Below, one piece after another: positions 1 to 64,000 of a DNA stretch of 64,000 bases. Source of the DNA: Acidaminococcus sp. (GTDB taxonomy: Bacteria; Bacillota; Negativicutes; Acidaminococcales; Acidaminococcaceae). Where the stretch lies: contig JAKVOM010000001.1 in the NCBI GenBank assembly GCA_022482815.1, positions 1,426,001 through 1,490,000 on the forward strand, written 5' to 3'. Both the position numbers and the translations under genes were made by a program. The notes under the pieces were generated by a model. That model had not been told where the DNA came from. It saw nothing but the letters and a program-made list of their open reading frames with translations, and did no database searches. How positions within the stretch are numbered: the first letter of the stretch is position 1; each line of letters begins with the position of its first letter.

Positions 1-1
1 G

Positions 2-514
2 CTCCTTGGTTATCCGATTTTGTCCATCACCCGTAAACAAAATAACGGGGACATGGACCGCTTCATCAATGACTACCGGCAGATGGTCGGTCAGCACGTG
101 ACGTATAATCACGGTAATAACAGCATGCTGACTATCGGACGGTATCTCAAGGAAAAACATCTGGTAGGAATTTTGTATGACCAGGATTCGGCCCATACAG
201 GCGAACACCTTGAATTTTTTGGCAAGCCTTCCCGCGTACCTGACGGGGCGGCACATCTGGCGAGAGTCTTTAAAGCGCCGATTGTGCCTCTTTTTATGCA
301 CAACAATGACGACGGCACACTGACCGCTGTCATCCATCCTCCTCTCCATGCTGTAAAGACAGCTGACCGCAAAGAGAATGTTCATGTTATAATGAGAGAG
401 TTGATAGCGATTGCGGAAGATGAAATCCGCCGTGACCCTGCCATGTGGTTTTGGGTTCACGATCGTTGGAAGGATGGACGGGAGAGATATAAAAAATATA
501 AGGAAGGTGTCTGA
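2..514 (+). CDS. Lysophospholipid acyltransferase, LpxL/HtrB family (5' partial)
   Basis: The C-terminal part of an LpxL/HtrB-type lipid A late acyltransferase, which adds a secondary acyl chain to lipid A at the inner membrane. The frame is open to the left window edge, so the start and the catalytic HX4(D/E) motif lie outside the window. Visible family hallmarks are GILYDQD, FFGKPSRVPDGAA and the C-terminal WFWVHDRWK. A TTG at position 20 lies in mid-domain and is not a real start. The gene ends 5 nt before lpxC-fabZ, so it is probably in the same operon. A complete paralog lies at 12676-13545. Acyl-chain and position specificity cannot be read from the sequence. Confidence 0.85.
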   Translation, partial: LLGYPILSITRKQNNGDMDRFINDYRQMVGQHVTYNHGNNSMLTIGRYLKEKHLVGILYDQDSAHTGEHLEFFGKPSRVPDGAAHLARVFKAPIVPLFMHNNDDGTLTAVIHPPLHAVKTADRKENVHVIMRELIAIAEDEIRRDPAMWFWVHDRWKDGRERYKKYKEGV

Positions 515-519
515 CCCTG

Positions 520-1848
520 ATGATTACAGAAAAACAACACACTTTGCTGGGGCCGGTATCTTGTGACGGGGTAGGTCTTCATTCGGGAAAACTCGTGAAG
601 ATGACATTGGTTCCGGCACCGGTGGATACAGGTATTGTATTTGTCAGAACAGATTTGGACGGAAGGCCGACAGTCAAGGCGTCGGCTGAGAATGTTTCCG
701 ATACGACACGAGCGACTACGCTCTCGCAGAATGGTGCCAAAGTAACCACTATCGAACACGTCATGGCAGCGCTTGCTATCCTGAAAATCGATAACTGTTA
801 CATTGAAATGGACAGCGCAGAGCCTCCCGTAGGGGATGGCAGTGCCAAGGGATTTATCGATCCTATCCTCAAGGTTGGGATAAAGGAACAGGAAAAGGCC
901 CGATGCGTTTATGATATCGACCACGCCTTTAGTCACTATGATGGGGACCGCTCCATTGTCGTGCTTCCGTACAACGGGTTCCGCATTACCTTTACTTCCA
1001 TCAATCCTCATCCGCTTTTGGGAACTCAGGTGATGGACATTGAGGATCAGGGCGATGCCCTCGCCAAAGAAGTGGGACCGGCACGGACCGTGGCCTTTGA
1101 AGAAGAAATTGCCCAGCTTCAAAAAATGGGACTGGGTTTGGGCGGCAACCTGGATAATGTGGTAGTCTTCAGTAAAGATGGCATCCTTTCCAAGCCGCGC
1201 TTTAAAGATGAACTGATTCGCCATAAGATTCTGGATGTAATCGGTGATATGTATCTGCTTGGACCGATTCACGCGCATATCATCTGCATGAAATCCGGTC
1301 ATGCTTTTAATGACAACGTTTCGCGGCAGATTGCCGCTTACAGAAAAAAGCAGGAACACAAATCTCGTCATACCGTGTGTTCCCAGGAGATTAAGACAAG
1401 GAGTAAGAACATGATTACGTTAGGCATTCAAGAAATTCAAAAAATCCTTCCCCATCGTTACCCGATGCTGCTCGTTGACCGCATTGTCGAACTGGAACCG
1501 ATGAAACGTGCCGTCGGCATCAAAAATATCACCTTCAATGAACCGCAGTTTATGGGACATTTCCCAAACAACCCGATTATGCCGGGCGTGCTGCTGATTG
1601 AAGCTATGGCTCAGGTCGGCGGCGTTACGCTGCTGTATCCGGAAGAAAACCGCGGCAAGATTGCTGTTTTCGGCAAGATTGACAAAGTTCGTTTCCGCCG
1701 TCCGATCAAACCGGGCGATCAGCTGGTAACGACGGCAATCATTACCAAAATCAAAGGAACTATGGGTGTAGCTCATTGTGAAGGTACTGTAGATGGAGAA
1801 CCTGCCTGCGAGGGAGATTTCTTCTTTGCACTCACGGACAATAAGTAA
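520..1848 (+). CDS. lpxC/fabZ: LpxC-FabZ bifunctional fusion (UDP-3-O-acyl-GlcNAc deacetylase / 3-hydroxyacyl-ACP dehydratase)
   Basis: A single 442-residue frame. Residues 1 to about 280 are LpxC, the zinc deacetylase of the committed lipid A step: TIEHVMAA and HKILDVIGDMYLLG supply metal ligands, and SGHAFNDNV carries the general-acid histidine. After a short polar linker, residues 298-442 form a complete FabZ hot-dog dehydratase (LPHRYPMLLVDRI, then GHFPNNPIMPGVLLIEAMAQ with the catalytic His and Glu). LpxC-FabZ fusions are known in Bacteroidetes. The FabZ part begins with an in-frame ATG at 1411, preceded by AAGGAG at 1398-1403, so free FabZ could also be translated. Cytosolic; followed 15 nt later by lpxA. 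Confidence 0.93.
   Translation: MITEKQHTLLGPVSCDGVGLHSGKLVKMTLVPAPVDTGIVFVRTDLDGRPTVKASAENVSDTTRATTLSQNGAKVTTIEHVMAALAILKIDNCYIEMDSAEPPVGDGSAKGFIDPILKVGIKEQEKARCVYDIDHAFSHYDGDRSIVVLPYNGFRITFTSINPHPLLGTQVMDIEDQGDALAKEVGPARTVAFEEEIAQLQKMGLGLGGNLDNVVVFSKDGILSKPRFKDELIRHKILDVIGDMYLLGPIHAHIICMKSGHAFNDNVSRQIAAYRKKQEHKSRHTVCSQEIKTRSKNMITLGIQEIQKILPHRYPMLLVDRIVELEPMKRAVGIKNITFNEPQFMGHFPNNPIMPGVLLIEAMAQVGGVTLLYPEENRGKIAVFGKIDKVRFRRPIKPGDQLVTTAIITKIKGTMGVAHCEGTVDGEPACEGDFFFALTDNK
1398..1413 (+). promoter_or_regulatory. Internal Shine-Dalgarno and ATG within lpxC/fabZ
   Basis: AAGGAG at 1398-1403 lies 7 nt before an in-frame ATG at 1411, exactly where the FabZ domain begins. It is the spacing and sequence expected of a normal initiation site. 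Either it is a relic of an earlier two-gene arrangement or it gives a second, stand-alone FabZ product. Confidence 0.55.
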
Positions 1849-1863
1849 GGGGGAGTGATTTGA

Positions 1864-2673
1864 ATGGCAGATTCTAGTATGATACATGATACGGCAATCA
1901 TCGCACCTGGTGCTGAGATAGGTCCTAATGTAAAAATCGGCCCATATGCCATTATTGGCGAACACGTTAAAATCGGGGAAGGTACAATCATTCACCCGCA
2001 CGTTGTCATTACGGGACGTACGACGATTGGTAAGCATTGTGAGTTTTTTCAGGGCGCAAGTATCGGCGAAGTCCCGCAGGATTTGAAATACCGCGGTGAA
2101 GATACGGCCACCATCATCGGTGACAATACGACGATTCGTGAATGCGCAACGGTCCACCGTGCCGTAGGGGAAGGCAATGAAACCCGTATCGGCAATAACG
2201 TGCTCATGATGGCTTATACCCATGTAGCCCATAACTGCATCGTCGGCAACAACGTGATTATGAGTAACGTGGCAACCCTTGCCGGACACGTCATTGTCGA
2301 AGACCGTGCCGTAATCGGCGGCCTGACAGCTGTTCATCAGTTCACCAAAATCGGACGCAACTGCATGTGCGGCGGCATGAGCCGGATCAATCAGGACGTA
2401 CCTCCTTTTGTTATCGTAGCCGGCAACCCTGCTTACGTGGCAGGCCTCAACAGTGTCGGTATTTCCCGTGCCGGAATTTCCCTGGAAGTTCGCCGGGAAC
2501 TGAAGAAAGCTTACAAGATTCTTTATAAACGCGGCCTTTCCCTGGCTGATGCTATCTCCACGATGGAACAGGAACTCAACAGCTACGAAGAAGTAGAGCA
2601 TTTTATGCGCTTCCTGCGTTCCGTGGAACGTGGTATCTGCCGCGCTACGTCTCAGCACAGCAAGGAATGGTGA
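1864..2673 (+). CDS. lpxA: LpxA, UDP-N-acetylglucosamine O-acyltransferase
   Basis: This enzyme catalyses the first step of lipid A synthesis, moving a 3-hydroxyacyl chain from ACP to UDP-GlcNAc. The 269-residue protein is a left-handed beta-helix of hexapeptide repeats (for example IAPGAEIGPNVKIGPYAIIG) followed by a helical C-terminal domain. The AYTHVAHNC stretch carries the catalytic histidine. The start at 1864 has a strong GGGGGAG site upstream. It lies between lpxC/fabZ (15-nt gap) and lpxI (4-nt gap), so it is co-transcribed. FabZ and LpxA use the same 3-hydroxyacyl-ACP pool, which makes the neighbouring fusion metabolically sensible. Confidence 0.96.
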   Translation: MADSSMIHDTAIIAPGAEIGPNVKIGPYAIIGEHVKIGEGTIIHPHVVITGRTTIGKHCEFFQGASIGEVPQDLKYRGEDTATIIGDNTTIRECATVHRAVGEGNETRIGNNVLMMAYTHVAHNCIVGNNVIMSNVATLAGHVIVEDRAVIGGLTAVHQFTKIGRNCMCGGMSRINQDVPPFVIVAGNPAYVAGLNSVGISRAGISLEVRRELKKAYKILYKRGLSLADAISTMEQELNSYEEVEHFMRFLRSVERGICRATSQHSKEW

Positions 2674-2677
2674 TGGC

Positions 2678-3502
2678 ATGACGAAGACCTTGGGAGTTCT
2701 GGCCGGCGTCGGGCACCTGCCTGTGGACGTCGTCCTGGGAGCCAAAAAAAGCGGGTACCGCACGGTCGTAATCGGGCTGGTACCGGGCACCCATGAAGAG
2801 CTGCCTCACGTGGCCGATGTCTTTTATGCCATCAATATTGGTAAGGTCGGTAAAATCTTTAAAACCCTGCAGAAGGAAGACGTTACTGAAGTCACGATGA
2901 TTGGCAAAGTGACGAAAGAAATCCTGTATTCGGGCGGTGTGCTTGTCCCGGACTGGCAGGCACTGAAGATTTTAATGTCACTGCCTGACCGTCATGATGA
3001 TACAATCATGAATGCCCTGGTAGCCAAACTTGAGAGCATGAACATCCACGTGATGGATCAGACGCTCTTTTTGAAGGATATCATGCCTAAGCCCGGCGTC
3101 CTGAGTAAGCGGAAACCGACGCAGGAAGAATGGGAAGACATGAAATATGGCTTTGCCATGGCAAAGAAAATCGGCGGTCTTGATATCGGACAGACTGTTG
3201 TCGTGAAAAATAAGGCGATTATGGCTGTAGAAGCGATAGAAGGCACGGACGCGTGCATTTTGCGCGGCGGTAAGCTGGGTAAAAAGGCGATTGTGGCAAA
3301 GACGGCCAAACCGGCTCAGGATCATCGTTTTGATGTGCCCGGAGTGGGAGTTAAGACGATGGAGTCCATGATTGCATCCGGCTGTGCCGGTATCGTCATG
3401 GAAGCAGGGCGGACTCTTTTTGTAGAAAGGGAAAAAGCCTTGAAAATGGCCGATGAACATGGCCTTGTCGTCGTAGCCATGAGCGAAGATGAATTGAACT
3501 GA
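2678..3502 (+). CDS. lpxI: LpxI, UDP-2,3-diacylglucosamine pyrophosphatase
   Basis: A protein of about 275 residues of the LpxI (DUF1009) family, which hydrolyses UDP-2,3-diacylglucosamine to lipid X and replaces LpxH in many diderms. The start is the ATG at 2678 (MTKTLGVLAG), with AAGGAATGG upstream; upstream in-frame codons overlap lpxA and are less likely. Characteristic segments are DRHDDTIMN in the middle and, towards the C-terminus, GVGVKTMESMIASG and EAGRTLFVEREK. It is the last gene before a terminator and a 475-nt gap that separates it from lpxB. Confidence 0.93.
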   Translation: MTKTLGVLAGVGHLPVDVVLGAKKSGYRTVVIGLVPGTHEELPHVADVFYAINIGKVGKIFKTLQKEDVTEVTMIGKVTKEILYSGGVLVPDWQALKILMSLPDRHDDTIMNALVAKLESMNIHVMDQTLFLKDIMPKPGVLSKRKPTQEEWEDMKYGFAMAKKIGGLDIGQTVVVKNKAIMAVEAIEGTDACILRGGKLGKKAIVAKTAKPAQDHRFDVPGVGVKTMESMIASGCAGIVMEAGRTLFVEREKALKMADEHGLVVVAMSEDELN

Positions 3503-3506
3503 ATAA

Positions 3507-3556
3507 GGGGACTGTGAAAAAGACGAATCGTTTTTTCATGGTCCCTATTGTTTTTC
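3507..3556 (+). terminator. Rho-independent terminator after lpxI
   Basis: A stem of GGGAC plus a GTGAAAAA-like arm pairs with TTTTTTCA plus GTCCC and is followed by a T-rich run. It closes the lpxC-A-I transcription unit 5 nt after the lpxI stop. The stem resembles the GTGAAA-type hairpins used elsewhere in the window. Confidence 0.75.
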
Positions 3557-3578
3557 CCGGTAAACCGGAGCAAAAAAC

Positions 3579-3845
3579 ACGGGTCGCGTGCTGATATGCC
3601 GCAGATTGCTGGTCGCCCGTGGAGGCAAAATTCCAAGTCAATTTTTGCTCTGAAGTTTGATTAGATATCAGAGGCTGAAAACTAAATCTAAGGCGTCATT
3701 ATTTCTTCACTGCCAGTTATAATCTTCTTCAAGAATTGGTCAAAGTTACTGCTTGCACGATTGTACTATCCACTTTTTCACTAACCACCAGCCACTTTTA
3801 CTATTCTGTTGAAGGTGAAGCTATCTGTAACTGCCAACTGCTTTT
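3579..3845 (+). repeat. Intergenic mosaic repeat (GGTCGC block, AAAATT hairpin, heptad arrays)
   Basis: The gap between lpxI and lpxB has no convincing gene. It holds a GGTCGC-rich block and a GCAAAATT...AATTTTTGC hairpin (3579-3648), then an ACTANCC-type heptad array (about 3763-3801) and a short CTAACTG-type array (about 3820-3841). The same modules, in the same order, fill most long gaps of this window. Confidence 0.7.
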
Positions 3846-3911
3846 ATTTTTGACAAACAATGATTGTACCAACCACTTTTGCCCCTTTTTCTTTCTCAAA
3901 ATCCCCACTTA

Positions 3912-3920
3912 TGGTATAAT
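3912..3920 (+). promoter_or_regulatory. Extended -10 promoter of lpxB
   Basis: TGGTATAAT, an extended -10 element with a perfect TATAAT, lies about 60 nt before the lpxB start. No good -35 is visible, which is usual for extended -10 promoters. Confidence 0.6.
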
Positions 3921-3978
3921 AAACTGATATTTTGTGAGTGAAAGAAGAGTATCAATCAGACCGGGAGGTGTCAATGCC

Positions 3979-5112
3979 ATGCGCATTTTCATATCGGCCG
4001 GGGAAGCCTCCGGCGACATGCACGCAGCTGCACTGACCAGGGAGATTCTTGCAATGCGGCCCGATGCCGAGGTGTTCGGCATGGGCGGGGATGCCCTCAG
4101 GGCTGCAGGCGGTGAAGTTATTTTTGATTACAAAGATCACAGTGTCATGGGGTTTGTGGAGGTACTGCGCAAACTGCCCGACCTGTTTGCACTCCGGGAC
4201 GCTTTCCGCCGCGTTATGGTGGACTGGAAACCGGATATTTTTGTGACAGTCGATTACCCGGATTTTAATATGCGGGTTGCAAAAATTGCAAAATCCCTTG
4301 GTATTCCTGTCTTTTCCTATATTCCGCCGTCGGCCTGGGCCTGGCGGAGAGGCAGGGCCAAAATGGTGGCACAGCTGGCCGCCAAGGTAGCTTGCATCTA
4401 TCCTTTTGCTTATGAGGTTTATAAAGAAGCGGGTGCCCCCGTGGAATTTGTCGGGAATCCGCTGGTGGATATAGTCAAACCGACGCTTTCTCGGGAGGAA
4501 GCCGAAAAACTGGTCGGGAAAAAAGCCGGCCATCCACTTATTCTGCTGCTTCCCGGAAGCCGTGCCAAGGAACTGGAGGGCGTCCTTCCGGTGATGCTGG
4601 AGGCTCTGCCTCTCATTCTGGAGAAGGAACCGGAAGCCGAGTTTGTACTGGAGCAGGCCCCTTCTGTGGATCCGCAGCAGCTCTCTGCCATTTTGTCTCA
4701 GACAGATATCCCCATCCGTGTGATTAAAGGTCACGGGTACGATGTCATGAGTGTCTGTGACGCGGCTCTTGCCACAAGCGGCACGGTGATTCTTGAATGC
4801 GCACTTTGCGGGCTGCCAAGCGTCATCTGCTACAAGGCCAGCCCAATCAGTATCGCCATTGCCAAGGCCTTGGTGAAAGTCAAGTATATTGGACTGCCGA
4901 ACCTTTTGGCAGGAAAGGAAATTTTGCCGGAACTGATTCAGGAAAAAATGACGCCGCAGAACATGGCGTCCTGGATTCTTCGTTTCCTGGAGCCGGACTA
5001 TTCAAAAAAAGTCCATCAGGACATCAGGGAAGCTGTTGCCCGGCTGGGAGAACCGGGAGCTGTCCGTCGTACAAGTGCGTTAATCATCAAAACTGCTGAG
5101 GAGAACAAATGA
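3979..5112 (+). CDS. lpxB: LpxB, lipid-A-disaccharide synthase
   Basis: A GT19 glycosyltransferase that joins lipid X to UDP-diacylglucosamine to give the beta-1,6 disaccharide. The N-terminus MRIFISAGEASGDMHAA is the family signature, followed by FGMGGDALRAAGGEV and the conserved PPSAWAWRRGR segment; LLLPGSRAKEL and ATSGTVILECAL mark the nucleotide-sugar half. The ATG at 3979 has GGGAGGTG upstream, so it is preferred over an upstream in-frame GTG at 3934. The protein has 377 residues, close to family length. It overlaps msbA by 4 nt (ATGA). Confidence 0.96.
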   Translation: MRIFISAGEASGDMHAAALTREILAMRPDAEVFGMGGDALRAAGGEVIFDYKDHSVMGFVEVLRKLPDLFALRDAFRRVMVDWKPDIFVTVDYPDFNMRVAKIAKSLGIPVFSYIPPSAWAWRRGRAKMVAQLAAKVACIYPFAYEVYKEAGAPVEFVGNPLVDIVKPTLSREEAEKLVGKKAGHPLILLLPGSRAKELEGVLPVMLEALPLILEKEPEAEFVLEQAPSVDPQQLSAILSQTDIPIRVIKGHGYDVMSVCDAALATSGTVILECALCGLPSVICYKASPISIAIAKALVKVKYIGLPNLLAGKEILPELIQEKMTPQNMASWILRFLEPDYSKKVHQDIREAVARLGEPGAVRRTSALIIKTAEENK

Positions 5113-6917
5113 GCCTATACCTTCGAATTCTTAAATTTATCCGACCTTACCTGTTTCGCCTTCTTTGCGCCGGTTTTTGTACCGTCATGTGTGCGGCTGC
5201 CAATCTGTACGTGCCATGGATTGTCCGTGACGTCATCGATAAAGTCTTTGAAAACAAGGACGGCGATTTGCTGAACCTCATTGCTCTTGGCATTGTCGTG
5301 ATTTTCTTTGCCAGAGGTATTTTCTATTATGGACAGAGTTACCTGATGAACTACGTCGGCGAGAGTATCGTCATCGACGTACGCAGCATCGTCTTCCGCA
5401 AACTGATGACGCTGAGTACCCATTTCTTTGATAAGAATAAACTTGGTACTGTCATGAGCTACGTGACAAACGACGTAGCTGCACTCCAGGGAGCCATGGT
5501 TTCCAACAGTATCGAAATCATTACCGAATCGAGTGTCCTTATCGGATCCGTAGGGGCTATGGTGTATTTGGACTGGAAACTGACACTCTTTACTTTCTGT
5601 ACTTTCCCGATAGTGCTGTTCTTTATGGATTTCTTCGGAAAGAAAATCCGCCGTTCCGGACACCGTATTCAGCAAGCTTCTGCTGATATTACCTCCGTGC
5701 TGCAGGAAACCCTGTCGGCTACGCGTGTGGTGAAATCCTTTGTCCGTGAACCTTTTGAAATCGATCGTTTTAACAAACAGAACAAGGCAAACTTCTACGC
5801 CAATATGAAGAGTGCCAAGCTGATGGGAACGCTTTCCCCTGTCATTGAATTTATTGCTGCTCTCGGGGTAACGGCTATCATCTGGTTTGGCGGCCGGAGC
5901 GTTATTGCCGGGGATATTACAGCCGGTTCTTTGATTGCTTTCCTGGTATATGCAATCAACATTTCCAACCCGATCAAGAGAATTGCCCGCGTTATGGGGA
6001 GTATCCAGAAAGCCCTGGCGGCCGCAGAACGTGTCTTCTATATTCTCGACCTCAAAGATGTGATCCCGGAAAAGCCGGACGCGATTGAACTTCCGGCGGT
6101 AACCGGCAAGGTCGAATTCAAGCATGTTTCCTTTGCCTATAACCCCGGGGAAATGATCCTGCACGATGTGAGCTTTTCGGCAGAACCGGGCCAGGCCGTT
6201 GCCCTTGTCGGCCCGAGCGGTGCCGGTAAATCGACGATTGCCAGTCTGCTGCCGCGTTTTTATGACGTGACGGAAGGATGTATTTTGGTTGACGGTATTG
6301 ATATCCGTGACGTGACCGTGGCTTCGCTGCGTGAACAGGTCGGTATTGTACCGCAGGAAACCGTACTCTTTAACGATACGGTGTATAACAACATCCTGTA
6401 TGGACGCCTTGACGCAACCCGGGAAGAAATTATTGCTGCTGCCAAAGCAGCTAATGCCCATGATTTTATTATGCAGCTGCCTCACGGGTATGAAACCCAC
6501 CTCGGTGACCGCGGTATCAACGTATCCGGCGGTCAGCGGCAGCGTATTTCCATCGCCCGCGCAATCTTAAAGAACCCTCGTATCCTGATTCTGGACGAAG
6601 CCACGTCTGCCCTTGATACGGAAAGTGAACGCATTGTACAGGAAGCCCTGGACCGCCTGATGGTCGGCAGAACCTCTTTTGTTATCGCTCACCGTCTTTC
6701 GACCATTCAGAATGCAGATAAGATTCTGGTACTTGATAAGGGCCGCATCGTAGAAGAAGGTAACCATGAGGAACTGATGGCAAAGCACGGACTCTACGCA
6801 CACCTGCATGATATCCAGTTCCGCGAAAATGAAGTAGATGAAACCGAGAATGCTGATGATCCGGCAAATGCTGACAAAACTTTGGAAGCTTCCAAGGATA
6901 GCCAGAGCCTTCAGTAA
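5109..6917 (+). CDS. msbA: MsbA-like lipid A ABC exporter/flippase
   Basis: A 602-residue half-size ABC exporter: a six-helix membrane domain (residues about 15-310) and a nucleotide-binding domain with Walker A GPSGAGKST (about 368-376), signature VSGGQRQR (about 471-478), Walker B ILILDEATSALD and the H-loop IAHRLST. Its place between lpxB and waaA-lpxK supports a role as the lipid A-core flippase of the inner membrane. The last 40 or so residues are acidic (DETENADDPANADK) and look like a species-specific tail. It is translationally coupled to lpxB. Confidence 0.93.
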   Translation: MSLYLRILKFIRPYLFRLLCAGFCTVMCAAANLYVPWIVRDVIDKVFENKDGDLLNLIALGIVVIFFARGIFYYGQSYLMNYVGESIVIDVRSIVFRKLMTLSTHFFDKNKLGTVMSYVTNDVAALQGAMVSNSIEIITESSVLIGSVGAMVYLDWKLTLFTFCTFPIVLFFMDFFGKKIRRSGHRIQQASADITSVLQETLSATRVVKSFVREPFEIDRFNKQNKANFYANMKSAKLMGTLSPVIEFIAALGVTAIIWFGGRSVIAGDITAGSLIAFLVYAINISNPIKRIARVMGSIQKALAAAERVFYILDLKDVIPEKPDAIELPAVTGKVEFKHVSFAYNPGEMILHDVSFSAEPGQAVALVGPSGAGKSTIASLLPRFYDVTEGCILVDGIDIRDVTVASLREQVGIVPQETVLFNDTVYNNILYGRLDATREEIIAAAKAANAHDFIMQLPHGYETHLGDRGINVSGGQRQRISIARAILKNPRILILDEATSALDTESERIVQEALDRLMVGRTSFVIAHRLSTIQNADKILVLDKGRIVEEGNHEELMAKHGLYAHLHDIQFRENEVDETENADDPANADKTLEASKDSQSLQ

Positions 6918-6946
6918 GCCGCGCGTCGGCAGGAAGCGAGACGAGA

Positions 6947-9481
6947 ATGATGTATTATCTGTATAATTTTCTGGCAGTGGTGATTTGTATTTTTATCGTC
7001 CTGCCCTATTATACCTGGCGGTATTTCCGGGAAAAAGGGTTTCCCCGTCGTTTCCGGCAAAGCATGGGATTTGTCCGGGATGAGGAAATTGCCGCTGTCG
7101 CTCACCAAAATTGTATATGGATTCACGGAGCTTCCGTGGGCGAAATTGTAGCTACGAGCCCGCTGGTCAAGGAAATCCGCAAATCGATGCCGGATGCTAA
7201 GATCTTGGTGTCGGCAGTTACGACAGGCGGATATAATATGGCTCATCAGATTATTCCGGAGGCGGATGCGATTATCTACTTCCCACTGGATATGCCTTTT
7301 ATTGCCGAATCTCTGGTCAAACGGATTATGCCGCGTATTTTCATGCCGGTAGAAACGGAACTTTGGCCAAACTTTTTGAGGGCGGTCAAGCTCCGCAGAA
7401 TTCCTGTCATGATGGTCAACGGCCGTATTTCCGATAAATCTGTGAAAAGCTACCGTTACCTCTTTGGCATTTTGGCCGATATGATGGGCAGCGTGACACG
7501 TTTTTGCATGCAGTCTTCTATCGACGCCGAATATATCGCCCACCTGGGCGCCGAAAAACGTCGTATTTTTGTGACCGGCAATACCAAGTTCGATCAGACT
7601 TATGCGGAAGTTACATCGAAAGATCTGGCACAGTATAAAGCCGAACTGGGGCTGGGCGATGACTATCCTGTCATCGTGGCAGGCAGCACTCATCCGACGG
7701 AAGAAGAATCACTTTTTAAGAGTTTTGATGTCATCCGTAAGGAATTCCCGCATGCACGTCTTATTATTGCTCCGAGAAAACCGGGACGGACCAATGAAAT
7801 AACCCGTGCTGCCGAAAAACACGGCCTTACGGTGGGACTTCGCTCTCAATTGAAAGCGCTGCCGAATCCACGTCCTTTTTACAACGTAGTTCTCATTGAT
7901 ACCATCGGTGAACTGGGCCGCATTTATGCGGTCGGCGATGCTGTCTTTGTCGGTGGCAGCCTCATCCGTCACGGCGGCCATAACGTATTGGAACCGGCAG
8001 CGCATGGTAAACCGATCATCGTAGGACCGAGCATGTCAAACTTTAAGGATTCCTTCGCCCTCCTCAGCAAAGTCGGTGCTTGCGTACAGATTAAAGATGT
8101 TCCGGAAATGACGGATATGTTCCTGAAAATCTTCCGGGATGATGAGCTGCGCAAAAAAATGGGCGAGGCGTCTCTTCAGGTAATCCGCGAAAATCGCGGT
8201 GCCGCTGTCCGTACTATCAAGTATCTGGAAGAACTCCTGAGGCTGACGGCTACGGAAAGTATGGTGAATACGCACTACAAAATTAATACACGTAATATTA
8301 ATGACGAAGTTTCGCCGAAAATGCGGCCCGGCGATGCCGTGACCCAGTATCTGATGCAGCTTTCTCATGGCGAAGACAATGGAGTAATCGACTGGCTTGT
8401 CCTTGCTTTTTTGAGAGTGCTTTCAGTGCTTTATGAAGCAGGCGTGCGACTGAAACTTGCTGCCTATACGTATCATATTCTTCCAAAGACGAAACTTGAT
8501 TGCTGTGTTATCAGTATCGGTAACATTACTGTTGGTGGCACGGGCAAGACGCCTACGGCTCAGAAGGTAGCTCTCATGATCCAGAAAATGGGTTATAATG
8601 TAGTTATCCTGAACCGTGGTTATCGTTCCCATTGGAAAGAAAAAATTGGCGTTGTTTCTGATGGTAAGAAAATTTATATGACGGCTTATGAAGCTGGTGA
8701 CGAAGCTTTCCTGATGGCCAAGCAATTGCCTGGAATTCCGGTTGTTATCGGTAAGGAACGTGCGATTACCGGCCAATTTGCCGTGGATAAATTTAATGCC
8801 GAAGTGATTATCCTCGATGACGGCTATCAGCATTGGCAGCTGGTTCGTGACCTTGATGTGGTGCTTATCGATACCCTGAATATGTTCGGCAACGGCAGCA
8901 TCTTACCGCGTGGTACGCTGCGTGAGCCGCTGAAGAACTTGAAACGTGCCAGCTTGTTCCTTTTGACGAAGTGTGACCAGAGTTCCCCGATTTCCAGAGC
9001 AACGCTCTGCGATGCCCTGCATCGGTATAAACCAGGCGCTCCTATTGTGGAAAGTATCCACAAACCTTGTGACTTTATTGAAATTGCCGATTGGTATAAG
9101 AGCGATTCTTCGAAGGCACTGCCGCTTACTGCCTTGAAAGGGCAGCAGGTGATGGTATTCTCGGCTATCGGCAATCCATCTTCTTTCGAACAAACAATGG
9201 CGGCCGAAGGCCTCGATATCATCGAAGCTATCCGCTATCCGGACCATCATGATTACGGCATGGTGGAAATGCAGTATATTATGGAAAGAGCCATCAGCAA
9301 GAAGGTGAAGGCTCTTGTAACAACGGGGAAGGATGCTGTCAAGATTCCAACAGAATTCATTTATCTGCACAGAGAAGTACCTCTGTACATCCTGGACATG
9401 GAAATCCAAATTACAAGCGGACAGAAAGAATTTGAAGACACTATTACTGCCGCAATTAAAAAGGAGCAACCAGAGAAATGA
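6947..9481 (+). CDS. waaA/lpxK: WaaA-LpxK bifunctional fusion (Kdo transferase / lipid A 4'-kinase)
   Basis: One 844-residue frame. Residues 1 to about 425 are WaaA/KdtA, the GT30 Kdo transferase, with an N-terminal membrane anchor, the catalytic-base motif HGASVGE and a CMP-Kdo-binding C-terminal half (GGSLIRHGGHNVLEPA). After a linker, residues about 475-844 are LpxK, the tetraacyldisaccharide 4'-kinase, with P-loop GGTGKTP (about residue 530), DDGYQHW and LPRGTLREPL. LpxK makes lipid IVA, which WaaA then uses, so the fusion joins consecutive steps, with the later enzyme at the N-terminus. No stop or frameshift lies between the halves. It overlaps kdsB by 4 nt. Confidence 0.94.
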   Translation: MMYYLYNFLAVVICIFIVLPYYTWRYFREKGFPRRFRQSMGFVRDEEIAAVAHQNCIWIHGASVGEIVATSPLVKEIRKSMPDAKILVSAVTTGGYNMAHQIIPEADAIIYFPLDMPFIAESLVKRIMPRIFMPVETELWPNFLRAVKLRRIPVMMVNGRISDKSVKSYRYLFGILADMMGSVTRFCMQSSIDAEYIAHLGAEKRRIFVTGNTKFDQTYAEVTSKDLAQYKAELGLGDDYPVIVAGSTHPTEEESLFKSFDVIRKEFPHARLIIAPRKPGRTNEITRAAEKHGLTVGLRSQLKALPNPRPFYNVVLIDTIGELGRIYAVGDAVFVGGSLIRHGGHNVLEPAAHGKPIIVGPSMSNFKDSFALLSKVGACVQIKDVPEMTDMFLKIFRDDELRKKMGEASLQVIRENRGAAVRTIKYLEELLRLTATESMVNTHYKINTRNINDEVSPKMRPGDAVTQYLMQLSHGEDNGVIDWLVLAFLRVLSVLYEAGVRLKLAAYTYHILPKTKLDCCVISIGNITVGGTGKTPTAQKVALMIQKMGYNVVILNRGYRSHWKEKIGVVSDGKKIYMTAYEAGDEAFLMAKQLPGIPVVIGKERAITGQFAVDKFNAEVIILDDGYQHWQLVRDLDVVLIDTLNMFGNGSILPRGTLREPLKNLKRASLFLLTKCDQSSPISRATLCDALHRYKPGAPIVESIHKPCDFIEIADWYKSDSSKALPLTALKGQQVMVFSAIGNPSSFEQTMAAEGLDIIEAIRYPDHHDYGMVEMQYIMERAISKKVKALVTTGKDAVKIPTEFIYLHREVPLYILDMEIQITSGQKEFEDTITAAIKKEQPEK

Positions 9482-10272
9482 AAATCTTATGTGTGATTCC
9501 GGCCAGATATAGTTCTACCCGCCTGCCCGGAAAACCGTTGGCCATGATAGCGGGTAAGACGATGATTCAGCGCGTTTATGAACGAGCTGCGCAGGCTACG
9601 AAACCGGACGAAGTCCTTGTAGCGACCGACGATGAAAGAATTAAGGAGGCCGTAGAAGGATTTGGCGGCAAGGCCATGATGACAGCTGCCACTCATCCCA
9701 GCGGGACGGATCGCCTTGCAGAAGTAGCTCTGAGCTATGATCAGATGGATGTCATTATCAATGTACAGGGGGATGAACCGATGATTCCTCCGACTTTGAT
9801 TGATGAACTTTGCCAGGCTTTTGAAGACAATCCTCAGTTGCAGATGGCAACGGCAAAGACATTGATGCAGCCTGAGGACTATAACAATCCGAATGCGGTC
9901 AAAGTTGTGACGGATCAAAGTGGGTATGCGCTGTATTTTTCACGCAGCCTCATGCCGTATCCGCGCTATAAGACCGCTGATTATAAGGTGTATAAACATA
10001 TCGGCATTTACGCTTACCGTCGTGATTTTTTGCTCAAATTTGCCGCACTCCTGCCGACGACGCTTGAACAAATCGAAGGCCTGGAGCAACTCAGAGCACT
10101 CGAGAACGGTACGCGCATCAAGGTGCTGACAACTGATTTCCAAGGTATTGGCATTGATACTCAGGATGATCTGGATAGAGCCAATAAAGTGTTCGCTGAG
10201 ATGGAAGCGGAAAAAGCAGCCAAGGAAGCCGCTGCCGAGAAAGCTGCTCAGGGCGGCACAGAAAAGGAGTAA
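9478..10272 (+). CDS. kdsB: KdsB, CMP-Kdo synthetase
   Basis: A 3-deoxy-manno-octulosonate cytidylyltransferase that activates Kdo with CTP for the adjacent WaaA domain. The N-terminal [19 protein letters not shown] nucleotide-binding loop, [11 protein letters not shown] and the conserved KHIGIYAYR are all present. The protein has 264 residues, slightly longer than the usual 245-250 because of an Ala/Glu/Lys-rich tail (about residues 240-264) that looks disordered. The ATGA overlap with waaA/lpxK indicates translational coupling. Confidence 0.96.
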
Positions 10273-10276
10273 TTGC

Positions 10277-11104
10277 ATGAAAACTGTTACGATTGGTTCC
10301 TACGAAGTGGGGCAGGGCCATCCGCTCCTCATTATTGCAGGTCCTTGTGTACTGGAAGGGTACGAACGCAGCCTTGCCATTGGTAAAAGAGCTAAGGCTA
10401 TCTGTGAAAAATTGGGACTGCCGTATGTCTTTAAAGCTTCTTATGATAAGGCCAACCGGTCTGCGTTGGATTCTTACCGCGGACCCGGTATTGAAGAAGG
10501 ACTGCAGATTCTGGCGCAGATCAAAAAGGATTTGAATGTACCTGTGATCAGTGATGTGCACGAAACCTGGCAGGTTGAAAAAGCTGCAGAAGTCCTGGAT
10601 ATCATCCAGATTCCGGCTTTCTTGTGCCGCCAGACGGATTTGCTCGTGGCTGCGGCGCATACGGGACGCGTGGTGAACGTCAAAAAAGGACAGTTCCTTG
10701 CACCCTGGGATATGAAAAATGTTGTCAATAAACTCGTCGGCTCCGGCACAGAAAAAATCATGCTGACCGAACGGGGCGCCAGCTTCGGTTACAATACGCT
10801 CGTGACGGATATGCGGTCTCTGCCGATCATGCGCGGCTTAGGTTATCCGGTCATTATGGATGTAACCCATTCCGTCCAGGTCCCGGGCGGCCAAGGTACG
10901 TCTTCCGGCGGACAGAGCCAGTTTGCACCGCATATGGCACGGGCTGCTGTTGCTGTCGGTGTAGATGGGCTCTTTATGGAAGTTCATGATAATCCGGCGG
11001 AAGCCCTTTCGGACGGACCGAACATGATTGCTTTGGATAAATTGGAAAAAGTATTGAGCGACGCGAAGGCCATTGACAAGATTGCCCGCGGTACCATTTA
11101 CTGA
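10277..11104 (+). CDS. kdsA: KdsA, 3-deoxy-8-phosphooctulonate synthase
   Basis: Condenses arabinose 5-phosphate and PEP to Kdo-8-phosphate. The 275-residue TIM-barrel shows [21 protein letters not shown], the [11 protein letters not shown] segment and [11 protein letters not shown]. The start is the ATG at 10277, 8 nt after AAAGGAG, although the open frame extends upstream within kdsB. It is followed immediately by kdsD, which supplies its arabinose 5-phosphate. Confidence 0.97.
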
Positions 11105-11122
11105 TTGATGGGAGTGACGGTA

Positions 11123-12088
11123 ATGCTGGAAAAAGCAAAAGAAACATTGAAAACGGAAGCGGATTCCATTCTGGAGCTGCTTCCGCGGATAGATGAACAC
11201 TTCCAGGCAGCGCTGGATATGATTTTGGCCTGCCCAGGCCGTATTGTAGTTACCGGCATGGGAAAATCTGGAATCATTGGCCGCAAGATTTCCGCGACGC
11301 TCGCCAGTACGGGTACCCCTTCGTTCTATCTTCATCCAGCCGAAGGCATTCACGGAGATTTGGGAATGGTCACGGCGAACGACGTAGTTCTTGCCCTTTC
11401 CAACAGCGGTGAAACGGGGGAAGTATTGCACCTCCTGCCATCTCTGCGCCGTATTGGGGCTAAGATTATTGCCATGGTCGGCAACCCGGAATCAACGCTG
11501 GCCAAGAATGCAGATATTGTTCTCAATGTCGGTATTACAAAAGAAGCCTGCCCGCTGGGGCTCGCTCCGACAAGCAGCACGACGGCTGCCCTCGCTTTTG
11601 GTGATGCCCTGGCGATGGAGCTACTGAGTGCACGCAAATTCACGGCCAACCAGTTTGCTATTTTCCACCCGGGCGGCAGTCTGGGACGCAAATTGCTCCT
11701 GACCGTCAACGATATAATGCATAAGGGCGATGAAAATCCCCTTGTGCCGGCTGATATGAGCGTCAAAGATGCCCTTTTTGTAATCACGGATAAGGGCCTT
11801 GGTGCCGTTTCCGTCGTCGACAAAGAACATCATTTGGTCGGGCTCCTGACAGATGGTGATATCCGCCGCGGTTTCTCACGCAGTCTGGAATGCATGAATC
11901 GTCCTGTCAGGGAACTGATGACAAAGCATCCGAAGACAATTACCAGTAACAAGCTCGCTGCTGAGGCACTGCACCTCATGGAAAGCAACAAGCCGCGTCC
12001 GATTACGGTACTGCCCGTCATCGACGAGGAAAAGCGCGTAATCGGTCTGCTGCATATGACCGATTTGGTCCATCAAGGAGTGGTATAA
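11123..12088 (+). CDS. kdsD: KdsD, arabinose-5-phosphate isomerase (SIS + two CBS)
   Basis: Interconverts ribulose 5-phosphate and arabinose 5-phosphate, the first step towards Kdo. An N-terminal sugar-isomerase (SIS) domain carries VTGMGKSGIIGRK and LALSNSGETGEV; two CBS domains follow (about residues 200-321). The 321-residue form is the standard length. The ATG at 11123 with GGGAG upstream is preferred over the TTG/ATG pair at 11105-11110, which sits directly on the kdsA stop. The ATG of kdsC begins at the next base after its stop codon. Confidence 0.95.
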   Translation: MLEKAKETLKTEADSILELLPRIDEHFQAALDMILACPGRIVVTGMGKSGIIGRKISATLASTGTPSFYLHPAEGIHGDLGMVTANDVVLALSNSGETGEVLHLLPSLRRIGAKIIAMVGNPESTLAKNADIVLNVGITKEACPLGLAPTSSTTAALAFGDALAMELLSARKFTANQFAIFHPGGSLGRKLLLTVNDIMHKGDENPLVPADMSVKDALFVITDKGLGAVSVVDKEHHLVGLLTDGDIRRGFSRSLECMNRPVRELMTKHPKTITSNKLAAEALHLMESNKPRPITVLPVIDEEKRVIGLLHMTDLVHQGVV

Positions 12089-12676
12089 ATGGGAACGTCC
12101 GGTGTAGTCCGTAACAACGAAATAGAGAGATTTCTGAACCGGGATGATAAACTGGCCAGTATTGAACTTTTGGCCCTCGATGTGGACGGGGTCATGACGG
12201 ATGGCAGTATTATCATCGGCCAGGAAGGTGAACTGAGCAAGCATTTTGACGCTCATGACGGCATGGGACTCAGCCTTGCCATGCGTCACGGTATACAGGT
12301 AGCCCTTGTTACCGGACGACACAGCGAAATCGTGCTGCACCGCGCTATGGAACTGGGAATCAGCAACGTTTATGAGAATGTGGCTTATAAAGGCAAGATG
12401 CTGGAAGAGATTGCTCAGCAGCTGCATATTCCTATGGGACATGTTGCCTTTATGGGTGATGACCTTAATGATTTACCGGCTTTCATGAAAGCAGCTATCA
12501 GTTTTGCTCCCTCGGATGCAGTCCCGGAAGTCCGGGAACGGGCCTATTACGTAACGGAACATGAAGGAGGACACGGCGCGGTACGTGAAGTGTGCGAGAA
12601 GATTTTAAAAGCTAAGGGCGTCTGGAATGAGATTGTCAAAGGCTATTTGGAGCATGGCGTTGGAGATAAACAATAA
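12089..12676 (+). CDS. kdsC: KdsC, Kdo-8-phosphate phosphatase (HAD)
   Basis: Removes phosphate from Kdo-8-phosphate to give Kdo. It is a capless HAD phosphatase of 195 residues with DVDGVMTDGS (motif I), VTGRHS (motif II), the conserved Lys region and GDDLNDLPAF (motif IV). It starts directly after the kdsD stop, uses AAGGAG inside kdsD, and overlaps the next gene by one base. Confidence 0.95.
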   Translation: MGTSGVVRNNEIERFLNRDDKLASIELLALDVDGVMTDGSIIIGQEGELSKHFDAHDGMGLSLAMRHGIQVALVTGRHSEIVLHRAMELGISNVYENVAYKGKMLEEIAQQLHIPMGHVAFMGDDLNDLPAFMKAAISFAPSDAVPEVRERAYYVTEHEGGHGAVREVCEKILKAKGVWNEIVKGYLEHGVGDKQ

Positions 12677-13545
12677 TGCTGTATAGTGTATTAAAAGGCA
12701 TGAGCACATTTATTTCCTGGCTCCCTTATAAATTGGTCGTCCGGCTGGGAAGGAATTGTGGTAAAATATACTGGCGCGTTGCTAAAAAGCAACGCATCCG
12801 GGCGGAAGAAACTATAGTGGAGCGCATGGGTGTTACGCCGCAGGAAGGACACGATATTATCTATCGTCTGTTCCTGAACCTGGGCATGACTTTCATGGAA
12901 ATGCTCTATATGCCTGCTTTGAACAAAGATAATATTCGCGGGCTTGTCAAGTTTGATCGGCCTGATGTATTATGGGAGGCACTGGCCCAGAAAAAAGGCG
13001 TTGTCATGTTGGCCTGCCATATGGATAACTGGGAATGGCTGGGGGCGGCTCTGGCGCTTAACGGGTTCCCGCTCAGCGCGGTGGAAAAACCGCAGCCGAA
13101 TCCCGTATACAGTGACTTTATGAACGAATTACGGCGCGGCGTCGGTCAGGAAATCTTTGCCCGCGGGACGAATGAAATCCTGGGTTGTGCCCGCGCTATG
13201 AAAAAAGGCCGTATGCTGGGCCTCATCGCAGACCAGGACGGCGGTCCCAGAGGAATTTTTGTTCCTTTTTTTGGAAAAATGGCTTCGACGCCGGAAGGAC
13301 CGGCTTACTTTGCCCGTAAATTCAATGCACCTGTGATTCCGATATTTATTGTTCGGAGACCGGGCGGATACGGTCATCAGGTCTTTGTGAAGGATCCGAT
13401 TTATTACGAAAATACGGGAGACCAGAAGCACGACGATTACGTCATCACACTGAAGATGACTCAGGAAGTAGAAAAAATTATTCGACAGTATCCTGATAAC
13501 TGGATTTGGTTCCAGCATCGCTGGAATACGCCTTACGAGGGATGA
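12676..13545 (+). CDS. Lysophospholipid (lipid A) acyltransferase, LpxL/HtrB family
   Basis: A 289-residue membrane-associated late acyltransferase for lipid A. An N-terminal hydrophobic segment is followed by the catalytic HX4E motif in CHMDNWEWLG (about residue 115), LGLIADQDGG, FFGKMASTPEGPA and the C-terminal NWIWFQHRWN. It is the second LpxL-type protein of the cluster; the truncated one at the window start shares the same C-terminal landmarks. The pair probably adds the two secondary acyl chains, but which does which is not visible. It is flanked by kdsC and lptC with no gap. Confidence 0.9.
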   Translation: MLYSVLKGMSTFISWLPYKLVVRLGRNCGKIYWRVAKKQRIRAEETIVERMGVTPQEGHDIIYRLFLNLGMTFMEMLYMPALNKDNIRGLVKFDRPDVLWEALAQKKGVVMLACHMDNWEWLGAALALNGFPLSAVEKPQPNPVYSDFMNELRRGVGQEIFARGTNEILGCARAMKKGRMLGLIADQDGGPRGIFVPFFGKMASTPEGPAYFARKFNAPVIPIFIVRRPGGYGHQVFVKDPIYYENTGDQKHDDYVITLKMTQEVEKIIRQYPDNWIWFQHRWNTPYEG

Positions 13546-13562
13546 GGAAAGGAACGGTCTGC

Positions 13563-14114
13563 ATGCGCGAAAAACGTACAATTTTGGTCATTCTTGGGGC
13601 CATTTTGCTCATGGGCGGCGTGATCGGCTGGCTGCTCAGCAGTAAGCCGACGACGGGCACCGTGAAGGAAGTTAAGCAGACGGATCCCCATCAGGTGACG
13701 GGTTCTACCATAGAGGAAGCTAAAGATGGCAAGACAGTATGGACGCTCACCGTGGATTCCATGGTATACGACAAGGATACGATGATTGACCATATGAAGG
13801 GCATCAAGGGCACCTTCTATGACAAAGATGGTACGACGATGACGGTCACTGCCGATGAAGGACAGGTCAACGTCAAAACGAAAAACGTCGTACTGACTAA
13901 GAATCCTGTAGGGACTACTTCCACGAATGGCAGAGTCACTGCGGATAAAATCACCTGGATGAATGAGAAGCAGATTGTCGTGGCAGAAGGGAATGCCCGG
14001 CTGGTGAAAGATGATATTGTAGCTACCGGGGATAAGGCAACGTTCAACGTACCCATGGAACGTGCTAAGCTTGAAGGAAACGGAAAGGTACAGAAGGGAG
14101 AATCGGAACAGTGA
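13563..14114 (+). CDS. lptC: LptC, LPS export bitopic periplasmic protein
   Basis: A protein of about 183 residues with an N-terminal membrane anchor (TILVILGAILLMGGVIGWLL) and a beta-jellyroll LptC domain (about residues 50-180: VYDKDTMIDHMKGIKGTFYD, then VTADEGQVNVKTKNV). It links the LptB-F/G motor to the periplasmic LptA bridge. The start at 13563 fits the anchor; an in-frame ATG at 13542 overlapping the previous stop is an alternative. It overlaps lptA by 4 nt. Confidence 0.88.
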   Translation: MREKRTILVILGAILLMGGVIGWLLSSKPTTGTVKEVKQTDPHQVTGSTIEEAKDGKTVWTLTVDSMVYDKDTMIDHMKGIKGTFYDKDGTTMTVTADEGQVNVKTKNVVLTKNPVGTTSTNGRVTADKITWMNEKQIVVAEGNARLVKDDIVATGDKATFNVPMERAKLEGNGKVQKGESEQ

Positions 14115-14968
14115 AAATCAAGGCAATGCTTGTAATGGGTCTCGTAGCCGGTCTTCTGTCCGTGGGTGCCACTGCGTTTGCGGCCTCTTCTGTGAGCGGA
14201 GACGTAGTTGATTATGATTTTCGGAGCGGCCAGGCGGTCGTAAAGGGAAATGTTCAAATCACGCACGATAAAGGCACGGCTTCCTGCCGGGAGGCAGAGT
14301 ATAATACAAAAACCGGTGAAGGAAAATTGACGGGCAACGTGGTTGCCGACCAGGAAGATGCCCATCTGACGTGCTCGACCCTCGTCATTAAGAAAAAAGG
14401 AAATTATCTTTCGGCAATAGGGGATGCTGTCCTTAAAAAGGCAGATAAGACGCTGCGTGCAGCTCAGGTAAACTATGATTCGGATGCGCAATATGCCGAG
14501 ACGATCGGTGATTGGGCTCAGATGACCATGGATGATGGTTCCTCTCTTGATGCGGCGGAAATGAAATACAACATGGCCTCCGGAGTGGCAAATGCCGAAG
14601 GTAACGTGCGGCTTATCAGTCCGCCCCGGAACCTGACGGCTCGCTCCGACAGGGCGATTTATAACACCAATGAAGAAGAAGGTACAATTTATCTGATTGG
14701 CAACGCTACGGCTACGCAGGATGGCAATACGGTCAGCGGTGATCAGCTGGTCGTTCGCGGTGCCGGCGGTAAGGTTGCTGCAGCTGACGGCAATGTAAAG
14801 ATGATTATCGTTCCGCAGCAGCAGAATAATGATGAAAATTCGGAAACGCTCATTTGCGACGTCGTCGGAGATGAAAATATACCGGAAGAAGTTTATAAGT
14901 TCTATAACTGGCCCGGAGAACCTGCGGAAGTGGGTGTAACGCAGCTGGAAGAAGTGCAAATGGCGTAA
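14111..14968 (+). CDS. lptA: LptA, periplasmic LPS transport protein (OstA family)
   Basis: A 285-residue exported protein with a signal peptide (cleavage near ATAFA, about residue 24) and OstA-type beta-strand repeats of the form [19 protein letters not shown] and [13 protein letters not shown]. It forms the LPS bridge across the periplasm. It starts with GTG at 14111 inside the lptC stop (GTGA). It is longer than the E. coli protein (185 aa), consistent with the longer, repeat-rich LptA of Negativicutes. Confidence 0.9.
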
Positions 14969-14984
14969 AGGAGCAGTAAGCAGA

Positions 14985-15704
14985 GTGAAGATACGCACAG
15001 AAAATCTCGTGAAGGAATACGGCGGCCGGCGGGTTGTCGATCATATTTCCCTGGAAGTAGAGCAGGGAACCATTGTCGGCCTTCTGGGCAAAAACGGCGC
15101 CGGTAAAACCACGACCTTCTATATGATAGTCGGGCTCGAGCATCCGGATGGCGGTCATGTCTATCTGGATGACCGGGATATAACCCATCTCCCTATGTAT
15201 AAAAGAGCTCTTGCCGGTGTTGGGTACCTTCCCCAGGAAGCTTCAGTCTTTCGGAAGCTGACGGTGGAGCAAAATCTTTTAGCTATTTTGGAGCAGGTTG
15301 AATCGGATAAGAAGAAGCAGCAGGAAAAGATGGAATCCCTTATTGAGGAATTCCATATCGGCCATATCCGTAAGAGCATCGGCACGGCCCTTTCGGGCGG
15401 TGAGCGCCGCCGTGTCGAAATTGCTCGGGCACTTGCCATGGACCCTGCATTTATCCTTTTGGATGAACCTTTTGCCGGTATCGACCCGATTGCTGTAGCA
15501 GACATTCAGCAGATGGTCTACCATCTGGCAAAGCGCGGTATCGGAGTGCTGATTACGGACCATAACGTCCGTGAGACCCTGAGTATCGTAGACAAAGCCT
15601 ATATTGTCAACGAAGGCAAAATCATGGTAGAAGGCACGAGTGAGAAAGTCGCAGCCGACCCGATCGCTCGTAAATACTACCTTGGTGATAATTTCCGGCT
15701 GTAA
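14985..15704 (+). CDS. lptB: LptB, LPS export ABC ATPase
   Basis: The cytoplasmic ATPase that powers LPS extraction. The 239-residue protein has Walker [10 protein letters not shown] (about residues 35-43), the Q-loop [12 protein letters not shown] typical of LptB, signature LSGGERRR and Walker [14 protein letters not shown]. It starts with GTG at 14985. It partners the following LptF/G permease. Confidence 0.96.
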
Positions 15705-15717
15705 GGAGAGGCATCTT

Positions 15718-16809
15718 ATGAAAATTTTAGACAAATACATACTCAAACAGATGCTGCAGCCTTTTGTCTTCGGTGTTGCTGCCTTTTCGACGATTTTTGT
15801 GGCAAGCTCCTTTCTGTTTCGCGTGACACAATATATTACGCAATACGGCGCTTCTTATTCTTCGCTGTTTCGCCTTTTTCTGTGCCTTATGCCGGAAGTC
15901 ATCAACTATACATTTCCAATGTCTATGCTGCTGGCTTCCCTGCTTACGATGGGACAGCTTTCCGGTAATAGTGAAATTACGGCAATGCGCAGCGGCGGCT
16001 TAAGCTTCCGTCGTATTGCCGCTCCGATCCTGACTGCCGGTTTTATCGTCAGTCTTTTTTCAGTCGTTTGGGCTGAAAAGGTCGTCCCTCCGGCTAAAGC
16101 CGAATACGAACGGATTATCCAGCAGGAAATTAAGAATAATACCAAACCCCGTACCCAGAATCACGTTCTGATCAAGAATATTCATAACGGACAGCTGGAA
16201 CGCTTGACCTATGCCCGTACTTTTGATGAAAATGCGGGCGAGATGAAGGATATTACCATCGAGGAATGGAATAACGGGCGCGTGGTTCGCATTCAGCGTA
16301 CGCCGTCCGCCAAGTGGGAAAACGGTACCTGGATTATGGAGAAGGGAACCGTTACGGAACTTACCGGTGAGGAAGGCCTGACGAGAACGATGACCTTCGA
16401 TAAGCAGGTGCTTCCGATTTCCGAAACACCGAAGGCTATTACCCTGGATCAAAAAGACCCGGATGAAATGACCATCGGTGAACTGAAGATGTATATCGGC
16501 ATTTTGGAACGGCAGTATCAGCCGACCAGTAAATATGTCATGGAAATCTACAGCCGGTTTACCGTACCTCTGGCCAGCTTCTTCTTTGCGCTCATCGGTG
16601 TGCCTCTTGGCGTGCAGAGCCAGCGCAGTGGTACCTCTATGGGGCTTGGCTTCAGTGTGGTTATTATCTTCATTTACTACTCCATTATGACCTTTATGAC
16701 AGGTCTTGGTCAGGGCGGTGTCATTCCGCCGCTGATTGCTGCGGCTACCCCGAACGTGCTCTGCGGGGCATTAGGGTGCTGGATGATTTGGAAGAAAGAT
16801 AAAGCATAA
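15718..16809 (+). CDS. LptF/LptG family LPS export permease
   Basis: A 363-residue YjgP/YjgQ-type permease: N-terminal KILDKYILKQMLQPFVFG, three helices, a periplasmic beta-jellyroll (about residues 130-270) and three C-terminal helices. It takes LPS from the inner membrane and passes it to LptC. The ATG at 15718 has AAGGAGAGG upstream. Only one such gene is present here, so it either works as a homodimer or the partner is elsewhere. It is the last gene of the operon and is followed by a strong terminator. Confidence 0.92.
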   Translation: MKILDKYILKQMLQPFVFGVAAFSTIFVASSFLFRVTQYITQYGASYSSLFRLFLCLMPEVINYTFPMSMLLASLLTMGQLSGNSEITAMRSGGLSFRRIAAPILTAGFIVSLFSVVWAEKVVPPAKAEYERIIQQEIKNNTKPRTQNHVLIKNIHNGQLERLTYARTFDENAGEMKDITIEEWNNGRVVRIQRTPSAKWENGTWIMEKGTVTELTGEEGLTRTMTFDKQVLPISETPKAITLDQKDPDEMTIGELKMYIGILERQYQPTSKYVMEIYSRFTVPLASFFFALIGVPLGVQSQRSGTSMGLGFSVVIIFIYYSIMTFMTGLGQGGVIPPLIAAATPNVLCGALGCWMIWKKDKA

Positions 16810-16810
16810 A

Positions 16811-16853
16811 AAGAACCGTGAAACAATGATCTATTGTTTCACGGTTCTTTTTA
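16811..16853 (+). terminator. Terminator of the lipid A/Kdo/Lpt operon
   Basis: A perfect 17-bp stem (AAGAACCGTGAAACAAT with its complement), 5-nt loop and T run, directly after lptF/G. Confidence 0.92.
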
Positions 16854-16857
16854 TGCC

Positions 16858-17468
16858 GCGGGTCGCAGGTCGCAGGCCGCCGGTCGCCCGTGGAAGCCAA
16901 ATTGCATTAGCAATTTGGCCATGAATAAACAAAAATATATGCATCAGCCCTCAGCCCTCTTGTTTTCCTTCGGAAAATAAGAGGGGGAACCGCTTGCGGT
17001 GGGTGTTCAGTCGGATAACAGGAATTGGTTCGATAAAGTACCTGTTAAATTCAAACCAAATTGAAATTTATCACACCTGAGACCTTCTTCCACGCCGCTG
17101 TGCGGCGTCGGAGGAAGGGGGACCGCTTTGCGGTGGATGGTAGTTTCTTTTGGTTTTGCAGCTTTCGTTTCTACCTCGCTGCCGCAGGCGAGGCCAAATG
17201 CCAAAAGCGCTTTTCAGCCAGCTGCAGCTATCTGCTAACTGCTAACTGCCAACTGCCATCTGCCTTGGGTTTCAGCCGCCAAAATAGCTGCCCGCACGGG
17301 TGTACTATCCACTTTTCACTATCCACTTCCCACTTGACCAGACGAAGCCAAAGGCGCTTTTCGGCTAACTGCAGCTATCTGCTACCTGCTAACTGCCATC
17401 TGCCTATTTAGAATCAGCCAAAGTAGCTGCTCACTCGGGTGTACTAACCACTTACCACTAGCCACTGT
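16858..17468 (+). repeat. Intergenic mosaic repeat block with four heptad arrays
   Basis: There is no credible gene in this stretch. In order: a GGTCGC-rich block with a CCAAATTG/CAATTTGG hairpin (16858-16920); a long palindrome-rich module containing CCGCTTGCGG and CGCCGCTGTGCGGCG (16952-17138); five CTAACTG-type heptads (17228-17264); ACTATCC-type heptads (17304-17334); a second CTAACTG array (17365-17404); and a second ACTAACC array (17443-17466). Closely similar copies lie at 25173-25310, 27582-27844 and 36981-37275. Confidence 0.8.
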
Positions 17469-17548
17469 TTCTTCTGCCACATTGCTTTTTCCCCCAATCT
17501 AGTGTATTCTTAAAAAGTAAACTTTACCTAAATTTTACAATTTAATAC

Positions 17549-17704
17549 CCGGTCTTGGGGGAGCGCCCTGGACCGGCAGTCGTCATGCGAGGGAGCCTGT
17601 GAGCCAGGCTGAGAGGGTGCCAGAGCCGCCGACCGTTATTTTGGACATTGGTCCCTCTGCATGCTTTTTGCGCTTTGTGAGGGACTGTGGTTCCTCATTT
17701 TTTT
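17549..17704 (+). ncRNA. Riboswitch-like attenuator leader of phnD
   Basis: Hairpin A pairs 17549-17554 (CCGGTC) with 17571-17576. P1 pairs 17584-17594 with 17652-17663 (11 bp, one bulged T) and encloses P2 (GCCTG 17595-17599 with CAGGC 17605-17609). A terminator, TGAGGGAC (17678-17685) with GTTCCTCA (17690-17697) and seven T, ends 20 nt before the phnD ATG. GTCCCTC (17651-17657), mostly the 3' arm of P1, is exactly complementary to GAGGGAC (17679-17685) of the terminator. P1 formation would therefore free the terminator (an OFF switch). The 5' half recalls the TPP aptamer (GGCTGAGA), but its conserved 3' half is missing, so the ligand class is unassigned. Confidence 0.7.
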
Positions 17705-17724
17705 ATGTAAGGAGAGCGCGTATT

Positions 17725-18753
17725 ATGAAGATGAAAAAATGGATGATAGGGGCACTTACTATTTGTACTGCTGCCACACTGTTTTCAGGCTGCGGGGGTG
17801 AAAAACAGTCCTCCGGCAAGAAGGCTGTCCCGGAACTGAAAATTGCCATTTCCCCTTATCAGGACGCGGATACGCTGAAGACAAAGACGGAACCGCTTGG
17901 GAAAATGCTGCAGGACAAAATGAAAGTAAAGGGCTATCCCATCGATAAAGTGACGATTAATGTGGGTACCTCCTATAGTGCAGTAGGGGAAGCACTCAGT
18001 TCCGGCAGTGCCGATGTCGGATTTATTTCCGGGGCTACTTACGTGATGTATGACTCGGATGTCGATGTACTGCTCACCGCACTGCGGGAAGGCATTGATA
18101 AAGATACGACCGATTTGTCGGTCTGGAATAACGGAAAGCCGGACGTCTTTACGAAGAATCTGGTTAAATATTACCGGTCTGCCATTGTAGTCGGACCCAG
18201 TGAAAAAGGAAAGGCAATCCTTGACAAAGTAAAGCGCGGTGAAAAACCGACATGGGAAGAACTTAATAATCTTACCTGGGCTGTCATGAGCCCGGCTTCG
18301 GCATCCGGTTATCTTTATCCTTCCCTTTGGCTGAAACAGAATTACGGGAAAAAGATTTCCGACCTGTCCCATGTGGTGCAGTCTGATTCTTACACAACAT
18401 CCACGGCGCGTCTTGCGACCGGCCAGGTAGATGTCATGGTCGCTTATTCCCATATTCGGGCTAAAATGGCTAATGACTGGTCGACAAAGCTCGGCGGTAC
18501 GGGAGATATCTGGTCTCAGACGGGTGTGATCGGTGTGACGGATAAGATCTTTAACGATACGGTAAGTATCAGTAAGACCAGCAAAGTCATGCAGGATGAA
18601 GGATTCCGCAAGGCCCTTGGAGAGTCTCTGATCGAGATTGGCAAGACGGAAGACGGTCTCGCTGTACTGAAAACAATCGGCCATAAAGGATATGACTGGG
18701 CTGATGCGCACGATTATGACGGAGAAAGAACGGTGCGCAAAGAAGTGAAGTAA
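17725..18753 (+). CDS. phnD: PhnD-type phosphate/phosphonate ABC substrate-binding lipoprotein
   Basis: A 342-residue periplasmic-binding lipoprotein: signal peptide with lipobox LFSGC (lipid-modified Cys23), then a PhnD-family domain (LKIAISPYQDADTL, GTSYSAVGEALSSGSADVGF, SPASASGYLYP). The ATG at 17725 follows TAAGGAGAG. The family binds phosphonates, phosphite or phosphate, but some members serve other ligands; the TPP-like leader fragment leaves a thiamine-related substrate open. It is followed by phnC and phnE, with no C-P lyase genes nearby, so the locus is import only. Confidence 0.88.
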   Translation: MKMKKWMIGALTICTAATLFSGCGGEKQSSGKKAVPELKIAISPYQDADTLKTKTEPLGKMLQDKMKVKGYPIDKVTINVGTSYSAVGEALSSGSADVGFISGATYVMYDSDVDVLLTALREGIDKDTTDLSVWNNGKPDVFTKNLVKYYRSAIVVGPSEKGKAILDKVKRGEKPTWEELNNLTWAVMSPASASGYLYPSLWLKQNYGKKISDLSHVVQSDSYTTSTARLATGQVDVMVAYSHIRAKMANDWSTKLGGTGDIWSQTGVIGVTDKIFNDTVSISKTSKVMQDEGFRKALGESLIEIGKTEDGLAVLKTIGHKGYDWADAHDYDGERTVRKEVK

Positions 18754-18769
18754 ATTATCAGGGTGAATC

Positions 18770-19510
18770 ATGCTGGAACTAAGACATGTCTATCATAAGT
18801 ACAAGGACAAAGATATATTGCAGGATATCAGCTTTGTCATCCCGGAGGGTCAGTTTGTTTCGGTCATCGGACCGAGCGGAGCGGGGAAGACAACCTTGCT
18901 GCGTCTTTTTAACCATATGACCAAACCAAGAAGCGGCGAAGTTTATGTGGGCAAAGAGAGAATTGATACACTGCACGGGGCTAAGCTGCGTAAGGTACAG
19001 CAGAGAGTAGGCATGATTTACCAGGATTTTTGTCTCGTAGAGGAACTTTCATGTGTAGAGAACGTATTAAACGGCTGCCTTGCCAGAATACCGTTTTGGC
19101 GTGCTTTGAGCGGCCGTTTCCCGGAAAACGAACGGACAGCGGCCCAAAAAGCCCTGCAGGAAGTTCATTTGGAAACCTATGCTGACCAGCCTGTGTATGC
19201 ATTGAGCGGCGGTCAAAAGCAGCGTGTTGCCATTGCCCGTACGCTGCTGCAGGATGCTGATATTCTTCTTGCAGACGAGCCGGTGGCTTCCCTGGATCCT
19301 CTCACGGCAGAGCAAATCCTTGGACTTTTGCGGCAGCTTCAGCAAGTCTCAGGAATGACTATTTTGATGAGCAGTCATAATGTGGAACAGGCCAGAAAGT
19401 GGTCTGACCGCATTCTTGGTTTAAAGGACGGCAAGCTTTTCTTTGACGGCCCTCCGGAAGCATGGACACACGAGCGGCTGGCAGCACTGTACGGGAGCCG
19501 GTTATCATGA
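18770..19510 (+). CDS. phnC: PhnC-type ABC transporter ATP-binding protein
   Basis: The 246-residue ATPase of the importer: Walker A GPSGAGKTT (about residues 34-42), Q-loop MIYQDFCLVEELSC, signature LSGGQKQR and Walker B ILLADEPVASLDP. NVLNGCLARIPFWRAL is a PhnC-family hallmark. It lies 16 nt after phnD and overlaps phnE by 4 nt (ATGA). Confidence 0.92.
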   Translation: MLELRHVYHKYKDKDILQDISFVIPEGQFVSVIGPSGAGKTTLLRLFNHMTKPRSGEVYVGKERIDTLHGAKLRKVQQRVGMIYQDFCLVEELSCVENVLNGCLARIPFWRALSGRFPENERTAAQKALQEVHLETYADQPVYALSGGQKQRVAIARTLLQDADILLADEPVASLDPLTAEQILGLLRQLQQVSGMTILMSSHNVEQARKWSDRILGLKDGKLFFDGPPEAWTHERLAALYGSRLS

Positions 19511-21042
19511 AAAAATCAGCATCACTTCGCTGCGGATTCCTTTTTGTGCTCATCACGGCCATTTCTCTTTGGAAAGTACAGTTTTCCCTGCCGCTTTTGT
19601 GGGAGCGGGGCAGCAGGTTCTTTGACATTGCCCGCGCCATGGTGCCGCCTGATTTATCTTATGTACCTGTTGTTTTAAGGCCTTTGTGGGCTACGGTGCA
19701 GATGTCAGTGGCAGGAACCGTCCTCGGTGCGATTGCAGGCTTTTTGGGCGCTGTTTTTGCCAATTCATATACGAATCCCTTACCGTACCTTCGCATTCCC
19801 TTTAAAGCTGTTGTTCATCTTATCAGGACGGTGCCTGCCTTGATTCTGGCACTCGTATGTACTTTTTTTGTAGGTATCGGGAGTCTTGCAGGAACAATCG
19901 CTTTGTTTCTTTCTACGACTGTTGTAATGACGCGGATCGGCTATGAAGATATGGAAAATGCGAATCTGAAGGTTCCTCGCTGTCTTGAAGTTGCAGGCTG
20001 CAGCCGGCTGCGGGCCTTCATCCGTACTGTATTGCCTCATGTGCTGCCCGGGTATCTGACCAATGTACTTTACCTTTTTGAAAGCAACGTTCGTCATGCT
20101 TCGATTTTGGGCTACGTCGGAGCCGGTGGGATTGGGCTTTTGCTGAATGAACGGATTGCCTGGCGGCAGTATCACGAAGTGGGAGCTATCCTGATGCTTT
20201 TATATGGGATTGTACTCATGACAGAAGGCGTAAGTGAATGGCTGCGTAAGGTACTCGAAGGAAAAAGAACGCTTGGAAAAAATGGAAAATTAGCGGTGGC
20301 AGCCATAGTAACGACTCTCTTTACCGCCTCTCTTGTGACACTTGAATGGCCGACCGAATGGGGCAGAGGAAATGCAGCGGCATCTGCGATTTTTGCCGGT
20401 ATCTGTCACCCCGATACCGCTATGCTCTTTTCTTTGTCCCATAACGATGTGCCCTATCTTTTGGTGGAAACTTTTTGTATTGCTTTTCTGGGTACTCTGG
20501 GCGGCACGTTGATTGCAGTCTGGCTGTCATTCTTTGCCAGTTTTCGGATTCTTCCGTTCCCTGTGGCACTGGTTTCAAGAATGGGACTTCTTTTGATTCG
20601 TACGGTTCCGGCTTTTGTATACGGCCTCATGTGGATTCGAGTGACGGGACCGGGACCTTTTGCAGGAGCACTCACCTTGGCGCTTTGCAGTATTGGCCTT
20701 TTGGCAAAACGGTTCCTCATTGCGATTGATGAAATCCAGCTCGGTCCGTATGCAGCGTCACGCGCCATGGGTGTGCCTTCTGTGCGGGCCTTCTGGCGTA
20801 CTGTCCGGCCGCAGCTTTCCGGAAGATATGCGGCGGCCATTCTTTACCGTATGGATGTGAACATCCGGGAGGCGGCGATTCTCGGTGTGGTAGGTGCCGG
20901 TGGTATAGGAACACCGCTCATCCTGGCCATGATGCATTATGAGTGGCCGCAGGTAGGGGCGCTGTTCTGGGGTATGGTGCTGCTAGTTACAATTGTGGAT
21001 GTGTTGTCGGAGTTGTGGAGAAAGAAAAATAGAAAATCATAA
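19507..21042 (+). CDS. phnE: Fused double PhnE-type ABC permease
   Basis: A 511-residue inner-membrane protein with two complete PhnE permease modules in tandem. Each ends in the same coupling motif: ASILGYVGAGGIG (first half, near 20100-20135) and AAILGVVGAGGIG (second half, near 20875-20910). PhnE is normally a single-domain subunit of about 260 residues acting as a dimer, so this is a fused pair. The ATG at 19507 overlaps the phnC stop; an upstream in-frame ATG at 19462 would overlap phnC by 49 nt and has no ribosome-binding site. Confidence 0.9.
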   Translation: MKKSASLRCGFLFVLITAISLWKVQFSLPLLWERGSRFFDIARAMVPPDLSYVPVVLRPLWATVQMSVAGTVLGAIAGFLGAVFANSYTNPLPYLRIPFKAVVHLIRTVPALILALVCTFFVGIGSLAGTIALFLSTTVVMTRIGYEDMENANLKVPRCLEVAGCSRLRAFIRTVLPHVLPGYLTNVLYLFESNVRHASILGYVGAGGIGLLLNERIAWRQYHEVGAILMLLYGIVLMTEGVSEWLRKVLEGKRTLGKNGKLAVAAIVTTLFTASLVTLEWPTEWGRGNAAASAIFAGICHPDTAMLFSLSHNDVPYLLVETFCIAFLGTLGGTLIAVWLSFFASFRILPFPVALVSRMGLLLIRTVPAFVYGLMWIRVTGPGPFAGALTLALCSIGLLAKRFLIAIDEIQLGPYAASRAMGVPSVRAFWRTVRPQLSGRYAAAILYRMDVNIREAAILGVVGAGGIGTPLILAMMHYEWPQVGALFWGMVLLVTIVDVLSELWRKKNRKS

Positions 21043-21046
21043 AAAA

Positions 21047-21362
21047 GGCAGATAGCAGGCAGCAGATAGCCGATAACTGCAGATGGCGAAAAGCGCCTAT
21101 GGCCTTCAGTAGAGTGAATAGTGGATAGTAGTTAGTGCACCCGGGGCAGCCACATTGGCGGATTCTTGACGAAGATTGCTATTAGCAGTTAGTTCCAGCC
21201 TTCGGCAGAAATGTCCATCACCCACCGCAAGCGGTCCCCCCCCCTAATCAACTTTCTTCCCCCACTTCGTGGTCCTTCCTCCTTCCGAACGGACAGAGGT
21301 GGCAGAGGAATTCCAAACCTTACGGTTTGGCTTAACTTGGGCGGCGTCGAAGAGGGTCTCCT
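21047..21362 (-). repeat. Intergenic mosaic repeat, reverse orientation
   Basis: The modules of the 16.9-17.5 kb block appear here as reverse complements: a CTAACTG-type array next to an AAGCGC motif (21047-21096), an ACTANCC array (about 21115-21143), and the palindrome module with CCGCAAGCGG, CCACTTCGTGG and AAACCTTACGGTTT (21219-21360). No gene is visible. Confidence 0.75.
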
Positions 21363-21400
21363 TTGCAATTTTTCTTCCACAGTGGCTAGCGACCTGTGTA

Positions 21401-21456
21401 AAATGGAAGAGACAGTGAAAAAATTCCTATTTTTTCACTGTCTCTTCCATTTTCTC
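21401..21456 (+). terminator. Long perfect terminator hairpin
   Basis: A 23-bp perfect stem (AAATGGAAGAGACAGTGAAAAAA and its complement) with a 6-nt loop and T-rich flanks on both sides, so it may work in either direction. It insulates the DUF3084 gene from phnE and the repeat block. Confidence 0.85.
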
Positions 21457-21515
21457 TCAAAATTTCTTATAATAATTTATACTCAATCAATTTAATACGA
21501 AGGGGGTGGACCGAT

Positions 21516-22709
21516 ATGCTTGGCATTCGATTGATTCTGATTCTTGCAGTAATGGGCGGCCTCATTGCCTTTTTAGGCGATAAACTTGGCAGTAAAATTG
21601 GTAAAAAGAGACTACGGCTGTTCGGTCTGCGTCCTCATGATACGTCAGTAGTAATGACGATAGTGAGCGGGGTCCTGATTGCCTCTGTGACAATGGGAGT
21701 CCTGACTGTTACTTCCAAATCTGTCCGGACGGCGCTGTTTGGTATGAAACAGCTCCAGCAGGATTTGGAGAATCTGACTGAGTCGCGGGACAAGGCGCAA
21801 AAAGAACTTTCTGCCCAGAGCCAGACCATCAAGGAACTGGATGATCAGATTGACCAGGCGAAGGAAGAACTGGTTCGTGCCGAAGGGGAGAAGAAGGCTG
21901 CTCAGGCCCAGATGGAAGCGGCAAAGCAGGATCTTTCCAAAATGCAGGCTCAGTATGACGAAGCAAGCCGCCGGCTGAAAGACGCCGAACAGCAGGCGCG
22001 GCAGGCTGAAGCAGCCAAAGACAAGCTGCAGAAGGATGTCAGCGAGCTGGAAAACCAGGCTGCTCAGCTTAAAAAAGGTATCATAGCGATGCGTGAAGGC
22101 GACATCGTCTTCCGCAGCGGTGAAATTTTGTATACGGGTACGCTGCGTGCCGGTCTTGACACAGCAAAGACGAGAGAAGAACTGGAATCCTTCCTCAATG
22201 CGGCCAATGCGGCAATCGGGGAGAGACTGGGTGTCCAGCCGAATACGCCGGTCATCTGGCTGAGTAAAGAGGTTGTGGAGCAGGAAGCAGCTAAGCTTTC
22301 TGCGGCCAAAGGGCTTGCCTACGTGCGCCTCTGCGCGGCCGGCAATATTCTTCATGGGGAAGTCGTCGTCTGCCGTCTTGAAATGACGGAAGACCGTGTC
22401 GTTTACCCTGAAGGCACTACGATTCTTGAACAGAACATCACAGTAAAACCGAATACGGACGAAGTAGACCTGGCGCTCATGGCTTTCCTCAAGGACGTGA
22501 ACCATGTAGCTCAGGGCGAGGGTGTCATCCCGGATCCTCTGACGGGTAAAGTCGGCGCCATTTCAAGCGGCGATTTGGTGGAAGCCAGTGAAAAGATTTC
22601 GAAATTGGGCGGTCACGTCAAGATTACCGCTAAAGCGAAACGCGATGTTACCGTGGCCGGCCCTGTGACGCTGCGTCTTGAAATTCGCGGTCTCGGAGAA
22701 AGTCTGTAA
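21516..22709 (+). CDS. DUF3084 membrane-anchored coiled-coil protein
   Basis: A 397-residue protein: two N-terminal membrane helices (about residues 3-22 and 44-65), a long coiled coil rich in Gln/Glu/Lys/Ala (about 72-190), then a globular DUF3084 region starting at MREGDIVFRSGEILYTG. The function is unknown; the family occurs in Negativicutes and cyanobacteria. The coiled coil suggests a structural or envelope role, which is inference. It has a GGGGGTGG site and overlaps the next gene by one base. Confidence 0.85.
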   Translation: MLGIRLILILAVMGGLIAFLGDKLGSKIGKKRLRLFGLRPHDTSVVMTIVSGVLIASVTMGVLTVTSKSVRTALFGMKQLQQDLENLTESRDKAQKELSAQSQTIKELDDQIDQAKEELVRAEGEKKAAQAQMEAAKQDLSKMQAQYDEASRRLKDAEQQARQAEAAKDKLQKDVSELENQAAQLKKGIIAMREGDIVFRSGEILYTGTLRAGLDTAKTREELESFLNAANAAIGERLGVQPNTPVIWLSKEVVEQEAAKLSAAKGLAYVRLCAAGNILHGEVVVCRLEMTEDRVVYPEGTTILEQNITVKPNTDEVDLALMAFLKDVNHVAQGEGVIPDPLTGKVGAISSGDLVEASEKISKLGGHVKITAKAKRDVTVAGPVTLRLEIRGLGESL

Positions 22710-23134
22710 TGGAACCTCTCATTCTCGCCGTTGATCCCGGCAAGGACAAAACAGGGGTAGCCCTTGTGGATAGGGAAGGACGTATTGAGGCGTTTACCGT
22801 GATCCTCATGCAGAATTTTGATCAAGAGTTTGCCGCGTTTGTAAAAGACAGACCTATTGAGCAGTGCGTCCTGGGGAACGGTACGACCTCGGCTGCGATG
22901 AAGCAGTACCTGGTGACAGCGCATCCGGAGTGGCCGCTTACGGTCATTGACGAAGCCTTCAGTACAGATGAAGCGCGTCATCTGTACTGGGAACTGTATC
23001 CGCCCAAAGGGCTGAAGAAGCTGCTGCCATTAAGCCTCCTTACGCCGCCGGGCAATATGGATGGCCTTGCGGCGGTTGTTCTGGCAAGACGCTTTTTGAA
23101 AAACACCGGCCGGCAGGCAGGGAGCAAGTCGTAA
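22709..23134 (+). CDS. YqgF/RuvX-like RNase H-fold protein
   Basis: A 141-residue protein with the YqgF-type N-terminal motif LAVDPGKDKTGVALVD. Further acidic residues (IDEAFSTDEARHLYW, then NMDGLAAVVLARR) match the resolvase-like active-site layout. RuvX/YqgF matures 16S rRNA ends; this divergent member may have another role because it is tied to DUF3084. It starts inside the DUF3084 stop codon (TAATG), so the two are translationally coupled. Confidence 0.78.
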   Translation: MEPLILAVDPGKDKTGVALVDREGRIEAFTVILMQNFDQEFAAFVKDRPIEQCVLGNGTTSAAMKQYLVTAHPEWPLTVIDEAFSTDEARHLYWELYPPKGLKKLLPLSLLTPPGNMDGLAAVVLARRFLKNTGRQAGSKS

Positions 23135-23153
23135 AAGGTTCAAAAGAATCACA

Positions 23154-23195
23154 AACAGAGTGAAGCGATAAAAAGTCGTTTCACTCTGTTTTTTA
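23154..23195 (+). terminator. Terminator after yqgF-like gene
   Basis: AACAGAGTGAA plus GCGA pairs with TCG plus TTTCACTCTGTT, followed by a run of T. Confidence 0.88.
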
Positions 23196-23199
23196 TTAA

Positions 23200-23400
23200 C
23201 CGCTGGTCGCGGTTCGCAGGTTGCCGGTCGCTTCATAGGCGGCAAACTGACAAGCAGTTTGCCCCAAAATAAAAATGGACATCAACTGCAATCTTCCTCA
23301 AAAATCCGCAAAGTCGTTGTCCGCACGGGTGCACTAACCACTACGCACTAGCCACTATCCACTTCGTACAGCCAATGCCACATGCCAAAAGCGCTTTCAT
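23200..23400 (+). repeat. Intergenic mosaic repeat
   Basis: A GGTCGC-type block with a GGCAAACTG/CAGTTTGCC hairpin (23200-23264), then the constant CACGGGTGCACTAACC lead-in with five ACTANCC heptads (23333-23367) and a GCCAAAAGCGCTTT motif (near 23384). From about 23400 to 23580 the DNA is very AT-rich with no recognisable element. Confidence 0.75.
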
Positions 23401-23591
23401 CCTACGATATAAATAAAATATATCGTTTAATATACAATAGCAATAAGATAAATAAATACTTTTTTAAGCTATTAACAGAAAAATCAGACTATAATAGCAG
23501 AAATAAATTTTTAAGATTGAAATTATAGTAAAATCAATAAAAAACAGATATGACTAATCAGTCGAAAATTCTCCAATTTAGAAAAAGTTTA

Positions 23592-23600
23592 TGCTATAAT
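23592..23600 (+). promoter_or_regulatory. Extended -10 promoter of first ompM
   Basis: TGCTATAAT follows an AT-rich tract and lies 166 nt before the ATG. It implies a 5' UTR of about 160 nt, long enough for post-transcriptional control. Confidence 0.65.
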
Positions 23601-23766
23601 AGCGGTGCAAGCAAACGGCTTGCCGGACAGGCCGTTAGAAGAAATATCTTGACGGATAAAGAACCCGGATGTAGAGGAAACAAGGTCACTCGCACGGGAA
23701 AGGCTCTTTACACGGAAAGAAATTTCTCCGAATCGGTCAATATGATTCCTAAAGGAGGAATTTATT

Positions 23767-25047
23767 ATGAAAAAGAGTCTCGTATTTGCCATGGCTATGG
23801 CACTGGGTGTAAGCGCAACTGCTTTTGCTGCTAACCCGTTCTCCGATGTACCTGCCGGCCACTGGGCTTATGCAGCTGTTGCTAAACTGGCTGCTGCAGG
23901 TATTGTTGATGGTTATCCTGATGGCACCTTCAAAGGTGACCGCACCATGACCCGTTATGAAATGGCTCAGATTGTTGCTAAGGCACTGGCTAAAGGTGCT
24001 ATCGGCGCTGATGACAAGCTGGTCAGCGAATTCGCTGATGAACTGGACAACCTGGGTGTTCGTGTTGCCAGACTCGAAAAGAACGCTGACAACGTAAAGA
24101 TTACCGGTACCGTTAAGGCCAGCTACTCCGATAACAGCGGCGGCGCTCTGGACGGTGAAGGTGACAAGTCTATGGCCAGACTTCGTACCGATATCTACTT
24201 CACCGGTGAAGTAAATGACAACTGGCATTATGTAGCCATGCTCCGTAACCAGCAATTCTTCGAAGGCGAAAATGAAGAGGGCGATGACGATACCGATTTC
24301 CAGAGAGCTTATCTGACCGGTAACATCGGTGTAGTTAACCTGCAGGGCGGCCGTTACAACGATTTCATTGCTGATGGTAACATCTACGATAACCGTGTTG
24401 ATGGTATCAAAGCCAGTGTTCCTTTCGGCGATGCATACTTCACTGCTGAATACGGCAAGATGGCTGATGTAGGTCAAAGATGGGATGTTACCCACGGCGA
24501 CGGTGATTCTGTAGCTGATACCTTCTGGATGACCGAACTGGGCGGCACCTGGGGCAACTGGGATCTCGCTGCTAACTACATCCAGGCTGATAACGATGTC
24601 GCTATGGGCCTGAATGGCGATGACAACCACATCTGGACCGTTGGCGCTACTTACCATACCGGCAAGTTCTATCTGGGTGGTATGTACCTGATGGGCGATG
24701 ATGATACGCTGGACGGCGCTGTTGACCGTGAAGGCCATGACGCTTCCGATTATGATGATGACGGCTTCGTAATCAAGATGGGCTGGGCTGGTGCTCAGAA
24801 GTCCGATCCTGGTTCTTGGGGCCTGTATGCTAAGTACTACGATCAGGGTGCTCCTACCACCATTTCTCACACGATGGATGGTCTGTATGATTCCTTCCCG
24901 GGCGAAGGCTTCAAGGGTTATCTGGTCGGCGGCAACGTAACGATTGCTAAGAACATGGTAGCTCAAGTCGACTACTATGATCTGAAGGGCAAGGAAACCG
25001 ATGCTCATGCTCGTACCCTGTGGTCTCAGCTGATTGTTTCCTTCTAA
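23767..25047 (+). CDS. OmpM-like major outer-membrane porin with SLH domain (copy 1)
   Basis: A 426-residue exported porin. The signal peptide ends at TAFA (about residue 21) and is followed by one SLH domain (NPFSDVPAGHWAYAAVAKLA to MTRYEMAQIVAKAL, about residues 23-76). A short coiled segment (VRVARLEKNADNVK) comes next, then a beta-barrel with alternating aromatic strands ending in LIVSF, a C-terminal aromatic as in other outer-membrane barrels. In Negativicutes the OmpM SLH domain tethers the outer membrane to polyaminated peptidoglycan. The start has GGAGG 8 nt upstream. It is nearly identical to copy 2 at both ends. Confidence 0.94.
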   Translation: MKKSLVFAMAMALGVSATAFAANPFSDVPAGHWAYAAVAKLAAAGIVDGYPDGTFKGDRTMTRYEMAQIVAKALAKGAIGADDKLVSEFADELDNLGVRVARLEKNADNVKITGTVKASYSDNSGGALDGEGDKSMARLRTDIYFTGEVNDNWHYVAMLRNQQFFEGENEEGDDDTDFQRAYLTGNIGVVNLQGGRYNDFIADGNIYDNRVDGIKASVPFGDAYFTAEYGKMADVGQRWDVTHGDGDSVADTFWMTELGGTWGNWDLAANYIQADNDVAMGLNGDDNHIWTVGATYHTGKFYLGGMYLMGDDDTLDGAVDREGHDASDYDDDGFVIKMGWAGAQKSDPGSWGLYAKYYDQGAPTTISHTMDGLYDSFPGEGFKGYLVGGNVTIAKNMVAQVDYYDLKGKETDAHARTLWSQLIVSF

Positions 25048-25067
25048 TTCAGTTAGAAGAAATACTC

Positions 25068-25152
25068 AAGAGCAGCGCGAATGCGCTGCTCTTGTTTTTT
25101 ATGTGAAAAAGGACAGTGAAAATGAAATTTCATTTTCACTGTCCCTTTTCAC
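25068..25152 (+). terminator. Double terminator after ompM copy 1
   Basis: First hairpin: AAGAGCAGCGC with GCGCTGCTCTT (25068-25093) and T6. Second: a near-perfect 50-nt palindrome, GTGAAAAAGGACAGTG... (25103-25152). The first is copied almost exactly after ompM copy 2; the second is of the dispersed GTGAAA type. Confidence 0.88.
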
Positions 25153-25172
25153 ATATTTTTTGAGATGTATCG

Positions 25173-25560
25173 GCCCTCTTGTTCGCGTGCTTTTTGCGAA
25201 TAAGAGGGGGGACCGCTTGCGGTGGGTGTTCAGTCGGATAACAGGAATTAGTCCGATAAAGCACCTGTTAAATTCAAACCAAATTGAAATTTATTCCACC
25301 TGAGACCTTTGGAAGACCTTATGCCAGGCCTTCCGAATCAGTGGTAGATAATGGACAACTCTGCCGAAGGCAAAATACGAATTGCCAGATATAATCCTCA
25401 TAAAGAATCCACCAAAGCAAATGCCCGCACAAGTGTACTATCCACTTTCCACTATCCACTTTGCCAGACAAAGCTAAATGCGCTTTCCGGCTATCGGCTG
25501 CGATCTGCTAACTGCAAGCTGCTGACTGCCTCAACAATCTGCTCGCACTACAGTACTAAC
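25173..25560 (+). repeat. Intergenic mosaic repeat
   Basis: A palindrome module with CCGCTTGCGG (25173-25310), an ACTATCC heptad array (about 25436-25463) and a CTAACTG-type array (about 25488-25530). No gene is supported in 25048-25971; from about 25560 to 25810 the sequence is AT-rich without recognisable structure. Confidence 0.75.
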
Positions 25561-25818
25561 CATTTTTCACAAATTGTTCATAAATTTATAGAAAAGCAGA
25601 AATTATTCATTGATTTTTAAAAATCAATTAAAATTACTCATACTAAACCTTAAAGTTAAAACGAAAAAATGAAAGTGATGTAACAAATTTTAGATAAAAT
25701 GTAACAATCGTTTAAATCTATCGTAAATAACGTAATATAATTTAAATAACAAATTTCTAAAATTATAGAAATAAGTTAAAACTTTCTTTAAACACAATTA
25801 GACAAAAAGAAAAAGCTA

Positions 25819-25827
25819 TGGTAAGAT
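25819..25827 (+). promoter_or_regulatory. Extended -10 promoter of second ompM
   Basis: TGGTAAGAT about 150 nt before the ATG. As for copy 1 it implies a 5' UTR of about 140 nt, but the two UTR sequences are not obviously related. Confidence 0.5.
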
Positions 25828-25971
25828 ATAGGAGCAATCCGGTTGGGATGTCATTGAAATAGACAAATCAATACGCAGACCGAGGAAACTAGGCAACTCT
25901 GGCAAGCGCGTAGAGACGAGGATATGGAGATGAGATTCCGACCGAGATTAAATTTAAAGGAGGAATTTCTC

Positions 25972-27282
25972 ATGAAAAAGTCTCTGGTATTTGCCATGGC
26001 TATGGCACTGGGTGTAAGCGCAACTGCTTTTGCTGCTAACCCCTTCTCCGATGTTCCTGCCGGCCACTGGGCTTATGCAGCCGTTGCTAAACTGGCTGCT
26101 GCAGGTATTGTTGATGGTTATCCTGATGGCACCTACAAAGGTGACCGCACCATGACCCGTTATGAAATGGCTCAGATCGTAGCTAAAGCACTGGCTAAGG
26201 GTGCTATCGGCGCCGATGACAAGCTGGTCAGCGAATTCGCTGATGAATTGGACAACTTGGGTGTTCGCGTTGCCAGACTGGAAAAGAACGCTGACAACGT
26301 AAAGATCACTGGTACCGTAAAGGCTACCTACGCTGATCACAGCGGCGGTGCTGTAGACGGCGACGATGCTGGCAACTCCATGGCTAGACTCCGTACTGAT
26401 ATCACCTTCACCGGTGAAGTCAACGACAACTGGCATTATGTAGCAATGCTCCGTAACCAGCAATTCTTCGAAGGCCAGAATGAAAACGGTGACAGTGACA
26501 CCGATTTCCAGAGAGCTTATCTGACCGGTAACATCGGTGTTGTTAAGCTGCAGGCTGGTCGTTACAACGACTTCATTGCTGATGGTAACATCTATGATAA
26601 TCGTGTAGATGCTGTTAAGGCTACCGTTCCTTTCGGCGATGCATACTTCACTGCTGAATACGGCAAGATGGCTAGCCAGAGCACCTATGGCTGGCAGAAA
26701 AAATACACGTTTAAGGATGATAGTACCAGCGGCGATGTGACGGTTGATCTGAGCAAAGATTCTGCTGCTGATAAGTTCTGGATGGCAGAACTGGGCGGTA
26801 CCTGGGGCAACTGGGATCTCGCTGCTAACTACATCCAGGCTGATGATGTAGTTGTTATGGGTATGGACGGCGACGACAAGATTTGGACCGTTGGCGCTAC
26901 TTACCATACCGGTAAGTTCTACCTGGGTGGTATGTACCTGAAGGGCGACGATGATGCTTTTGCCGCTAAATATGCTGACAAGGATTATGATGATGACGGC
27001 TTCGTAATCAAGATGGGCTGGGCCGGCGCTCAGAAGTCCGATCCTGGTTCTTGGGGCCTGTATGCTAAGTACTATGATCAGGGTGCTCCTACCACGATTT
27101 CTCATACCATGGATGGTCTGTATGATTCCTTCCCGGGCGAAGGCTTCAAGGGCTATCAAGTTGGTGGTAACCTGACCGTTGCTAAGAACATGGTAGCTCA
27201 AGTCGACTACTATGATCTGAAGGGTAAGGAAAGCGACGTTCATGGTCGTACCCTGTGGTCTCAGCTGATTGTTTCCTTCTAA
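25972..27282 (+). CDS. OmpM-like major outer-membrane porin with SLH domain (copy 2)
   Basis: A 436-residue paralog of the upstream porin with the same signal peptide, the same SLH domain (one Phe/Tyr change in DGT(F/Y)KGDR) and the same final barrel strands (KSDPGSWGLYAKYYDQG, RTLWSQLIVSF). Differences cluster in putative surface loops, for example a 16-residue block around KYTFKDDSTSGDVTVD that is absent from copy 1. The start is the ATG at 25972 with AAAGGAGGAA upstream; an in-frame ATG at 25924 lacks such a site. Tandem duplication with loop divergence suggests alternative porins. Confidence 0.94.
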   Translation: MKKSLVFAMAMALGVSATAFAANPFSDVPAGHWAYAAVAKLAAAGIVDGYPDGTYKGDRTMTRYEMAQIVAKALAKGAIGADDKLVSEFADELDNLGVRVARLEKNADNVKITGTVKATYADHSGGAVDGDDAGNSMARLRTDITFTGEVNDNWHYVAMLRNQQFFEGQNENGDSDTDFQRAYLTGNIGVVKLQAGRYNDFIADGNIYDNRVDAVKATVPFGDAYFTAEYGKMASQSTYGWQKKYTFKDDSTSGDVTVDLSKDSAADKFWMAELGGTWGNWDLAANYIQADDVVVMGMDGDDKIWTVGATYHTGKFYLGGMYLKGDDDAFAAKYADKDYDDDGFVIKMGWAGAQKSDPGSWGLYAKYYDQGAPTTISHTMDGLYDSFPGEGFKGYQVGGNLTVAKNMVAQVDYYDLKGKESDVHGRTLWSQLIVSF

Positions 27283-27302
27283 TTCGATTAGAAGAAATAC
27301 TC

Positions 27303-27396
27303 AAGAGCAGCGCATTGCGCTGCTCTTGTTTTTTATGCGAAAAAGGAGGCTGTGAAGAAATGCTGTTGCATTTCTTCACAGCCTCCTTTTTTCGTA
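27303..27396 (+). terminator. Double terminator after ompM copy 2
   Basis: AAGAGCAGCGC/GCGCTGCTCTT with T6 (27303-27335), then a long hairpin GAAAAAGGAGGCTGTGAAG... with its complement (27338-27396). Confidence 0.88.
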
Positions 27397-27397
27397 G

Positions 27398-27946
27398 GGA
27401 TGGACCTTCTTCCACGCCCTAGTTAAGCCAAACCGTAAGGTTTGGAATTCTTCTACAACCTCCTTCCGTTCGGAAGGAGGGCGGACCACGAAGTGGTGGA
27501 GGAAGGTAACAAGAGGGGAACCGCTTGCGGTGGAGGGATAGTTATATATTTTTGCACACTGAAGTGAAAATAGCAGCACCAGCCCTCTTGTTCGCGCTAA
27601 TTAAGCCAAACCGAAAGGTTTGGAATACCTCTGCCACCTCCGTCCGTAGGAAGGAGGAAGGACCACGAAGTGGGGGAGGAAAGTAAGTTAAGGGGACCGC
27701 TTGCGGTGGGTGTTCAGTAGGATAACAAGAATTGGGTCGATAAAGCGTCTGTTAAATTCAAACCAAACCGAAATATAGCACCACCTGAGACCTTCCTTCA
27801 CGCCGCTGTGCGGCGTCGGAGGAAGGAGAACCGCTTTGCGGTGGACGGTAGCTATTTCTGCCAAAAGTTTTTATAAATTCTGGGCAAAATTGCGTTGGCA
27901 ATTTTGCGTCCACGAGCGGACAGCGGACGGCGGGTGGCGGAAAGCG
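27398..27946 (+). repeat. Intergenic mosaic repeat, several modules
   Basis: A partial palindrome module (27398-27538), a complete one (27582-27844) with AAACCGAAAGGTTT, CCACGAAGTGG, CCGCTTGCGG and CGCCGCTGTGCGGCG, and a reverse-oriented GCAAAATTGC hairpin plus GGTCGC-like block (27882-27946) that abuts the left end of the insertion sequence. No gene. Confidence 0.75.
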
Positions 27947-28047
27947 AAAAGGGGCTGTCGCAAGTGACCGATTTTTAATCCCTGAAATAACTTGCTAAAG
28001 GCCCCAATTTGCCTTACTTTTTAGTTGGATATGTTTTGAGATGAAAA

Positions 28048-28106
28048 AAGGGCGCACGAAATTAAGCAACCCTAAGTTGCTTTTTTTCGAGCGCTCTTTT
28101 TGTATC
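28048..28106 (-). terminator. Transposase terminator
   Basis: On the minus strand an AAAAAGAGCGC arm pairs with GTGCGCCCTTTTTT around an AAGCAAC...GTTGCTT inner hairpin, just downstream of the transposase stop. Confidence 0.65.
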
Positions 28107-28108
28107 TT

Positions 28109-29737
28109 TTAGGCCTCTTTTTTCAGCGGATATAAGTGCAAATCCTCTTTGCCGTCTTGAACTTTGTGATGGACCTTCAGGACATTCCGTGCCATGGCAC
28201 ATATTCCCACTGTTACCAGGGCATTTCCTTTGCCTCGGGTTTCTAATCTTCTGACGTTTAATGAATCCTTGAGATCCGCAAAGGCTCCTTCTGCCTGTAT
28301 ACTGCGGTTCATCCTCAGTTCCTTACCATATTCGGAAGTAATGTTCTTCAGGGATTCTGCCCTCAATGCAGCAAAATTCTTCGAGACCACTAATTTCTTG
28401 TTTCTTTTCTCCATAGGTGTCCTGCAATTGTTCCCATGGATGCACTGTTCCTTGTAGGGACAACCGCTGCAGTCCTTACATTCGTAATATGTTTTCTCTG
28501 ACACATATCCCGACCGGTTCTTTACCTGGGTTACTTTGCTGACTTTCAGCAGTCTCCTACCTTTACAGATATACATGTCTTGATCAGGCAAATATGTCAT
28601 GTTTTCTGCTTTGCCGATGTCGTTCTTATACTTTTTCCTCTTGCTTCTTTCATAATTGTTAGGCTTGATATATGAAGTATACTGATTCTTCTTCAGCCAG
28701 ACCAAGTTCTCTTCGCTTTCATAGCCTGCATCGGCTACAATGTTTGCAAATTTCTGACCGAAGTGGGCTTCAAATCCTTCAAGAAAAGGAATGAGTGTCC
28801 GCATATCTGTGGGATGTGCACTCACATCTGCAAACAAGGTAAAACCGGAATTGTTTGCATATTGGACATTGTATCCCGGCTTTAAGGCGCCATTAAGCAT
28901 GGCATCTTCTTTCATCCTCATAAAGGTAGCATCCGGGTCTGTTTTGGCAAAGCTGTTCCGTTCCCCACAGATGTGAAGCTGCTTCGTATACACCTTAAGC
29001 CGTTTGAGATAGTTAGCTAAAATCTCATAGTACTTCTGTAGAATGGTCTTTCTTTTCCCACATCCGTGAACAAACTCGATTCCCTCAGCCCGCTTTATGA
29101 CAAGCAGTTTTTTTAGGAGCTTCTTTAAATGACGGATGTGGAAAGTGTTTCCGTAACAGACCTTGATTCCGAAACGTTCCTCGATTTCGGGAACCAGTTG
29201 CTCCAGTTTCTCTATGAGTTTGTTCTGGCTGCCTAAGACTCTGTTTTTCCAAACAAATTTGTACTTGTTTGCCACAGATTCAATTTTTGTCCCATCGATG
29301 AACAGGCTATCCAGAGTGATGAAACCGCGAGCCAGCAGCCATTTATCCATCTGAATCATGAGTTTCTTGATACATGGTTTTAGATGGAGGGAACAAAATC
29401 TTGCAATGGTTGCATTATCCGGAGCTTTTTTCCCATCTAAGAGAAACATGAAATGAGTGTCTCTTTTACAGGATTGCTCTATCTTACGCGAACCACGAAT
29501 TCCTTCCATACATGCATAAATGACGATTTCCAGCAGCTGAATTGGTGACGTTAATTTATTCTCGACATGAGAATACGTGTCATACAATGCCTTTACATCC
29601 ATCCCTTCTACCATGGCACGCACCAAGCGAACAGGATCGTCATTAGGGATTTGTACTTCAAAATTTAGAGGAAGAAAAAGTTGATAAGAACTACCAATTT
29701 TTGTATAATCCTTTTGTGTAGGTTTGTTTTTTTGCAT
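28109..29737 (-). CDS. IS1182-family transposase
   Basis: An intact 542-residue transposase. The N-terminal region FLPLNFEVQIPNDDPVRLVR is followed by a DUF772-type domain (MEGIRGSRKIEQSCKRD), the DDE catalytic core (LDSLFIDGTKIES, later VADAGYESEENL) and a Cys-rich zinc-ribbon (CKDCSGCPYKEQC, about residues 420-435). The length is normal for the family. No frameshift or stop is seen, so it may be active. It lies alone between its inverted repeats with no cargo. Confidence 0.92.
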   Translation of the reverse strand: MQKNKPTQKDYTKIGSSYQLFLPLNFEVQIPNDDPVRLVRAMVEGMDVKALYDTYSHVENKLTSPIQLLEIVIYACMEGIRGSRKIEQSCKRDTHFMFLLDGKKAPDNATIARFCSLHLKPCIKKLMIQMDKWLLARGFITLDSLFIDGTKIESVANKYKFVWKNRVLGSQNKLIEKLEQLVPEIEERFGIKVCYGNTFHIRHLKKLLKKLLVIKRAEGIEFVHGCGKRKTILQKYYEILANYLKRLKVYTKQLHICGERNSFAKTDPDATFMRMKEDAMLNGALKPGYNVQYANNSGFTLFADVSAHPTDMRTLIPFLEGFEAHFGQKFANIVADAGYESEENLVWLKKNQYTSYIKPNNYERSKRKKYKNDIGKAENMTYLPDQDMYICKGRRLLKVSKVTQVKNRSGYVSEKTYYECKDCSGCPYKEQCIHGNNCRTPMEKRNKKLVVSKNFAALRAESLKNITSEYGKELRMNRSIQAEGAFADLKDSLNVRRLETRGKGNALVTVGICAMARNVLKVHHKVQDGKEDLHLYPLKKEA

Positions 29738-29805
29738 ATTTAAATTCTACACCAAGGCGCGGTCTCATTCAATGAGGCCGCGCCTTGCTTTTGATACAAA
29801 AGAGG

Positions 29806-29831
29806 CCGTCGCAAAATGCGACAGCCCCTTT
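29806..29831 (-). terminator. Terminator of the NlpC/P60 gene
   Basis: On the minus strand GGGGCTGTCGCA pairs with TGCGACGGCCTC and is followed by TTTT, 2 nt after the stop of the NlpC/P60 gene. It overlaps the IS end. Confidence 0.6.
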
Positions 29832-29832
29832 T

Positions 29833-31110
29833 TCACCGATATACATTCACCTTCGTCAGTTGCTCCGCCAGCGATTTCCCGCTGCGGCCTAAAAGATCCA
29901 CCTTGCTTACAACAACTTCGAGCACGTAATTAGCTTTCACCTTATTTCCCGTACGTTCGCCATAAGAACCGAGAGCATGGATCATGTAGGGTGTGCCGTT
30001 CTTCTCTCCCAGATAGATCATCACGTGCCCCGGCTTAAAGAGCAGGGCACCGGCCGGCAGTGTATCGATGTACTTCAGTTTTTGCGGCAGCGTCATGGCG
30101 CGGACATCTTTGCCGGGGAAAGAACGGGCCTGCTCGCCGCTGTTACGGGGGAGCTGTATACCTACCGTCTTATACACGTCCTGGGAAAAAGCGGAGCAGT
30201 CCACGCTGTTTTTGAGGCCACCCCAGCCGTAGGGAGCTCCCAAGTGGCGGAAGGCCATAGTCACAATATTGTTGGCTGTATAGGGCAGATATCCTTTGTG
30301 AAGGGAATCGTTGTAGTTAGGTTTTTGACGGATGATTTTGAGGGTTCCTTTGTCATCTCTTACAGGGAGAAGCAGATTGCCTTTTTCGGTCGGAATGGCC
30401 GTTCCCATCTGGTAGAGTTGGTCTTCCGTACCGGCTTTAAGGGTGAGGAGTCTTCCTGTTACGACGGCAGGGTCAGCCGGTTCCACAAATTTCTTCCAGG
30501 TGGCACGGTCTGTGAGCGCCACATAACGCGAAGGCACCCAGCCCCGGTAATCCGGCGTGCGAACGTAGTAAAAAGATCCTGTTTTATCGGCTACATAGAT
30601 GCGGACCGGCGTTGTCGGGTCAGCAGCGGAACACTGCCAGTCATCAAAATTTGTATCGGCCGGCGTTTCAAAGGCCTGTGCCTCCGTAGGGAACACGCGG
30701 ACATTGGCGCGACTTGTCAGGACACCGTATTTGACATTATTTTGGTCTTTGATGAGGGCGACGGCATTTTCCCTGAGTCGTGCGGCTAAGTCTTTGGTCA
30801 CTGGTTTGCCTCTCACGTAGAGCTTCATATTTACAGGGGCCTCTGTGACGTAGGCACGCAGCGTTTTCCCGTCAATGGTGTCCTTTTCTTCACGGATGTC
30901 ACCGTAGATTGATTTTTTCATTTGTGCATTCATGGCCGCAATACGGGCCGGGGAGGCCATGACTACGTCACCATTCTTTTCCTTCCAGGTCAAGGCTTCC
31001 GTATAGGCGGCCGGCGTGTCCGGCATCTTTGCCATTGTAAGGCCCCAGTGGGGCAGTAAAGTCAGCACCGACACCGTCAGTGCCACACAGGAAAATTGTT
31101 TAAATCGCAT
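29833..31110 (-). CDS. Exported SH3 / NlpC-P60 cell-wall hydrolase
   Basis: A 425-residue protein with an N-terminal signal peptide, SH3-like segments (about residues 105-260, for example SFYYVRTPDYRGWVPSRYVA) and a C-terminal NlpC/P60 peptidase domain. Catalytic residues are visible: Cys in NSVDCSAFSQDVYK, His in KPGHVMIYLG and a further His in MIHALGSYG. Enzymes of this layout cleave the D-Glu-diaminopimelate bond of peptidoglycan stems. It is transcribed alone, divergent from yigZ. Confidence 0.88.
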   Translation of the reverse strand: MRFKQFSCVALTVSVLTLLPHWGLTMAKMPDTPAAYTEALTWKEKNGDVVMASPARIAAMNAQMKKSIYGDIREEKDTIDGKTLRAYVTEAPVNMKLYVRGKPVTKDLAARLRENAVALIKDQNNVKYGVLTSRANVRVFPTEAQAFETPADTNFDDWQCSAADPTTPVRIYVADKTGSFYYVRTPDYRGWVPSRYVALTDRATWKKFVEPADPAVVTGRLLTLKAGTEDQLYQMGTAIPTEKGNLLLPVRDDKGTLKIIRQKPNYNDSLHKGYLPYTANNIVTMAFRHLGAPYGWGGLKNSVDCSAFSQDVYKTVGIQLPRNSGEQARSFPGKDVRAMTLPQKLKYIDTLPAGALLFKPGHVMIYLGEKNGTPYMIHALGSYGERTGNKVKANYVLEVVVSKVDLLGRSGKSLAEQLTKVNVYR

Positions 31111-31138
31111 GGATAAAATCTCCTTTCGAGCGGGGAAA

Positions 31139-31500
31139 GTGGTTGGTGGTTAGTGGAAAGAGTGGTTAGTACACCCGTGCGGGTATATTTTTTGGCTGCA
31201 GCCAAAGGCAGACAGCAGTCAGCCGTTAGCCGATAGCTGCAGACGGCCCGAAGGCCTCAAAGGCGCTTTTGGCTTTTGGCATCACCTGAGGCAGTGAGAA
31301 AAAGCGGCAGGTGATGACACTTAAACTCTTTTATGTCATTCGTGCAATGCGTCAATCAAAGACCTTCTTTCACGCCGCTTTGCGGCGTCGAAAGAAGGGG
31401 AACCGCTTGCGGGGGATGATAGAATGCTTTTACTTATTCAAAGCAAAATTGCCATGACAATTTTGCTTCCACGGGCGCCCAGCGACCGGCGGCTTTTAAC
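31139..31500 (-). repeat. Intergenic mosaic repeat, mostly reverse orientation
   Basis: A reverse ACTANCC array (about 31139-31172), a CTAACTG-type array (about 31205-31250), a partial palindrome module (31366-31425) and a reverse GCAAAATTG/CAATTTTGC hairpin with GGTCGC-like block (31441-31500). No gene between the divergent NlpC/P60 and yigZ genes. Confidence 0.75.
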
Positions 31501-31556
31501 TTTTCGTGTCTAATTTGTAAAGATTTTTAAAAGTTCCCTGTTTTTTTCTTTTTCAA

Positions 31557-31565
31557 TGCTATAAT
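31557..31565 (+). promoter_or_regulatory. Extended -10 promoter of yigZ
   Basis: TGCTATAAT, 27 nt before the ATG, directly after a T-rich tract. Confidence 0.65.
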
Positions 31566-31591
31566 GATACCATATTATGAAAGGATAGAGC

Positions 31592-32233
31592 ATGGACCAA
31601 TATATTATCTCAAAACCTGTGCGGACAGAAATCGTGGTAGAAAAATCACGTTTTATTTGTACACTGGCGCGCGTTGCCAGTGAGCAGGAAGCACAGGATT
31701 TTATCAAAAAGACACGCAAGGAATTCTGGGATGCCACGCATAACTGCACGGCGTATATTATCGGCGGCGTGCCGCGGGCAGAACGCTCCAGTGATGATGG
31801 GGAGCCATCCGGAACAGCAGGATCTCCTATGCTGGAAGTGCTGCGTAAAAAGGAACTCTACAATACAGCTGCCGTGGTGACGCGTTATTTCGGAGGCATT
31901 AAACTCGGTGCGGGAGGACTTACCCGCACGTACGGCAAAGCCGTAACGGAAGCCGTTAAAGCAGCAGGTCTTTCAAAGATGGTTCCCATGGGGCACTACG
32001 CGTTTACCTGGTCTCTTGATGATGTGGGCCGGGTGCTCAATCTGCTGTACCGGCAGTCACTTTTTGCGGTGCACGATGTTGAGTACGGCAGCCGGGCTGA
32101 GATTATTCTCGAAATGAAACAGGCACAAGTGCCGGAAGCGGAAGCCTGGCTTACGGAAACACTGAGCAAGCCGGTGACGCTCGAGGAAAAGCATCTTTTT
32201 GAAGCGGAGCAGCCTGTGGCGGCGGGCGTGTAA
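31592..32233 (+). CDS. yigZ: YigZ/IMPACT family protein
   Basis: A 213-residue member of the YigZ/UPF0029 family. The N-terminal IMPACT domain shows EKSRFICTLARV, HNCTAYIIGG, SSDDGEPSGTAGSPML and the VTRYFGGIKLGAGGL signature; a DUF1949 domain fills about residues 140-200. Family members have been linked to translation control and proline-peptide turnover, but the bacterial function is unsettled. Single gene with its own promoter. Confidence 0.92.
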   Translation: MDQYIISKPVRTEIVVEKSRFICTLARVASEQEAQDFIKKTRKEFWDATHNCTAYIIGGVPRAERSSDDGEPSGTAGSPMLEVLRKKELYNTAAVVTRYFGGIKLGAGGLTRTYGKAVTEAVKAAGLSKMVPMGHYAFTWSLDDVGRVLNLLYRQSLFAVHDVEYGSRAEIILEMKQAQVPEAEAWLTETLSKPVTLEEKHLFEAEQPVAAGV

Positions 32234-32342
32234 AAGCTGTCGATATGCAGGGACTATTAATCGCCTGCTTATGCTGTTCTGAAGAAAAAAGGGGACAGAG
32301 CGCAGTAAATGACAGCCTGCAATAAGGAACGTTCCTTGACGT

Positions 32343-32370
32343 TTGACCTTGAAATAAAGTAAACTAATAG
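32343..32370 (+). promoter_or_regulatory. Probable promoter of the SH3-domain gene
   Basis: TTGACC (32343-32348), 16 nt, TAATAG (32365-32370), about 90 nt before the ATG. Confidence 0.45.
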
Positions 32371-32459
32371 AGTGTGCTTTTATGAGGGTACACGTTGAGT
32401 TTATGGATAATTGTTCAATGAAAAATTATCTTTCCTTTGAACAAGTAGGAGTGTAAAGT

Positions 32460-33833
32460 ATGCTGAAAAAATCAATTGCAGTGTTGGCGAGCTGCCTGAT
32501 TTTGGGCAGTTCGGTACCGGTTTGGGCGGCCGATGTGCCGGTCAAGACGATTACGCGGACGGAAAAATCCGTTTCCGTGGAATGCCCTGAGGTAACGGGC
32601 GGCAATTCTTCAGCCACGGAAAAAATAAACAGGGCTTTGAGCAGCCAGGTGTCTTCCTTCGTGAGTGAAGCTTCGACACTGGGCGGCGGCAAGGTTCACT
32701 ACGATGTACATCGCGCCGATGATGACGTGATCAGTCTTACGATTATGATGACGCCTCAGATGGGCGTCGAAGAGACGCAGGGAATGACTTTTGACCGCCG
32801 GACCGGAGAGCAGCGTCCCCTGAGCTACTATTATAACGATGCCCAGGTCAAGGCCCGGGCTGAAAACGGTCTGCAGTATCTTTACGATGTAGAACCGGAT
32901 AAAGCTGCGGTTATGCCCGATACGTACTATATTGATGAAGATAAAAGTGTGATTGGTTTGTATCATGCCGGCAGCGTTCTCGATAAGAACGAGGGAGAAA
33001 TTGAAGTCAATCTGTCCGCAGCGGATATCAATGACGGCCAGGGATTCGAGTCGGAAGCTGAGAATGCAGCCACAACGGCAGCAGCACAGCCCGTCAAGTC
33101 CACTTCGGAAACGGCAGCTCCTAAAACGGAGACCACGAAGACCGAGACAGTAAAGAAAGAAGAAACAAAACCGGCTGCCAAGGAAACACCGAAAGCAGAA
33201 ACTACCAAACCGGCTGAAACGGTAACAAAGGAAACCCCGGCTCCGGCTGCTCCCAAGGCAGAGGAAAAACAGGCGGCTGCAGAGACGCAGACACCTGCTC
33301 CGGTGGAAACTCCGAAACAGGAAACCCCAGTGCCTGAACCTCAGCCCGCACCTCAAGCCGAAACTCCGTCGGTGCTCCACTACAGCGGAAATTATCCGAA
33401 GGGTACGGTAGTCGGAACGGAAGTCCGGATGCGTGCCGGCGCCGGTACGGATCAGGATATCATCGGATACTATGAGAATGGGGAAGTCGTCGGTGTCATG
33501 AGCAGTGACGTCGCTACGGGCCGCAAATGGTACCAGGTGACGCGCGGAGACGGCACTGTCGGCTGGATTGCCGCGGACTACCTGAGCGTGGAAGAAGGCA
33601 GTTACGTGAGAGCCGATGCCGTCCTGGAAAACCGCAAGGGCACTATTACGGGTACAGAAGTGCGGATGCGCGGGGATCCCAGTCTGAACGGCGATGTCCT
33701 TGATTTCTTTGAAAAAGGCGAGGTCGTCACGATTCTTGATGCCGCCGAAGGCGATGGCATGCAGTGGATCAAGGTAAGACGCGATAACGGCGCAGTCGGC
33801 TGGGTAGCAGCCGCTTATTGCGCGCAAGAGTAG
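32460..33833 (+). CDS. Exported protein with DUF3298-like N-terminus and two SH3 domains
   Basis: A 457-residue exported protein. A signal peptide (cleavage near VWAAD, about residue 24) is followed by a DUF3298/RsiV-like domain (about 30-185, with the QRPLSYYYND-type segment), then a low-complexity Thr/Ala/Glu/Lys/Pro linker (about 195-300) of the kind that spans peptidoglycan. Two bacterial SH3 domains follow (about 316-378 and 393-457, both opening with TEVRMR). The SH3 pair suggests peptidoglycan binding; no catalytic domain is visible. Its linker composition is unlike that of its neighbours. Confidence 0.8.
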   Translation: MLKKSIAVLASCLILGSSVPVWAADVPVKTITRTEKSVSVECPEVTGGNSSATEKINRALSSQVSSFVSEASTLGGGKVHYDVHRADDDVISLTIMMTPQMGVEETQGMTFDRRTGEQRPLSYYYNDAQVKARAENGLQYLYDVEPDKAAVMPDTYYIDEDKSVIGLYHAGSVLDKNEGEIEVNLSAADINDGQGFESEAENAATTAAAQPVKSTSETAAPKTETTKTETVKKEETKPAAKETPKAETTKPAETVTKETPAPAAPKAEEKQAAAETQTPAPVETPKQETPVPEPQPAPQAETPSVLHYSGNYPKGTVVGTEVRMRAGAGTDQDIIGYYENGEVVGVMSSDVATGRKWYQVTRGDGTVGWIAADYLSVEEGSYVRADAVLENRKGTITGTEVRMRGDPSLNGDVLDFFEKGEVVTILDAAEGDGMQWIKVRRDNGAVGWVAAAYCAQE

Positions 33834-33850
33834 TCAATCCCTCGTTTTTA

Positions 33851-33885
33851 TGATAAAATAATTCAAGACTGAGCAGTCACTCAGT
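33851..33885 (+). promoter_or_regulatory. Extended -10 promoter with overlapping dyad
   Basis: TGATAAAAT (33851-33859), then ACTGAG (33868-33873) and CTCAGT (33880-33885), an inverted repeat placed at the expected transcription start. The inner GAGCAGTCACTCA (33871-33883) is matched at 12 of 13 positions by a sequence just after the tRNA promoter (45484-45496). Confidence 0.45.
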
Positions 33886-33925
33886 AAAAAATAGTTGGAG
33901 AAAATTAAACAGGAGGCTTGTTCAC

Positions 33926-34483
33926 ATGAATAAAATTTTAAAGATGCTTGCCGCTGCCTTGTTCTGCGCAGCCTTTGCTGTTCCTGGTTTCAGTAAGGCT
34001 GACGCATCTACGAAACTGGCAGTGGTACCGCTGATCATCGGGGAAGAAGTCGAAGATGATGCCGGTATTAAACCGATTGCGTACAGCTCTGTCGTAGGTG
34101 AACTTTTCCAGTATCCGGAATATGATATTGTCGATGCAGCACCGGTTCGTAAGGCAGCATTGGAACAGCAGGATAAACTCTTTACCAAAGAAGGTCTTGC
34201 CGCAGTAGCAAAAGCAACCGGCGCCGATATGGTTGTGGCCATGAGCGTCGATAAGTTTGAAGTCACGGAAGATTATGTTCGCCGTGAGCCGGAAACAAAA
34301 TTGAATTTTGTCGGCAACTTTGCCTGCATCAATGTAAAGACCGGTAAATACGATGAAGATCGGTATCGCTTCCGTGATTCCAGAGAAACTGAAGCAATTC
34401 CTCCGAAGTATGATTACCCGCATCAGCGCTTCCGTTTCCTCTGCAAACGCGAACTGAACAAAGCAGTGAAAATGAACAAATAG
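33926..34483 (+). CDS. Exported protein of unknown function
   Basis: A 185-residue exported protein that I do not assign to a family. There is a signal peptide (cleavage near FSKADA), then a compact alpha/beta domain (TKLAVVPLIIGEEVEDDAG, a Rossmann-like VVGELFQYPEYDIVDAAPVR, ATGADMVVAMSVDKFEV). The pattern of a short strand, a tyrosine-rich stretch and a variable loop recalls periplasmic proteins related to CsgG/TolB N-domains, but that is only resemblance. It has its own promoter and terminator. Confidence 0.7.
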   Translation: MNKILKMLAAALFCAAFAVPGFSKADASTKLAVVPLIIGEEVEDDAGIKPIAYSSVVGELFQYPEYDIVDAAPVRKAALEQQDKLFTKEGLAAVAKATGADMVVAMSVDKFEVTEDYVRREPETKLNFVGNFACINVKTGKYDEDRYRFRDSRETEAIPPKYDYPHQRFRFLCKRELNKAVKMNK

Positions 34484-34495
34484 TCTTAGAGAAAT

Positions 34496-34527
34496 GAAAA
34501 GGCGGTCCGCGTTGACCGCCTTTTTTC
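34496..34527 (+). terminator. Terminator after the 185-aa exported protein gene
   Basis: AAAAGGCGGTC pairs with GACCGCCTTTTTT, 13 nt after the stop. Confidence 0.9.
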
Positions 34528-34543
34528 ACAGAGAGGGAGATTC

Positions 34544-35452
34544 ATGAACTGGGCGGATTTAGAGAGAACAGGTCATGCCTGCTATAATTGTAAACATTTA
34601 AAAGAACGAAAACGTTATATTGTTTTTCTGGCGCGCTGCCTGCTGCACAGCAGCTCGGTAACGGGGCTGCAAACTTTTTTTGCTTCCGATCCGGTATGGA
34701 AAGATGTCTATGAGGGAATGCCCTGCCTGTTGGAACAGGCAACTCGGGCCTTCTTTTACAAGGGAGCGCAGTGGGACGAGAGAGTCAAACTGGTTAAGGA
34801 TCATCTGACCTTGCTGAGGCAAGTGATGACGGATGATTTTCTGCGGCGGATTTATCACGACCACGAAACGGTGACGCTCTGGCGTGATGAATTCCAGGAA
34901 AAACCGTTGACCATGGAAATACTTTTCCACCCGGGACAGCGCAAGGAAGGCTGCCTTTCCCTGGTACTGCGGTGGGGAGAAATCGATTTTTACCAGATTA
35001 TGTTCTGGCTTTCTCCGGCGCCGGATACAGGGAAACCGTGCATCTTTGTCGGTGCCCTTCAGGGAACAACGCTCGGCAATGATGCCGTGAAGGCAATGAC
35101 AAAGAAATTTTTCGGGTATCGGACAAAGAACCTGATTTTTTACGGACTGCGTACGTTAGCGGACCTCATGGGCTGCGAAAAGATTTATGCCGTGACGAAT
35201 GAAGGTTATTATGCCATGAACCATGTGCGTATGGATCGGAAACTCAAAACGAATTTTGGAGATTTCTGGGCGGAATGCGGCGGAGCGCCGGACAAAGATC
35301 CGCGTTTTTATGTCATTCCGCTGGAAGAACGGCGCCGTGACCTATCTGAGCTGAAACCTTCCAAACGCGCCAACCATCGCCGCCGATATGCGCTCATGGA
35401 TGATATGAGTGCCGCGATGGCAGAAGCCCTGCGCCCCTGGAAAAGAGTGTAA
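34544..35452 (+). CDS. VirK/YbjX (DUF535) family protein
   Basis: A 302-residue cytosolic protein of the DUF535/VirK/YbjX family. Landmarks are LKERKRYIVFLARCLLH, YHDHETVTLWRDEF, GALQGT and KIYAVTNEGYY...RMDRKLKTNFGDFWAECGG. In proteobacteria relatives are tied to envelope homeostasis and polymyxin or peptide resistance; the biochemical activity is unknown. Gene position suggests an isolated unit or read-through from the gene upstream. Confidence 0.85.
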   Translation: MNWADLERTGHACYNCKHLKERKRYIVFLARCLLHSSSVTGLQTFFASDPVWKDVYEGMPCLLEQATRAFFYKGAQWDERVKLVKDHLTLLRQVMTDDFLRRIYHDHETVTLWRDEFQEKPLTMEILFHPGQRKEGCLSLVLRWGEIDFYQIMFWLSPAPDTGKPCIFVGALQGTTLGNDAVKAMTKKFFGYRTKNLIFYGLRTLADLMGCEKIYAVTNEGYYAMNHVRMDRKLKTNFGDFWAECGGAPDKDPRFYVIPLEERRRDLSELKPSKRANHRRRYALMDDMSAAMAEALRPWKRV

Positions 35453-35548
35453 AACCCGGAAAAAGTGCCTGAGAACGGCCGAACACTAGTCACTTGCCGC
35501 TCTTTATGTTAAAATAAATGTTAGACAAATCTGACGGAGGTGTACGTC

Positions 35549-36775
35549 GTGAATAAAAAACTTATCAGTATGTTAATGGCAGCGCTGCTATGCCTGACCT
35601 GTCTGACACCGGCTTTTGCCGAGGAATCGCTGACAGCATCGACAGTAGCAGACAAGCTGGCTGCGACAGAAACTTTTCTGTACGGTCAGGAACAGGCGGG
35701 TTCCCTGATTACCCGTGTTGACAAAGTGGAAAAGGATCTGTACGGACAAAAATCCAGCGGTTCCGTAATGAGCCGCGTAGATCGTGTTTATAACCGTGTG
35801 GAAGGAACTCCGAGCGGAAAGCAGCTTTCGATAGCAGCTCAGATGAATGCGATTGAATGGCAGTTCTCCGACCGGATGTCTACGGATGGTGCCAAAGACA
35901 GAATCGGTGCTCTGGAAAACCAGATTTTCGGATCCCAGTACACGAATGATACGATTCTTTCCCGTCTGAACCGCCTGAACAAAGCTGCCTTCCCATCCGG
36001 AAGCCTGACTCGTCAGGCTGTGACGCTGCCGAAAGATTCCCTGATCAAGATTAAGTTCATGGAAGATCTCAGCAGTAAGCAAAATGTAGCCGGCGATAAG
36101 GTTGACATCGCTGTGGATGACAACGTGTATGTCGGTGAAGCCCTGGTGCTTCCGAAAGGCGCCAAGGGCACGGCGACGATTGCTAAAGTCGTACAGCCGA
36201 GAATCTTCGGACGTGATGCCCGCATCGATATCAACTTTACGGATGTGACGGGTGTCAGCGGCGAGAAGATTCCTGTCACGATGGGTGAACTGGCTAAACA
36301 GCAGGCCAAGACGGCTGCCGGTGCAGCCGGTGCCTCTATCGGCGGCATGATTCTCTTCGGGCCTGTCGGCGTAGTCGGCGGTGCTTTTGTGAAAGGCTCT
36401 TCCGTAACGATTCCGGCCGGCAGCAATACGTACGTGCAGGTGCAGGAAGATACGCCGGTACAGGGCATTATCCTGGCAGGCGTTCCGCAAAGCGGCCAGC
36501 AGGCTGTCAGCGCTTCCGAAGAAGAGCTGAAGAAGATTAACACGGTAGAAAAACCGGATGAAGTTGAAACCGATACCAATACCGATGAAACTGCCGTCAA
36601 GGAAGATACCACCAAGACGGACCGTGCGGATGACGAAACGGAAGCTACCCTTGCTGCGGATGAAAAGAAGCAGGAAGAAGCCAGTAAGAAAGAAACCAGC
36701 AAATCCGACAGTAATACGGATACATCCGAGGACGATGAAGATATGGACATCGACCTGGATCTGGCAGAAGAATAA
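35549..36775 (+). CDS. Exported protein with glycine-zipper segment, unknown function
   Basis: A protein of about 408 residues with a signal peptide (cleavage near TPAFAEE). The N-terminal third holds short repeats of the type LYGQ..SGS.(I/M)(T/S)RVD(K/R)V (about residues 40-80). A beta-rich domain follows (LPKDSLIKIKFMEDLSSKQNV, VLPKGAKGTATIAKV), then a Gly/Ala segment (AGAAGASIGGMILFGPVGVVG, about 255-275) that could insert in a membrane. The tail of about 90 residues is very acidic and Thr/Lys-rich. The GTG at 35549, with GGAGG 8 nt upstream, is preferred over the GTG at 35540. No assigned family. Confidence 0.72.
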   Translation: MNKKLISMLMAALLCLTCLTPAFAEESLTASTVADKLAATETFLYGQEQAGSLITRVDKVEKDLYGQKSSGSVMSRVDRVYNRVEGTPSGKQLSIAAQMNAIEWQFSDRMSTDGAKDRIGALENQIFGSQYTNDTILSRLNRLNKAAFPSGSLTRQAVTLPKDSLIKIKFMEDLSSKQNVAGDKVDIAVDDNVYVGEALVLPKGAKGTATIAKVVQPRIFGRDARIDINFTDVTGVSGEKIPVTMGELAKQQAKTAAGAAGASIGGMILFGPVGVVGGAFVKGSSVTIPAGSNTYVQVQEDTPVQGIILAGVPQSGQQAVSASEEELKKINTVEKPDEVETDTNTDETAVKEDTTKTDRADDETEATLAADEKKQEEASKKETSKSDSNTDTSEDDEDMDIDLDLAEE

Positions 36776-36779
36776 AATT

Positions 36780-36817
36780 CAAAAATCGGGGCTGCTGCGG
36801 CAGCCCCGATTTTTTTG
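36780..36817 (+). terminator. Terminator after the glycine-zipper protein gene
   Basis: AATCGGGGCTGC pairs with GCAGCCCCGATT, loop TGCG, T7. Confidence 0.93.
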
Positions 36818-36827
36818 TATCAGAAAA

Positions 36828-37398
36828 ACGCCGGTCGCGGATTGCCCGTGGAAACATTCTACCATCCACCGCAAGCGGTTCCCCTTCCTTCGACGCCGCG
36901 TAGCGGCGTGAAAGAAGGTCTTTTGGTAGCAGCTTTTCGGTATATTTAAATAATAAAAAAGCAAAAGAAAAATTGTTGCACCTGCCCTCTTGTTTTCCCT
37001 AGTTAAGCCAAACCGTAAGGTTTGGAATTCCTCTACAACCTCCGTCCAGTGGAAGGAGGGAGCCCGCTTTGCGGGGGAGGAAAGTAAGTTATGGCGGGAC
37101 CGCTTGCGGTGGGTATTCAGTCGGACAACAAGAATTGGTGCGATAGAAACGCTGTAAAATCCAAACCAACACCCAATCGGGGCAGTAGTGACCCTCTTCG
37201 ACGTCGCTACGCGACATTGAAGAGGGGGGACCGCAGGAAGGCCTGATGGCATCAGGCCTTCCGAAAAGCGGTGGGTGATGTCCCTTTCTGCCGAAGGCTG
37301 ATTACTTACTACCCGTTTCTTTCTTCCTCAAGAATCCGCTATGAAAAATACCCACACTAGTGTACTAACCACTTGCCATCTAACCACTAGCCACTTTT
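36828..37398 (+). repeat. Intergenic mosaic repeat, mixed orientation
   Basis: A partial GGTCGC block (36828-36858), a reverse palindrome module (36862-36921), a forward palindrome module with AAACCGTAAGGTTT (36981-37220), a GGAAGGCCTGATG/CATCAGGCCTTCC hairpin (about 37227-37262) inserted inside the CCGC...GCGG palindrome, and an ACTANCC array (37364-37398). No gene. Confidence 0.75.
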
Positions 37399-37524
37399 TC
37401 TTTTCACCAAAAGCCAAAGCCTAAAGGCACTTTTTATTTTTCATCTAAAGCAATACAGTTTATAATTTAAAAGACATAATGTCCGTTTTCCGGGGGTGCT
37501 GATTTTTCACCATCCCCATTATTG

Positions 37525-37543
37525 TGGTATAATTACCATGGTA
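37525..37543 (+). promoter_or_regulatory. lptD promoter with TACCATGGTA dyad
   Basis: TGGTATAAT (37525-37533) is followed directly by the perfect 10-bp palindrome TACCATGGTA (37534-37543) at the expected transcription start. The dyad may be an operator for an unknown regulator. Confidence 0.5.
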
Positions 37544-37604
37544 TATTCTTTATTGCATTATATTCAGCCCGACAGGGTGAGCCAACGAGTGGAGGAACTC
37601 ATCG

Positions 37605-39209
37605 ATGAACAATAAAGTGCTTACATTAGGCACCATGCTGGTTCTGCTTCTGCCTGCGACGGCGTGGGCGGAAAAAACATATGAAGGCGGTCCTCTTTTT
37701 ACGAAAAATGGGCCTGTATATGTGCCTCAGACTTTGGAAGATGTGGCTCGTAACGCACGCCGTGCGGAAAGCGTCAAACGGCTTCAGGATGAGCCGGACG
37801 CCGAGACAGAAAAAATTATCATTGCCCAGGGTGAAACAGCCCAGCAAAAGAGAGAACGGGAAGCCCGGGGAGAAGAAAGCCCGGCCGGCGCCATTTCATC
37901 ACTGCCGATTACCATTTACGGTGATCACGTAATCTACGATTCCGAAACGGGGGATTTCACGGCAACGGGCAATGTCCGCATGTATCAGGGCGACCAGAAG
38001 CTCTATACGACGGAAGCACGCGGCAACGCCATTACGGGAGATACGTATCTGCTCGAAGGCGGCCGTATGATCGATCCGCCGAGCACGACGGATGCCAAAT
38101 GGGGCTACTATAACTTCAAGACAAAGACCGGTACGGTCAAGAATATGAAGGGCACCAGCGGGACGGAAATCTATCACGCAGACAGCGCTACGATTTATCC
38201 GGACCGGACGGAACTCGACGAAGGCGGCCAGGTGACGCGCTGCCCGGCTGTCAAGCATCCGCCTTGTGCCGAAGTGCGGGCCAATAAGGTCGTGATTTAT
38301 CCTAACGATAAAATCATCGCTTACGACGTTAAGGTGTACCTCAGAGGAAAGCACATTTATTCCCGTGACCGCTGGATCAATGATCTGACGGCGCAGGATT
38401 CGGGCGAGAGCATGGTTCCTCATATCGGTTATGATGATGATCAGGGCTGGAAGTTCCGCTTCAACCTGGCCTATCCTCTCAGCGATTCGAATACGGTGCG
38501 TGCCGACATCAAGTATTATTCGAAGGTTGGCTGGCGCCCTATGGTCTCGGATACGCAGGACTTTAAGAACTTCTATCTGCGCCTCAGTGAAGGCTATGAT
38601 GAAGATGATGATAACAACTGGATCCGCAAAGAGCATGATATCAAGCTTGTCTATAAAGACCATTATTTCAGCGATTATATTCCAATTTCCTATTCCGCTT
38701 ACGCCAGCAACGGTTACTGGAAGGAAGATTCAAGAAGAAGCTGGCACACGGAATATGCCGCGTTCCTGAAGCACGATCCAATCCATCTGACGCATGGTGA
38801 CAGACCGGTTAATTTGAATCTTCGTATGGGCCATAAGTGGATTGATGAAAATGCGCGCGATAAGAGGCAGAGAACGTGGGTTTATTCTGCTGTAGCAAAC
38901 CGTGATATGGGAGCAGGCTTCTATACCTGGCTCGGATATTACTGGGAGAAGCGGCGCGCTTCTATCTTCGATTACGGCGCTCCTGATATGGACCGTGAAG
39001 TTCAGTGGGGCATTGTCAAGAATTTTGGCAGCCGGGATCATCTTACCTTTATTACGCGGTATGATGAAGCGCAGCACAATATCTATGAATATATCTGGCG
39101 TTGGGACCACGATTTCTGCTGCTTCCGTCTGGGATTTGAATACCGCGATAAGCGCTATGACGGCGGCGACGATGAATGGAGTGTGAACTATGACCTCTTC
39201 CGTTGGTAA
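37605..39209 (+). CDS. lptD: LptD-like LPS assembly outer-membrane protein (short form)
   Basis: A 534-residue exported protein: a signal peptide ending near AWAEK, a charged spacer, an OstA/LptA-type jellyroll (about residues 105-235; ITIYGDHVIYDSETGDFTATG), and a barrel-like C-terminal region rich in alternating aromatics (for example FYTWLGYYWEKRRASIFDYG) ending in DLFRW. Cys212-region CPAVKHPPCAEVRA matches the conserved junction of LptD. E. coli LptD has 784 residues; this short form implies a reduced barrel. It heads the heptose operon, which supports a role in LPS placement. Confidence 0.85.
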   Translation: MNNKVLTLGTMLVLLLPATAWAEKTYEGGPLFTKNGPVYVPQTLEDVARNARRAESVKRLQDEPDAETEKIIIAQGETAQQKREREARGEESPAGAISSLPITIYGDHVIYDSETGDFTATGNVRMYQGDQKLYTTEARGNAITGDTYLLEGGRMIDPPSTTDAKWGYYNFKTKTGTVKNMKGTSGTEIYHADSATIYPDRTELDEGGQVTRCPAVKHPPCAEVRANKVVIYPNDKIIAYDVKVYLRGKHIYSRDRWINDLTAQDSGESMVPHIGYDDDQGWKFRFNLAYPLSDSNTVRADIKYYSKVGWRPMVSDTQDFKNFYLRLSEGYDEDDDNNWIRKEHDIKLVYKDHYFSDYIPISYSAYASNGYWKEDSRRSWHTEYAAFLKHDPIHLTHGDRPVNLNLRMGHKWIDENARDKRQRTWVYSAVANRDMGAGFYTWLGYYWEKRRASIFDYGAPDMDREVQWGIVKNFGSRDHLTFITRYDEAQHNIYEYIWRWDHDFCCFRLGFEYRDKRYDGGDDEWSVNYDLFRW

Positions 39210-39774
39210 TGTACAGGAAGTAATCAATGCTCGTTTTTTGGAACATGAAAAATTGATTCACCGTGTCATGGGCAGCAAGAGACTGATGAAGAATCTCGAG
39301 GATGCGGCAGGTCTGATGAAGATGACGCTTGCTTCGGGACGCAAGATTATGTTTTGCGGCAACGGTGGCTCAGCTGCCGACGCCCAGCACTGGGCTGCTG
39401 AAATTGTCGGCCGTTTTAAGAAGGAACGGGAAGGCATGGCAGGACTTGCTCTGACCACGGATACGTCGATTCTGACGGCCGTTGGCAACGATTACGGGTT
39501 TGACCGCATTTTTGCCCGTCAGGTGGAAGGCCTGGGACAGGAAGGCGACCTGCTGCTTGCTATTTCGACATCCGGCAACAGTGCCAATGTAATTCAGGCT
39601 ATCGAAGCTGCTCGTAAAAAGGGCATCCGTGTCATCGGTTTTACGGCTCGTACGGGCGGTAAGATGGCAGAAATGTGCGATATCCTGCTTAACATACCGG
39701 AAGATAATACAGCACGGGTGCAGGAAATTCATGAACTCATGGGTCATATCCTTTGTGAATTGGTGGAAGCGTAA
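39190..39774 (+). CDS. gmhA: GmhA, sedoheptulose 7-phosphate isomerase
   Basis: The first step of ADP-heptose synthesis. A 194-residue SIS-domain enzyme: MFCGNGGSAADAQHWAAEIVGRF, ALTTDTSILTAVGNDYGF, AISTSGNSANV and the C-terminal VQEIHELMGHILCELVE with metal-binding His and Glu. The start at 39190 lies within the last codons of lptD (20-nt overlap), and the stop overlaps hldE by one base. Confidence 0.95.
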   Translation: MTSSVGNVQEVINARFLEHEKLIHRVMGSKRLMKNLEDAAGLMKMTLASGRKIMFCGNGGSAADAQHWAAEIVGRFKKEREGMAGLALTTDTSILTAVGNDYGFDRIFARQVEGLGQEGDLLLAISTSGNSANVIQAIEAARKKGIRVIGFTARTGGKMAEMCDILLNIPEDNTARVQEIHELMGHILCELVEA

Positions 39775-41252
39775 TGAGCAACGATCAAGTAATTGAATTT
39801 TTGACAGATAAGTTATCGAAGATGCGTATTGCCGTTATCGGCGATATTATGCTGGATCAATACTATTATGGGGAAGTCAAACGGATTTCCCCGGAAGCAC
39901 CGGTGCCGGTCAACCGGGTCCGCCGCATGACGAGCGTACTCGGCGGGGCGGGCAACGTGGCTGCTAACCTTGCAGGACTCGGTGCCCATGTCTATGCCTG
40001 CGGCGTGACGGGGCACGATGCTCACCGCACGATTCTTGAGACGAAACTGCAGGCTGCAGGAATTGATTTTTCGGGTCTTTATCCTTCACCGGACCGCAGC
40101 ACGATTACTAAATTGCGCGTTATCGGTTCCCGGCAGCAGATGCTGCGCCTTGATTTTGAGGAGCCGGGGGATTTGTCGGCGGAGGAGGAGAGAACCCTCC
40201 TTAAATGGTATGAAAAGCGGCTTGCTGAAGGCCTTGACGGGATTGTGCTGTCAGACTATGCCAAAGGCGTCTGCTCAGATCATTTCTGTCAGGAAGTGAT
40301 CCGGCTGGCTCACGGGGCTGACGTGCCCGTGCTGGTTGATCCGAAAGGCTCCAACTGGAACAAGTACCGCGGCTGTGACTTTATCACACCGAATGTCAAG
40401 GAAATGTGCGAGGAGGCAGGCGTCCAGGTTCCTAACGAAACAGAACCGCTGGTAAGGCTGGCACGCCGTGCTCATGACGAATTTGATATTGCCAATGTCG
40501 TGGTGACGCGCTCCGAAAAGGGCGTGACGCTGGTCAACGACCACGAAGTGATTACAGAAGCGGCTACGGCGCAGGAAGTCTTTGATGTGTCCGGTGCCGG
40601 CGATACGGTCGCTTCCGTGCTGCTTGCTGCGGCAGCAGGCCATTTGCCGCTTGCCGATGCACTGGAACTTTCTAACAAGGCAGCAGGAATTGTCGTATCC
40701 AAAGTCGGTACATATGCGGTGCACCGCGATGAACTGCTCAAGGAAGTACTGTCCGATCACGAACGGGCCGGGCATGAATATGAACCGATGAGCTGGGAAG
40801 AAGCCCAGCGCCTGGTTAAAACGTGGCAGGTGGCAGGAGAAACGGTCGTCTTTACGAATGGCTGCTTTGACATCCTCCATACGGGACATATTTCCTATCT
40901 GGAAGAAGCAGCCCGCCTGGGAGATCATTTGATTGTTGGTGTCAATACGGATGCGTCCGTCAAGCGCCTCAAGGGGGAGACTCGTCCGCTTAACGGGGAA
41001 GTCGACCGGGCAAGAATCCTGTCCGCACTGCGCTGCGTGGATGGTGTCGTACTCTTCGGGGAAGATACGCCGACCGAACTTGTGCGTACGCTGCGTCCTG
41101 ACCTCATCGTCAAGGGCGGCGATTACAAGCCGGAAGAAGTGGCCGGCCGTGAATATGCCGGAGGCGTGCAGATTCTCCCGTTCAAGGATGGGTATTCCAC
41201 GACGGGACTGATTCAAAAAATTGTGAACCTGGTGAAGGAGGGCAAATTATGA
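39774..41252 (+). CDS. hldE: HldE, bifunctional heptose 7-phosphate kinase / heptose 1-phosphate adenylyltransferase
   Basis: A 492-residue two-domain enzyme. Residues 1 to about 330 form a ribokinase-like kinase (IAVIGDIMLDQYYYGEV, VLGGAGNVAANLAGLG, catalytic DVSGAGDTV); residues about 355-492 form the nucleotidyltransferase (VFTNGCFDILHTGH, VGVNTDASVKRLKG, VKGGDYKPEEV). This order and length match E. coli HldE. It is coupled to gmhA (TAATG) and overlaps hldD by 4 nt. Confidence 0.96.
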   Translation: MSNDQVIEFLTDKLSKMRIAVIGDIMLDQYYYGEVKRISPEAPVPVNRVRRMTSVLGGAGNVAANLAGLGAHVYACGVTGHDAHRTILETKLQAAGIDFSGLYPSPDRSTITKLRVIGSRQQMLRLDFEEPGDLSAEEERTLLKWYEKRLAEGLDGIVLSDYAKGVCSDHFCQEVIRLAHGADVPVLVDPKGSNWNKYRGCDFITPNVKEMCEEAGVQVPNETEPLVRLARRAHDEFDIANVVVTRSEKGVTLVNDHEVITEAATAQEVFDVSGAGDTVASVLLAAAAGHLPLADALELSNKAAGIVVSKVGTYAVHRDELLKEVLSDHERAGHEYEPMSWEEAQRLVKTWQVAGETVVFTNGCFDILHTGHISYLEEAARLGDHLIVGVNTDASVKRLKGETRPLNGEVDRARILSALRCVDGVVLFGEDTPTELVRTLRPDLIVKGGDYKPEEVAGREYAGGVQILPFKDGYSTTGLIQKIVNLVKEGKL

Positions 41253-42214
41253 TCATTGTAACCGGTGGTGCCGGGTTTATCGGCAGCAATATCGTCAAGG
41301 GACTGAATGACCGCGGCCGCGACGATATCCTTGTTGTAGATAACCTCACCAACATGGTGAAATTCAAGAATATCCAGGGCCTCAAGGTCATGGATTATCT
41401 GGATAAAGGCGATTTTCTGAATCGTATCAGAGAAGGTAAGTTCAATCACGAAAAGATTGACATCATCTTCCATGAAGGTGCCTGCTCCGATACGATGGAA
41501 TATAACGGCAAATACATGATGGACAATAACTTCGAATATACGAAGACGCTGTTCCATTTTGCGGTTGACCGCAAGATCCAGTTCCTTTATGCTTCCTCTG
41601 CCTCGACCTATGGCAGCGGCAAGCATGGATTCCGTGAAGAACCGGCCTGCGAAGAAGCACTCAATGTCTACGCTTTTTCCAAACTGTTCTTTGATAATTA
41701 TGTCCGCCGCTATATGGATTCCCTCGAGAGCCAGGTAGCCGGGTTCCGTTACTTCAACGTCTTTGGACCGCAGGAGAACCACAAAGGTAAGATGGCTTCC
41801 ATGGTCCGGCAGATGTTCCTGCAGTGGCAGAAGGACAAGCAGGTCAAGCTCTTTGAAGGCTATGACGGCTATGGCCCGGGCGAACAGACCCGTGACTTTG
41901 TCTATGTCAAGGACGTCGTCAAGGTGCTTTTCTACTTCATGGATCATCCGGAATTAAAGGGTATCTATAACTGCGGTACGGGCCACGCCCATACGTTTAA
42001 CGATATGGCGAAAGCCGTATTGGAATTCTTCGGCAGCGGGGAGCTCGTCTATGTGCCGTTCCCGGAAGTGCTGAAGGGTAAGTATCAGAGCTATACCCAG
42101 GCCGATACGACGAAACTGCTTGCGGCCGGCTATGACGGTGGCTTTACGGACTTTGCCCAGGCAGTGAAGGAATATTGCCAGGTGCTGAAGGATTCTGACG
42201 GTTATTATAAATAA
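41249..42214 (+). CDS. hldD: HldD, ADP-glycero-manno-heptose 6-epimerase
   Basis: A 321-residue SDR epimerase that makes ADP-L-glycero-D-manno-heptose, the donor for core heptosyltransferases. Visible motifs are the NAD-binding GGAGFIGSN, HEGACSDT, the SSASTYG serine region, VYAFSKLFFDNYVRRY with the catalytic Tyr and Lys, and RYFNVFGPQENHKGKMAS. It uses the ATGA overlap with hldE. Confidence 0.95.
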   Translation: MIIVTGGAGFIGSNIVKGLNDRGRDDILVVDNLTNMVKFKNIQGLKVMDYLDKGDFLNRIREGKFNHEKIDIIFHEGACSDTMEYNGKYMMDNNFEYTKTLFHFAVDRKIQFLYASSASTYGSGKHGFREEPACEEALNVYAFSKLFFDNYVRRYMDSLESQVAGFRYFNVFGPQENHKGKMASMVRQMFLQWQKDKQVKLFEGYDGYGPGEQTRDFVYVKDVVKVLFYFMDHPELKGIYNCGTGHAHTFNDMAKAVLEFFGSGELVYVPFPEVLKGKYQSYTQADTTKLLAAGYDGGFTDFAQAVKEYCQVLKDSDGYYK

Positions 42215-42226
42215 GGAGACGCTGCT

Positions 42227-42754
42227 GTGAGTCAACGTGCAGTATTTTTAGATCGGGACGGTGTCCTGGATATTGATACAGGCTACATCAGTAAACCGGA
42301 AGAAATACGGTGGGTCGACGGCGCGCGGGAGGCTGTAGCCCTGCTGAAAGAGCAGGGCTTTCTCGTTTTTGTCACCACTAACCAGAGCGGTATTGCCCGC
42401 GGCTATTTTACGGTGAAAGATATGCAGGCACTGCATGCCTGGATGGAGAAGGAAATCGAGAAAAAGGGCGGCCGCATTGACCGTTTTTACTATTGCCCGC
42501 ACCATCCGACCAAGGGAATCATTCCCGAACTGACCCATCCGTGTAACTGCAGGAAACCTCGTCCGGGGATGATTCTGCAGGCATTTAAGGACTATGATAT
42601 TGATAAGAAGGGTTCTTTCATGATCGGGGACCGGATGTCCGATGTGGATGCAGGACTTAATGCCGGTATTCCGGGATATCTTTTTTCGGAAACGAATCTA
42701 TTAACGTTTGTAAAACGAGTTTTGGCAAGGCAGGCGAAGGGCTGTGGAGTATAA
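42227..42754 (+). CDS. gmhB: GmhB, heptose 1,7-bisphosphate 7-phosphatase
   Basis: A 175-residue HAD phosphatase that acts between the two HldE activities. It has FLDRDGVLDIDTGYI, TTNQSGIARGYF, a zinc-binding loop (CPHHP and HPCNCRKPRPGM) and MIGDRMSDVDAGLNAG. It starts with GTG at 42227, 9 nt after AAGGAG, and overlaps the next gene by 11 nt. Confidence 0.95.
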   Translation: MSQRAVFLDRDGVLDIDTGYISKPEEIRWVDGAREAVALLKEQGFLVFVTTNQSGIARGYFTVKDMQALHAWMEKEIEKKGGRIDRFYYCPHHPTKGIIPELTHPCNCRKPRPGMILQAFKDYDIDKKGSFMIGDRMSDVDAGLNAGIPGYLFSETNLLTFVKRVLARQAKGCGV

Positions 42755-43796
42755 AAATATTCTGATTATCAAAATGAGCTCCCTGGGGGACGTCATTCAT
42801 GCCCTGCCGTTTGCGGGGGCGCTGCGGGAACGGTTTCCGCACAGCCGGATTACGTGGCTGGTGCATCCGCAGTTTGGTGCTTTTGTACCGGATCCGCCTG
42901 TCGTGGATGAAGTCTTGTATTTTGACAAGAAAGCTTATCTCAAGATGAACTGGAAGGATAAGCTGAGGAAACTTCGGGAAATGAAGCATCTGCTGCACTC
43001 CTGTCATTTTGATCTTGTCATTGATCTGCAGGGACTTTTTAAGAGTGCAGTCATGGCGTATCTGACGGGTTGCCCCAATCGCATCGGATACGGTGAAATG
43101 CGGGAAGGCAGCGGCCTGATTTCGAAGGCGATTGTCGGCCCTCATATTCATGACCATGTGATTGAGCGTTATCTGGATGTGGCACGCTATCTGGGAGCTA
43201 AGGTGGATAAAATCAGTTATCCTATGCCGGCTCTGAAGGAACAATGCGAATCCATCAAGCAGCGGTTAATCGAGGCCGGCATGCCGGACAAGAACCCGCT
43301 GCCATACGTTGTGATGGCGCCGGGAGCCCGCTGGGAGACAAAGCAGTGGCCGGTAGAGCACTATGCCGAACTGGCACTGAAATTTGCCAAAGATGACTGG
43401 TACGTCGTACTTGCCGGAGGACCGGACGACTGTAAAAAAGGTGAGCGTATCTGGGAACTGACCGGGTACAATCCTCACATCATTGATTTTATCGGTCACA
43501 CAAATCTCCGGGAACTCGGTGCACTCATTAAAATGTGCCGATTCTACGTGAGCGGCGATACAGGCCCGCTTCATATTGCGGCAGCCTACGGAAAGAACCT
43601 GATTGCGATTTACGGACCGACGAGGCCAGATCGTACCGGTCCTTACGGAGATCTGGGTGCTGTGATTCTGACGAGTCCCGAGTCGTGTGCCGGCTGTCTT
43701 AAAAAACATTGTGATCACTGGACGTGTATGGGGCATGTAACCCCCGACGACGTTTACCGAATCTTTCAGGAAAAGGAGGCCGAATCGCATGATTGA
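42744..43796 (+). CDS. LPS core heptosyltransferase (GT9, WaaC/WaaF type), first of two
   Basis: A 350-residue GT9 glycosyltransferase: ILIIKMSSLGDVIHALPFAGALR at the N-terminus, DLQGLFKSAVMAYLTG, the donor-site MAPGARWETKQWPVEHYAEL and SGDTGPLHIAAAYGKNLIAIYGPT. The MSSLGD motif and the substrate logic of the operon suggest heptosyltransferase I (WaaC), but WaaC versus WaaF cannot be settled by eye. It starts with GTG at 42744. Confidence 0.88.
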   Translation: MEYKNILIIKMSSLGDVIHALPFAGALRERFPHSRITWLVHPQFGAFVPDPPVVDEVLYFDKKAYLKMNWKDKLRKLREMKHLLHSCHFDLVIDLQGLFKSAVMAYLTGCPNRIGYGEMREGSGLISKAIVGPHIHDHVIERYLDVARYLGAKVDKISYPMPALKEQCESIKQRLIEAGMPDKNPLPYVVMAPGARWETKQWPVEHYAELALKFAKDDWYVVLAGGPDDCKKGERIWELTGYNPHIIDFIGHTNLRELGALIKMCRFYVSGDTGPLHIAAAYGKNLIAIYGPTRPDRTGPYGDLGAVILTSPESCAGCLKKHCDHWTCMGHVTPDDVYRIFQEKEAESHD

Positions 43797-44817
43797 ACTT
43801 GCACATAAGAAAATCATCGTGACTTTTTTGATGCACCTGGGCGATTTGGTGCTCACGACGCCTTTTTTGCATGCGCTCCGCAGCGCAGCACCGGGGGCAG
43901 AGATTACATACCTCGTCGATGAAAAACTGCGGGATATCGTAGATTACAACCCTAATATCGACCACGTATGGACGATTGATAAAAAGGGAAAGGACGATAA
44001 TCTGAAATCACTTCTCGCCATGAGCCGCCGCATTTCGGAAGCTCATTTCGATGTGCTGATCAACCTGCACCCGAATGAACGCTGTTCCTTTATCGACGCC
44101 ATGGCTTCTGTGCCCGTGAAGGTGGGGGCAAGTCACTTCATTTTCCGTCCTTTCTTCCATCCGTTTATCAAACTCAATCGGACCATTCACGCGGCTGATA
44201 TGTACCTGGATGTGCTGACGCGGCTGGGCGTAAAAAATCTTGTCCATAATGGTCTGGAAGTCTTTCCCGGACCGGAGCATCAGGAAAAAGCCCGCCTTTT
44301 CTGGGAAGATCAGGGACTCATGCCGGGGCAGCTGCTTGTCGGTTTTAATATCGGAAGTGCTGTCGTGACAAAGCGCTGGGCACCGCAGCGCTTTGCCCAG
44401 GTCGCTGATACACTGGCGTCGGAAGGGTACCGTACCGTCTTTTTCGGCGGGACTATGGATGAAGCAATGGTCAAAGAGGCTGTGAGCTACATGAAAACGC
44501 AGCCGATTATTGCGACCGGAAAATTCCGTTTGGGAGAACTGGCTGCTGCCATGGGCCGCTGCAAACTTATCATTACTAATGACAGCGGACCTATGCACGT
44601 AGCCATCAGTCAGAAAGTACCGATTGTGGCGATGTACGGCCCGAGTCATCCGGATTTGTACGGACCTTATACCAAGGATGCTATTATCGTACGGGCTATT
44701 CCGCCTTGTGACGGCTGCCACAAACGCATGCGCCATCAGTGCGATGATATGCGGTGCATGAAGAATTTGACGGTAGAGCAGGTGCTGGAAGCGGCGCACA
44801 AGTTTTTGAGGGTTTAA
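43789..44817 (+). CDS. LPS core heptosyltransferase (GT9), second of two
   Basis: A 342-residue GT9 protein: IIVTFLMHLGDLVLTTPFLHALR, VLINLHPNERCSFIDA, GFNIGSAVVTKRWAPQRFAQV and TNDSGPMHVAISQKVPIVAMYGPS. It has a Cys cluster near the C-terminus (IPPCDGCHKRMRHQCDDMRCM) that the first paralog shares in part (CAGCLKKHCDHWTC), as in WaaF/WaaQ-type enzymes. It probably adds the next core heptose. Last gene of the operon; its stop touches the minus-strand RNA-like element. Confidence 0.87.
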   Translation: MIELAHKKIIVTFLMHLGDLVLTTPFLHALRSAAPGAEITYLVDEKLRDIVDYNPNIDHVWTIDKKGKDDNLKSLLAMSRRISEAHFDVLINLHPNERCSFIDAMASVPVKVGASHFIFRPFFHPFIKLNRTIHAADMYLDVLTRLGVKNLVHNGLEVFPGPEHQEKARLFWEDQGLMPGQLLVGFNIGSAVVTKRWAPQRFAQVADTLASEGYRTVFFGGTMDEAMVKEAVSYMKTQPIIATGKFRLGELAAAMGRCKLIITNDSGPMHVAISQKVPIVAMYGPSHPDLYGPYTKDAIIVRAIPPCDGCHKRMRHQCDDMRCMKNLTVEQVLEAAHKFLRV

Positions 44818-45258
44818 AGGCACCTCTGCTCATCTGGTACTCGGCAAGCCTCGCACGCAGCTGAGCAGAGAGTTCTTTCCAAGGAAACTTTTTAAGTCCG
44901 ACGCCGAATATGGGCGCATCTGCTTTGTCAGACCGGGCTGTGACCACTCGTGCGGCCTTCGGCCGAAAAGGAAACTCACGCAGCTCCTTCTCGTCGCTGC
45001 TTCTGAGAAACTTCGCGTCAACAACTCCCACGGCGCTTCGCTTGTGTATCGTTGGCGCTCAGTTCCGACTTCGTGGCCCCAACCCGGTCTTTTGGGGAAC
45101 CGATGACTAAATGAGATGTGTCAGATTCATGTAGATACGCTGCATCTCTCTAGGAGACAAAGCGATGATTTACCGGGTGTAAGTCGAGCTTTTGTCGACA
45201 ACGGGAGAACAGCGTAGATGCATGAAGATGGCGCGTTGAATTAGTCATCGGTTCCCTG
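44818..45258 (-). ncRNA. Structured RNA-like element, copy C (minus strand)
   Basis: Read on the minus strand, this stretch shares a core with the elements at 55294-55536 and 56835-57076: a stem 45080-45089/44931-44940 (GACCGGGTTG with CAGCCCGGTC), the linker TGACAAAGCAGATGC, and a 3'-terminal hairpin (44824-44832/44862-44870) whose inner helix is flanked by paired GA steps. Unlike the others it has a 127-nt insertion at the apex of the first stem and a 15-bp inverted repeat (45096-45110/45241-45255) at its 5' side. A 111-codon minus-strand frame here runs on into the heptosyltransferase and is not taken as a gene. Confidence 0.6.
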
Positions 45259-45450
45259 ACATCTGCACCCATCTTCGGTATCGTCCATAAAAAGAAAAAC
45301 AAAATAAAAAACACTGCTTAAACGTTAAGAAGGAAAAGACATGCCTGAAATTCAGCAAAGGTAATACTATTTCTTTTAGCAGTGGTTTTGCGGCTATACG
45401 AGTTTTGTAAAAATCTGTTAAAAATTTTTCAACTTTTTTCAAAAAAACAC

Positions 45451-45479
45451 TTGCATTCTTTTGGTAAATCTAGTATTAT
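45451..45479 (+). promoter_or_regulatory. tRNA operon promoter
   Basis: TTGCAT (45451-45456), 17-nt spacer, TATTAT (45474-45479), followed after 4 nt by GAGTAGTCACTCA. It is the clearest two-box promoter on the plus strand, 35 nt before tRNA-Lys. Confidence 0.8.
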
Positions 45480-45513
45480 ATTCGAGTAGTCACTCAACGG
45501 AGTTGACTGACGT

Positions 45514-45589
45514 GGTCCGCTAGCTCAGCTGGTAGAGCACCTGACTCTTAATCAGGGTGTCCAGAGTTCGATCCTCTGGCGGATCACCA
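45514..45589 (+). tRNA. tRNA-Lys (CTT)
   Basis: A 76-nt cloverleaf with encoded CCA. The acceptor GGTCCGC pairs with GCGGATC, the D-loop region is TAGCTCAGCTGGTAGAGC, the anticodon loop CTCTTAA sits between CCTGA and TCAGG, and the T-arm contains GTTCGATCC. Confidence 0.97.
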
Positions 45590-45598
45590 TTTTTTTTT

Positions 45599-45673
45599 GG
45601 CCGGGTGGTCAAGCGGTTAAGACACCGCCCTTTCACGGCGGTATCGGGGGTTCGATTCCCCCCCCGGTCACCA
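45599..45673 (+). tRNA. tRNA-Glu (TTC)
   Basis: A 75-nt cloverleaf with encoded CCA. The acceptor is GGCCGGG/CCCGGTC, the anticodon loop CTTTCAC sits between CCGCC and GGCGG, and the T-arm contains GTTCGATTC. Confidence 0.97.
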
Positions 45674-45684
45674 TATTTTTTCAT

Positions 45685-45760
45685 GGGCGCTTAGCTCAGC
45701 TGGGAGAGCGTCTGCCTTACAAGCAGAATGTCAGCAGTTCGATCCTGTTAGCGCCCACCA
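45685..45760 (+). tRNA. tRNA-Val (TAC)
   Basis: A 76-nt cloverleaf with encoded CCA. The acceptor is GGGCGCT/AGCGCCC, the anticodon loop CTTACAA sits between TCTGC and GCAGA, and the T-arm contains GTTCGATCC. Confidence 0.97.
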
Positions 45761-45768
45761 TGGAAAGC

Positions 45769-45804
45769 ACAGACAGTCTCATTTGTGAGGCTGTCTTTTT
45801 TATT
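45769..45804 (+). terminator. tRNA operon terminator
   Basis: AGACAGTCTC pairs with GAGGCTGTCT, followed by T-rich sequence, 9 nt after tRNA-Val. Confidence 0.88.
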
Positions 45805-45809
45805 AGTAG

Positions 45810-46062
45810 CGAACCTTCGGTTTGCTGATCCTCTGCTACCTCCTTCCACGGAGTCGGAAGGATGGACCACGAAGTGGGGGGAGGAAAGCAATAGGAGGGG
45901 CTGTGCAATAATGCGCATGCATTATTGCACAGCCCCTTTTACGCAGGTCGCCGGTCGCTGGCCGCGGTTCGCCCGTGGAAGCAAAATGACCAAAGCATTT
46001 TGCTTTAAACTTATAAAAATAAACCCTGAAATTTAAGTTAACTTCTAAATTTCAGGGTTTAT
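45810..46062 (+). repeat. Intergenic mosaic repeat with perfect GC hairpin and AT hairpin
   Basis: A partial palindrome module (CGAACCTTCGGTTTG, CCACGAAGTGG; 45810-45892), a terminator-like hairpin GGGGCTGTGCAATAATG with its complement (45900-45940), a GGTCGC block with a GCAAAATG/CATTTTGC hairpin (45942-46003), and an AT-rich hairpin TAAACCCTGAAATTTA with its complement (46019-46061). The last parts recur at 49314-49437. Confidence 0.8.
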
Positions 46063-46249
46063 ATCATATTTTACTTGTGCCAAAAGCATCTTTTTATTTT
46101 TCACAGTCCCAATCCTTATAAAATCGACGAAGGAGATTTGCTAATCTTCTTCTGTCCTGTACGGATTCCATTATAGTTTGGCGCGTGAAAATCCAAAAAA
46201 AGAACTGCTGCCTGAAGAGGCAACAGTTCTTTACGTCTAAGAAAGCTGC

Positions 46250-47662
46250 TTATTTCGAGGTGTTTTCCATCGCTTCTTTTTCTCTTTCCCGTTTGGCCAG
46301 GGTCGGGAAAATCAAGCCGATACCGAGCAATACGACCGGCGTGATGATGTTCATAGCGAACTGGAAGTACCAGCCGCTTGTGTAGGCAGCAACGCCGCGC
46401 GGGAACATACCCATGATGCAGGCAAAAGCGGTAAAGGCAAAGCACCAGAACCCGGCGAACATCCCGATTCCTTTGCTCTTGACGAAGTGGTAATCCGAGG
46501 TGAAGCGGCCCGTACCGGTGTATTTCTTCAGCGCCATGTAGGCGAAGAATACCCACAGATAACGCAGCGGCATGCATACAGCGTTCAAACGAATCAGCCA
46601 GTTGTACAGGCTGGTCATATCGCCGATACCCAGAGCCGGCACGATGAGCAGGATGCTGACGAGCGTAGCCGTCATCTTATAACCCGTAACCGGTACGCCT
46701 TTGCTGTTGATTTTAAGGAAGGATTTAGGAACGAACTGCGGATCTACATCAGAAAGCAGAATCTTAATCGGTGCGTCAATGGAAATAGCGAGCGTTGCCG
46801 ACTGTCCGAGGACGTTGCAGATAGCGTAGATGATGACAAAGGTCTGACCGATGCCATAATACTGACCCAGTTTGGAGAAGCTGTAATAAGCACCGTTCAT
46901 CATCAGGTCTTTAGGAATGTTGTTCGGGTCAAACATCAGGCCCATGGCAAACGTGCCGAGCAAAGCCGTAACAGCAACCATGGTAGCCATGAAAATCATG
47001 GCTTTCGGGAATTCACTGGACGGTTTCTTCAGGTTGTTGACGTACGGGGACAGACGTTCGCAGCCGCCGACGGCAAATACCAGGATGGCAAGGGTGGTCA
47101 TGTAGTCGAAGTTGAAGTTCGGCATCAAGGTTTCCCAATCCAGGTTATACGTGAAGGTCTTGGCCGTTGTCAGATGCGGAGCGGCCAGCGCCAGCAGGAT
47201 ATATAACAGGGACATGATGAACATGGAAGAACCGGCCATAGCACCAATTTTCTTCAAGGCGCCTACACCTTTGGATGCATACCAGAGGAAAATAAAGAAA
47301 ATAACGAGTGCCAGGCACTGGATGACGATAGGCGGCATCATTTTAGTCAATTTGCCGTTCTGGAAGAAGGCCCAGCCAAAGGCAATCATGATGTTCTGCG
47401 GTTTTTGTGCCAGGTAGGGCATATGGACGATCCAATAGGTCCAGCCCGCCAGATACGCTAGTTTGGTGTTCGTCGTGTTGCGGATCCAGGTGGATACACC
47501 ACCGGAAGAATCCTTAAAGGTGGAGCCCATTTCACCAACCATAAGGACGTAAGGGATGAAGTACAAAGCAAACATCAGAATCCACGATACAACGGCTTTT
47601 AAGCCCTGCGTGGCATAACCGTTAACGATGTTGCCGAAGCCCCATACCGAGGTGAAGGTCAT
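46250..47662 (-). CDS. APC-superfamily amino-acid permease, N-terminus interrupted by TGA
   Basis: A 470-residue frame from the internal ATG, with about 12 predicted membrane helices; it resembles YjeM/GadC-type amino-acid permeases (FTSVWGFGN, FALYFIPYVLMVGEMG, WTYWIVHMPYLAQKP, VGGCERLSPYVNNLK). The better start is an ATG at 47725 with GGAGG upstream, in the same frame, encoding MDKNNVSSEGNKVLS, but codon 16 is TGA (47678-47680). The codons after it (KALGLMTFTS) continue the first helix. The gene is therefore either a recent nonsense mutant, restarts weakly at 47662, or the base is a sequencing error. Substrate unknown. Confidence 0.75.
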   Translation of the reverse strand: MTFTSVWGFGNIVNGYATQGLKAVVSWILMFALYFIPYVLMVGEMGSTFKDSSGGVSTWIRNTTNTKLAYLAGWTYWIVHMPYLAQKPQNIMIAFGWAFFQNGKLTKMMPPIVIQCLALVIFFIFLWYASKGVGALKKIGAMAGSSMFIMSLLYILLALAAPHLTTAKTFTYNLDWETLMPNFNFDYMTTLAILVFAVGGCERLSPYVNNLKKPSSEFPKAMIFMATMVAVTALLGTFAMGLMFDPNNIPKDLMMNGAYYSFSKLGQYYGIGQTFVIIYAICNVLGQSATLAISIDAPIKILLSDVDPQFVPKSFLKINSKGVPVTGYKMTATLVSILLIVPALGIGDMTSLYNWLIRLNAVCMPLRYLWVFFAYMALKKYTGTGRFTSDYHFVKSKGIGMFAGFWCFAFTAFACIMGMFPRGVAAYTSGWYFQFAMNIITPVVLLGIGLIFPTLAKREREKEAMENTSK

Positions 47663-47941
47663 AAGTCCCAGGGCTTTTCAGGAGAGTACTTTATTGCCTT
47701 CGCTGCTAACATTGTTCTTGTCCATTGCATTGCCTCCATTTCACTTAAAGTGTTAAATATATTGCAGTGACAAGTCCTTTTACTGTAATATTTTAACATA
47801 AAAGAAAATAAAAAAATAGAATCTTTTCAGATAATTTAGACTTGAGACAATTGTGCGAAAAGTGTTAGACTATACAAGACAAGTCCTGCATCTGATTCAA
47901 GAATGCACTTAGTTCAATTCATTAAGAAGGAGTCTGATCCC

Positions 47942-49213
47942 ATGACAAATACTATCGATGACCTGCTTACCTTTATTCAAAACAGTCCTTCTCCGTATCA
48001 TACGGTCCTGTCCGCAAAGGCACTCCTTGAAGCTTCCGGCTTTACGGGGCTGGATTTGAAAGATACCTGGCAGTTGGAACCGGAGAAAGCCTATTATGTA
48101 ACGGTATATGATTCGGCCCTCATTGCGTTCCGGACAGGGCGGAAGGGCAGCCGCGGCCTTAAAATGGCGGCAGCTCATACGGATTTCCCGTGCTTCAGGA
48201 TCAAACCTCATGCGGAAGTCCTGAAAGAAGGTTATGGAACACTGAACGTTGAAGCGTATGGCGGCATGATCGTCAGCACCTGGATGGACCGTCCTCTTTC
48301 GCTGGCAGGTAAAGTGGTACTGAAATCACAGGATGTTTATGCTCCTCAAACACGCATCATTGACCTGAAAAGACCGCTCTTTACGATGGCGAGCCTGGCA
48401 ATCCACATGAACCGTGAAGTCAATGACGGCTATAAATGGAATAAACAGAAAGATGTACTGCCTCTGGCCGCTCTGGCAGGAAAGGAAAAGGATTTCTTCC
48501 TGTCCTTCCTTGCAAAGGAACTGAACTGTGCTGCGAGCGACATCCTTTCCTTTGATCTGTCGCTGTATCCGGCAGAACCGGGCTGCGTGCTGGGCCTGAA
48601 CGGTGAATTTGCTTCTTCTGCCAGATTGGATAACCTGACTTCCGTGAAGGGCTGCCTGGCCGGAATTATCCATGGCACAGGTAAGGACGGACTGCGCGTG
48701 GCGGCTCTCTTCGACAACGAAGAAGTCGGCAGTACGACGAAGCAGGGCGCCAACTCCCTGGTCTTGAATAATTTGCTGCGCCGTATTTACCTGAACCTGG
48801 GATACGATGAAGAGGCCCTTTATGCCGATATTGCCGGCGGATTCATGTATTCTGTCGATGTGGCCCATGCTTATCATCCCAACTATGGGGATAAATGCGA
48901 TCCTACGAATAAACCCGTGCTGGGCGGCGGCGTCGTGCTGAAACAGGCCAGCAGCCAGTCTTATGCCGGAGATGCGGAAGCTGTCGCTATTACCCGCGGC
49001 ATCTGCGAAACTCACGGAATCCCCTGTCAGGATTTTGTGAACCGCGGAGATATCAAGGGTGGTTCTACACTGGGCTCCATGGCTTCGGCCCTGACGCCTA
49101 TCCGTACGATGGATATCGGGGTACCGCTCCTGGCGATGCATTCCGCCCGTGAAACGATGGGCGTCAAAGACCAGACTGCATTGGAAAATCTGCTGACCGC
49201 GTTTTTTGATTAA
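47942..49213 (+). CDS. M18 family aminopeptidase
   Basis: A 423-residue zinc metallopeptidase of family M18 that removes N-terminal residues from peptides in the cytosol. Visible motifs are AAHTDFPCFRIKP (zinc His), SARLDNLTSVKG, FDNEEVGSTTKQG (catalytic Glu pair), GGVVLKQASSQSY and the C-terminal LLAMHSARETMG (zinc His). The ATG at 47942, after AGAAGGAG, is preferred over the upstream frame start at 47903. It is divergent from the permease; both fit peptide or amino-acid use by an asaccharolytic organism (inference). Confidence 0.93.
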   Translation: MTNTIDDLLTFIQNSPSPYHTVLSAKALLEASGFTGLDLKDTWQLEPEKAYYVTVYDSALIAFRTGRKGSRGLKMAAAHTDFPCFRIKPHAEVLKEGYGTLNVEAYGGMIVSTWMDRPLSLAGKVVLKSQDVYAPQTRIIDLKRPLFTMASLAIHMNREVNDGYKWNKQKDVLPLAALAGKEKDFFLSFLAKELNCAASDILSFDLSLYPAEPGCVLGLNGEFASSARLDNLTSVKGCLAGIIHGTGKDGLRVAALFDNEEVGSTTKQGANSLVLNNLLRRIYLNLGYDEEALYADIAGGFMYSVDVAHAYHPNYGDKCDPTNKPVLGGGVVLKQASSQSYAGDAEAVAITRGICETHGIPCQDFVNRGDIKGGSTLGSMASALTPIRTMDIGVPLLAMHSARETMGVKDQTALENLLTAFFD

Positions 49214-49225
49214 CCGTGTCAGGTA

Positions 49226-49665
49226 TTAGCAGCAAACCAAAGATTTGCTGATCCCCTGTCACCTCCTTCTATGTAGCCGAAATGAGGGACCACGAAGTGG
49301 GGGAGGAAAGCCCTTGTCGCTTTCCGCTGTCCGCAGCCCGCATTCTGCCTGTGGATGAAAAATGACAAAGCATTTTTCTACAAACTTATAAGAATAAAAG
49401 CTGAAATTTAGGTTATCTGCTAAATTTCAGCTTTTATATTATATTTTACTTAAATCAAAAACTTTAACATACTGTTTCAGATGAGACCAAATGCTATATG
49501 CAAAATGCCAAAAGCGCTTTTTTATTTTTTCCCGGCCGATAGGCCGTACCATTCTGCCGAAGGCTGAAACAAACTGTCAGCAGTCATCTTCTTCAGCAAT
49601 CCACCAAGGCAGCGGTTTGCACGGGTGCACTAACCACTTTTCCACTACACACTAATCGCTTTTCC
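49226..49665 (+). repeat. Intergenic mosaic repeat
   Basis: A partial palindrome module (CAAACCAAAGATTTG and CCACGAAGTGG, 49226-49313), a GGTCGC-like block with a GAAAAATG/CATTTTTC hairpin (49314-49380), an AT-rich hairpin TAAAAGCTGAAATTTA with its complement (49395-49437), a GCCAAAAGCGCTTT motif (about 49507), and an ACTANCC array (about 49628-49660). No gene. The 49343-49450 part is a diverged copy of 45985-46075. Confidence 0.78.
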
Positions 49666-49800
49666 TCGGCCAGCAGCGATTTTACAAAGTTTAGAGTAAG
49701 TTTATTCTTTTTTTACTCAACACGCACATGCTTTTTACAAATCCCATACATGCACTTTTTACAATGAGCTTACTTAGACAAGTAGAAAAGGAGTGTGTAG

Positions 49801-50811
49801 ATGATGTGGCGTAAGAAGTTTTCTTTGATTGCGGCAGTCATGCTTGCCGCCTCTGCTTTTGTACCGGCAGGTCTGGAAGCCAATCAGGTTTTTGCGGCGG
49901 AAAAGAGCAAACGTGTTGTCGTCCTGAGTGATGTTCATTACGGGAGCAAGGAACATAAGGACAAGGCCCTGCGTCAAAAACTGATGCAGAATAAAGAAAA
50001 GGCCGTACAGGACATCAATAGCTGGAACGATGTGGATCTTTGTGTATTCACCGGGGATATGACCGAGCTGGCCGCAAGCGAAGATGAATATAAACTGGCT
50101 CACAGCCTGACCGACAAAGTAACGCATCCGAAAATCTTTCTTGCCGGCAACCATGAAGTCGTATACAGCGAAGTTCCGGCTGTGAAGGGAAAAAATCAGC
50201 CGGCGGGACCGTTTGAACGTGTGCAGCATATCGACCGCTATATCAAGAATTACGGCCCTCTGTATCAGGCAAAGGAATTGGGCGGATATCTGCTTCTGAC
50301 GCTCTCTCCCGATGTTATCGAAGGTCATATTCCTTCTACGAAACCGTATGCCGTGGAACTGTCCAAGGCTCAGCTGACCTGGCTCAAAGCTGAACTCAAG
50401 GCAAATCAAGATAAGCCGACCATTATCTTCTGCCATACTCCTCTTAAAGGAACGATTTTACCCGATAACAGTGAAAACGAAGAACGTAACTTCACGTATC
50501 CGGACCATGATATCAAAGATATTCTGGTAAAGAATCCTCAGGTCCTTATCTGGACTTCCGGCCATACTCATACGCCTCCTACGGATCCGAGCTTTGATAA
50601 CCCGATTAACAAAGTCCCGGGAACTAACGTTCTGGACGTTTATAACCCAGCATGGGAAGGCGACCAGGTCTGGACGAATTCCTTCTATCTCTATCCTGAC
50701 AGAATTGTAGTTCGCACGTACAGCCACAAAGATCATAAATGGCTGACTCAGTTTGACCGTACTATCCAGGTACCGTCCTCTCTGCGAGCTGCTGCTTCTA
50801 AAGCTGCCTGA
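49801..50811 (+). CDS. Secreted calcineurin-like metallophosphoesterase
   Basis: A 336-residue protein with a long N-terminal signal peptide (hydrophobic core LIAAVMLAASAFVPAG, cleavage near VFAAE). The phosphoesterase domain carries all metal motifs: VVLSDVHYG, FTGDMTE, AGNHE, IIFCHTPL and WTSGHTHTPP. The substrate is unknown; relatives act on phosphomonoesters, nucleotides or lipid-linked phosphates outside the membrane. AAGGAG lies 7 nt before the ATG at 49801. Single gene with its own terminator. Confidence 0.9.
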   Translation: MMWRKKFSLIAAVMLAASAFVPAGLEANQVFAAEKSKRVVVLSDVHYGSKEHKDKALRQKLMQNKEKAVQDINSWNDVDLCVFTGDMTELAASEDEYKLAHSLTDKVTHPKIFLAGNHEVVYSEVPAVKGKNQPAGPFERVQHIDRYIKNYGPLYQAKELGGYLLLTLSPDVIEGHIPSTKPYAVELSKAQLTWLKAELKANQDKPTIIFCHTPLKGTILPDNSENEERNFTYPDHDIKDILVKNPQVLIWTSGHTHTPPTDPSFDNPINKVPGTNVLDVYNPAWEGDQVWTNSFYLYPDRIVVRTYSHKDHKWLTQFDRTIQVPSSLRAAASKAA

Positions 50812-50845
50812 GTTTATCTAAGCCTACAAGTGACCCTCTTGTATA

Positions 50846-50891
50846 TGGAGGCTGTGAAACAATGAAATTCATTGCTTCACAGCCTCTTTTT
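50846..50891 (+). terminator. Terminator after the metallophosphoesterase gene
   Basis: GAGGCTGTGAAACAATG pairs with CATTGCTTCACAGCCTC and is followed by T5. Same GTGAAA-type hairpin family as at 16811, 25103 and 56677. Confidence 0.9.
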
Positions 50892-51033
50892 CACGCATTC
50901 CGCCCTACCGAAGGCCATATGCAAAATGCCAAAAGCGCTCTTTCAATAGTTGTAATTTAGAAGGATTTTCCAAATCAAAGTAGAATAATATGAGTAAGTC
51001 GCATATTCCATCATTTCGCAAAGGAGGGGCGCC

Positions 51034-51510
51034 ATGTTTCTCAATCTGCTCATTGTGGGCCTGATTCTTTTGGCCATTGAAATGATGATTCCGGGATTTG
51101 GAATTTTTGGGATGTCCGGTCTGGCTTGTCTGTTAGCTGCCCTGTATTTTTATCTGGGAGCTACGATAGAAGCTGCCGTTATCGTAGGCACCGTACTGTT
51201 CTTTACGGTGCTTCTCGGAATCTGGTTCTTCCGCAAGGGACCTCACAGCCGCTTGGGAAGAAAAATTACCCTGATGTTTAAAAATACTTCGGAAGAGGGG
51301 TATATTGGTGCGGAACTGCCGAAGGATTTGCTGGGGAAGACCGGAATTGCCCAAACTCCGCTGCATCCGGCAGGGAGGGCTTTAATTGACGGCAAGCCCG
51401 TTGATGTCATTTCCCAGGGTGAATTTTATGAGCCCGGAACGAAGCTTAAAGTCATCGAAGTCAGCGGAAGGCGTGTTGTAGTTACCGAAAATAAGGAGGT
51501 TCGTCCATGA
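51034..51510 (+). CDS. NfeD-like membrane protein (short form)
   Basis: A 158-residue protein: two or three membrane helices (about residues 3-75, [19 protein letters not shown] onwards), then a C-terminal OB-fold NfeD domain (about 95-157; [35 protein letters not shown]). Short NfeD proteins act with flotillin-like partners in membrane-domain organisation, and here the gene overlaps floA by 4 nt. Good AGGAGGGG ribosome-binding site. Confidence 0.9.
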
Positions 51511-52499
51511 TTGCTTTGCTCAGCAGTGGTTTTGTGATTTTCCTGCTTTTTGTTGTGATTATCCTGTTCCTGCATTTTGTCCCGTTGGGACTCTGGGTCT
51601 CGGCCATGGCCGCCGGTGTTAATGTAGGTATCTTTAATCTGGTTGGCATGCGGCTGCGCCGCGTCATTCCTTCCAAGATTGTTCTGCCGCTTGTCAAAGC
51701 GAATAAGGCCGGTCTGGATCTCAATGTCGATCAGCTCGAAGCGCACTATCTGGCCGGTGGTGATGTCGACCGCGTGGTTGATGCCCTCATTGCCGCGGAA
51801 CGCGCTGCCATTCCTCTGACCTTTGAAAGAGCTGCAGCTATCGACCTGGCGGGCCGTGACGTGCTGGAAGCCGTGCAGATGAGCGTCAATCCGAAAGTCA
51901 TTGAAACACCGCTCATTTCTGCCGTGGCTAAAAATGGTATCGAACTTAAAGTACGCGCCCGTGTGACGGTGCGTGCCAATATTGACCGCCTCGTCGGCGG
52001 TGCCGGTGAATCAACGATTATCGCCCGTGTCGGCGAAGGGATTGTTACGACAGTCGGTTCCTCCGAAGAGCATACAGACGTTCTGGAAAATCCGGACCAT
52101 ATTTCTCGTACTGTGCTGAATAAAGGCCTGGATGCCGGGTCTGCTTTCGAGATTCTTTCCATTGATATTGCCGACGTCGATGTCGGACGCAACATTGGTG
52201 CCCAGCTGATGACGGACCAGGCTGAAGCGGATAAGAACATTGCTCAGGCAAAGGCTGAAGAGCGTCGTGCCATGGCTGTCGCCAAGGAACAGGAAATGAA
52301 AGCGTACACGCAGGAAATGCGGGCCAAAGTGGTCGAAGCGCAGGCTCAGGTGCCGGCCGCTCTTGCACAGGCTCTGCGGGACGGACATCTCGGCGTCATG
52401 GATTACTACCGCATGAAGAATATCAATGCGGATACGCTGATGCGGGAGAATATTGCCGGTGACAGTTTGCCGGGGAGTGACGCGCCGACGGATAAGTAA
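51507..52499 (+). CDS. floA: FloA, flotillin-like scaffold protein (UPF0365)
   Basis: A 330-residue SPFH-type protein that organises functional membrane microdomains. An N-terminal hairpin membrane segment (residues about 5-45) is followed by the SPFH domain ([39 protein letters not shown]) and a Glu/Ala-rich helical stretch ([20 protein letters not shown]). Length and motifs match B. subtilis FloA. Coupled to nfeD upstream and followed by a small membrane-protein gene. Confidence 0.95.
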
Positions 52500-52510
52500 G
52501 GAGTAAAATT

Positions 52511-52978
52511 ATGGATCTTTTTACTTTCCTTTTCATTGCAGTTATCCTCATGATGATACAAAGCAGCACTCAGAAAAAGAAGAAACGGGTGCCGCCGAAA
52601 CCGCAGCAGCCGATTCCGCAAAAAACAGCAAAAAAACAGCCGCTCAATCCTCATATCAGAGAGGCGCTGGAGCGATTCGAAAACCGGATGAAGTCTCAGT
52701 CCCAGCCTCAATCTCAGTCGGAACCTTCCTGCGCCGGACCGACGATTTCCGATGAGCCGCTGCATACAACGGAAAAGGATGAAATTCATCCTATCAATCC
52801 GACTGTAAAAGAAGATCTGACAACGCTCAGCACTTCCGTAAAGGAAGATTTGAAACCGCAGGTGGCGGAAGCTCCGGAACCGGGTGAAAGTTCCGAAACT
52901 AAGCCTCGGACGCGCAGCAGACGAAGCAAAGTTCGTGAAGGTATTATTTGGAGTGTTATCCTGGAGCGCAAATATTAA
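52511..52978 (+). CDS. Small membrane-anchored protein of unknown function, floA operon
   Basis: A 155-residue protein with a single N-terminal helix (FTFLFIAVILMMIQSS), then a Lys/Pro/Gln-rich, probably disordered region and a short conserved-looking C-terminus (KVREGIIWSVILERKY). It lies 11 nt after floA with an AAGGAG site, so it is the third gene of the nfeD-floA operon. I do not recognise a family; a role in the flotillin complex is suggested only by position. Confidence 0.75.
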   Translation: MDLFTFLFIAVILMMIQSSTQKKKKRVPPKPQQPIPQKTAKKQPLNPHIREALERFENRMKSQSQPQSQSEPSCAGPTISDEPLHTTEKDEIHPINPTVKEDLTTLSTSVKEDLKPQVAEAPEPGESSETKPRTRSRRSKVREGIIWSVILERKY

Positions 52979-52986
52979 AGGCATTT

Positions 52987-53042
52987 GGCCACATAGAGTC
53001 CTCAATTTGTCTTGGGCGTCTATGTGGCCTGAGTTTTTTTTA
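52987..53042 (+). terminator. Terminator of the nfeD-floA operon
   Basis: GGCCACATAGA pairs with TCTATGTGGCC around a 21-nt loop; T8 follows after 5 nt. Confidence 0.8.
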
Positions 53043-53188
53043 GAAAAGCGGCTGGTTCATATTAGGCTTTGATTCCTTGCGGCTCCTTTGCAGCAAATTT
53101 TCTGTGAAAAATGAAAATAGTGACGGAGCGAAAAAGGTATACTGCTGAATGCTTAGTTTATCATCTTTGGAATGCAGTAGGCGAGGCT

Positions 53189-53257
53189 AGATGCTAAAAG
53201 CTAACTGCCAAAAAGCGCTTTTTCATAACTCATAACTCATAACTCATAACTCATAAC
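53189..53257 (+). repeat. Heptanucleotide tandem repeat (CATAACT), 4.9 copies
   Basis: 53224-53257 is an uninterrupted CATAACT array (four full units and six bases of a fifth). It follows a GCTAACTGCCAAAAAGCGC module and ends 12 nt before the extended -10 of ybaK, so the last unit covers the expected -35 position (53250-53255). Confidence 0.92.
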
Positions 53258-53269
53258 CTTTCCCTTTTA

Positions 53270-53278
53270 TGTTATAAT
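53270..53278 (+). promoter_or_regulatory. Extended -10 promoter of ybaK
   Basis: TGTTATAAT, 42 nt before the ATG and directly downstream of the CATAACT array. Confidence 0.7.
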
Positions 53279-53319
53279 GTCCCTTATCAAGGAACCCATA
53301 ACAGGAGGACACTAGGGCA

Positions 53320-53805
53320 ATGTCTATTGAAAAAGCACGGGCCTATTTGGAGGCCGTGGGATATGCGGACCGAATCATCGAAACCGAAGCCAGCAGTGCT
53401 ACGGTAGAACTGGCGGCTCAGGCAATCGGCTGCAAACCGGCTGAAATTGTCAAAACGCTTTCTTTCCTGCTGAAGGACCAGCCTATACTGATTCTCGCGG
53501 AAGGGGACGCCCGCATTGATAACCATAAATTCAAAATGACGTTTCATACCAAAGCAAAAATGATACCGGCTAACCAGGTTGAGTCTCTTGTCGGCCATGC
53601 ACCGGGCGGTGTTTGTCCTTTTGGCATCAATGAGGATGTTGACGTGTATCTCGATGAAAGTCTGCGAAAATTTTCTTATGTCTATCCCGCGGCAGGCAAC
53701 GATCACAGCGGCGTCAAACTGACTCCGGAAGAATTGGAAAAGCTCTCCCGTGCCAAGGGCTGGGTAGATGTATGCAAGGAAAAAACTGAATACGTAAACT
53801 CATGA
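53320..53805 (+). CDS. ybaK: YbaK/EbsC-type aminoacyl-tRNA deacylase
   Basis: A 161-residue INS-domain protein related to ProX/YbaK, which hydrolyses mischarged aminoacyl-tRNA in trans. Landmarks: ATVELAAQAIGCKPAEIVKTL with the conserved Lys, LAEGDARIDNHKF, and VGHAPGGVCPFGI carrying the GxxPxG-like loop. Substrate specificity (Cys-tRNA-Pro or another pair) is not readable. GGAGG upstream of the ATG. Confidence 0.92.
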   Translation: MSIEKARAYLEAVGYADRIIETEASSATVELAAQAIGCKPAEIVKTLSFLLKDQPILILAEGDARIDNHKFKMTFHTKAKMIPANQVESLVGHAPGGVCPFGINEDVDVYLDESLRKFSYVYPAAGNDHSGVKLTPEELEKLSRAKGWVDVCKEKTEYVNS

Positions 53806-53826
53806 TTTGACAGGGGTGTTATAATA

Positions 53827-53867
53827 AAAGCGCTTGGACGAAGTAAGCATGTCCGGCGCTTTTTTAT
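53827..53867 (+). terminator. Terminator between ybaK and panD
   Basis: AAAGCGC and GGAC pair with GTCC and GCGCTTTTTT. A TGTTATAAT promoter-like sequence ends just before it (53817-53825); if that were the panD promoter, the hairpin would lie in the panD leader. Confidence 0.7.
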
Positions 53868-53920
53868 GTAAATGGGGAAATCTTGAAATTTTCATACGAA
53901 GTCAGGAAGGATGGAGAACG

Positions 53921-54343
53921 ATGCTTTACACGATGTTTCACGGGAAGATTCACAGAGCCATTGTAACGGAAGCTAATCTGAACTACATGGGCAGCATTAC
54001 CATCGATCAGGATCTGATGGATGCAGCTGGAATCCTGCCGGGTGAACGCGTACAGATTGTGAATAATAATAACGGCGAGCGTCTGGAGACGTACACCATT
54101 GCCGGCAAGCGCGGCAGCGGGATGATTTGCCTCAACGGGGCCGCAGCAAGAAAGGCCCAGATTGGGGATATGGTGATTATCATCGCCTATGCCCAGATGG
54201 ACGAAAAAGAAGCTCGCAGCTTTGTACCGAAAGTCGTCATGGTGGACGAACACAATCGTATCATCAGTGACATCGGCCGTGAAAAAGCAGGCCAGACTGT
54301 GGATAAAGCAGTCAAGAAAGCTGAAAAACGCAAGAAAAAATAA
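53921..54343 (+). CDS. panD: PanD, aspartate 1-decarboxylase
   Basis: The pyruvoyl enzyme that makes beta-alanine for pantothenate and CoA. Residues 1-30 ([17 protein letters not shown], then NYMGSITID) contain the Gly24-Ser25 self-cleavage site; [39 protein letters not shown] and the VVMVDE strand follow. The tail (about residues 122-140) is Lys-rich. The start at 53921 gives the usual PanD N-terminus; upstream in-frame codons do not. It is a single gene, with panB and panC not in the window. Confidence 0.95.
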
Positions 54344-54353
54344 AGAGGTACTT

Positions 54354-54399
54354 CAATCATCCTCTTTGACGTCATCGCCAGGGAGGATGATTTTTTGTA
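54354..54399 (+). terminator. Terminator after panD
   Basis: AATCATCCTC pairs with GGAGGATGATT, followed by T6. Confidence 0.9.
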
Positions 54400-54421
54400 T
54401 CTCCGCAGAAAAGGATAGAAA

Positions 54422-55078
54422 ATGAAACAAGCTCTGTTATTTGATTTGGATGGCACGCTGACAAAGTCGGAAGAAGGCATCCTGCGCAGTGTGCAGTATG
54501 CACTCAGGCAGATGGGCAGACCGATACCGCCCAAAGAAGAACTCATTCCTTTTATCGGACCGCCTCTCATCGATTCCTTTATGCATTTTTCGGGAATGAA
54601 CCGGGAAGAGGGCGTGAAGGCTACCACATTTTACCGTGAACGGTTTTCCAGGGTAGGTATTTTCGAAAATGAATTGTATCCCGGTGTCATGGAGATGCTG
54701 CAGCATCTTTCCAAGGCAGGATTTCTGCTGGCGACCGCGTCTTCCAAGCCGGAACCGTTCGTACGGCGCATCGTGGAACATTTTAAAATTGCCCCTTACT
54801 TTACGCAAGTTGTGGGGGCTACCTTTGACGGACGCATCAGTTCCAAGGCGACTGTCGTGGCTGAAGTGCTGCGGCGCCTTAAAATGGAAACACAGCGTGA
54901 CGAAGCACTGCTTGTCGGAGATACCCATTTTGACGTGGACGGCGCCCGTGCTGAAGGCGTGGACTGCGCAGCTGTTTCCTATGGATACGGCACGCGGCAG
55001 GAACTGGAAAAAGCGCAGCCCAAAGTCATTTTGTCATCGGTGAAAGAATTGGAAGCGTATTTACTGGCGCAAAAATAA
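54422..55078 (+). CDS. HAD-superfamily phosphatase (Gph/phosphoglycolate phosphatase-like)
   Basis: A 218-residue HAD hydrolase with a helical cap: LLFDLDGTLTKSEEG (motif I), LATASSKPEPFV (motif II), the conserved Lys in SSKATVVAEVL and LVGDTHFDVDGARAEG (motif IV). It groups by appearance with Gph/PpaX proteins; the physiological substrate is unknown. No operon partner is evident. Confidence 0.88.
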   Translation: MKQALLFDLDGTLTKSEEGILRSVQYALRQMGRPIPPKEELIPFIGPPLIDSFMHFSGMNREEGVKATTFYRERFSRVGIFENELYPGVMEMLQHLSKAGFLLATASSKPEPFVRRIVEHFKIAPYFTQVVGATFDGRISSKATVVAEVLRRLKMETQRDEALLVGDTHFDVDGARAEGVDCAAVSYGYGTRQELEKAQPKVILSSVKELEAYLLAQK

Positions 55079-55079
55079 G

Positions 55080-55250
55080 TGGGTAGAGTTTAGTGGAGAA
55101 GTGGCTAGTACCATAGTGCAAACATAATGTTTGGAAAATTTAACTCGCATTTGGCTCTGCTTGTAGTTGCCAGTAGTGTAAAATGAATCTTAGATAACTA
55201 TAAAGGAGCAATGAAGAAATAAACAATCATTTCTTCATTGTTCCTTAATT
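55080..55250 (+). repeat. Reverse heptad array and terminator hairpin
   Basis: A diverged reverse ACTANCC array (55080-55112) and, at 55203-55249, a hairpin AAGGAGCAATGAAGAAA with its complement that probably terminates the HAD gene. A possible TTGCCA promoter box at about 55167 precedes the RNA-like element. Confidence 0.55.
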
Positions 55251-55293
55251 GTTTTTTACTTTAGCTTTTCAACTACAGCCAGAGGCGATTTTG

Positions 55294-55536
55294 GCCGCCA
55301 GAGGCGGCTCTATTTGTTTCTGGTGGACTCTGCTGCAAGACAGCTGCAGATGCGCGAAAGACCGGATTGGGGCCATGAAGTCGTACAAAAGACGTACGTC
55401 GAATGGTCACAATCCGGTCTGACAAAGCAGATGCAGTTGGATTCTGCAGAGGACAACTGAAACGTCTCTAGAAAAGCTCTGCGCCAATAGGCGTCCGAGA
55501 CATGTCGAGGACTCTATTGGCGCAGGTGCCTTTTTA
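55294..55536 (+). ncRNA. Structured RNA-like element, copy A
   Basis: About 240 nt, strongly similar to 56835-57076. Order: 5' hairpin GCCGCC/GGCGGC (55294-55308); CAGCTGCA/TGCAGTTG (55341-55348/55432-55439); inside it GACCGGATTG/CAATCCGGTC (55360-55369/55410-55419) capped by GGCCA/TGGTC and a CGTAC/GTACG loop; then TGACAAAG; then the 3'-terminal hairpin CTGCGCCAATAG/CTATTGGCGCAG (55479-55490/55514-55525) with inner GTCC-GA-GAC-AT-GTC-GA-GGAC. The 3' hairpin followed by GGTGCC and T5 could terminate transcription. No ORF is conserved between the copies. Confidence 0.7.
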
Positions 55537-55824
55537 TCAGGATTCGCTGCAGTATTGCTCTTTAAGTGCCTCAAGGACCGGCAGTAAACGTCGATCCTTA
55601 ATTTGGTAAAATACATTAAGCCCTCGTTTTTCTGCCTCCAGAATTCCTGCCATGCGAAGCTGGGCGAGGTGCTGGGACAGAGCAGAAAGCGAAATGTTGG
55701 GAACCTTACTGTGAATTTCTCCTACGGTCAGGCTTCCATCCATGAGGGCACAAATAATCAAAAGGCGGTACTGATTGGCCAGTAATTTTAAGAGTTCAGC
55801 GATTTCCTTTGCTTGTTCTTCCAT
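55537..55824 (-). CDS. ArsR-family transcriptional regulator
   Basis: A 95-residue winged-helix repressor: IAELLKLLANQYRLLIICAL, VGEIHSKVPNISLSALSQHLAQLR (recognition helix) and the wing AGILEAEKRGLNVFYQI. No clear pair of metal-binding cysteines is seen in the recognition helix (only one Cys in helix 2 and one near the C-terminus), so a redox or sulfur signal is as likely as a metal. It overlaps the end of the Fe-S membrane gene by 29 nt and has a GGAGG site; it probably controls the palindrome at 56611-56651. Confidence 0.88.
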   Translation of the reverse strand: MEEQAKEIAELLKLLANQYRLLIICALMDGSLTVGEIHSKVPNISLSALSQHLAQLRMAGILEAEKRGLNVFYQIKDRRLLPVLEALKEQYCSES

Positions 55825-56398
55825 GAGAGGATCCTCCTTTCAGTACGCAAATAGCCTGGGTCATGGTTCCCATGGGGCAGTAGACACACCAGGAACGAGG
55901 ACGGAACAGGACCATCGTGATGAAACCAAGCGTGCTTGAAGTCAGCATGACACTGAAAAATCCGTATGCGAACTGGGCCATCCAGGGAGAGACCCAGCTG
56001 ACGTCAGCCCACTGCCAGGGCAGACGGAAGGTCCAGAGCAGGGTGACTGTCTGACTGAGAGGAGCACCCATAAAAACCTGATAGGTAGCGTAAAGCATGC
56101 GCAGAAACATCACCATAAAAAATGCAAGAAATGCCAGACGGAACCAGCGGCGGTGCAGAAAAGCAGGCGGCGCTGTGTTGCGGGAAAGAGAGAACTTTTT
56201 GCCCAGAAGGCGGAGCAGCTGGCTGCGGCCGCAATAGCGGTTGCAGTAAGCTTTCCCATAGCCCAGTATGGAAAGAAGGAGGGGCAGGGTAAAGAAAATC
56301 AGTCCGAACCAGGCAAAAAGGATATTACAGACACCTAAAAAATCGTAAAGCAGTTCAACAACCCAGAGGTAGTCGTACCAATGCTTTTGTTTAGTCAT
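55796..56398 (-). CDS. 4Fe-4S-binding integral membrane protein (NapH/YccM-like)
   Basis: A protein of about 200 residues with four to five membrane helices and two Cys clusters: YCNRYCGRS after the second helix and CVYCPMGTMTQ near the C-terminus, as in NapH/NosR/YccM-type electron-transfer proteins. The start at 56398 (MTKQKHWYDYLW) is preferred over an upstream frame start at 56452 that would overlap the ferredoxin gene heavily. It probably passes electrons between the membrane and the co-encoded ferredoxin; the final acceptor is unknown. Confidence 0.8.
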   Translation of the reverse strand: MTKQKHWYDYLWVVELLYDFLGVCNILFAWFGLIFFTLPLLLSILGYGKAYCNRYCGRSQLLRLLGKKFSLSRNTAPPAFLHRRWFRLAFLAFFMVMFLRMLYATYQVFMGAPLSQTVTLLWTFRLPWQWADVSWVSPWMAQFAYGFFSVMLTSSTLGFITMVLFRPRSWCVYCPMGTMTQAICVLKGGSSHGRTSKGNR

Positions 56399-56597
56399 GG
56401 CAGGCCTCCCTTGGAACAATGGTAATGATGGCGGCCGGACATTCACGGGCACAGGTACCGCAGCCGACGCAGAGCGCAGCGTCTACGACAGCTTTGATCC
56501 CGGAGGGAACCGTAATGGCACCGCGTGGACAAACAGCGGCACAGGAGCCGCAGGCTACACAGTCGGCACCGACAGAAGCAATATTTTTGGATGCCAT
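56391..56597 (-). CDS. 2[4Fe-4S] ferredoxin
   Basis: A 68-residue bacterial-type ferredoxin with two CxxCxxCxxxCP cluster motifs: CVACGSCAAVCP and CVGCGTCARECP. It is the first gene of a minus-strand operon with the Fe-S membrane protein (8-nt overlap) and the ArsR regulator. GGAGG lies upstream of the ATG. Confidence 0.93.
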   Translation of the reverse strand: MASKNIASVGADCVACGSCAAVCPRGAITVPSGIKAVVDAALCVGCGTCARECPAAIITIVPREACHD

Positions 56598-56610
56598 AGA
56601 GAGGACCTCC

Positions 56611-56651
56611 TTTAATTTAATAATTTAGATATTTCTAAAATACTAAATTAA
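56611..56651 (-). promoter_or_regulatory. Palindromic operator of the ferredoxin operon
   Basis: TTTAATTTA (56611-56619) and TAAATTAAA (56643-56651) form a dyad around TTTAGATATTTCTAAA. Such AT-rich 12-2-12-like palindromes upstream of ArsR-controlled operons are typical operators. Confidence 0.65.
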
Positions 56652-56676
56652 AGGACATCTGTCAAGAGGGAAATAA

Positions 56677-56723
56677 AAAAGGCCTGTGAAAAAAATGAAA
56701 TTTCATTTTTCACAGGTCTTTTT
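56677..56723 (+). terminator. GTGAAA-type terminator hairpin
   Basis: GGCCTGTGAAAAAAATGAAA pairs with its complement ending in CACAGGTC, with A-rich and T-rich flanks, so it can act in both directions. Confidence 0.75.
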
Positions 56724-56768
56724 CGCCTTCCGCCCATGGAAGCAAAATTGTTGAGACAATTTTGCTCT
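56724..56768 (+). repeat. Mosaic repeat hairpin module
   Basis: CGCCCATGGAAGCAAAATTG with CAATTTTGC (hairpin 56751-56766), one of the dispersed GTGGAAGCAAAATTG modules; the GGTCGC block is nearly absent here. Confidence 0.7.
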
Positions 56769-56834
56769 GATCTTGTAAAAAGCAGCGCTCGAATTAGTAT
56801 CTAAAAACAATGTTTGTATTCTCTTTTTATATTT

Positions 56835-57076
56835 GCCGCCAAGGGCGGCTTTATCTGTTTCTGATGGACTCTGATGCAAGACAACCGCAGGGACGCGAAG
56901 AACCGGGCTGAGGCCAGGAAGTCGTACAAAAAACGTACGTCGAGTGGTCGCAGACCGGTTCGACAAAGTCCATGCGGTTGGATTCTTCAGAGGACAGCGG
57001 AAACTTCACTGAAGAGAGCTCTGCCTCGAAATGCGTGCGAGGCCAGCCGAGCACCAGAGAGAGGCAGGTGCTTTTC
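56835..57076 (+). ncRNA. Structured RNA-like element, copy B
   Basis: Homologous to 55294-55536 throughout. 5' hairpin GCCGCC/GGCGGC; CAACCGCA/TGCGGTTG (56882-56889/56973-56980); AACCGGGCTG/CAGACCGGTT (56901-56910/56951-56960, one G-A mismatch); GTCGTAC apical loop; CGACAAAG linker; 3' hairpin CTGCCTC/GAGGCAG (57021-57027/57061-57067) with inner GTGC-GA-GGC-CA-GCC-GA-GCAC. Relative to copy A several pairs change on both sides (G-U to A-U, U-A to C-G, GAC/GTC to GGC/GCC), as expected for a selected RNA structure. Confidence 0.7.
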
Positions 57077-57083
57077 CTTTAGA

Positions 57084-59357
57084 TTACACGTGAAATACAG
57101 TAGTACTCCCATGGTCGGATCCAATTACTTCTAACTGCGCAGGAATTCGTTCTTTCAGATCGGCCACGTGGGAGATGATACCAACGAGACGGCCGCCCTT
57201 TTGCAGGTCAATTAACGTATCCATGGCATTGTCGAGGGTCTCCGGATCGAGGGAACCGAAACCTTCGTCGACAAGGATGGTATCAAGGTGCAGTCCGCCG
57301 GCATAAGATTCGAGCACATCGGAAAGTCCCAGTGCCAGTGAAAGGGACGTAAAGAAACTTTCGCCGCCGGAAAGTGTGGTCACGGAACGGGCCTGTCCTG
57401 TGTAAGCATCAAGGATTTCCAGGTCGAGTCCCTGTTCCTTACGGGCATCGTGGATGCCCTGACGGCGGTACAGGGTATAGCGGCCCTGACTGATCTTGGA
57501 AAGTCTCAGGTTGGCAGTTTGCAGGACATCATCAAGAACGGCCTGCAGGACATATGTGGAAAATGACAGATTCTGGCTGTTGTCCCCGCGGGCGGTGGAG
57601 GCAAGGAGTCCGATAGGACCGTAAGCGTCCTGAAGGGATGTAAGTTGATTTTCCAAAGCTTCCAATTGACCGAGCTGCTTTTTCTGAAGTTCGATTCTTT
57701 CCTTGAGACCGCCGACTTCACGGGCCAGTTCCTGATAGGCTGCTCTTGCTTCGGCGTCGGCTTTTTCCAGGGGCTGCGTATCCGGTTTACTGCGGTCCTT
57801 GATTTCATTGGCAAGGACTTTCAGCTCTCCTGCCGTACTTGCCTTCCGGGTTTCAAAATCTTTCAATTCTTTTTCCCACGCACTCTTTTGTCCTAATTGT
57901 CCGTGAATCGTAAGGAATGCTTTTTGGTCGGGGAACGGAGAGGCTTCGAGCGCCGTTTTAAAGTCGGCCGCATCAGTTTTTTGCTGTGCGGAGGCCTTGT
58001 TGGCATTGGCCTTGGCAGTAGCCAGACTGCCTTCCAGTTGTTTCAGTTTGTTTTGCGCCTGTTCCAGTTCGCGCTGTTTTTTCTGCAGTTCCTGAATCTG
58101 TTTTTCTAATTTCTTCTGCTGCGCCAGCAGTCTTTCTTTCTCCTGTTTTGTCTGGGTAGCCGGATGCGGATGTTCCGTTGCGCCGCAGACAGGGCAGGGC
58201 TCCCCGGGCTTCAGGCTTCCGGCAAGCCGTACGGTTTCCGTCGAGACGGCGGTCATGCGGGCCAGTTCCTCCCGGGCTTTGGCAGCAGCCTCCTGCAGCA
58301 CCTGCGTATTGGCGTCTGTCGCATTCTTTGTCTTAGCCGCAATATCCTTGAGAGCTGCGTCGTATTGCTTTGTCGTTGTCTCCACGGTATTTTCCGCTTG
58401 TTTCCACTGCATTGTGGAACGGCGGGCACGGTCATAGACGGGGTGGAGCTTCAGTGCTTCCTCAAGGTGCCCGATGGCGGCAGCCAGTTTATCCATAGCA
58501 GGCTGCTGCGCCGTGAGTGCTTCCTGCCGTTTTGTAACATTGTCGAAAGATGTGAAAAGACTGAGCAGTTTTTTTGCTTCCTGCAGGGCTGCAGCCGTTT
58601 CTCGTGCCGTTTTATCGGCAGCGGCCAGTGCTTTTTCCTTGGCTGCAAGAAGCAGCTGATTTTGCTCTCTGGATTTTTTCAGCGCCTCTGCAGAGTCGGT
58701 ACCGGCCTGTCCGAGGAGCAGTGTCTTTTTGGCTTTGACATCTTCGTATTGCTGCTTCAGGGATTTAGCGCGTTCTGTCAGGGCTTCTTCCAGTTCCCGG
58801 TATTGGCTGGTACGGAAAAGGGTTTCCAGGATTTGCCGGCGATTTTTGGAGTCAGCCATGAGGAAGCGGCGGAACTCGCCCTGCGGCAGCACCATGAGCT
58901 GACGGAACTGGATTGCCTTGAAACCGATGATAGATTCGATTTCTTTTGTGACGGAACCATAGGCAGATGCCTTGATAGTGCGGCTGCCGTCCGGTTCAAT
59001 TTCGACAAGGGATGCACCGGCAGGCACAGATCTTGTTCCTTCACCGCGCTGTTTTTGCAGGATCTGTTCCGGCGTGCGCGTTACTTCATAGGTATGACCA
59101 TGATTGGTAAAAGTGAGTGTGACTTCGGTTTTGAGGGTAGGAGGGGCATAGTCACTTCGAAGCGAACGGTTTTCACGCAGGTCACCGCTTGCCGTTCCGT
59201 AGAGTGCGAATGTGATAGCATCCAGAATGGTGGTCTTGCCGCTGCCTGTCGGGCCGGTAATCAAAAAGAGACGCTGCTCTCCCAGACGGGTAAAATCGAT
59301 TTCTTCTCGCTGCGCGTATGGACCGAAAGCCTGCATTGTCAGTGTAAGCGGTTTCAT
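57084..59357 (-). CDS. sbcC: SbcC, SMC-like exonuclease subunit (short coiled coil)
   Basis: The Rad50-type ATPase of the SbcCD nuclease, which opens DNA hairpins and trims double-strand ends. N-terminal MQAFGPYAQREEIDF and Walker A TGPTGSGKTTILDA; a zinc hook CPVCGATEHP near residue 387; C-terminal signature VTTLSGGESFFTSLSLALGL and Walker B DTILVDEGFGSLDP. At 757 residues it is shorter than E. coli SbcC (about 1050), so the coiled-coil arms are short. It overlaps sbcD by one base. Confidence 0.95.
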   Translation of the reverse strand: MKPLTLTMQAFGPYAQREEIDFTRLGEQRLFLITGPTGSGKTTILDAITFALYGTASGDLRENRSLRSDYAPPTLKTEVTLTFTNHGHTYEVTRTPEQILQKQRGEGTRSVPAGASLVEIEPDGSRTIKASAYGSVTKEIESIIGFKAIQFRQLMVLPQGEFRRFLMADSKNRRQILETLFRTSQYRELEEALTERAKSLKQQYEDVKAKKTLLLGQAGTDSAEALKKSREQNQLLLAAKEKALAAADKTARETAAALQEAKKLLSLFTSFDNVTKRQEALTAQQPAMDKLAAAIGHLEEALKLHPVYDRARRSTMQWKQAENTVETTTKQYDAALKDIAAKTKNATDANTQVLQEAAAKAREELARMTAVSTETVRLAGSLKPGEPCPVCGATEHPHPATQTKQEKERLLAQQKKLEKQIQELQKKQRELEQAQNKLKQLEGSLATAKANANKASAQQKTDAADFKTALEASPFPDQKAFLTIHGQLGQKSAWEKELKDFETRKASTAGELKVLANEIKDRSKPDTQPLEKADAEARAAYQELAREVGGLKERIELQKKQLGQLEALENQLTSLQDAYGPIGLLASTARGDNSQNLSFSTYVLQAVLDDVLQTANLRLSKISQGRYTLYRRQGIHDARKEQGLDLEILDAYTGQARSVTTLSGGESFFTSLSLALGLSDVLESYAGGLHLDTILVDEGFGSLDPETLDNAMDTLIDLQKGGRLVGIISHVADLKERIPAQLEVIGSDHGSTTVFHV

Positions 59358-60496
59358 CAGGCATTCCTCCCTTCGGTCAGCATTTCGTTCATGACATCTT
59401 GGAACAGGGCGCGTTCCTTATCGTTCATCGGACGCTTCTGAATTTCTTCGAAAAAGGCTTCGAAGAGTTCGGACTGGGTCAGACCTTTACGTTTTGCCGT
59501 GGCTTCTGCTTCCGGCTGGGCACCGAGCCCTTCATAGCCCAGCTGAAGGATATTCGGATAAATCTGTTCCAGACGGTTCTTGGGGTCGAGGACCGGTGTC
59601 TTATCGGTCAGGACAATCTGCAGATAATCATTGAAGTGTTCTTTTTGCGGATGGTTCAGCAGTTCTTCAAAGGTGCCCTTTAAAACAGCCAGTTCGTGAG
59701 GTGCCTTGAGTGGAATCGCTTCCGTTTCGATATGTCCGGACCCGTCCATGTCTACCAGAATAGCGCTCTTTTTCTGTCCGGTTTCACTGAAGGAATATTT
59801 CATCAGCGAACCGCAGTAGCGGACGGTGTCACTGCATTTTTGCAGGGCGTGGAGGTGGCCCAGTGCCGTGTAGTTAAAAGCGTCAAAGCAATCAAGTCCC
59901 ACGGAGGTACTGCCGCCTGCGGCAAGGGGACGTTCACTGTCGGGCGTCAGAATGGCCCCCGTCACAAAGGCATGAGCAAGCGCTACTTTACGAGTGTTTT
60001 TCGGAATTTGTTTCAGCATGCAGTCAATCTGCCAGCGCAGGGCTGCATCGTGTGAAGGCTGCCTGGTACCACTGAGTTCCGTAGCGGTAAGCGGTTCACA
60101 GTAGGTCAGGGGTGCAAAGTAGACGGGACCATCCGCGTCTTCCAGCACAACCGGCTTGGTATCCGCAGAGACCGGGCCTGTAATAAAGAGCTTTTCGGAC
60201 GCAAAAAGAGCCTGACCGAAATTTAACCGGTCAGGGTTATCATGGTTCCCAGCAATGAGAATTACGGGAATATGCAGTTCCATAATGAGCCGCCGAAGCG
60301 TTTCGTCAAGTACGCGCACGGCTTCCGTCGGAGGTACGGAGCGGTCGTAGACGTCACCTGCAAGCAGCAGGGCGTCGATCTTGCTGTCCTTAGCAAGCTT
60401 CAACAAGTCCTCCAGGACAGCTTCCTGGTCATCAAGCAGATGAAGCCCGTGAAAAATACGGCCCAGATGCCAATCCGAGGTGTGAAGAAATCTCAT
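59357..60496 (-). CDS. sbcD: SbcD, exonuclease subunit
   Basis: The Mre11-type nuclease subunit, 379 residues. Metal motifs are HTSDWHLGR, LAGDVYDRSVPP, LIAGNHDNPDRL, ALAHAFVTG and YTALGHLHALQ. It is upstream of sbcC in a two-gene operon. Given the many perfect hairpins in the intergenic repeats, a hairpin nuclease is of interest in this genome, though it is also a general housekeeping gene. Confidence 0.95.
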   Translation of the reverse strand: MRFLHTSDWHLGRIFHGLHLLDDQEAVLEDLLKLAKDSKIDALLLAGDVYDRSVPPTEAVRVLDETLRRLIMELHIPVILIAGNHDNPDRLNFGQALFASEKLFITGPVSADTKPVVLEDADGPVYFAPLTYCEPLTATELSGTRQPSHDAALRWQIDCMLKQIPKNTRKVALAHAFVTGAILTPDSERPLAAGGSTSVGLDCFDAFNYTALGHLHALQKCSDTVRYCGSLMKYSFSETGQKKSAILVDMDGSGHIETEAIPLKAPHELAVLKGTFEELLNHPQKEHFNDYLQIVLTDKTPVLDPKNRLEQIYPNILQLGYEGLGAQPEAEATAKRKGLTQSELFEAFFEEIQKRPMNDKERALFQDVMNEMLTEGRNA

Positions 60497-60534
60497 GGAA
60501 ATACGCTCACTTTCTGTATAGTGGTGTACTTATC

Positions 60535-61041
60535 TCAGTGTTTTTCGTCTGTTTCCGCGAGTTTCTTCCCGATGGCCTGGATGAACGGAGTCTTCAGCAG
60601 GATACCTGCCAGGATGACACCGCCGCCGCTGCTCAGGAGGAAAGGTGCCACAAAGAAGTAGAAAGGCACGTCCTTACCCAGCAGATAAGAAGAGATAAAG
60701 GCGGAAATCCAGGCACCGATAATGCCCGTACCGAAGAGTTCACCGAACATAGCTGCCGGAATCTTGCGGAAGCGCTTATACAGGATGCCGGCGAGGAATG
60801 CACCAATCATGCTGCCTGGAAAGGCGAGCGGTGAGCCTGTTCCCAAAAGGTTGCGCAGCAGCGAAATGAGAAAGGCAATAATGGTGGCGTTGGCCGGTCC
60901 CATGAGAGCACCCGTCAGGGCATCAATCATGTTCTGCATCGGAAAACATTTGGAGACACCGACGGGAATGTAGAACAGATTGGCCGTCAGCGTTCCGATG
61001 GCAATAAAAATTGCGGATAACGTCAAACGATAAGTACTCAT
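60535..61041 (-). CDS. thiW: ThiW-family ECF transporter S component
   Basis: A 168-residue protein with five to six membrane helices, of the ThiW family (FIAIGTLTANLFYIPVGVSKCFPMQNMIDAL, GTGSPLAFPGSMIGAFLAG). ThiW proteins are predicted substrate-binding subunits of ECF transporters for the thiazole moiety of thiamine. No ECF ATPase genes are adjacent, so it would use shared energizing subunits. It has an AAAGGAAG site and an unusual leader. Confidence 0.88.
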   Translation of the reverse strand: MSTYRLTLSAIFIAIGTLTANLFYIPVGVSKCFPMQNMIDALTGALMGPANATIIAFLISLLRNLLGTGSPLAFPGSMIGAFLAGILYKRFRKIPAAMFGELFGTGIIGAWISAFISSYLLGKDVPFYFFVAPFLLSSGGGVILAGILLKTPFIQAIGKKLAETDEKH

Positions 61042-61103
61042 TGATAAGACTTCCTTTCAATAAAATACAGATTCAATGTTGAAAGAATGTCTCATCGATT
61101 TTC

Positions 61104-61112
61104 ATTATACCA
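61104..61112 (-). promoter_or_regulatory. Extended -10 promoter proximal to thiW
   Basis: TGGTATAAT on the minus strand, about 60 nt before the thiW ATG and downstream of the leader hairpin, so it would bypass that terminator. Confidence 0.55.
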
Positions 61113-61195
61113 TGTGAATGCGCGAATTGAGTCTGAAAAACAGGATAGCTGTGATGAGCTGCGGGCAGTGATAAGCCATCAGATTCAGTGCATCA

Positions 61196-61333
61196 AAAAA
61201 AGGTCCACGAAAAGCGGCACCCGCGGTGGTGCCCCCCCTTCGTGAACCTTGTTCACTCACTTGGTAAAACGTATGCGATTGTGATTCTTTCAACTTTCGA
61301 TTTGAGTGTAGACCTTAAAGATCATATTGTCAA
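61196..61333 (-). ncRNA. Short leader RNA or small RNA upstream of thiW
   Basis: On the minus strand a two-box promoter (TTGACA 61328-61333, 17 nt, TACACT 61305-61310) would start a transcript near 61298. It runs about 50 nt into a compound terminator hairpin (about 61196-61248: GGTTCACGAAG with CTTTTCGTGGACC around GGCACC/GGGTGCC, then T7). A terminator-embedded structure in front of a thiamine-precursor transporter resembles the HMP-PP (thiS-motif) riboswitch architecture, but the sequence match is untested; an independent sRNA of about 105 nt is the alternative. Confidence 0.5.
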
Positions 61334-61459
61334 GAGAGAGGCACCTACCATAAGCTGTGCTGTGAAACTTTGACTCCAAGGATTGTAAAATGGAACTATT
61401 TTTATACTTAAAATCTGAGCTTCCACAAAACGTTTAAACTTTATTCCGCCAAAGTAGTG

Positions 61460-61655
61460 TATAATGACAGGAAGGATTACTATAGCCGCCGGCCGCATGT
61501 CGCCGGCCGCACTGCAGGAAGCAAAATTGCCAGGCCAATTTTGCTTTAAAGGAATAAAACAAGTTTTTGAATCCAGACCAGGCTAAAAGCCGAATGCTAT
61601 ATGCTAAAAAAGCGCTTTTCCGCTATCTGCTGTCTGCAATCGGCTATCTGCCGTT
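61460..61655 (+). repeat. Promoter and mosaic repeats in the 5' UTR of the M48 protease gene
   Basis: TATAAT at 61460-61465 is followed by a GGCCGC-rich block and a GCAAAATTG/CAATTTTGC hairpin (61485-61547), then a GCTAAAAAAGCGCTTTT motif and a CTATCTG-type heptad array (about 61600-61655). Here the modules lie between promoter and start codon and should be transcribed. Confidence 0.6.
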
Positions 61656-61674
61656 TTTTATGAAGGAGTTCATT

Positions 61675-62832
61675 ATGAAATTTTCCATTATAAAATTCTT
61701 ATGTATGCTTTTTACAATACTGTTTTGTGCACTGCCGCTGCCTCATGCCGAGGCTGCCATGATTAGTCAGCAGCAGGAAATTTCCATGGGTGAGAGCGTG
61801 GCTAAGCAGCTCGAAAATCAATATGGCCTTTATCAGGACGATGAGGTACAGGCGCGTATCGACCGCATTGGCCGGAATCTCATTGCTAATGCATCCCGTA
61901 AGGATCTGCCTTATACTTTTAAGGTGCTGAATACGCAGGATGTCAACGCGTTGGCCTGCCCCGGCGGGTTTATTTACGTGTACAAAGGACTCGTTGATTT
62001 TATGACAAGTGATGATGAACTGGCAGCCGTGCTGGGACACGAAATCGGGCATATTGAAAAACGCCACACGGTTCACCAGATCGAAAAACAGATGGCTCTG
62101 TCCCTTTTAACGATTCTTGCGGGAGCCGCTTCCGGGGATCCGGGAGCCGGCATGGTGCTTGCCACTACGGCTTCGCAGGCATTGATGGCAAGCTACAGCC
62201 GCGGCGATGAACAAGAAGCCGATGCTGAAGGATTCGTCCTCGCACAGAAGGCCGGTTATAATCCTTACGGTTCTTTCGTGACGATGGCCAAATTGGAAGA
62301 TATGACAAAAGATATGGGAAACCCGGGTTACGGTCTGTTTTCATCCCACCCGGATCCGGAATCCCGTATGAAAAAGGCTATGGACGCAGCTGCGAAACTG
62401 CATATGGCTGAAACGGTCAGTGTGGATAAGGACGGAACCGCGACGGTAAAAGATGGGAACTGGTCCTATACGTTCCGGCAAACTGTCGGCTACGATAAAC
62501 CCGAATACAGGGCAAGACTGATGGCAGGGGCTTTGTATCTGGCTGAAACGCGCGGCCCTGTCGATGAAAGCCATTTTATTACCGTAGACGGAGATAACTG
62601 GTCCGATGTCTATTATGAGGATATCCGGATCATGCGGGTATATCCTCAGGATGTACTTGATGGGAACGTGTCCGGAGCGGCCGCCAGGATGGCAGAAAGT
62701 CTGCAGCATTGGGCAGCGGAACAGAAAAAGAGAACGGCTGGTAAAACTGCGTCAAGTCCTGCCAAAATGCAGAAACCGGCGGTACAGAGAGCAAAAACGA
62801 CCCAGACCGTTCCGGCTTCCAAGGCGGCCTGA
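61675..62832 (+). CDS. Exported M48-family metalloprotease
   Basis: A 385-residue protein with a signal peptide (IIKFLCMLFTILFCALPLP, cleavage near AEA) and an M48 peptidase domain: the zinc motif HEIGH (residues about 122-126, in LGHEIGHIEKRHTVHQIE) and third ligand in DEQEADAEGF. The C-terminal 130 or so residues add a beta-rich domain (VSVDKDGTATVKDGNWSYTF) and a Lys/Ala tail. It resembles BepA-like periplasmic quality-control proteases. The ATG at 61675 has AAGGAG 7 nt upstream; earlier in-frame ATGs (61567, 61660) are not preferred. Confidence 0.88.
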   Translation: MKFSIIKFLCMLFTILFCALPLPHAEAAMISQQQEISMGESVAKQLENQYGLYQDDEVQARIDRIGRNLIANASRKDLPYTFKVLNTQDVNALACPGGFIYVYKGLVDFMTSDDELAAVLGHEIGHIEKRHTVHQIEKQMALSLLTILAGAASGDPGAGMVLATTASQALMASYSRGDEQEADAEGFVLAQKAGYNPYGSFVTMAKLEDMTKDMGNPGYGLFSSHPDPESRMKKAMDAAAKLHMAETVSVDKDGTATVKDGNWSYTFRQTVGYDKPEYRARLMAGALYLAETRGPVDESHFITVDGDNWSDVYYEDIRIMRVYPQDVLDGNVSGAAARMAESLQHWAAEQKKRTAGKTASSPAKMQKPAVQRAKTTQTVPASKAA

Positions 62833-62883
62833 GAATAGCAATATACTTAATAACAGCTAATATAATGAAACGAGGGGTAAGAC

Positions 62884-63948
62884 ATGGAGCTGCGGGAAAG
62901 AGAAACACTATGGCAGCATTTACAGCAGACAAAGAAACCAATCGTGCTCTATGGCATGGGGAATGGCGCTGACGAGATTCTGGACCGATGCGAGCTGCTG
63001 GGAATTCCGGTAGCTGGTGTTTTTGCCAGCGATGACTTTGCAAGGCATCAGACGTTTCGAGGCTTCACGGTTTGTCGCTATGATGAAATCGTAAAAAAGT
63101 ATCCGGATTGTCTGGTGCTTATTGCTTTTGCCAGCGAGCGCCCGGAAATTCTGGAGCGATTTTTCCGTATTGCCGCGGAGCGCGAAACTTATGCACCGCA
63201 TCTTCCGCTTTTTGGGGACTTATCCGTTGTTTCTCCATCCTGGCTGCTGGATCATGAAACGCAGCTGCAGGATACATGGGAACTTCTGGCTGACCAGCAG
63301 AGCCGACGCGTCATGGAGGATATTCTTGACTACAAACTGAGCGGCAAACTCGACTATCTGGAGGCTGTATCGCAGCGCCGGGAAGACCTGGAGACACTAT
63401 TTATGTTCTCGGACAAAGAAACTTATCTTGACCTCGGCGCGTACCGCGGAGATACGGTGGAAGAATTCCTTTCCCTGACGGAAGGACGCTACGACCATAT
63501 CTATGCCGTGGAACCGGACCCAAAGAATTTTCAGAAACTGCAGCGCTTTGTGGAAGAAAATCAGATCAGCAAATGTTCCCTGATTCACAGTGGTATATGG
63601 AAAGAGGAAGGACGCCTCTCTTTTGCGGAAAAAGGCGGCCGCATGTCTTTTCTCGATGCGCAGGCAGAGACGGACATACCGGTAACGACGATTGACCGGA
63701 TTCTTGATGGACATCCTGTTTCCTACATTAAAATGGACGTGGAAGGCGCAGAAATGGAAGCACTTGCAGGCGGCGCCGAGGCTATCAAAAACTATCGGCC
63801 CAAGCTGCTCATTGCGGGGTATCATCACGACGATGATTTGTGGAAAATTCCTTTGTGTTTAAAGCGGCTTTGCCCGGAATATCGCATTTACCTGCGGCGG
63901 CATCCCTATGTGCCGTGTTGGGAAATTAATTTTTTTGCTTCCTTATAA
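62884..63948 (+). CDS. FkbM-family methyltransferase with Rossmann-like N-terminal domain
   Basis: A 354-residue protein. Residues about 15-130 form a Rossmann-like region (IVLYGMGNGADEILDRCELLG, VLIAFASERPEILERF) as seen in some sugar-modifying proteins. The second half is an FkbM methyltransferase: SAM motif YLDLGAYRGDTVEEF (about residue 182), YAVEPDPKNFQKL, TTIDRIL and KMDVEGAEMEAL. It probably O-methylates a sugar or glycan; the target is unknown. It lies 51 nt after the M48 gene. The 52 nt beyond its stop hold no visible feature. Confidence 0.87.
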   Translation: MELRERETLWQHLQQTKKPIVLYGMGNGADEILDRCELLGIPVAGVFASDDFARHQTFRGFTVCRYDEIVKKYPDCLVLIAFASERPEILERFFRIAAERETYAPHLPLFGDLSVVSPSWLLDHETQLQDTWELLADQQSRRVMEDILDYKLSGKLDYLEAVSQRREDLETLFMFSDKETYLDLGAYRGDTVEEFLSLTEGRYDHIYAVEPDPKNFQKLQRFVEENQISKCSLIHSGIWKEEGRLSFAEKGGRMSFLDAQAETDIPVTTIDRILDGHPVSYIKMDVEGAEMEALAGGAEAIKNYRPKLLIAGYHHDDDLWKIPLCLKRLCPEYRIYLRRHPYVPCWEINFFASL

Positions 63949-64000
63949 TGGAATGATTGAAAAAATCAAAACAAAATTTGATAATTTCAAACATATAATA

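Follow-up and report, generated by a model that had tools for sequence, protein, structure and literature searches.

What is the repeated, foldable element that lies in gaps between genes in this part of an Acidaminococcus genome, and how did it come to be there in several copies? The stretch of DNA analysed here, called the window throughout, comprises 64,000 nt of Acidaminococcus sp. (GCA_022482815.1, contig JAKVOM010000001.1, positions 1,426,001-1,490,000, forward strand). The original prediction, made from these letters alone, described a structured element in two co-oriented copies plus a rearranged one on the minus strand, and considered a non-coding RNA gene family or a small mobile element moved in trans, perhaps PATE-like or an orphan TnpB/IscB guide RNA. 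Searching the window with R1, a 218-nt covariance model of 26 rows that include both complete window copies, yielded four copies rather than the three claimed (Table 1). The two co-oriented copies were confirmed with high scores, but their limits had to be redrawn because the 218-nt unit really begins near 55316 and 56857 and the GC-rich hairpin upstream is a separate, variable piece that accompanies only some copies. Similarly, the rearranged minus-strand copy is present but its limits were not correct, since extra modules reach about 45293, where the copy starts. In this copy a module reading GGGAACC...GGTTCCCC breaks up the 5' loop strand of the core and another (GGAACTGAGCGCC...) lengthens the apical hairpin; modules akin to these inserts occur elsewhere in the genome.

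Table 1. Copies of the element in the window, their parts and the convergent genes adjoining them.
Feature	Position	Strand	Remarks
Copy 1, complete 218-nt unit (P1, P2, P3/P4, linker, 3' hairpin P5)	55316..55533	+	R1 match 55317-55533, 237.2 bits
Core of copy 1, AGATGCGCGAAAG ... CTGACAAAGCAGATG, the part common to several phyla	55348..55433	+	sequence reading
P5 hairpin of copy 1, T tract after the stem on the minus (neighbour-gene) strand	55476..55529	+	
GC-rich hairpin directly upstream of copy 1	55293..55309	+	separate variable 5' piece
Convergent gene, stop 3 nt from copy 1	55537..55824	-	presumably ArsR-like regulator
Copy 2, complete 218-nt unit	56857..57075	+	R1 match 56858-57075, 230.8 bits
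P5 hairpin of copy 2	57018..57071	+	
GC-rich hairpin before copy 2	56835-56849		separate variable 5' piece
Convergent gene, stop 8 nt from copy 2	57084..59357	-	presumably SbcC-like
Copy 3, rearranged 478-nt form	44816..45293	-	R1 match on the 3' part 44816-45031, 91.3 bits
Convergent gene, stop meets copy 3	43789..44817	+	presumably heptosyltransferase-like
Copy 4, degenerate, internally deleted, without P2-P4	52977..53110	-	R1 match 52977-53109, 39.9 bits, E 7e-8
Convergent ORF, stop meets copy 4	52511..52978	+	

The genome-wide covariance-model scan that had been proposed as a check returned many copies, with 80 R1 matches at E ≤ 0.01 (36 of them above 190 bits) among the 150 of 755 candidates scored; blastn gave 51 matches to the element, and the R1 matches outside the set above 190 bits include halves of copies that carry inserts. 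The element ranges from 216 to 478 nt in Acidaminococcus and is modular, its P1, P3 and P5 types being exchangeable and further domains being inserted. The paired compensatory changes reported from the window were confirmed: in the alignment of 26 copies, at least one double change that preserved pairing was seen in 40 of 59 pairs, 97.5% of the cells were paired against 79.3% in shuffles, and the covariation score was 0.537 against 0.196 after shuffling and at most 0.088 after sliding, the structure tested being derived from the same alignment. That the family had not been recognised was also borne out, as Rfam 15 gave no match on the element either in the whole window at gathering thresholds or in 28 loci (8, 8 and 12) at permissive ones. 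What these scans did give (tRNAs, group II introns in the flank of L003, sub-threshold PyrR and YrlA and chance matches) lay off the element in all cases.

Part of the unit is common to several bacterial groups. This part is a core hairpin of pattern AGAUN...GACAAAGN'AGAUG flanked by freely varying stems, and it is multicopy also in Desulfobacterota, Gammaproteobacteria and Oscillospiraceae. Its internal loop is of the GCGAA/GACAAA type and is accompanied by a tandem G-A step, AGAU/AGAU. A second model (R2), built without Acidaminococcus sequences, matched copy 1 at 55327-55453 with 55.7 bits; copy 2, with a core reading AGGGACGCGAAG/CGACAAAGTCCATG, was absent among the R2 matches in the window. 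The exact core pattern, with 23 fixed bases, was found in at least 120 stretches of named genomes, where about 0.2 were estimated by chance. Among 85 distinct R2 matches, for which fit to the exact pattern was no condition of inclusion, every base of AGAU and N'AGAUG was the commonest base in 92-100%, the stem columns mostly reaching 40-60%. In a cross-group alignment of 22 sequences (A3), 27 of 32 pairs showed double changes and 88.5% were paired versus 57.3% when shuffled; its 23 invariant columns are exactly the bases fixed in the search pattern and constitute no evidence of conservation. The core does vary: 31 of the 85 R2 matches and 13 copies in the Acidaminococcus genome itself conform to the exact pattern, and the CGCGAA strand of the core is often swapped for an AGG-type sequence. 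Matches per genome ranged from 4 to at least 150 in 26 genomes, mostly picked as carriers, and under stricter filters the distribution was patchy (12/118 Desulfobacterota and 5/185 Gammaproteobacteria, the query genome counted in each). One window copy had no blastn match in phages or plasmids, nor had one divergent relative any in plasmids or E. coli, and the exact core pattern occurred in none of the viral contigs searched.

One specific strand is the folded form in most families, as asymmetric wobble pairs show. GU outnumbered AC in P1 by 95:7, 23:1, 47:5 and 14:4 in four families, by 128:8, 95:10 and 33:10 in the unfiltered sets, and by 37:10 in the Acidaminococcus copies; the Gammaproteobacteria family showed no such asymmetry (GU 6 : AC 12).

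The relatives also carry the marks of insertion. Exact 8-bp duplications flanked 23 of 75 copies, 22 of these 23 at the expected left end, against a permuted null with a mean of 0.18 and a maximum of 2, and 5-bp duplications were found at 23 of 25 copies of the S144/M17 family (null 1.17). By eye, 4-bp duplications were seen in half of the eight Gammaproteobacteria copies with readable ends (L155, L311, L316 and L317) and no 4-bp repeat in the other half. No repeat of 5 bp or longer was detected in 20 copies of the Oscillospiraceae family, and in Acidaminococcus, where the copies are old and their left edge uncertain, a direct repeat stood at the expected place in 1 of 33 (L024, 7 bp). Terminal inverted repeats occur in the relatives (GTAACTATCCAGC, CCTAGATTGAGCG and GGRA..CTCTG ends), and the Acidaminococcus ends show just a short AAGGCA/TGCCTT similarity. 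The element measures about 150 bp in Desulfobulbaceae and about 208 bp in S144/M17, with no transposase gene inside. The idea of a retro-type mechanism that leaves the 3' end precise and the 5' end ragged was abandoned in view of the defined left end and the 8-bp repeats. Since duplications of 8, 5 and 4 bp occur in related families, enzymes of at least three kinds must have moved them. The element is therefore mobile but non-autonomous, and it shares its core with families whose movement must be due to different transposases; the earlier idea of a small, structured mobile element, present in many copies and moved in trans, agrees with the covariation, the patchy distribution and these target-site duplications.

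Known mobilising systems were considered as partners. An orphan guide RNA of TnpB or IscB (PATE-like), the other suggestion of the original prediction, would account for structured RNA that reaches the 3' edge of the element, and this Acidaminococcus genome has five TnpB genes; such an origin is nonetheless extremely improbable, since 20 of 24 genomes with the hairpin gave no TnpB domain (three Acidaminococcus genomes included, several of the 24 being incomplete MAGs), no HEARO or other Rfam model matched the element in the loci scanned, and the R2 hairpin was absent at L309 and L310, the two examined of the six Y1 loci in this genome. Altogether the R2 hairpin occurred at 2 of 20 Y1-transposase sources, some of them overlapping, which is not beyond chance. 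In 3 of 14 genomes carrying the hairpin, one of them with at least 150 matches, the search detected no Y1 transposase. These two results, with no GTAG or CGTC tag seen by eye, leave a REP mobilised by a RAYT unsupported. It is rather unlikely that the folded strand works as single-stranded DNA, with a strand-specific recombinase or transposase (attC-like or HUH/Y1-like) recognising the core hairpin and acting in trans, and with the ends being secondary. That one strand folds would fit this explanation, as would the orientation of the folded strand in Acidaminococcus, antisense to the gene whose stop adjoins it, since attC bottom strands are antisense to the adjoining gene. Against it stand the genomes in which no Y1 transposase was found, the ends, where attC would keep its AAC/GTT triplets but GTAAG and GTAAA occur, and the 4-, 5- and 8-bp target duplications. 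Duplications of these lengths are the mark of DDE transposases, and Y1 elements are not known to make any. No mobilising transposase came to light: as a partner, the DDE transposase of IS66 was not found in 9 of 10 genomes, and no recurrent neighbour protein emerged beside 120 loci, the largest clusters covering 10 loci (an ABC transporter) and 9 loci (response-regulator/HD proteins) and being taken as background.

The position of the copies could instead suggest benefit to the host. In Acidaminococcus the stop codon of a convergent gene lies within 10 nt of the unit in 15 of 21 cases (0.9 expected). In Oscillospiraceae (G464, 35 matches) a stop adjoins the 3' side in 10/20 (4.6 expected) and the 5' side in 0/15, and in Desulfobulbaceae the figures are 24/39 (12.6 expected) and 12/28 (8.1 expected), a one-sidedness that is smaller with the true left end. 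The T tract at P5 counts 5.7 of 8 on the gene strand versus 4.4 on the sense strand, and P5 on that strand was absent from the output of a simple terminator scan with a loop limit of 3-8 nt on the gene strand. Judged from its sequence, the Acidaminococcus unit may work as a terminator of the adjoining convergent gene. A 3'-end element kept for the host (one that, in the manner of REP/BIME, ends transcription in both directions, stabilises mRNA or binds gyrase behind genes) would fit this abutment in Acidaminococcus and Oscillospiraceae, the terminator-like P5 and the finding that in two genus relatives (G004 and G007) the element follows the same two genes, the flanking genes identified there being housekeeping genes. 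We nevertheless consider it unlikely, given that the conserved internal loop would be superfluous for such roles, that S144-type copies show no bias to stops (2/7 vs 1.4) and that no R1 match was found around the sbcC orthologue in any of eight genus relatives. The alternative that this is a stand-alone structured non-coding RNA gene family, multicopy by chance, has in its favour the deep structural conservation, the GU-rich folded strand and reading frames that are not kept, with no ORF of at least 100 aa inside the complete window copies; it is quite unlikely in view of the duplications and inverted ends of the relatives, the patchy distribution, the lack of any excess of promoters ahead of the window copies, and the 33 UBA2273 copies in which no upstream position exceeded 0.5 bit.

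Taking all these results together, we favour, with a probability of roughly two in three, MITE-like non-autonomous mobile elements built round a hairpin that is kept in a single-stranded, folded form. The core would be a module acting in cis, as RNA or, less likely, as single-stranded DNA, and bound by a partner that many bacteria share; this partner would keep the core conserved as the transposon ends round it change. The Acidaminococcus copies would have been moved by a DDE-type transposase, judging from the relatives, and P5, which resembles an intrinsic terminator on the gene strand, could spare the host any harm from the insertion and shield the element from transcription entering it. More tentatively, the core may represent a new class of selfish nucleic-acid module, defined by its conserved internal loop and by a partner in the cell that Firmicutes, Desulfobacterota and Gammaproteobacteria all have; such a module would have passed from one DNA transposon to another, unrelated one, using them as vehicles.

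Placing the element among known systems requires taking into account both its position and its ends. TnpB/IscB guide RNAs and PATEs are structured RNAs over the right end of a transposon and are often orphaned; here no TnpB was found in most carriers, and the relatives have target duplications. Integron attC sites fold on the strand antisense to the gene, right behind its stop codon, and have variable stems and extrahelical bases. The element resembles them in its folded strand, antisense to a gene and behind its stop, and in its varying stems, but its neighbours in two genus relatives are housekeeping genes, the AAC/GTT boxes are not kept (ends read GTAAG, GTAAA and GTAAC), and a conserved internal loop takes the place of extrahelical bases. 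A MITE family is normally linked by its ends to one IS family, whereas here related core hairpins are found in families from different bacterial groups whose duplications measure 4, 5 or 8 bp. Bacterial MITEs are short and non-coding, with inverted ends, direct repeats, a folded transcript and many intergenic copies (PMC10969869); our element is likewise short, non-coding, foldable and present in many intergenic copies, with inverted ends and direct repeats in its relatives. The pneumococcal BOX, RUP and SPRITE repeats are described as multicopy, folded and enriched between convergent genes, BOX being modular and an IS acting in trans being the presumed mover of RUP (PMC3049150). The element shares with them its copy number, folding, place beside convergent genes and modularity; those repeats, however, are described there in streptococci, and the comparison, made by Rfam scans only, gave no link. 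REP sequences, the GTAG- and CGTC-tagged palindromes associated with RAYT, are extragenic, 20-40 bp long and present in many copies in several phyla (PMC3733652). An extragenic palindrome with many copies in several phyla is common to both, but the hairpin here has about 105 nt or more, no tag was seen, and its occurrence at Y1 loci is no higher than chance.

These comparisons bear on how such elements are understood. We found no description of this one in open-licence PMC texts, and its conserved middle suggests that non-autonomous elements have a partner or a function in common. The core offers a short, precise motif for fishing out that partner, and the covariance models retrieve tens of copies per carrier genome, with Acidaminococcus as an experimental system. 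The classification of miniature transposons rests on their ends; in these elements it is the middle that stays the same and the ends that vary, in very distant bacteria and with at least three duplication lengths, and this conservation of the core across phyla hints at a new, common job of the hairpin.

The element is folded, mobile and non-autonomous, and it has a conserved core. All three copies that the original prediction had described in the window, two co-oriented and a rearranged one on the minus strand, are present and were recovered by R1, a covariance model of the 218-nt unit with 26 rows including both complete window copies; the count of three was however too low, since R1 adds a fourth. 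The compensatory paired changes also held in 26 copies under the structure from RNAalifold, where 40 of 59 pairs show at least one double compensatory change and 97.5% of cells are paired, against 79.3% when shuffled and no more than 39% after a shift of 1-3 columns. The unit runs in the order P1, P2, P3/P4, an A-tract linker and the 3' hairpin P5, which retains a tandem G-A step. P1, P3 and P5 each occur in several sequence types, combined differently between copies, and additional modules are inserted at junctions or hairpin tips (two in window copy 3).

Features located in the window, its genome and related loci
Feature	Location	Strand	Remark
Copy 1	55316-55533	+	
Copy 2	56857-57075	+	
Copy 3	44816-45293	-	
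Copy 4	52977-53109	-	R1 match; internal deletion
Short repeats/hairpins upstream of element	55293-55309; 56835-56849		
Tandem array	L031:900-2400 (G000:C1:74500-76000)		
Tandem group II introns	L003:115-1411		
Adjacent P1-P4 units	L079:1501-1883		
Five near-identical copies	L289:4973-11690		
TnpB genes, own genome	G000:C1:731467, 1228481, 1390900, 240586, 2721484		
4-bp repeat CTAA, Gamma family	L311, L317		read by eye
4-bp repeat CTAG, Gamma family	L155		read by eye
4-bp repeat CTTG, Gamma family	L316		read by eye

The genome holds many copies: in the whole-chromosome scan R1 gave at least 80 matches at E ≤ 0.01 (36 above 190 bits), some being two halves of one insert-bearing copy; blastn gave 51 matches across the whole 3.06-Mb chromosome. 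The chromosome stretches examined contain 39 core positions, of which 33 could be delimited and 6, including window copy 1, were left out. The delimited copies measure 216-225 nt in 25 cases, 379 in five, 478 in two and an odd 412 in one. At one locus (L031) complete and cut copies with differing P3 types form a tandem array, as if units recombine in place. The flanks of many copies show that other short-repeat and hairpin families lie upstream of the element in intergenic regions of this genome, and two tandem group II introns 666 bp apart (Rfam D1D4-6 and D5 matches) lie directly upstream of one copy.

The core was searched for with a pattern of 23 fixed bases from the P2 internal loop, AGATNCGCGAA-N36..66-TGACAAAGNAGATG, which matched at least 120 stretches of a 257-Gb collection where an estimated 0.2 matches are expected by chance, and had no match in viral contigs. 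Among the matches listed, most belong to Desulfobulbaceae and other Deltaproteobacteria, together with Amphritea, Neptuniibacter, Marinobacterium, Endozoicomonas, Acidaminococcus, Phascolarctobacterium and Oscillospiraceae. In A3, an alignment of 22 representatives outside Acidaminococcus, the pattern bases are invariant by selection and it is the stems that are informative: double changes occur in 27 of 32 pairs, 88.5% are paired against 57.3% when shuffled, covariation is 0.815 against 0.208 when shuffled, and N-N' is complementary in 22/22 sequences. R2, the model built from A3 without Acidaminococcus sequences, recovers window copy 1 at 55.7 bits and does not recover copy 2. For a fairer test, R2 matches were aligned with no requirement to fit the pattern, 88 in all, drawn from two genomes and from 15 divergent loci (85 distinct rows). 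The commonest base per column reaches 92-100% in AGAU and N'AGAUG, 85-100% in GAC and 40-60% in most stem columns, whereas the exact pattern fits only 31 of the 85, CGCGAA often being AGG-like; the core is therefore strongly, not absolutely, conserved. Divergent relatives (L280-L288, L087, L088) have CAACAAAG or CGACAACG instead of CUGACAAAG, several bearing an apical GUAC..GUAC..CGAG hairpin, and suggest a wider superfamily.

Because G-U on one strand is an A-C mismatch on the other, the ratio GU:AC tells which strand folds. It was 37:10 in Acidaminococcus without two majority-G-U pairs (73:10 with them) and 60:19 in A3. For P1 only, it was 95:7 in UBA2273, 23:1 in Oscillospiraceae (13 hairpins), 47:5 in S144/M17 and 14:4 in A. 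fermentans; the Gamma family, at 6:12, shows no strand asymmetry. Without the pattern filter, the ratios were 128:8 in UBA2273, 95:10 in Oscillospiraceae and 33:10 in divergent loci, and for each of the five pairs folded, the better fold was that of the same strand. In most families, then, only one strand is under selection as a folded structure. This asymmetry is compatible with RNA or single-stranded DNA; we lean towards RNA, given how readily wobble pairs are tolerated.

Evidence of mobility comes from direct repeats at the ends. In Desulfobulbaceae copies about 45 nt of leader separate a GTAACTATCCAGC-like left end from the hairpin, and 23 of 75 have an exact 8-bp repeat (permuted flanks: mean 0.18, maximum 2), its left copy lying 42-49 nt before P1 in 22 of the 23. 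In the S144/M17 family, whose ends read CCTAGATTGAGCG, 23 of 25 full copies are flanked by identical 5-bp repeats, against a null of 1.17. Gamma copies, whose ends we take to be IS5-like, show a 4-bp repeat in four of eight read by eye, none being seen in L200, L216, L312 and L313. Three duplication lengths therefore imply at least three kinds of transposase. Oscillospiraceae gave no repeat of 5 bp or more in 20 copies. Among 33 Acidaminococcus copies only one (L024) has a fitting repeat, of 7 bp; such scarcity in this genus is expected of old copies, yet leaves room for another mechanism.

R2 matches number from 4 to at least 150 per genome (26 genomes, mostly picked as carriers), but are patchy in broader samples, being present in 12 of 118 Desulfobacterota and 5 of 185 Gammaproteobacteria (in both counts the query genome is among the positives). 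Within its own phylum the exact pattern, which detects just 13 of the own genome's copies, occurs in 2 of 398 genomes including that one; R1 is present in 14 of 61 relatives, likewise including it, and in 7 of 9 within the genus. Around the orthologue of the SbcC-like gene that window copy 2 lies behind, no R1 match was found in 8/8 genus relatives. In one genus relative (L079) the P1-P4 hairpin stands as two to three adjacent units, the second and third weak (20 and 10 bits), and five near-identical copies within 7 kb of one deltaproteobacterial contig point to recent spread.

Of 21 Acidaminococcus copies, 15 have their 3' end no more than 10 nt from a convergent gene's stop codon and 20 have it no more than 25 nt away (of the 33, 7 were unusable and 5 had no convergent neighbour at the 3' side); even placement predicts 0.9 for the former, a low guess given the uncertain left edge, although the excess is nonetheless large. 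Abutment in Oscillospiraceae was 10/20 on the 3' side against 4.6 expected and 0/15 on the 5' side against 1.8. An apparent one-sided effect in Desulfobulbaceae shrank once the left end was corrected, giving 24/39 on the 3' side against 12.6 and 12/28 on the other against 8.1. TAA in several element ends doubles as the neighbouring gene's stop. On the convergent gene's strand a T tract follows the P5 stem (5.7 of 8, compared with 4.4 on the opposite strand); P5 on that strand is absent from the output of a simple terminator scan, which allowed only loops of 3-8 nt. The P5 added in Acidaminococcus may insulate the element from the neighbouring gene, the ends would be acted on in trans by transposases, and the core would be kept through binding of a partner common to many bacteria, most likely as RNA.

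As had been supposed, the element matches no Rfam family in the window and loci scanned, and no published description was found by sequence strings or words in open-licence PMC texts. Among the proteins encoded next to 120 loci, the largest clusters are an ABC transporter, at 10 loci, and response-regulator/HD proteins, at 9. IS66 was not found in 9 of 10 genomes tested and is not the mobiliser there, and a REP with RAYT is not supported by the Y1-transposase sources examined, 2 of 20 of which gave the R2 hairpin. The proposal of an orphan TnpB guide RNA is not supported, TnpB not being found in 20 of 24 carrier genomes. The own genome has five TnpB genes, each with a Y1 transposase at a distance of about 1 kb, and therefore possesses IS200/IS605-type elements of its own.
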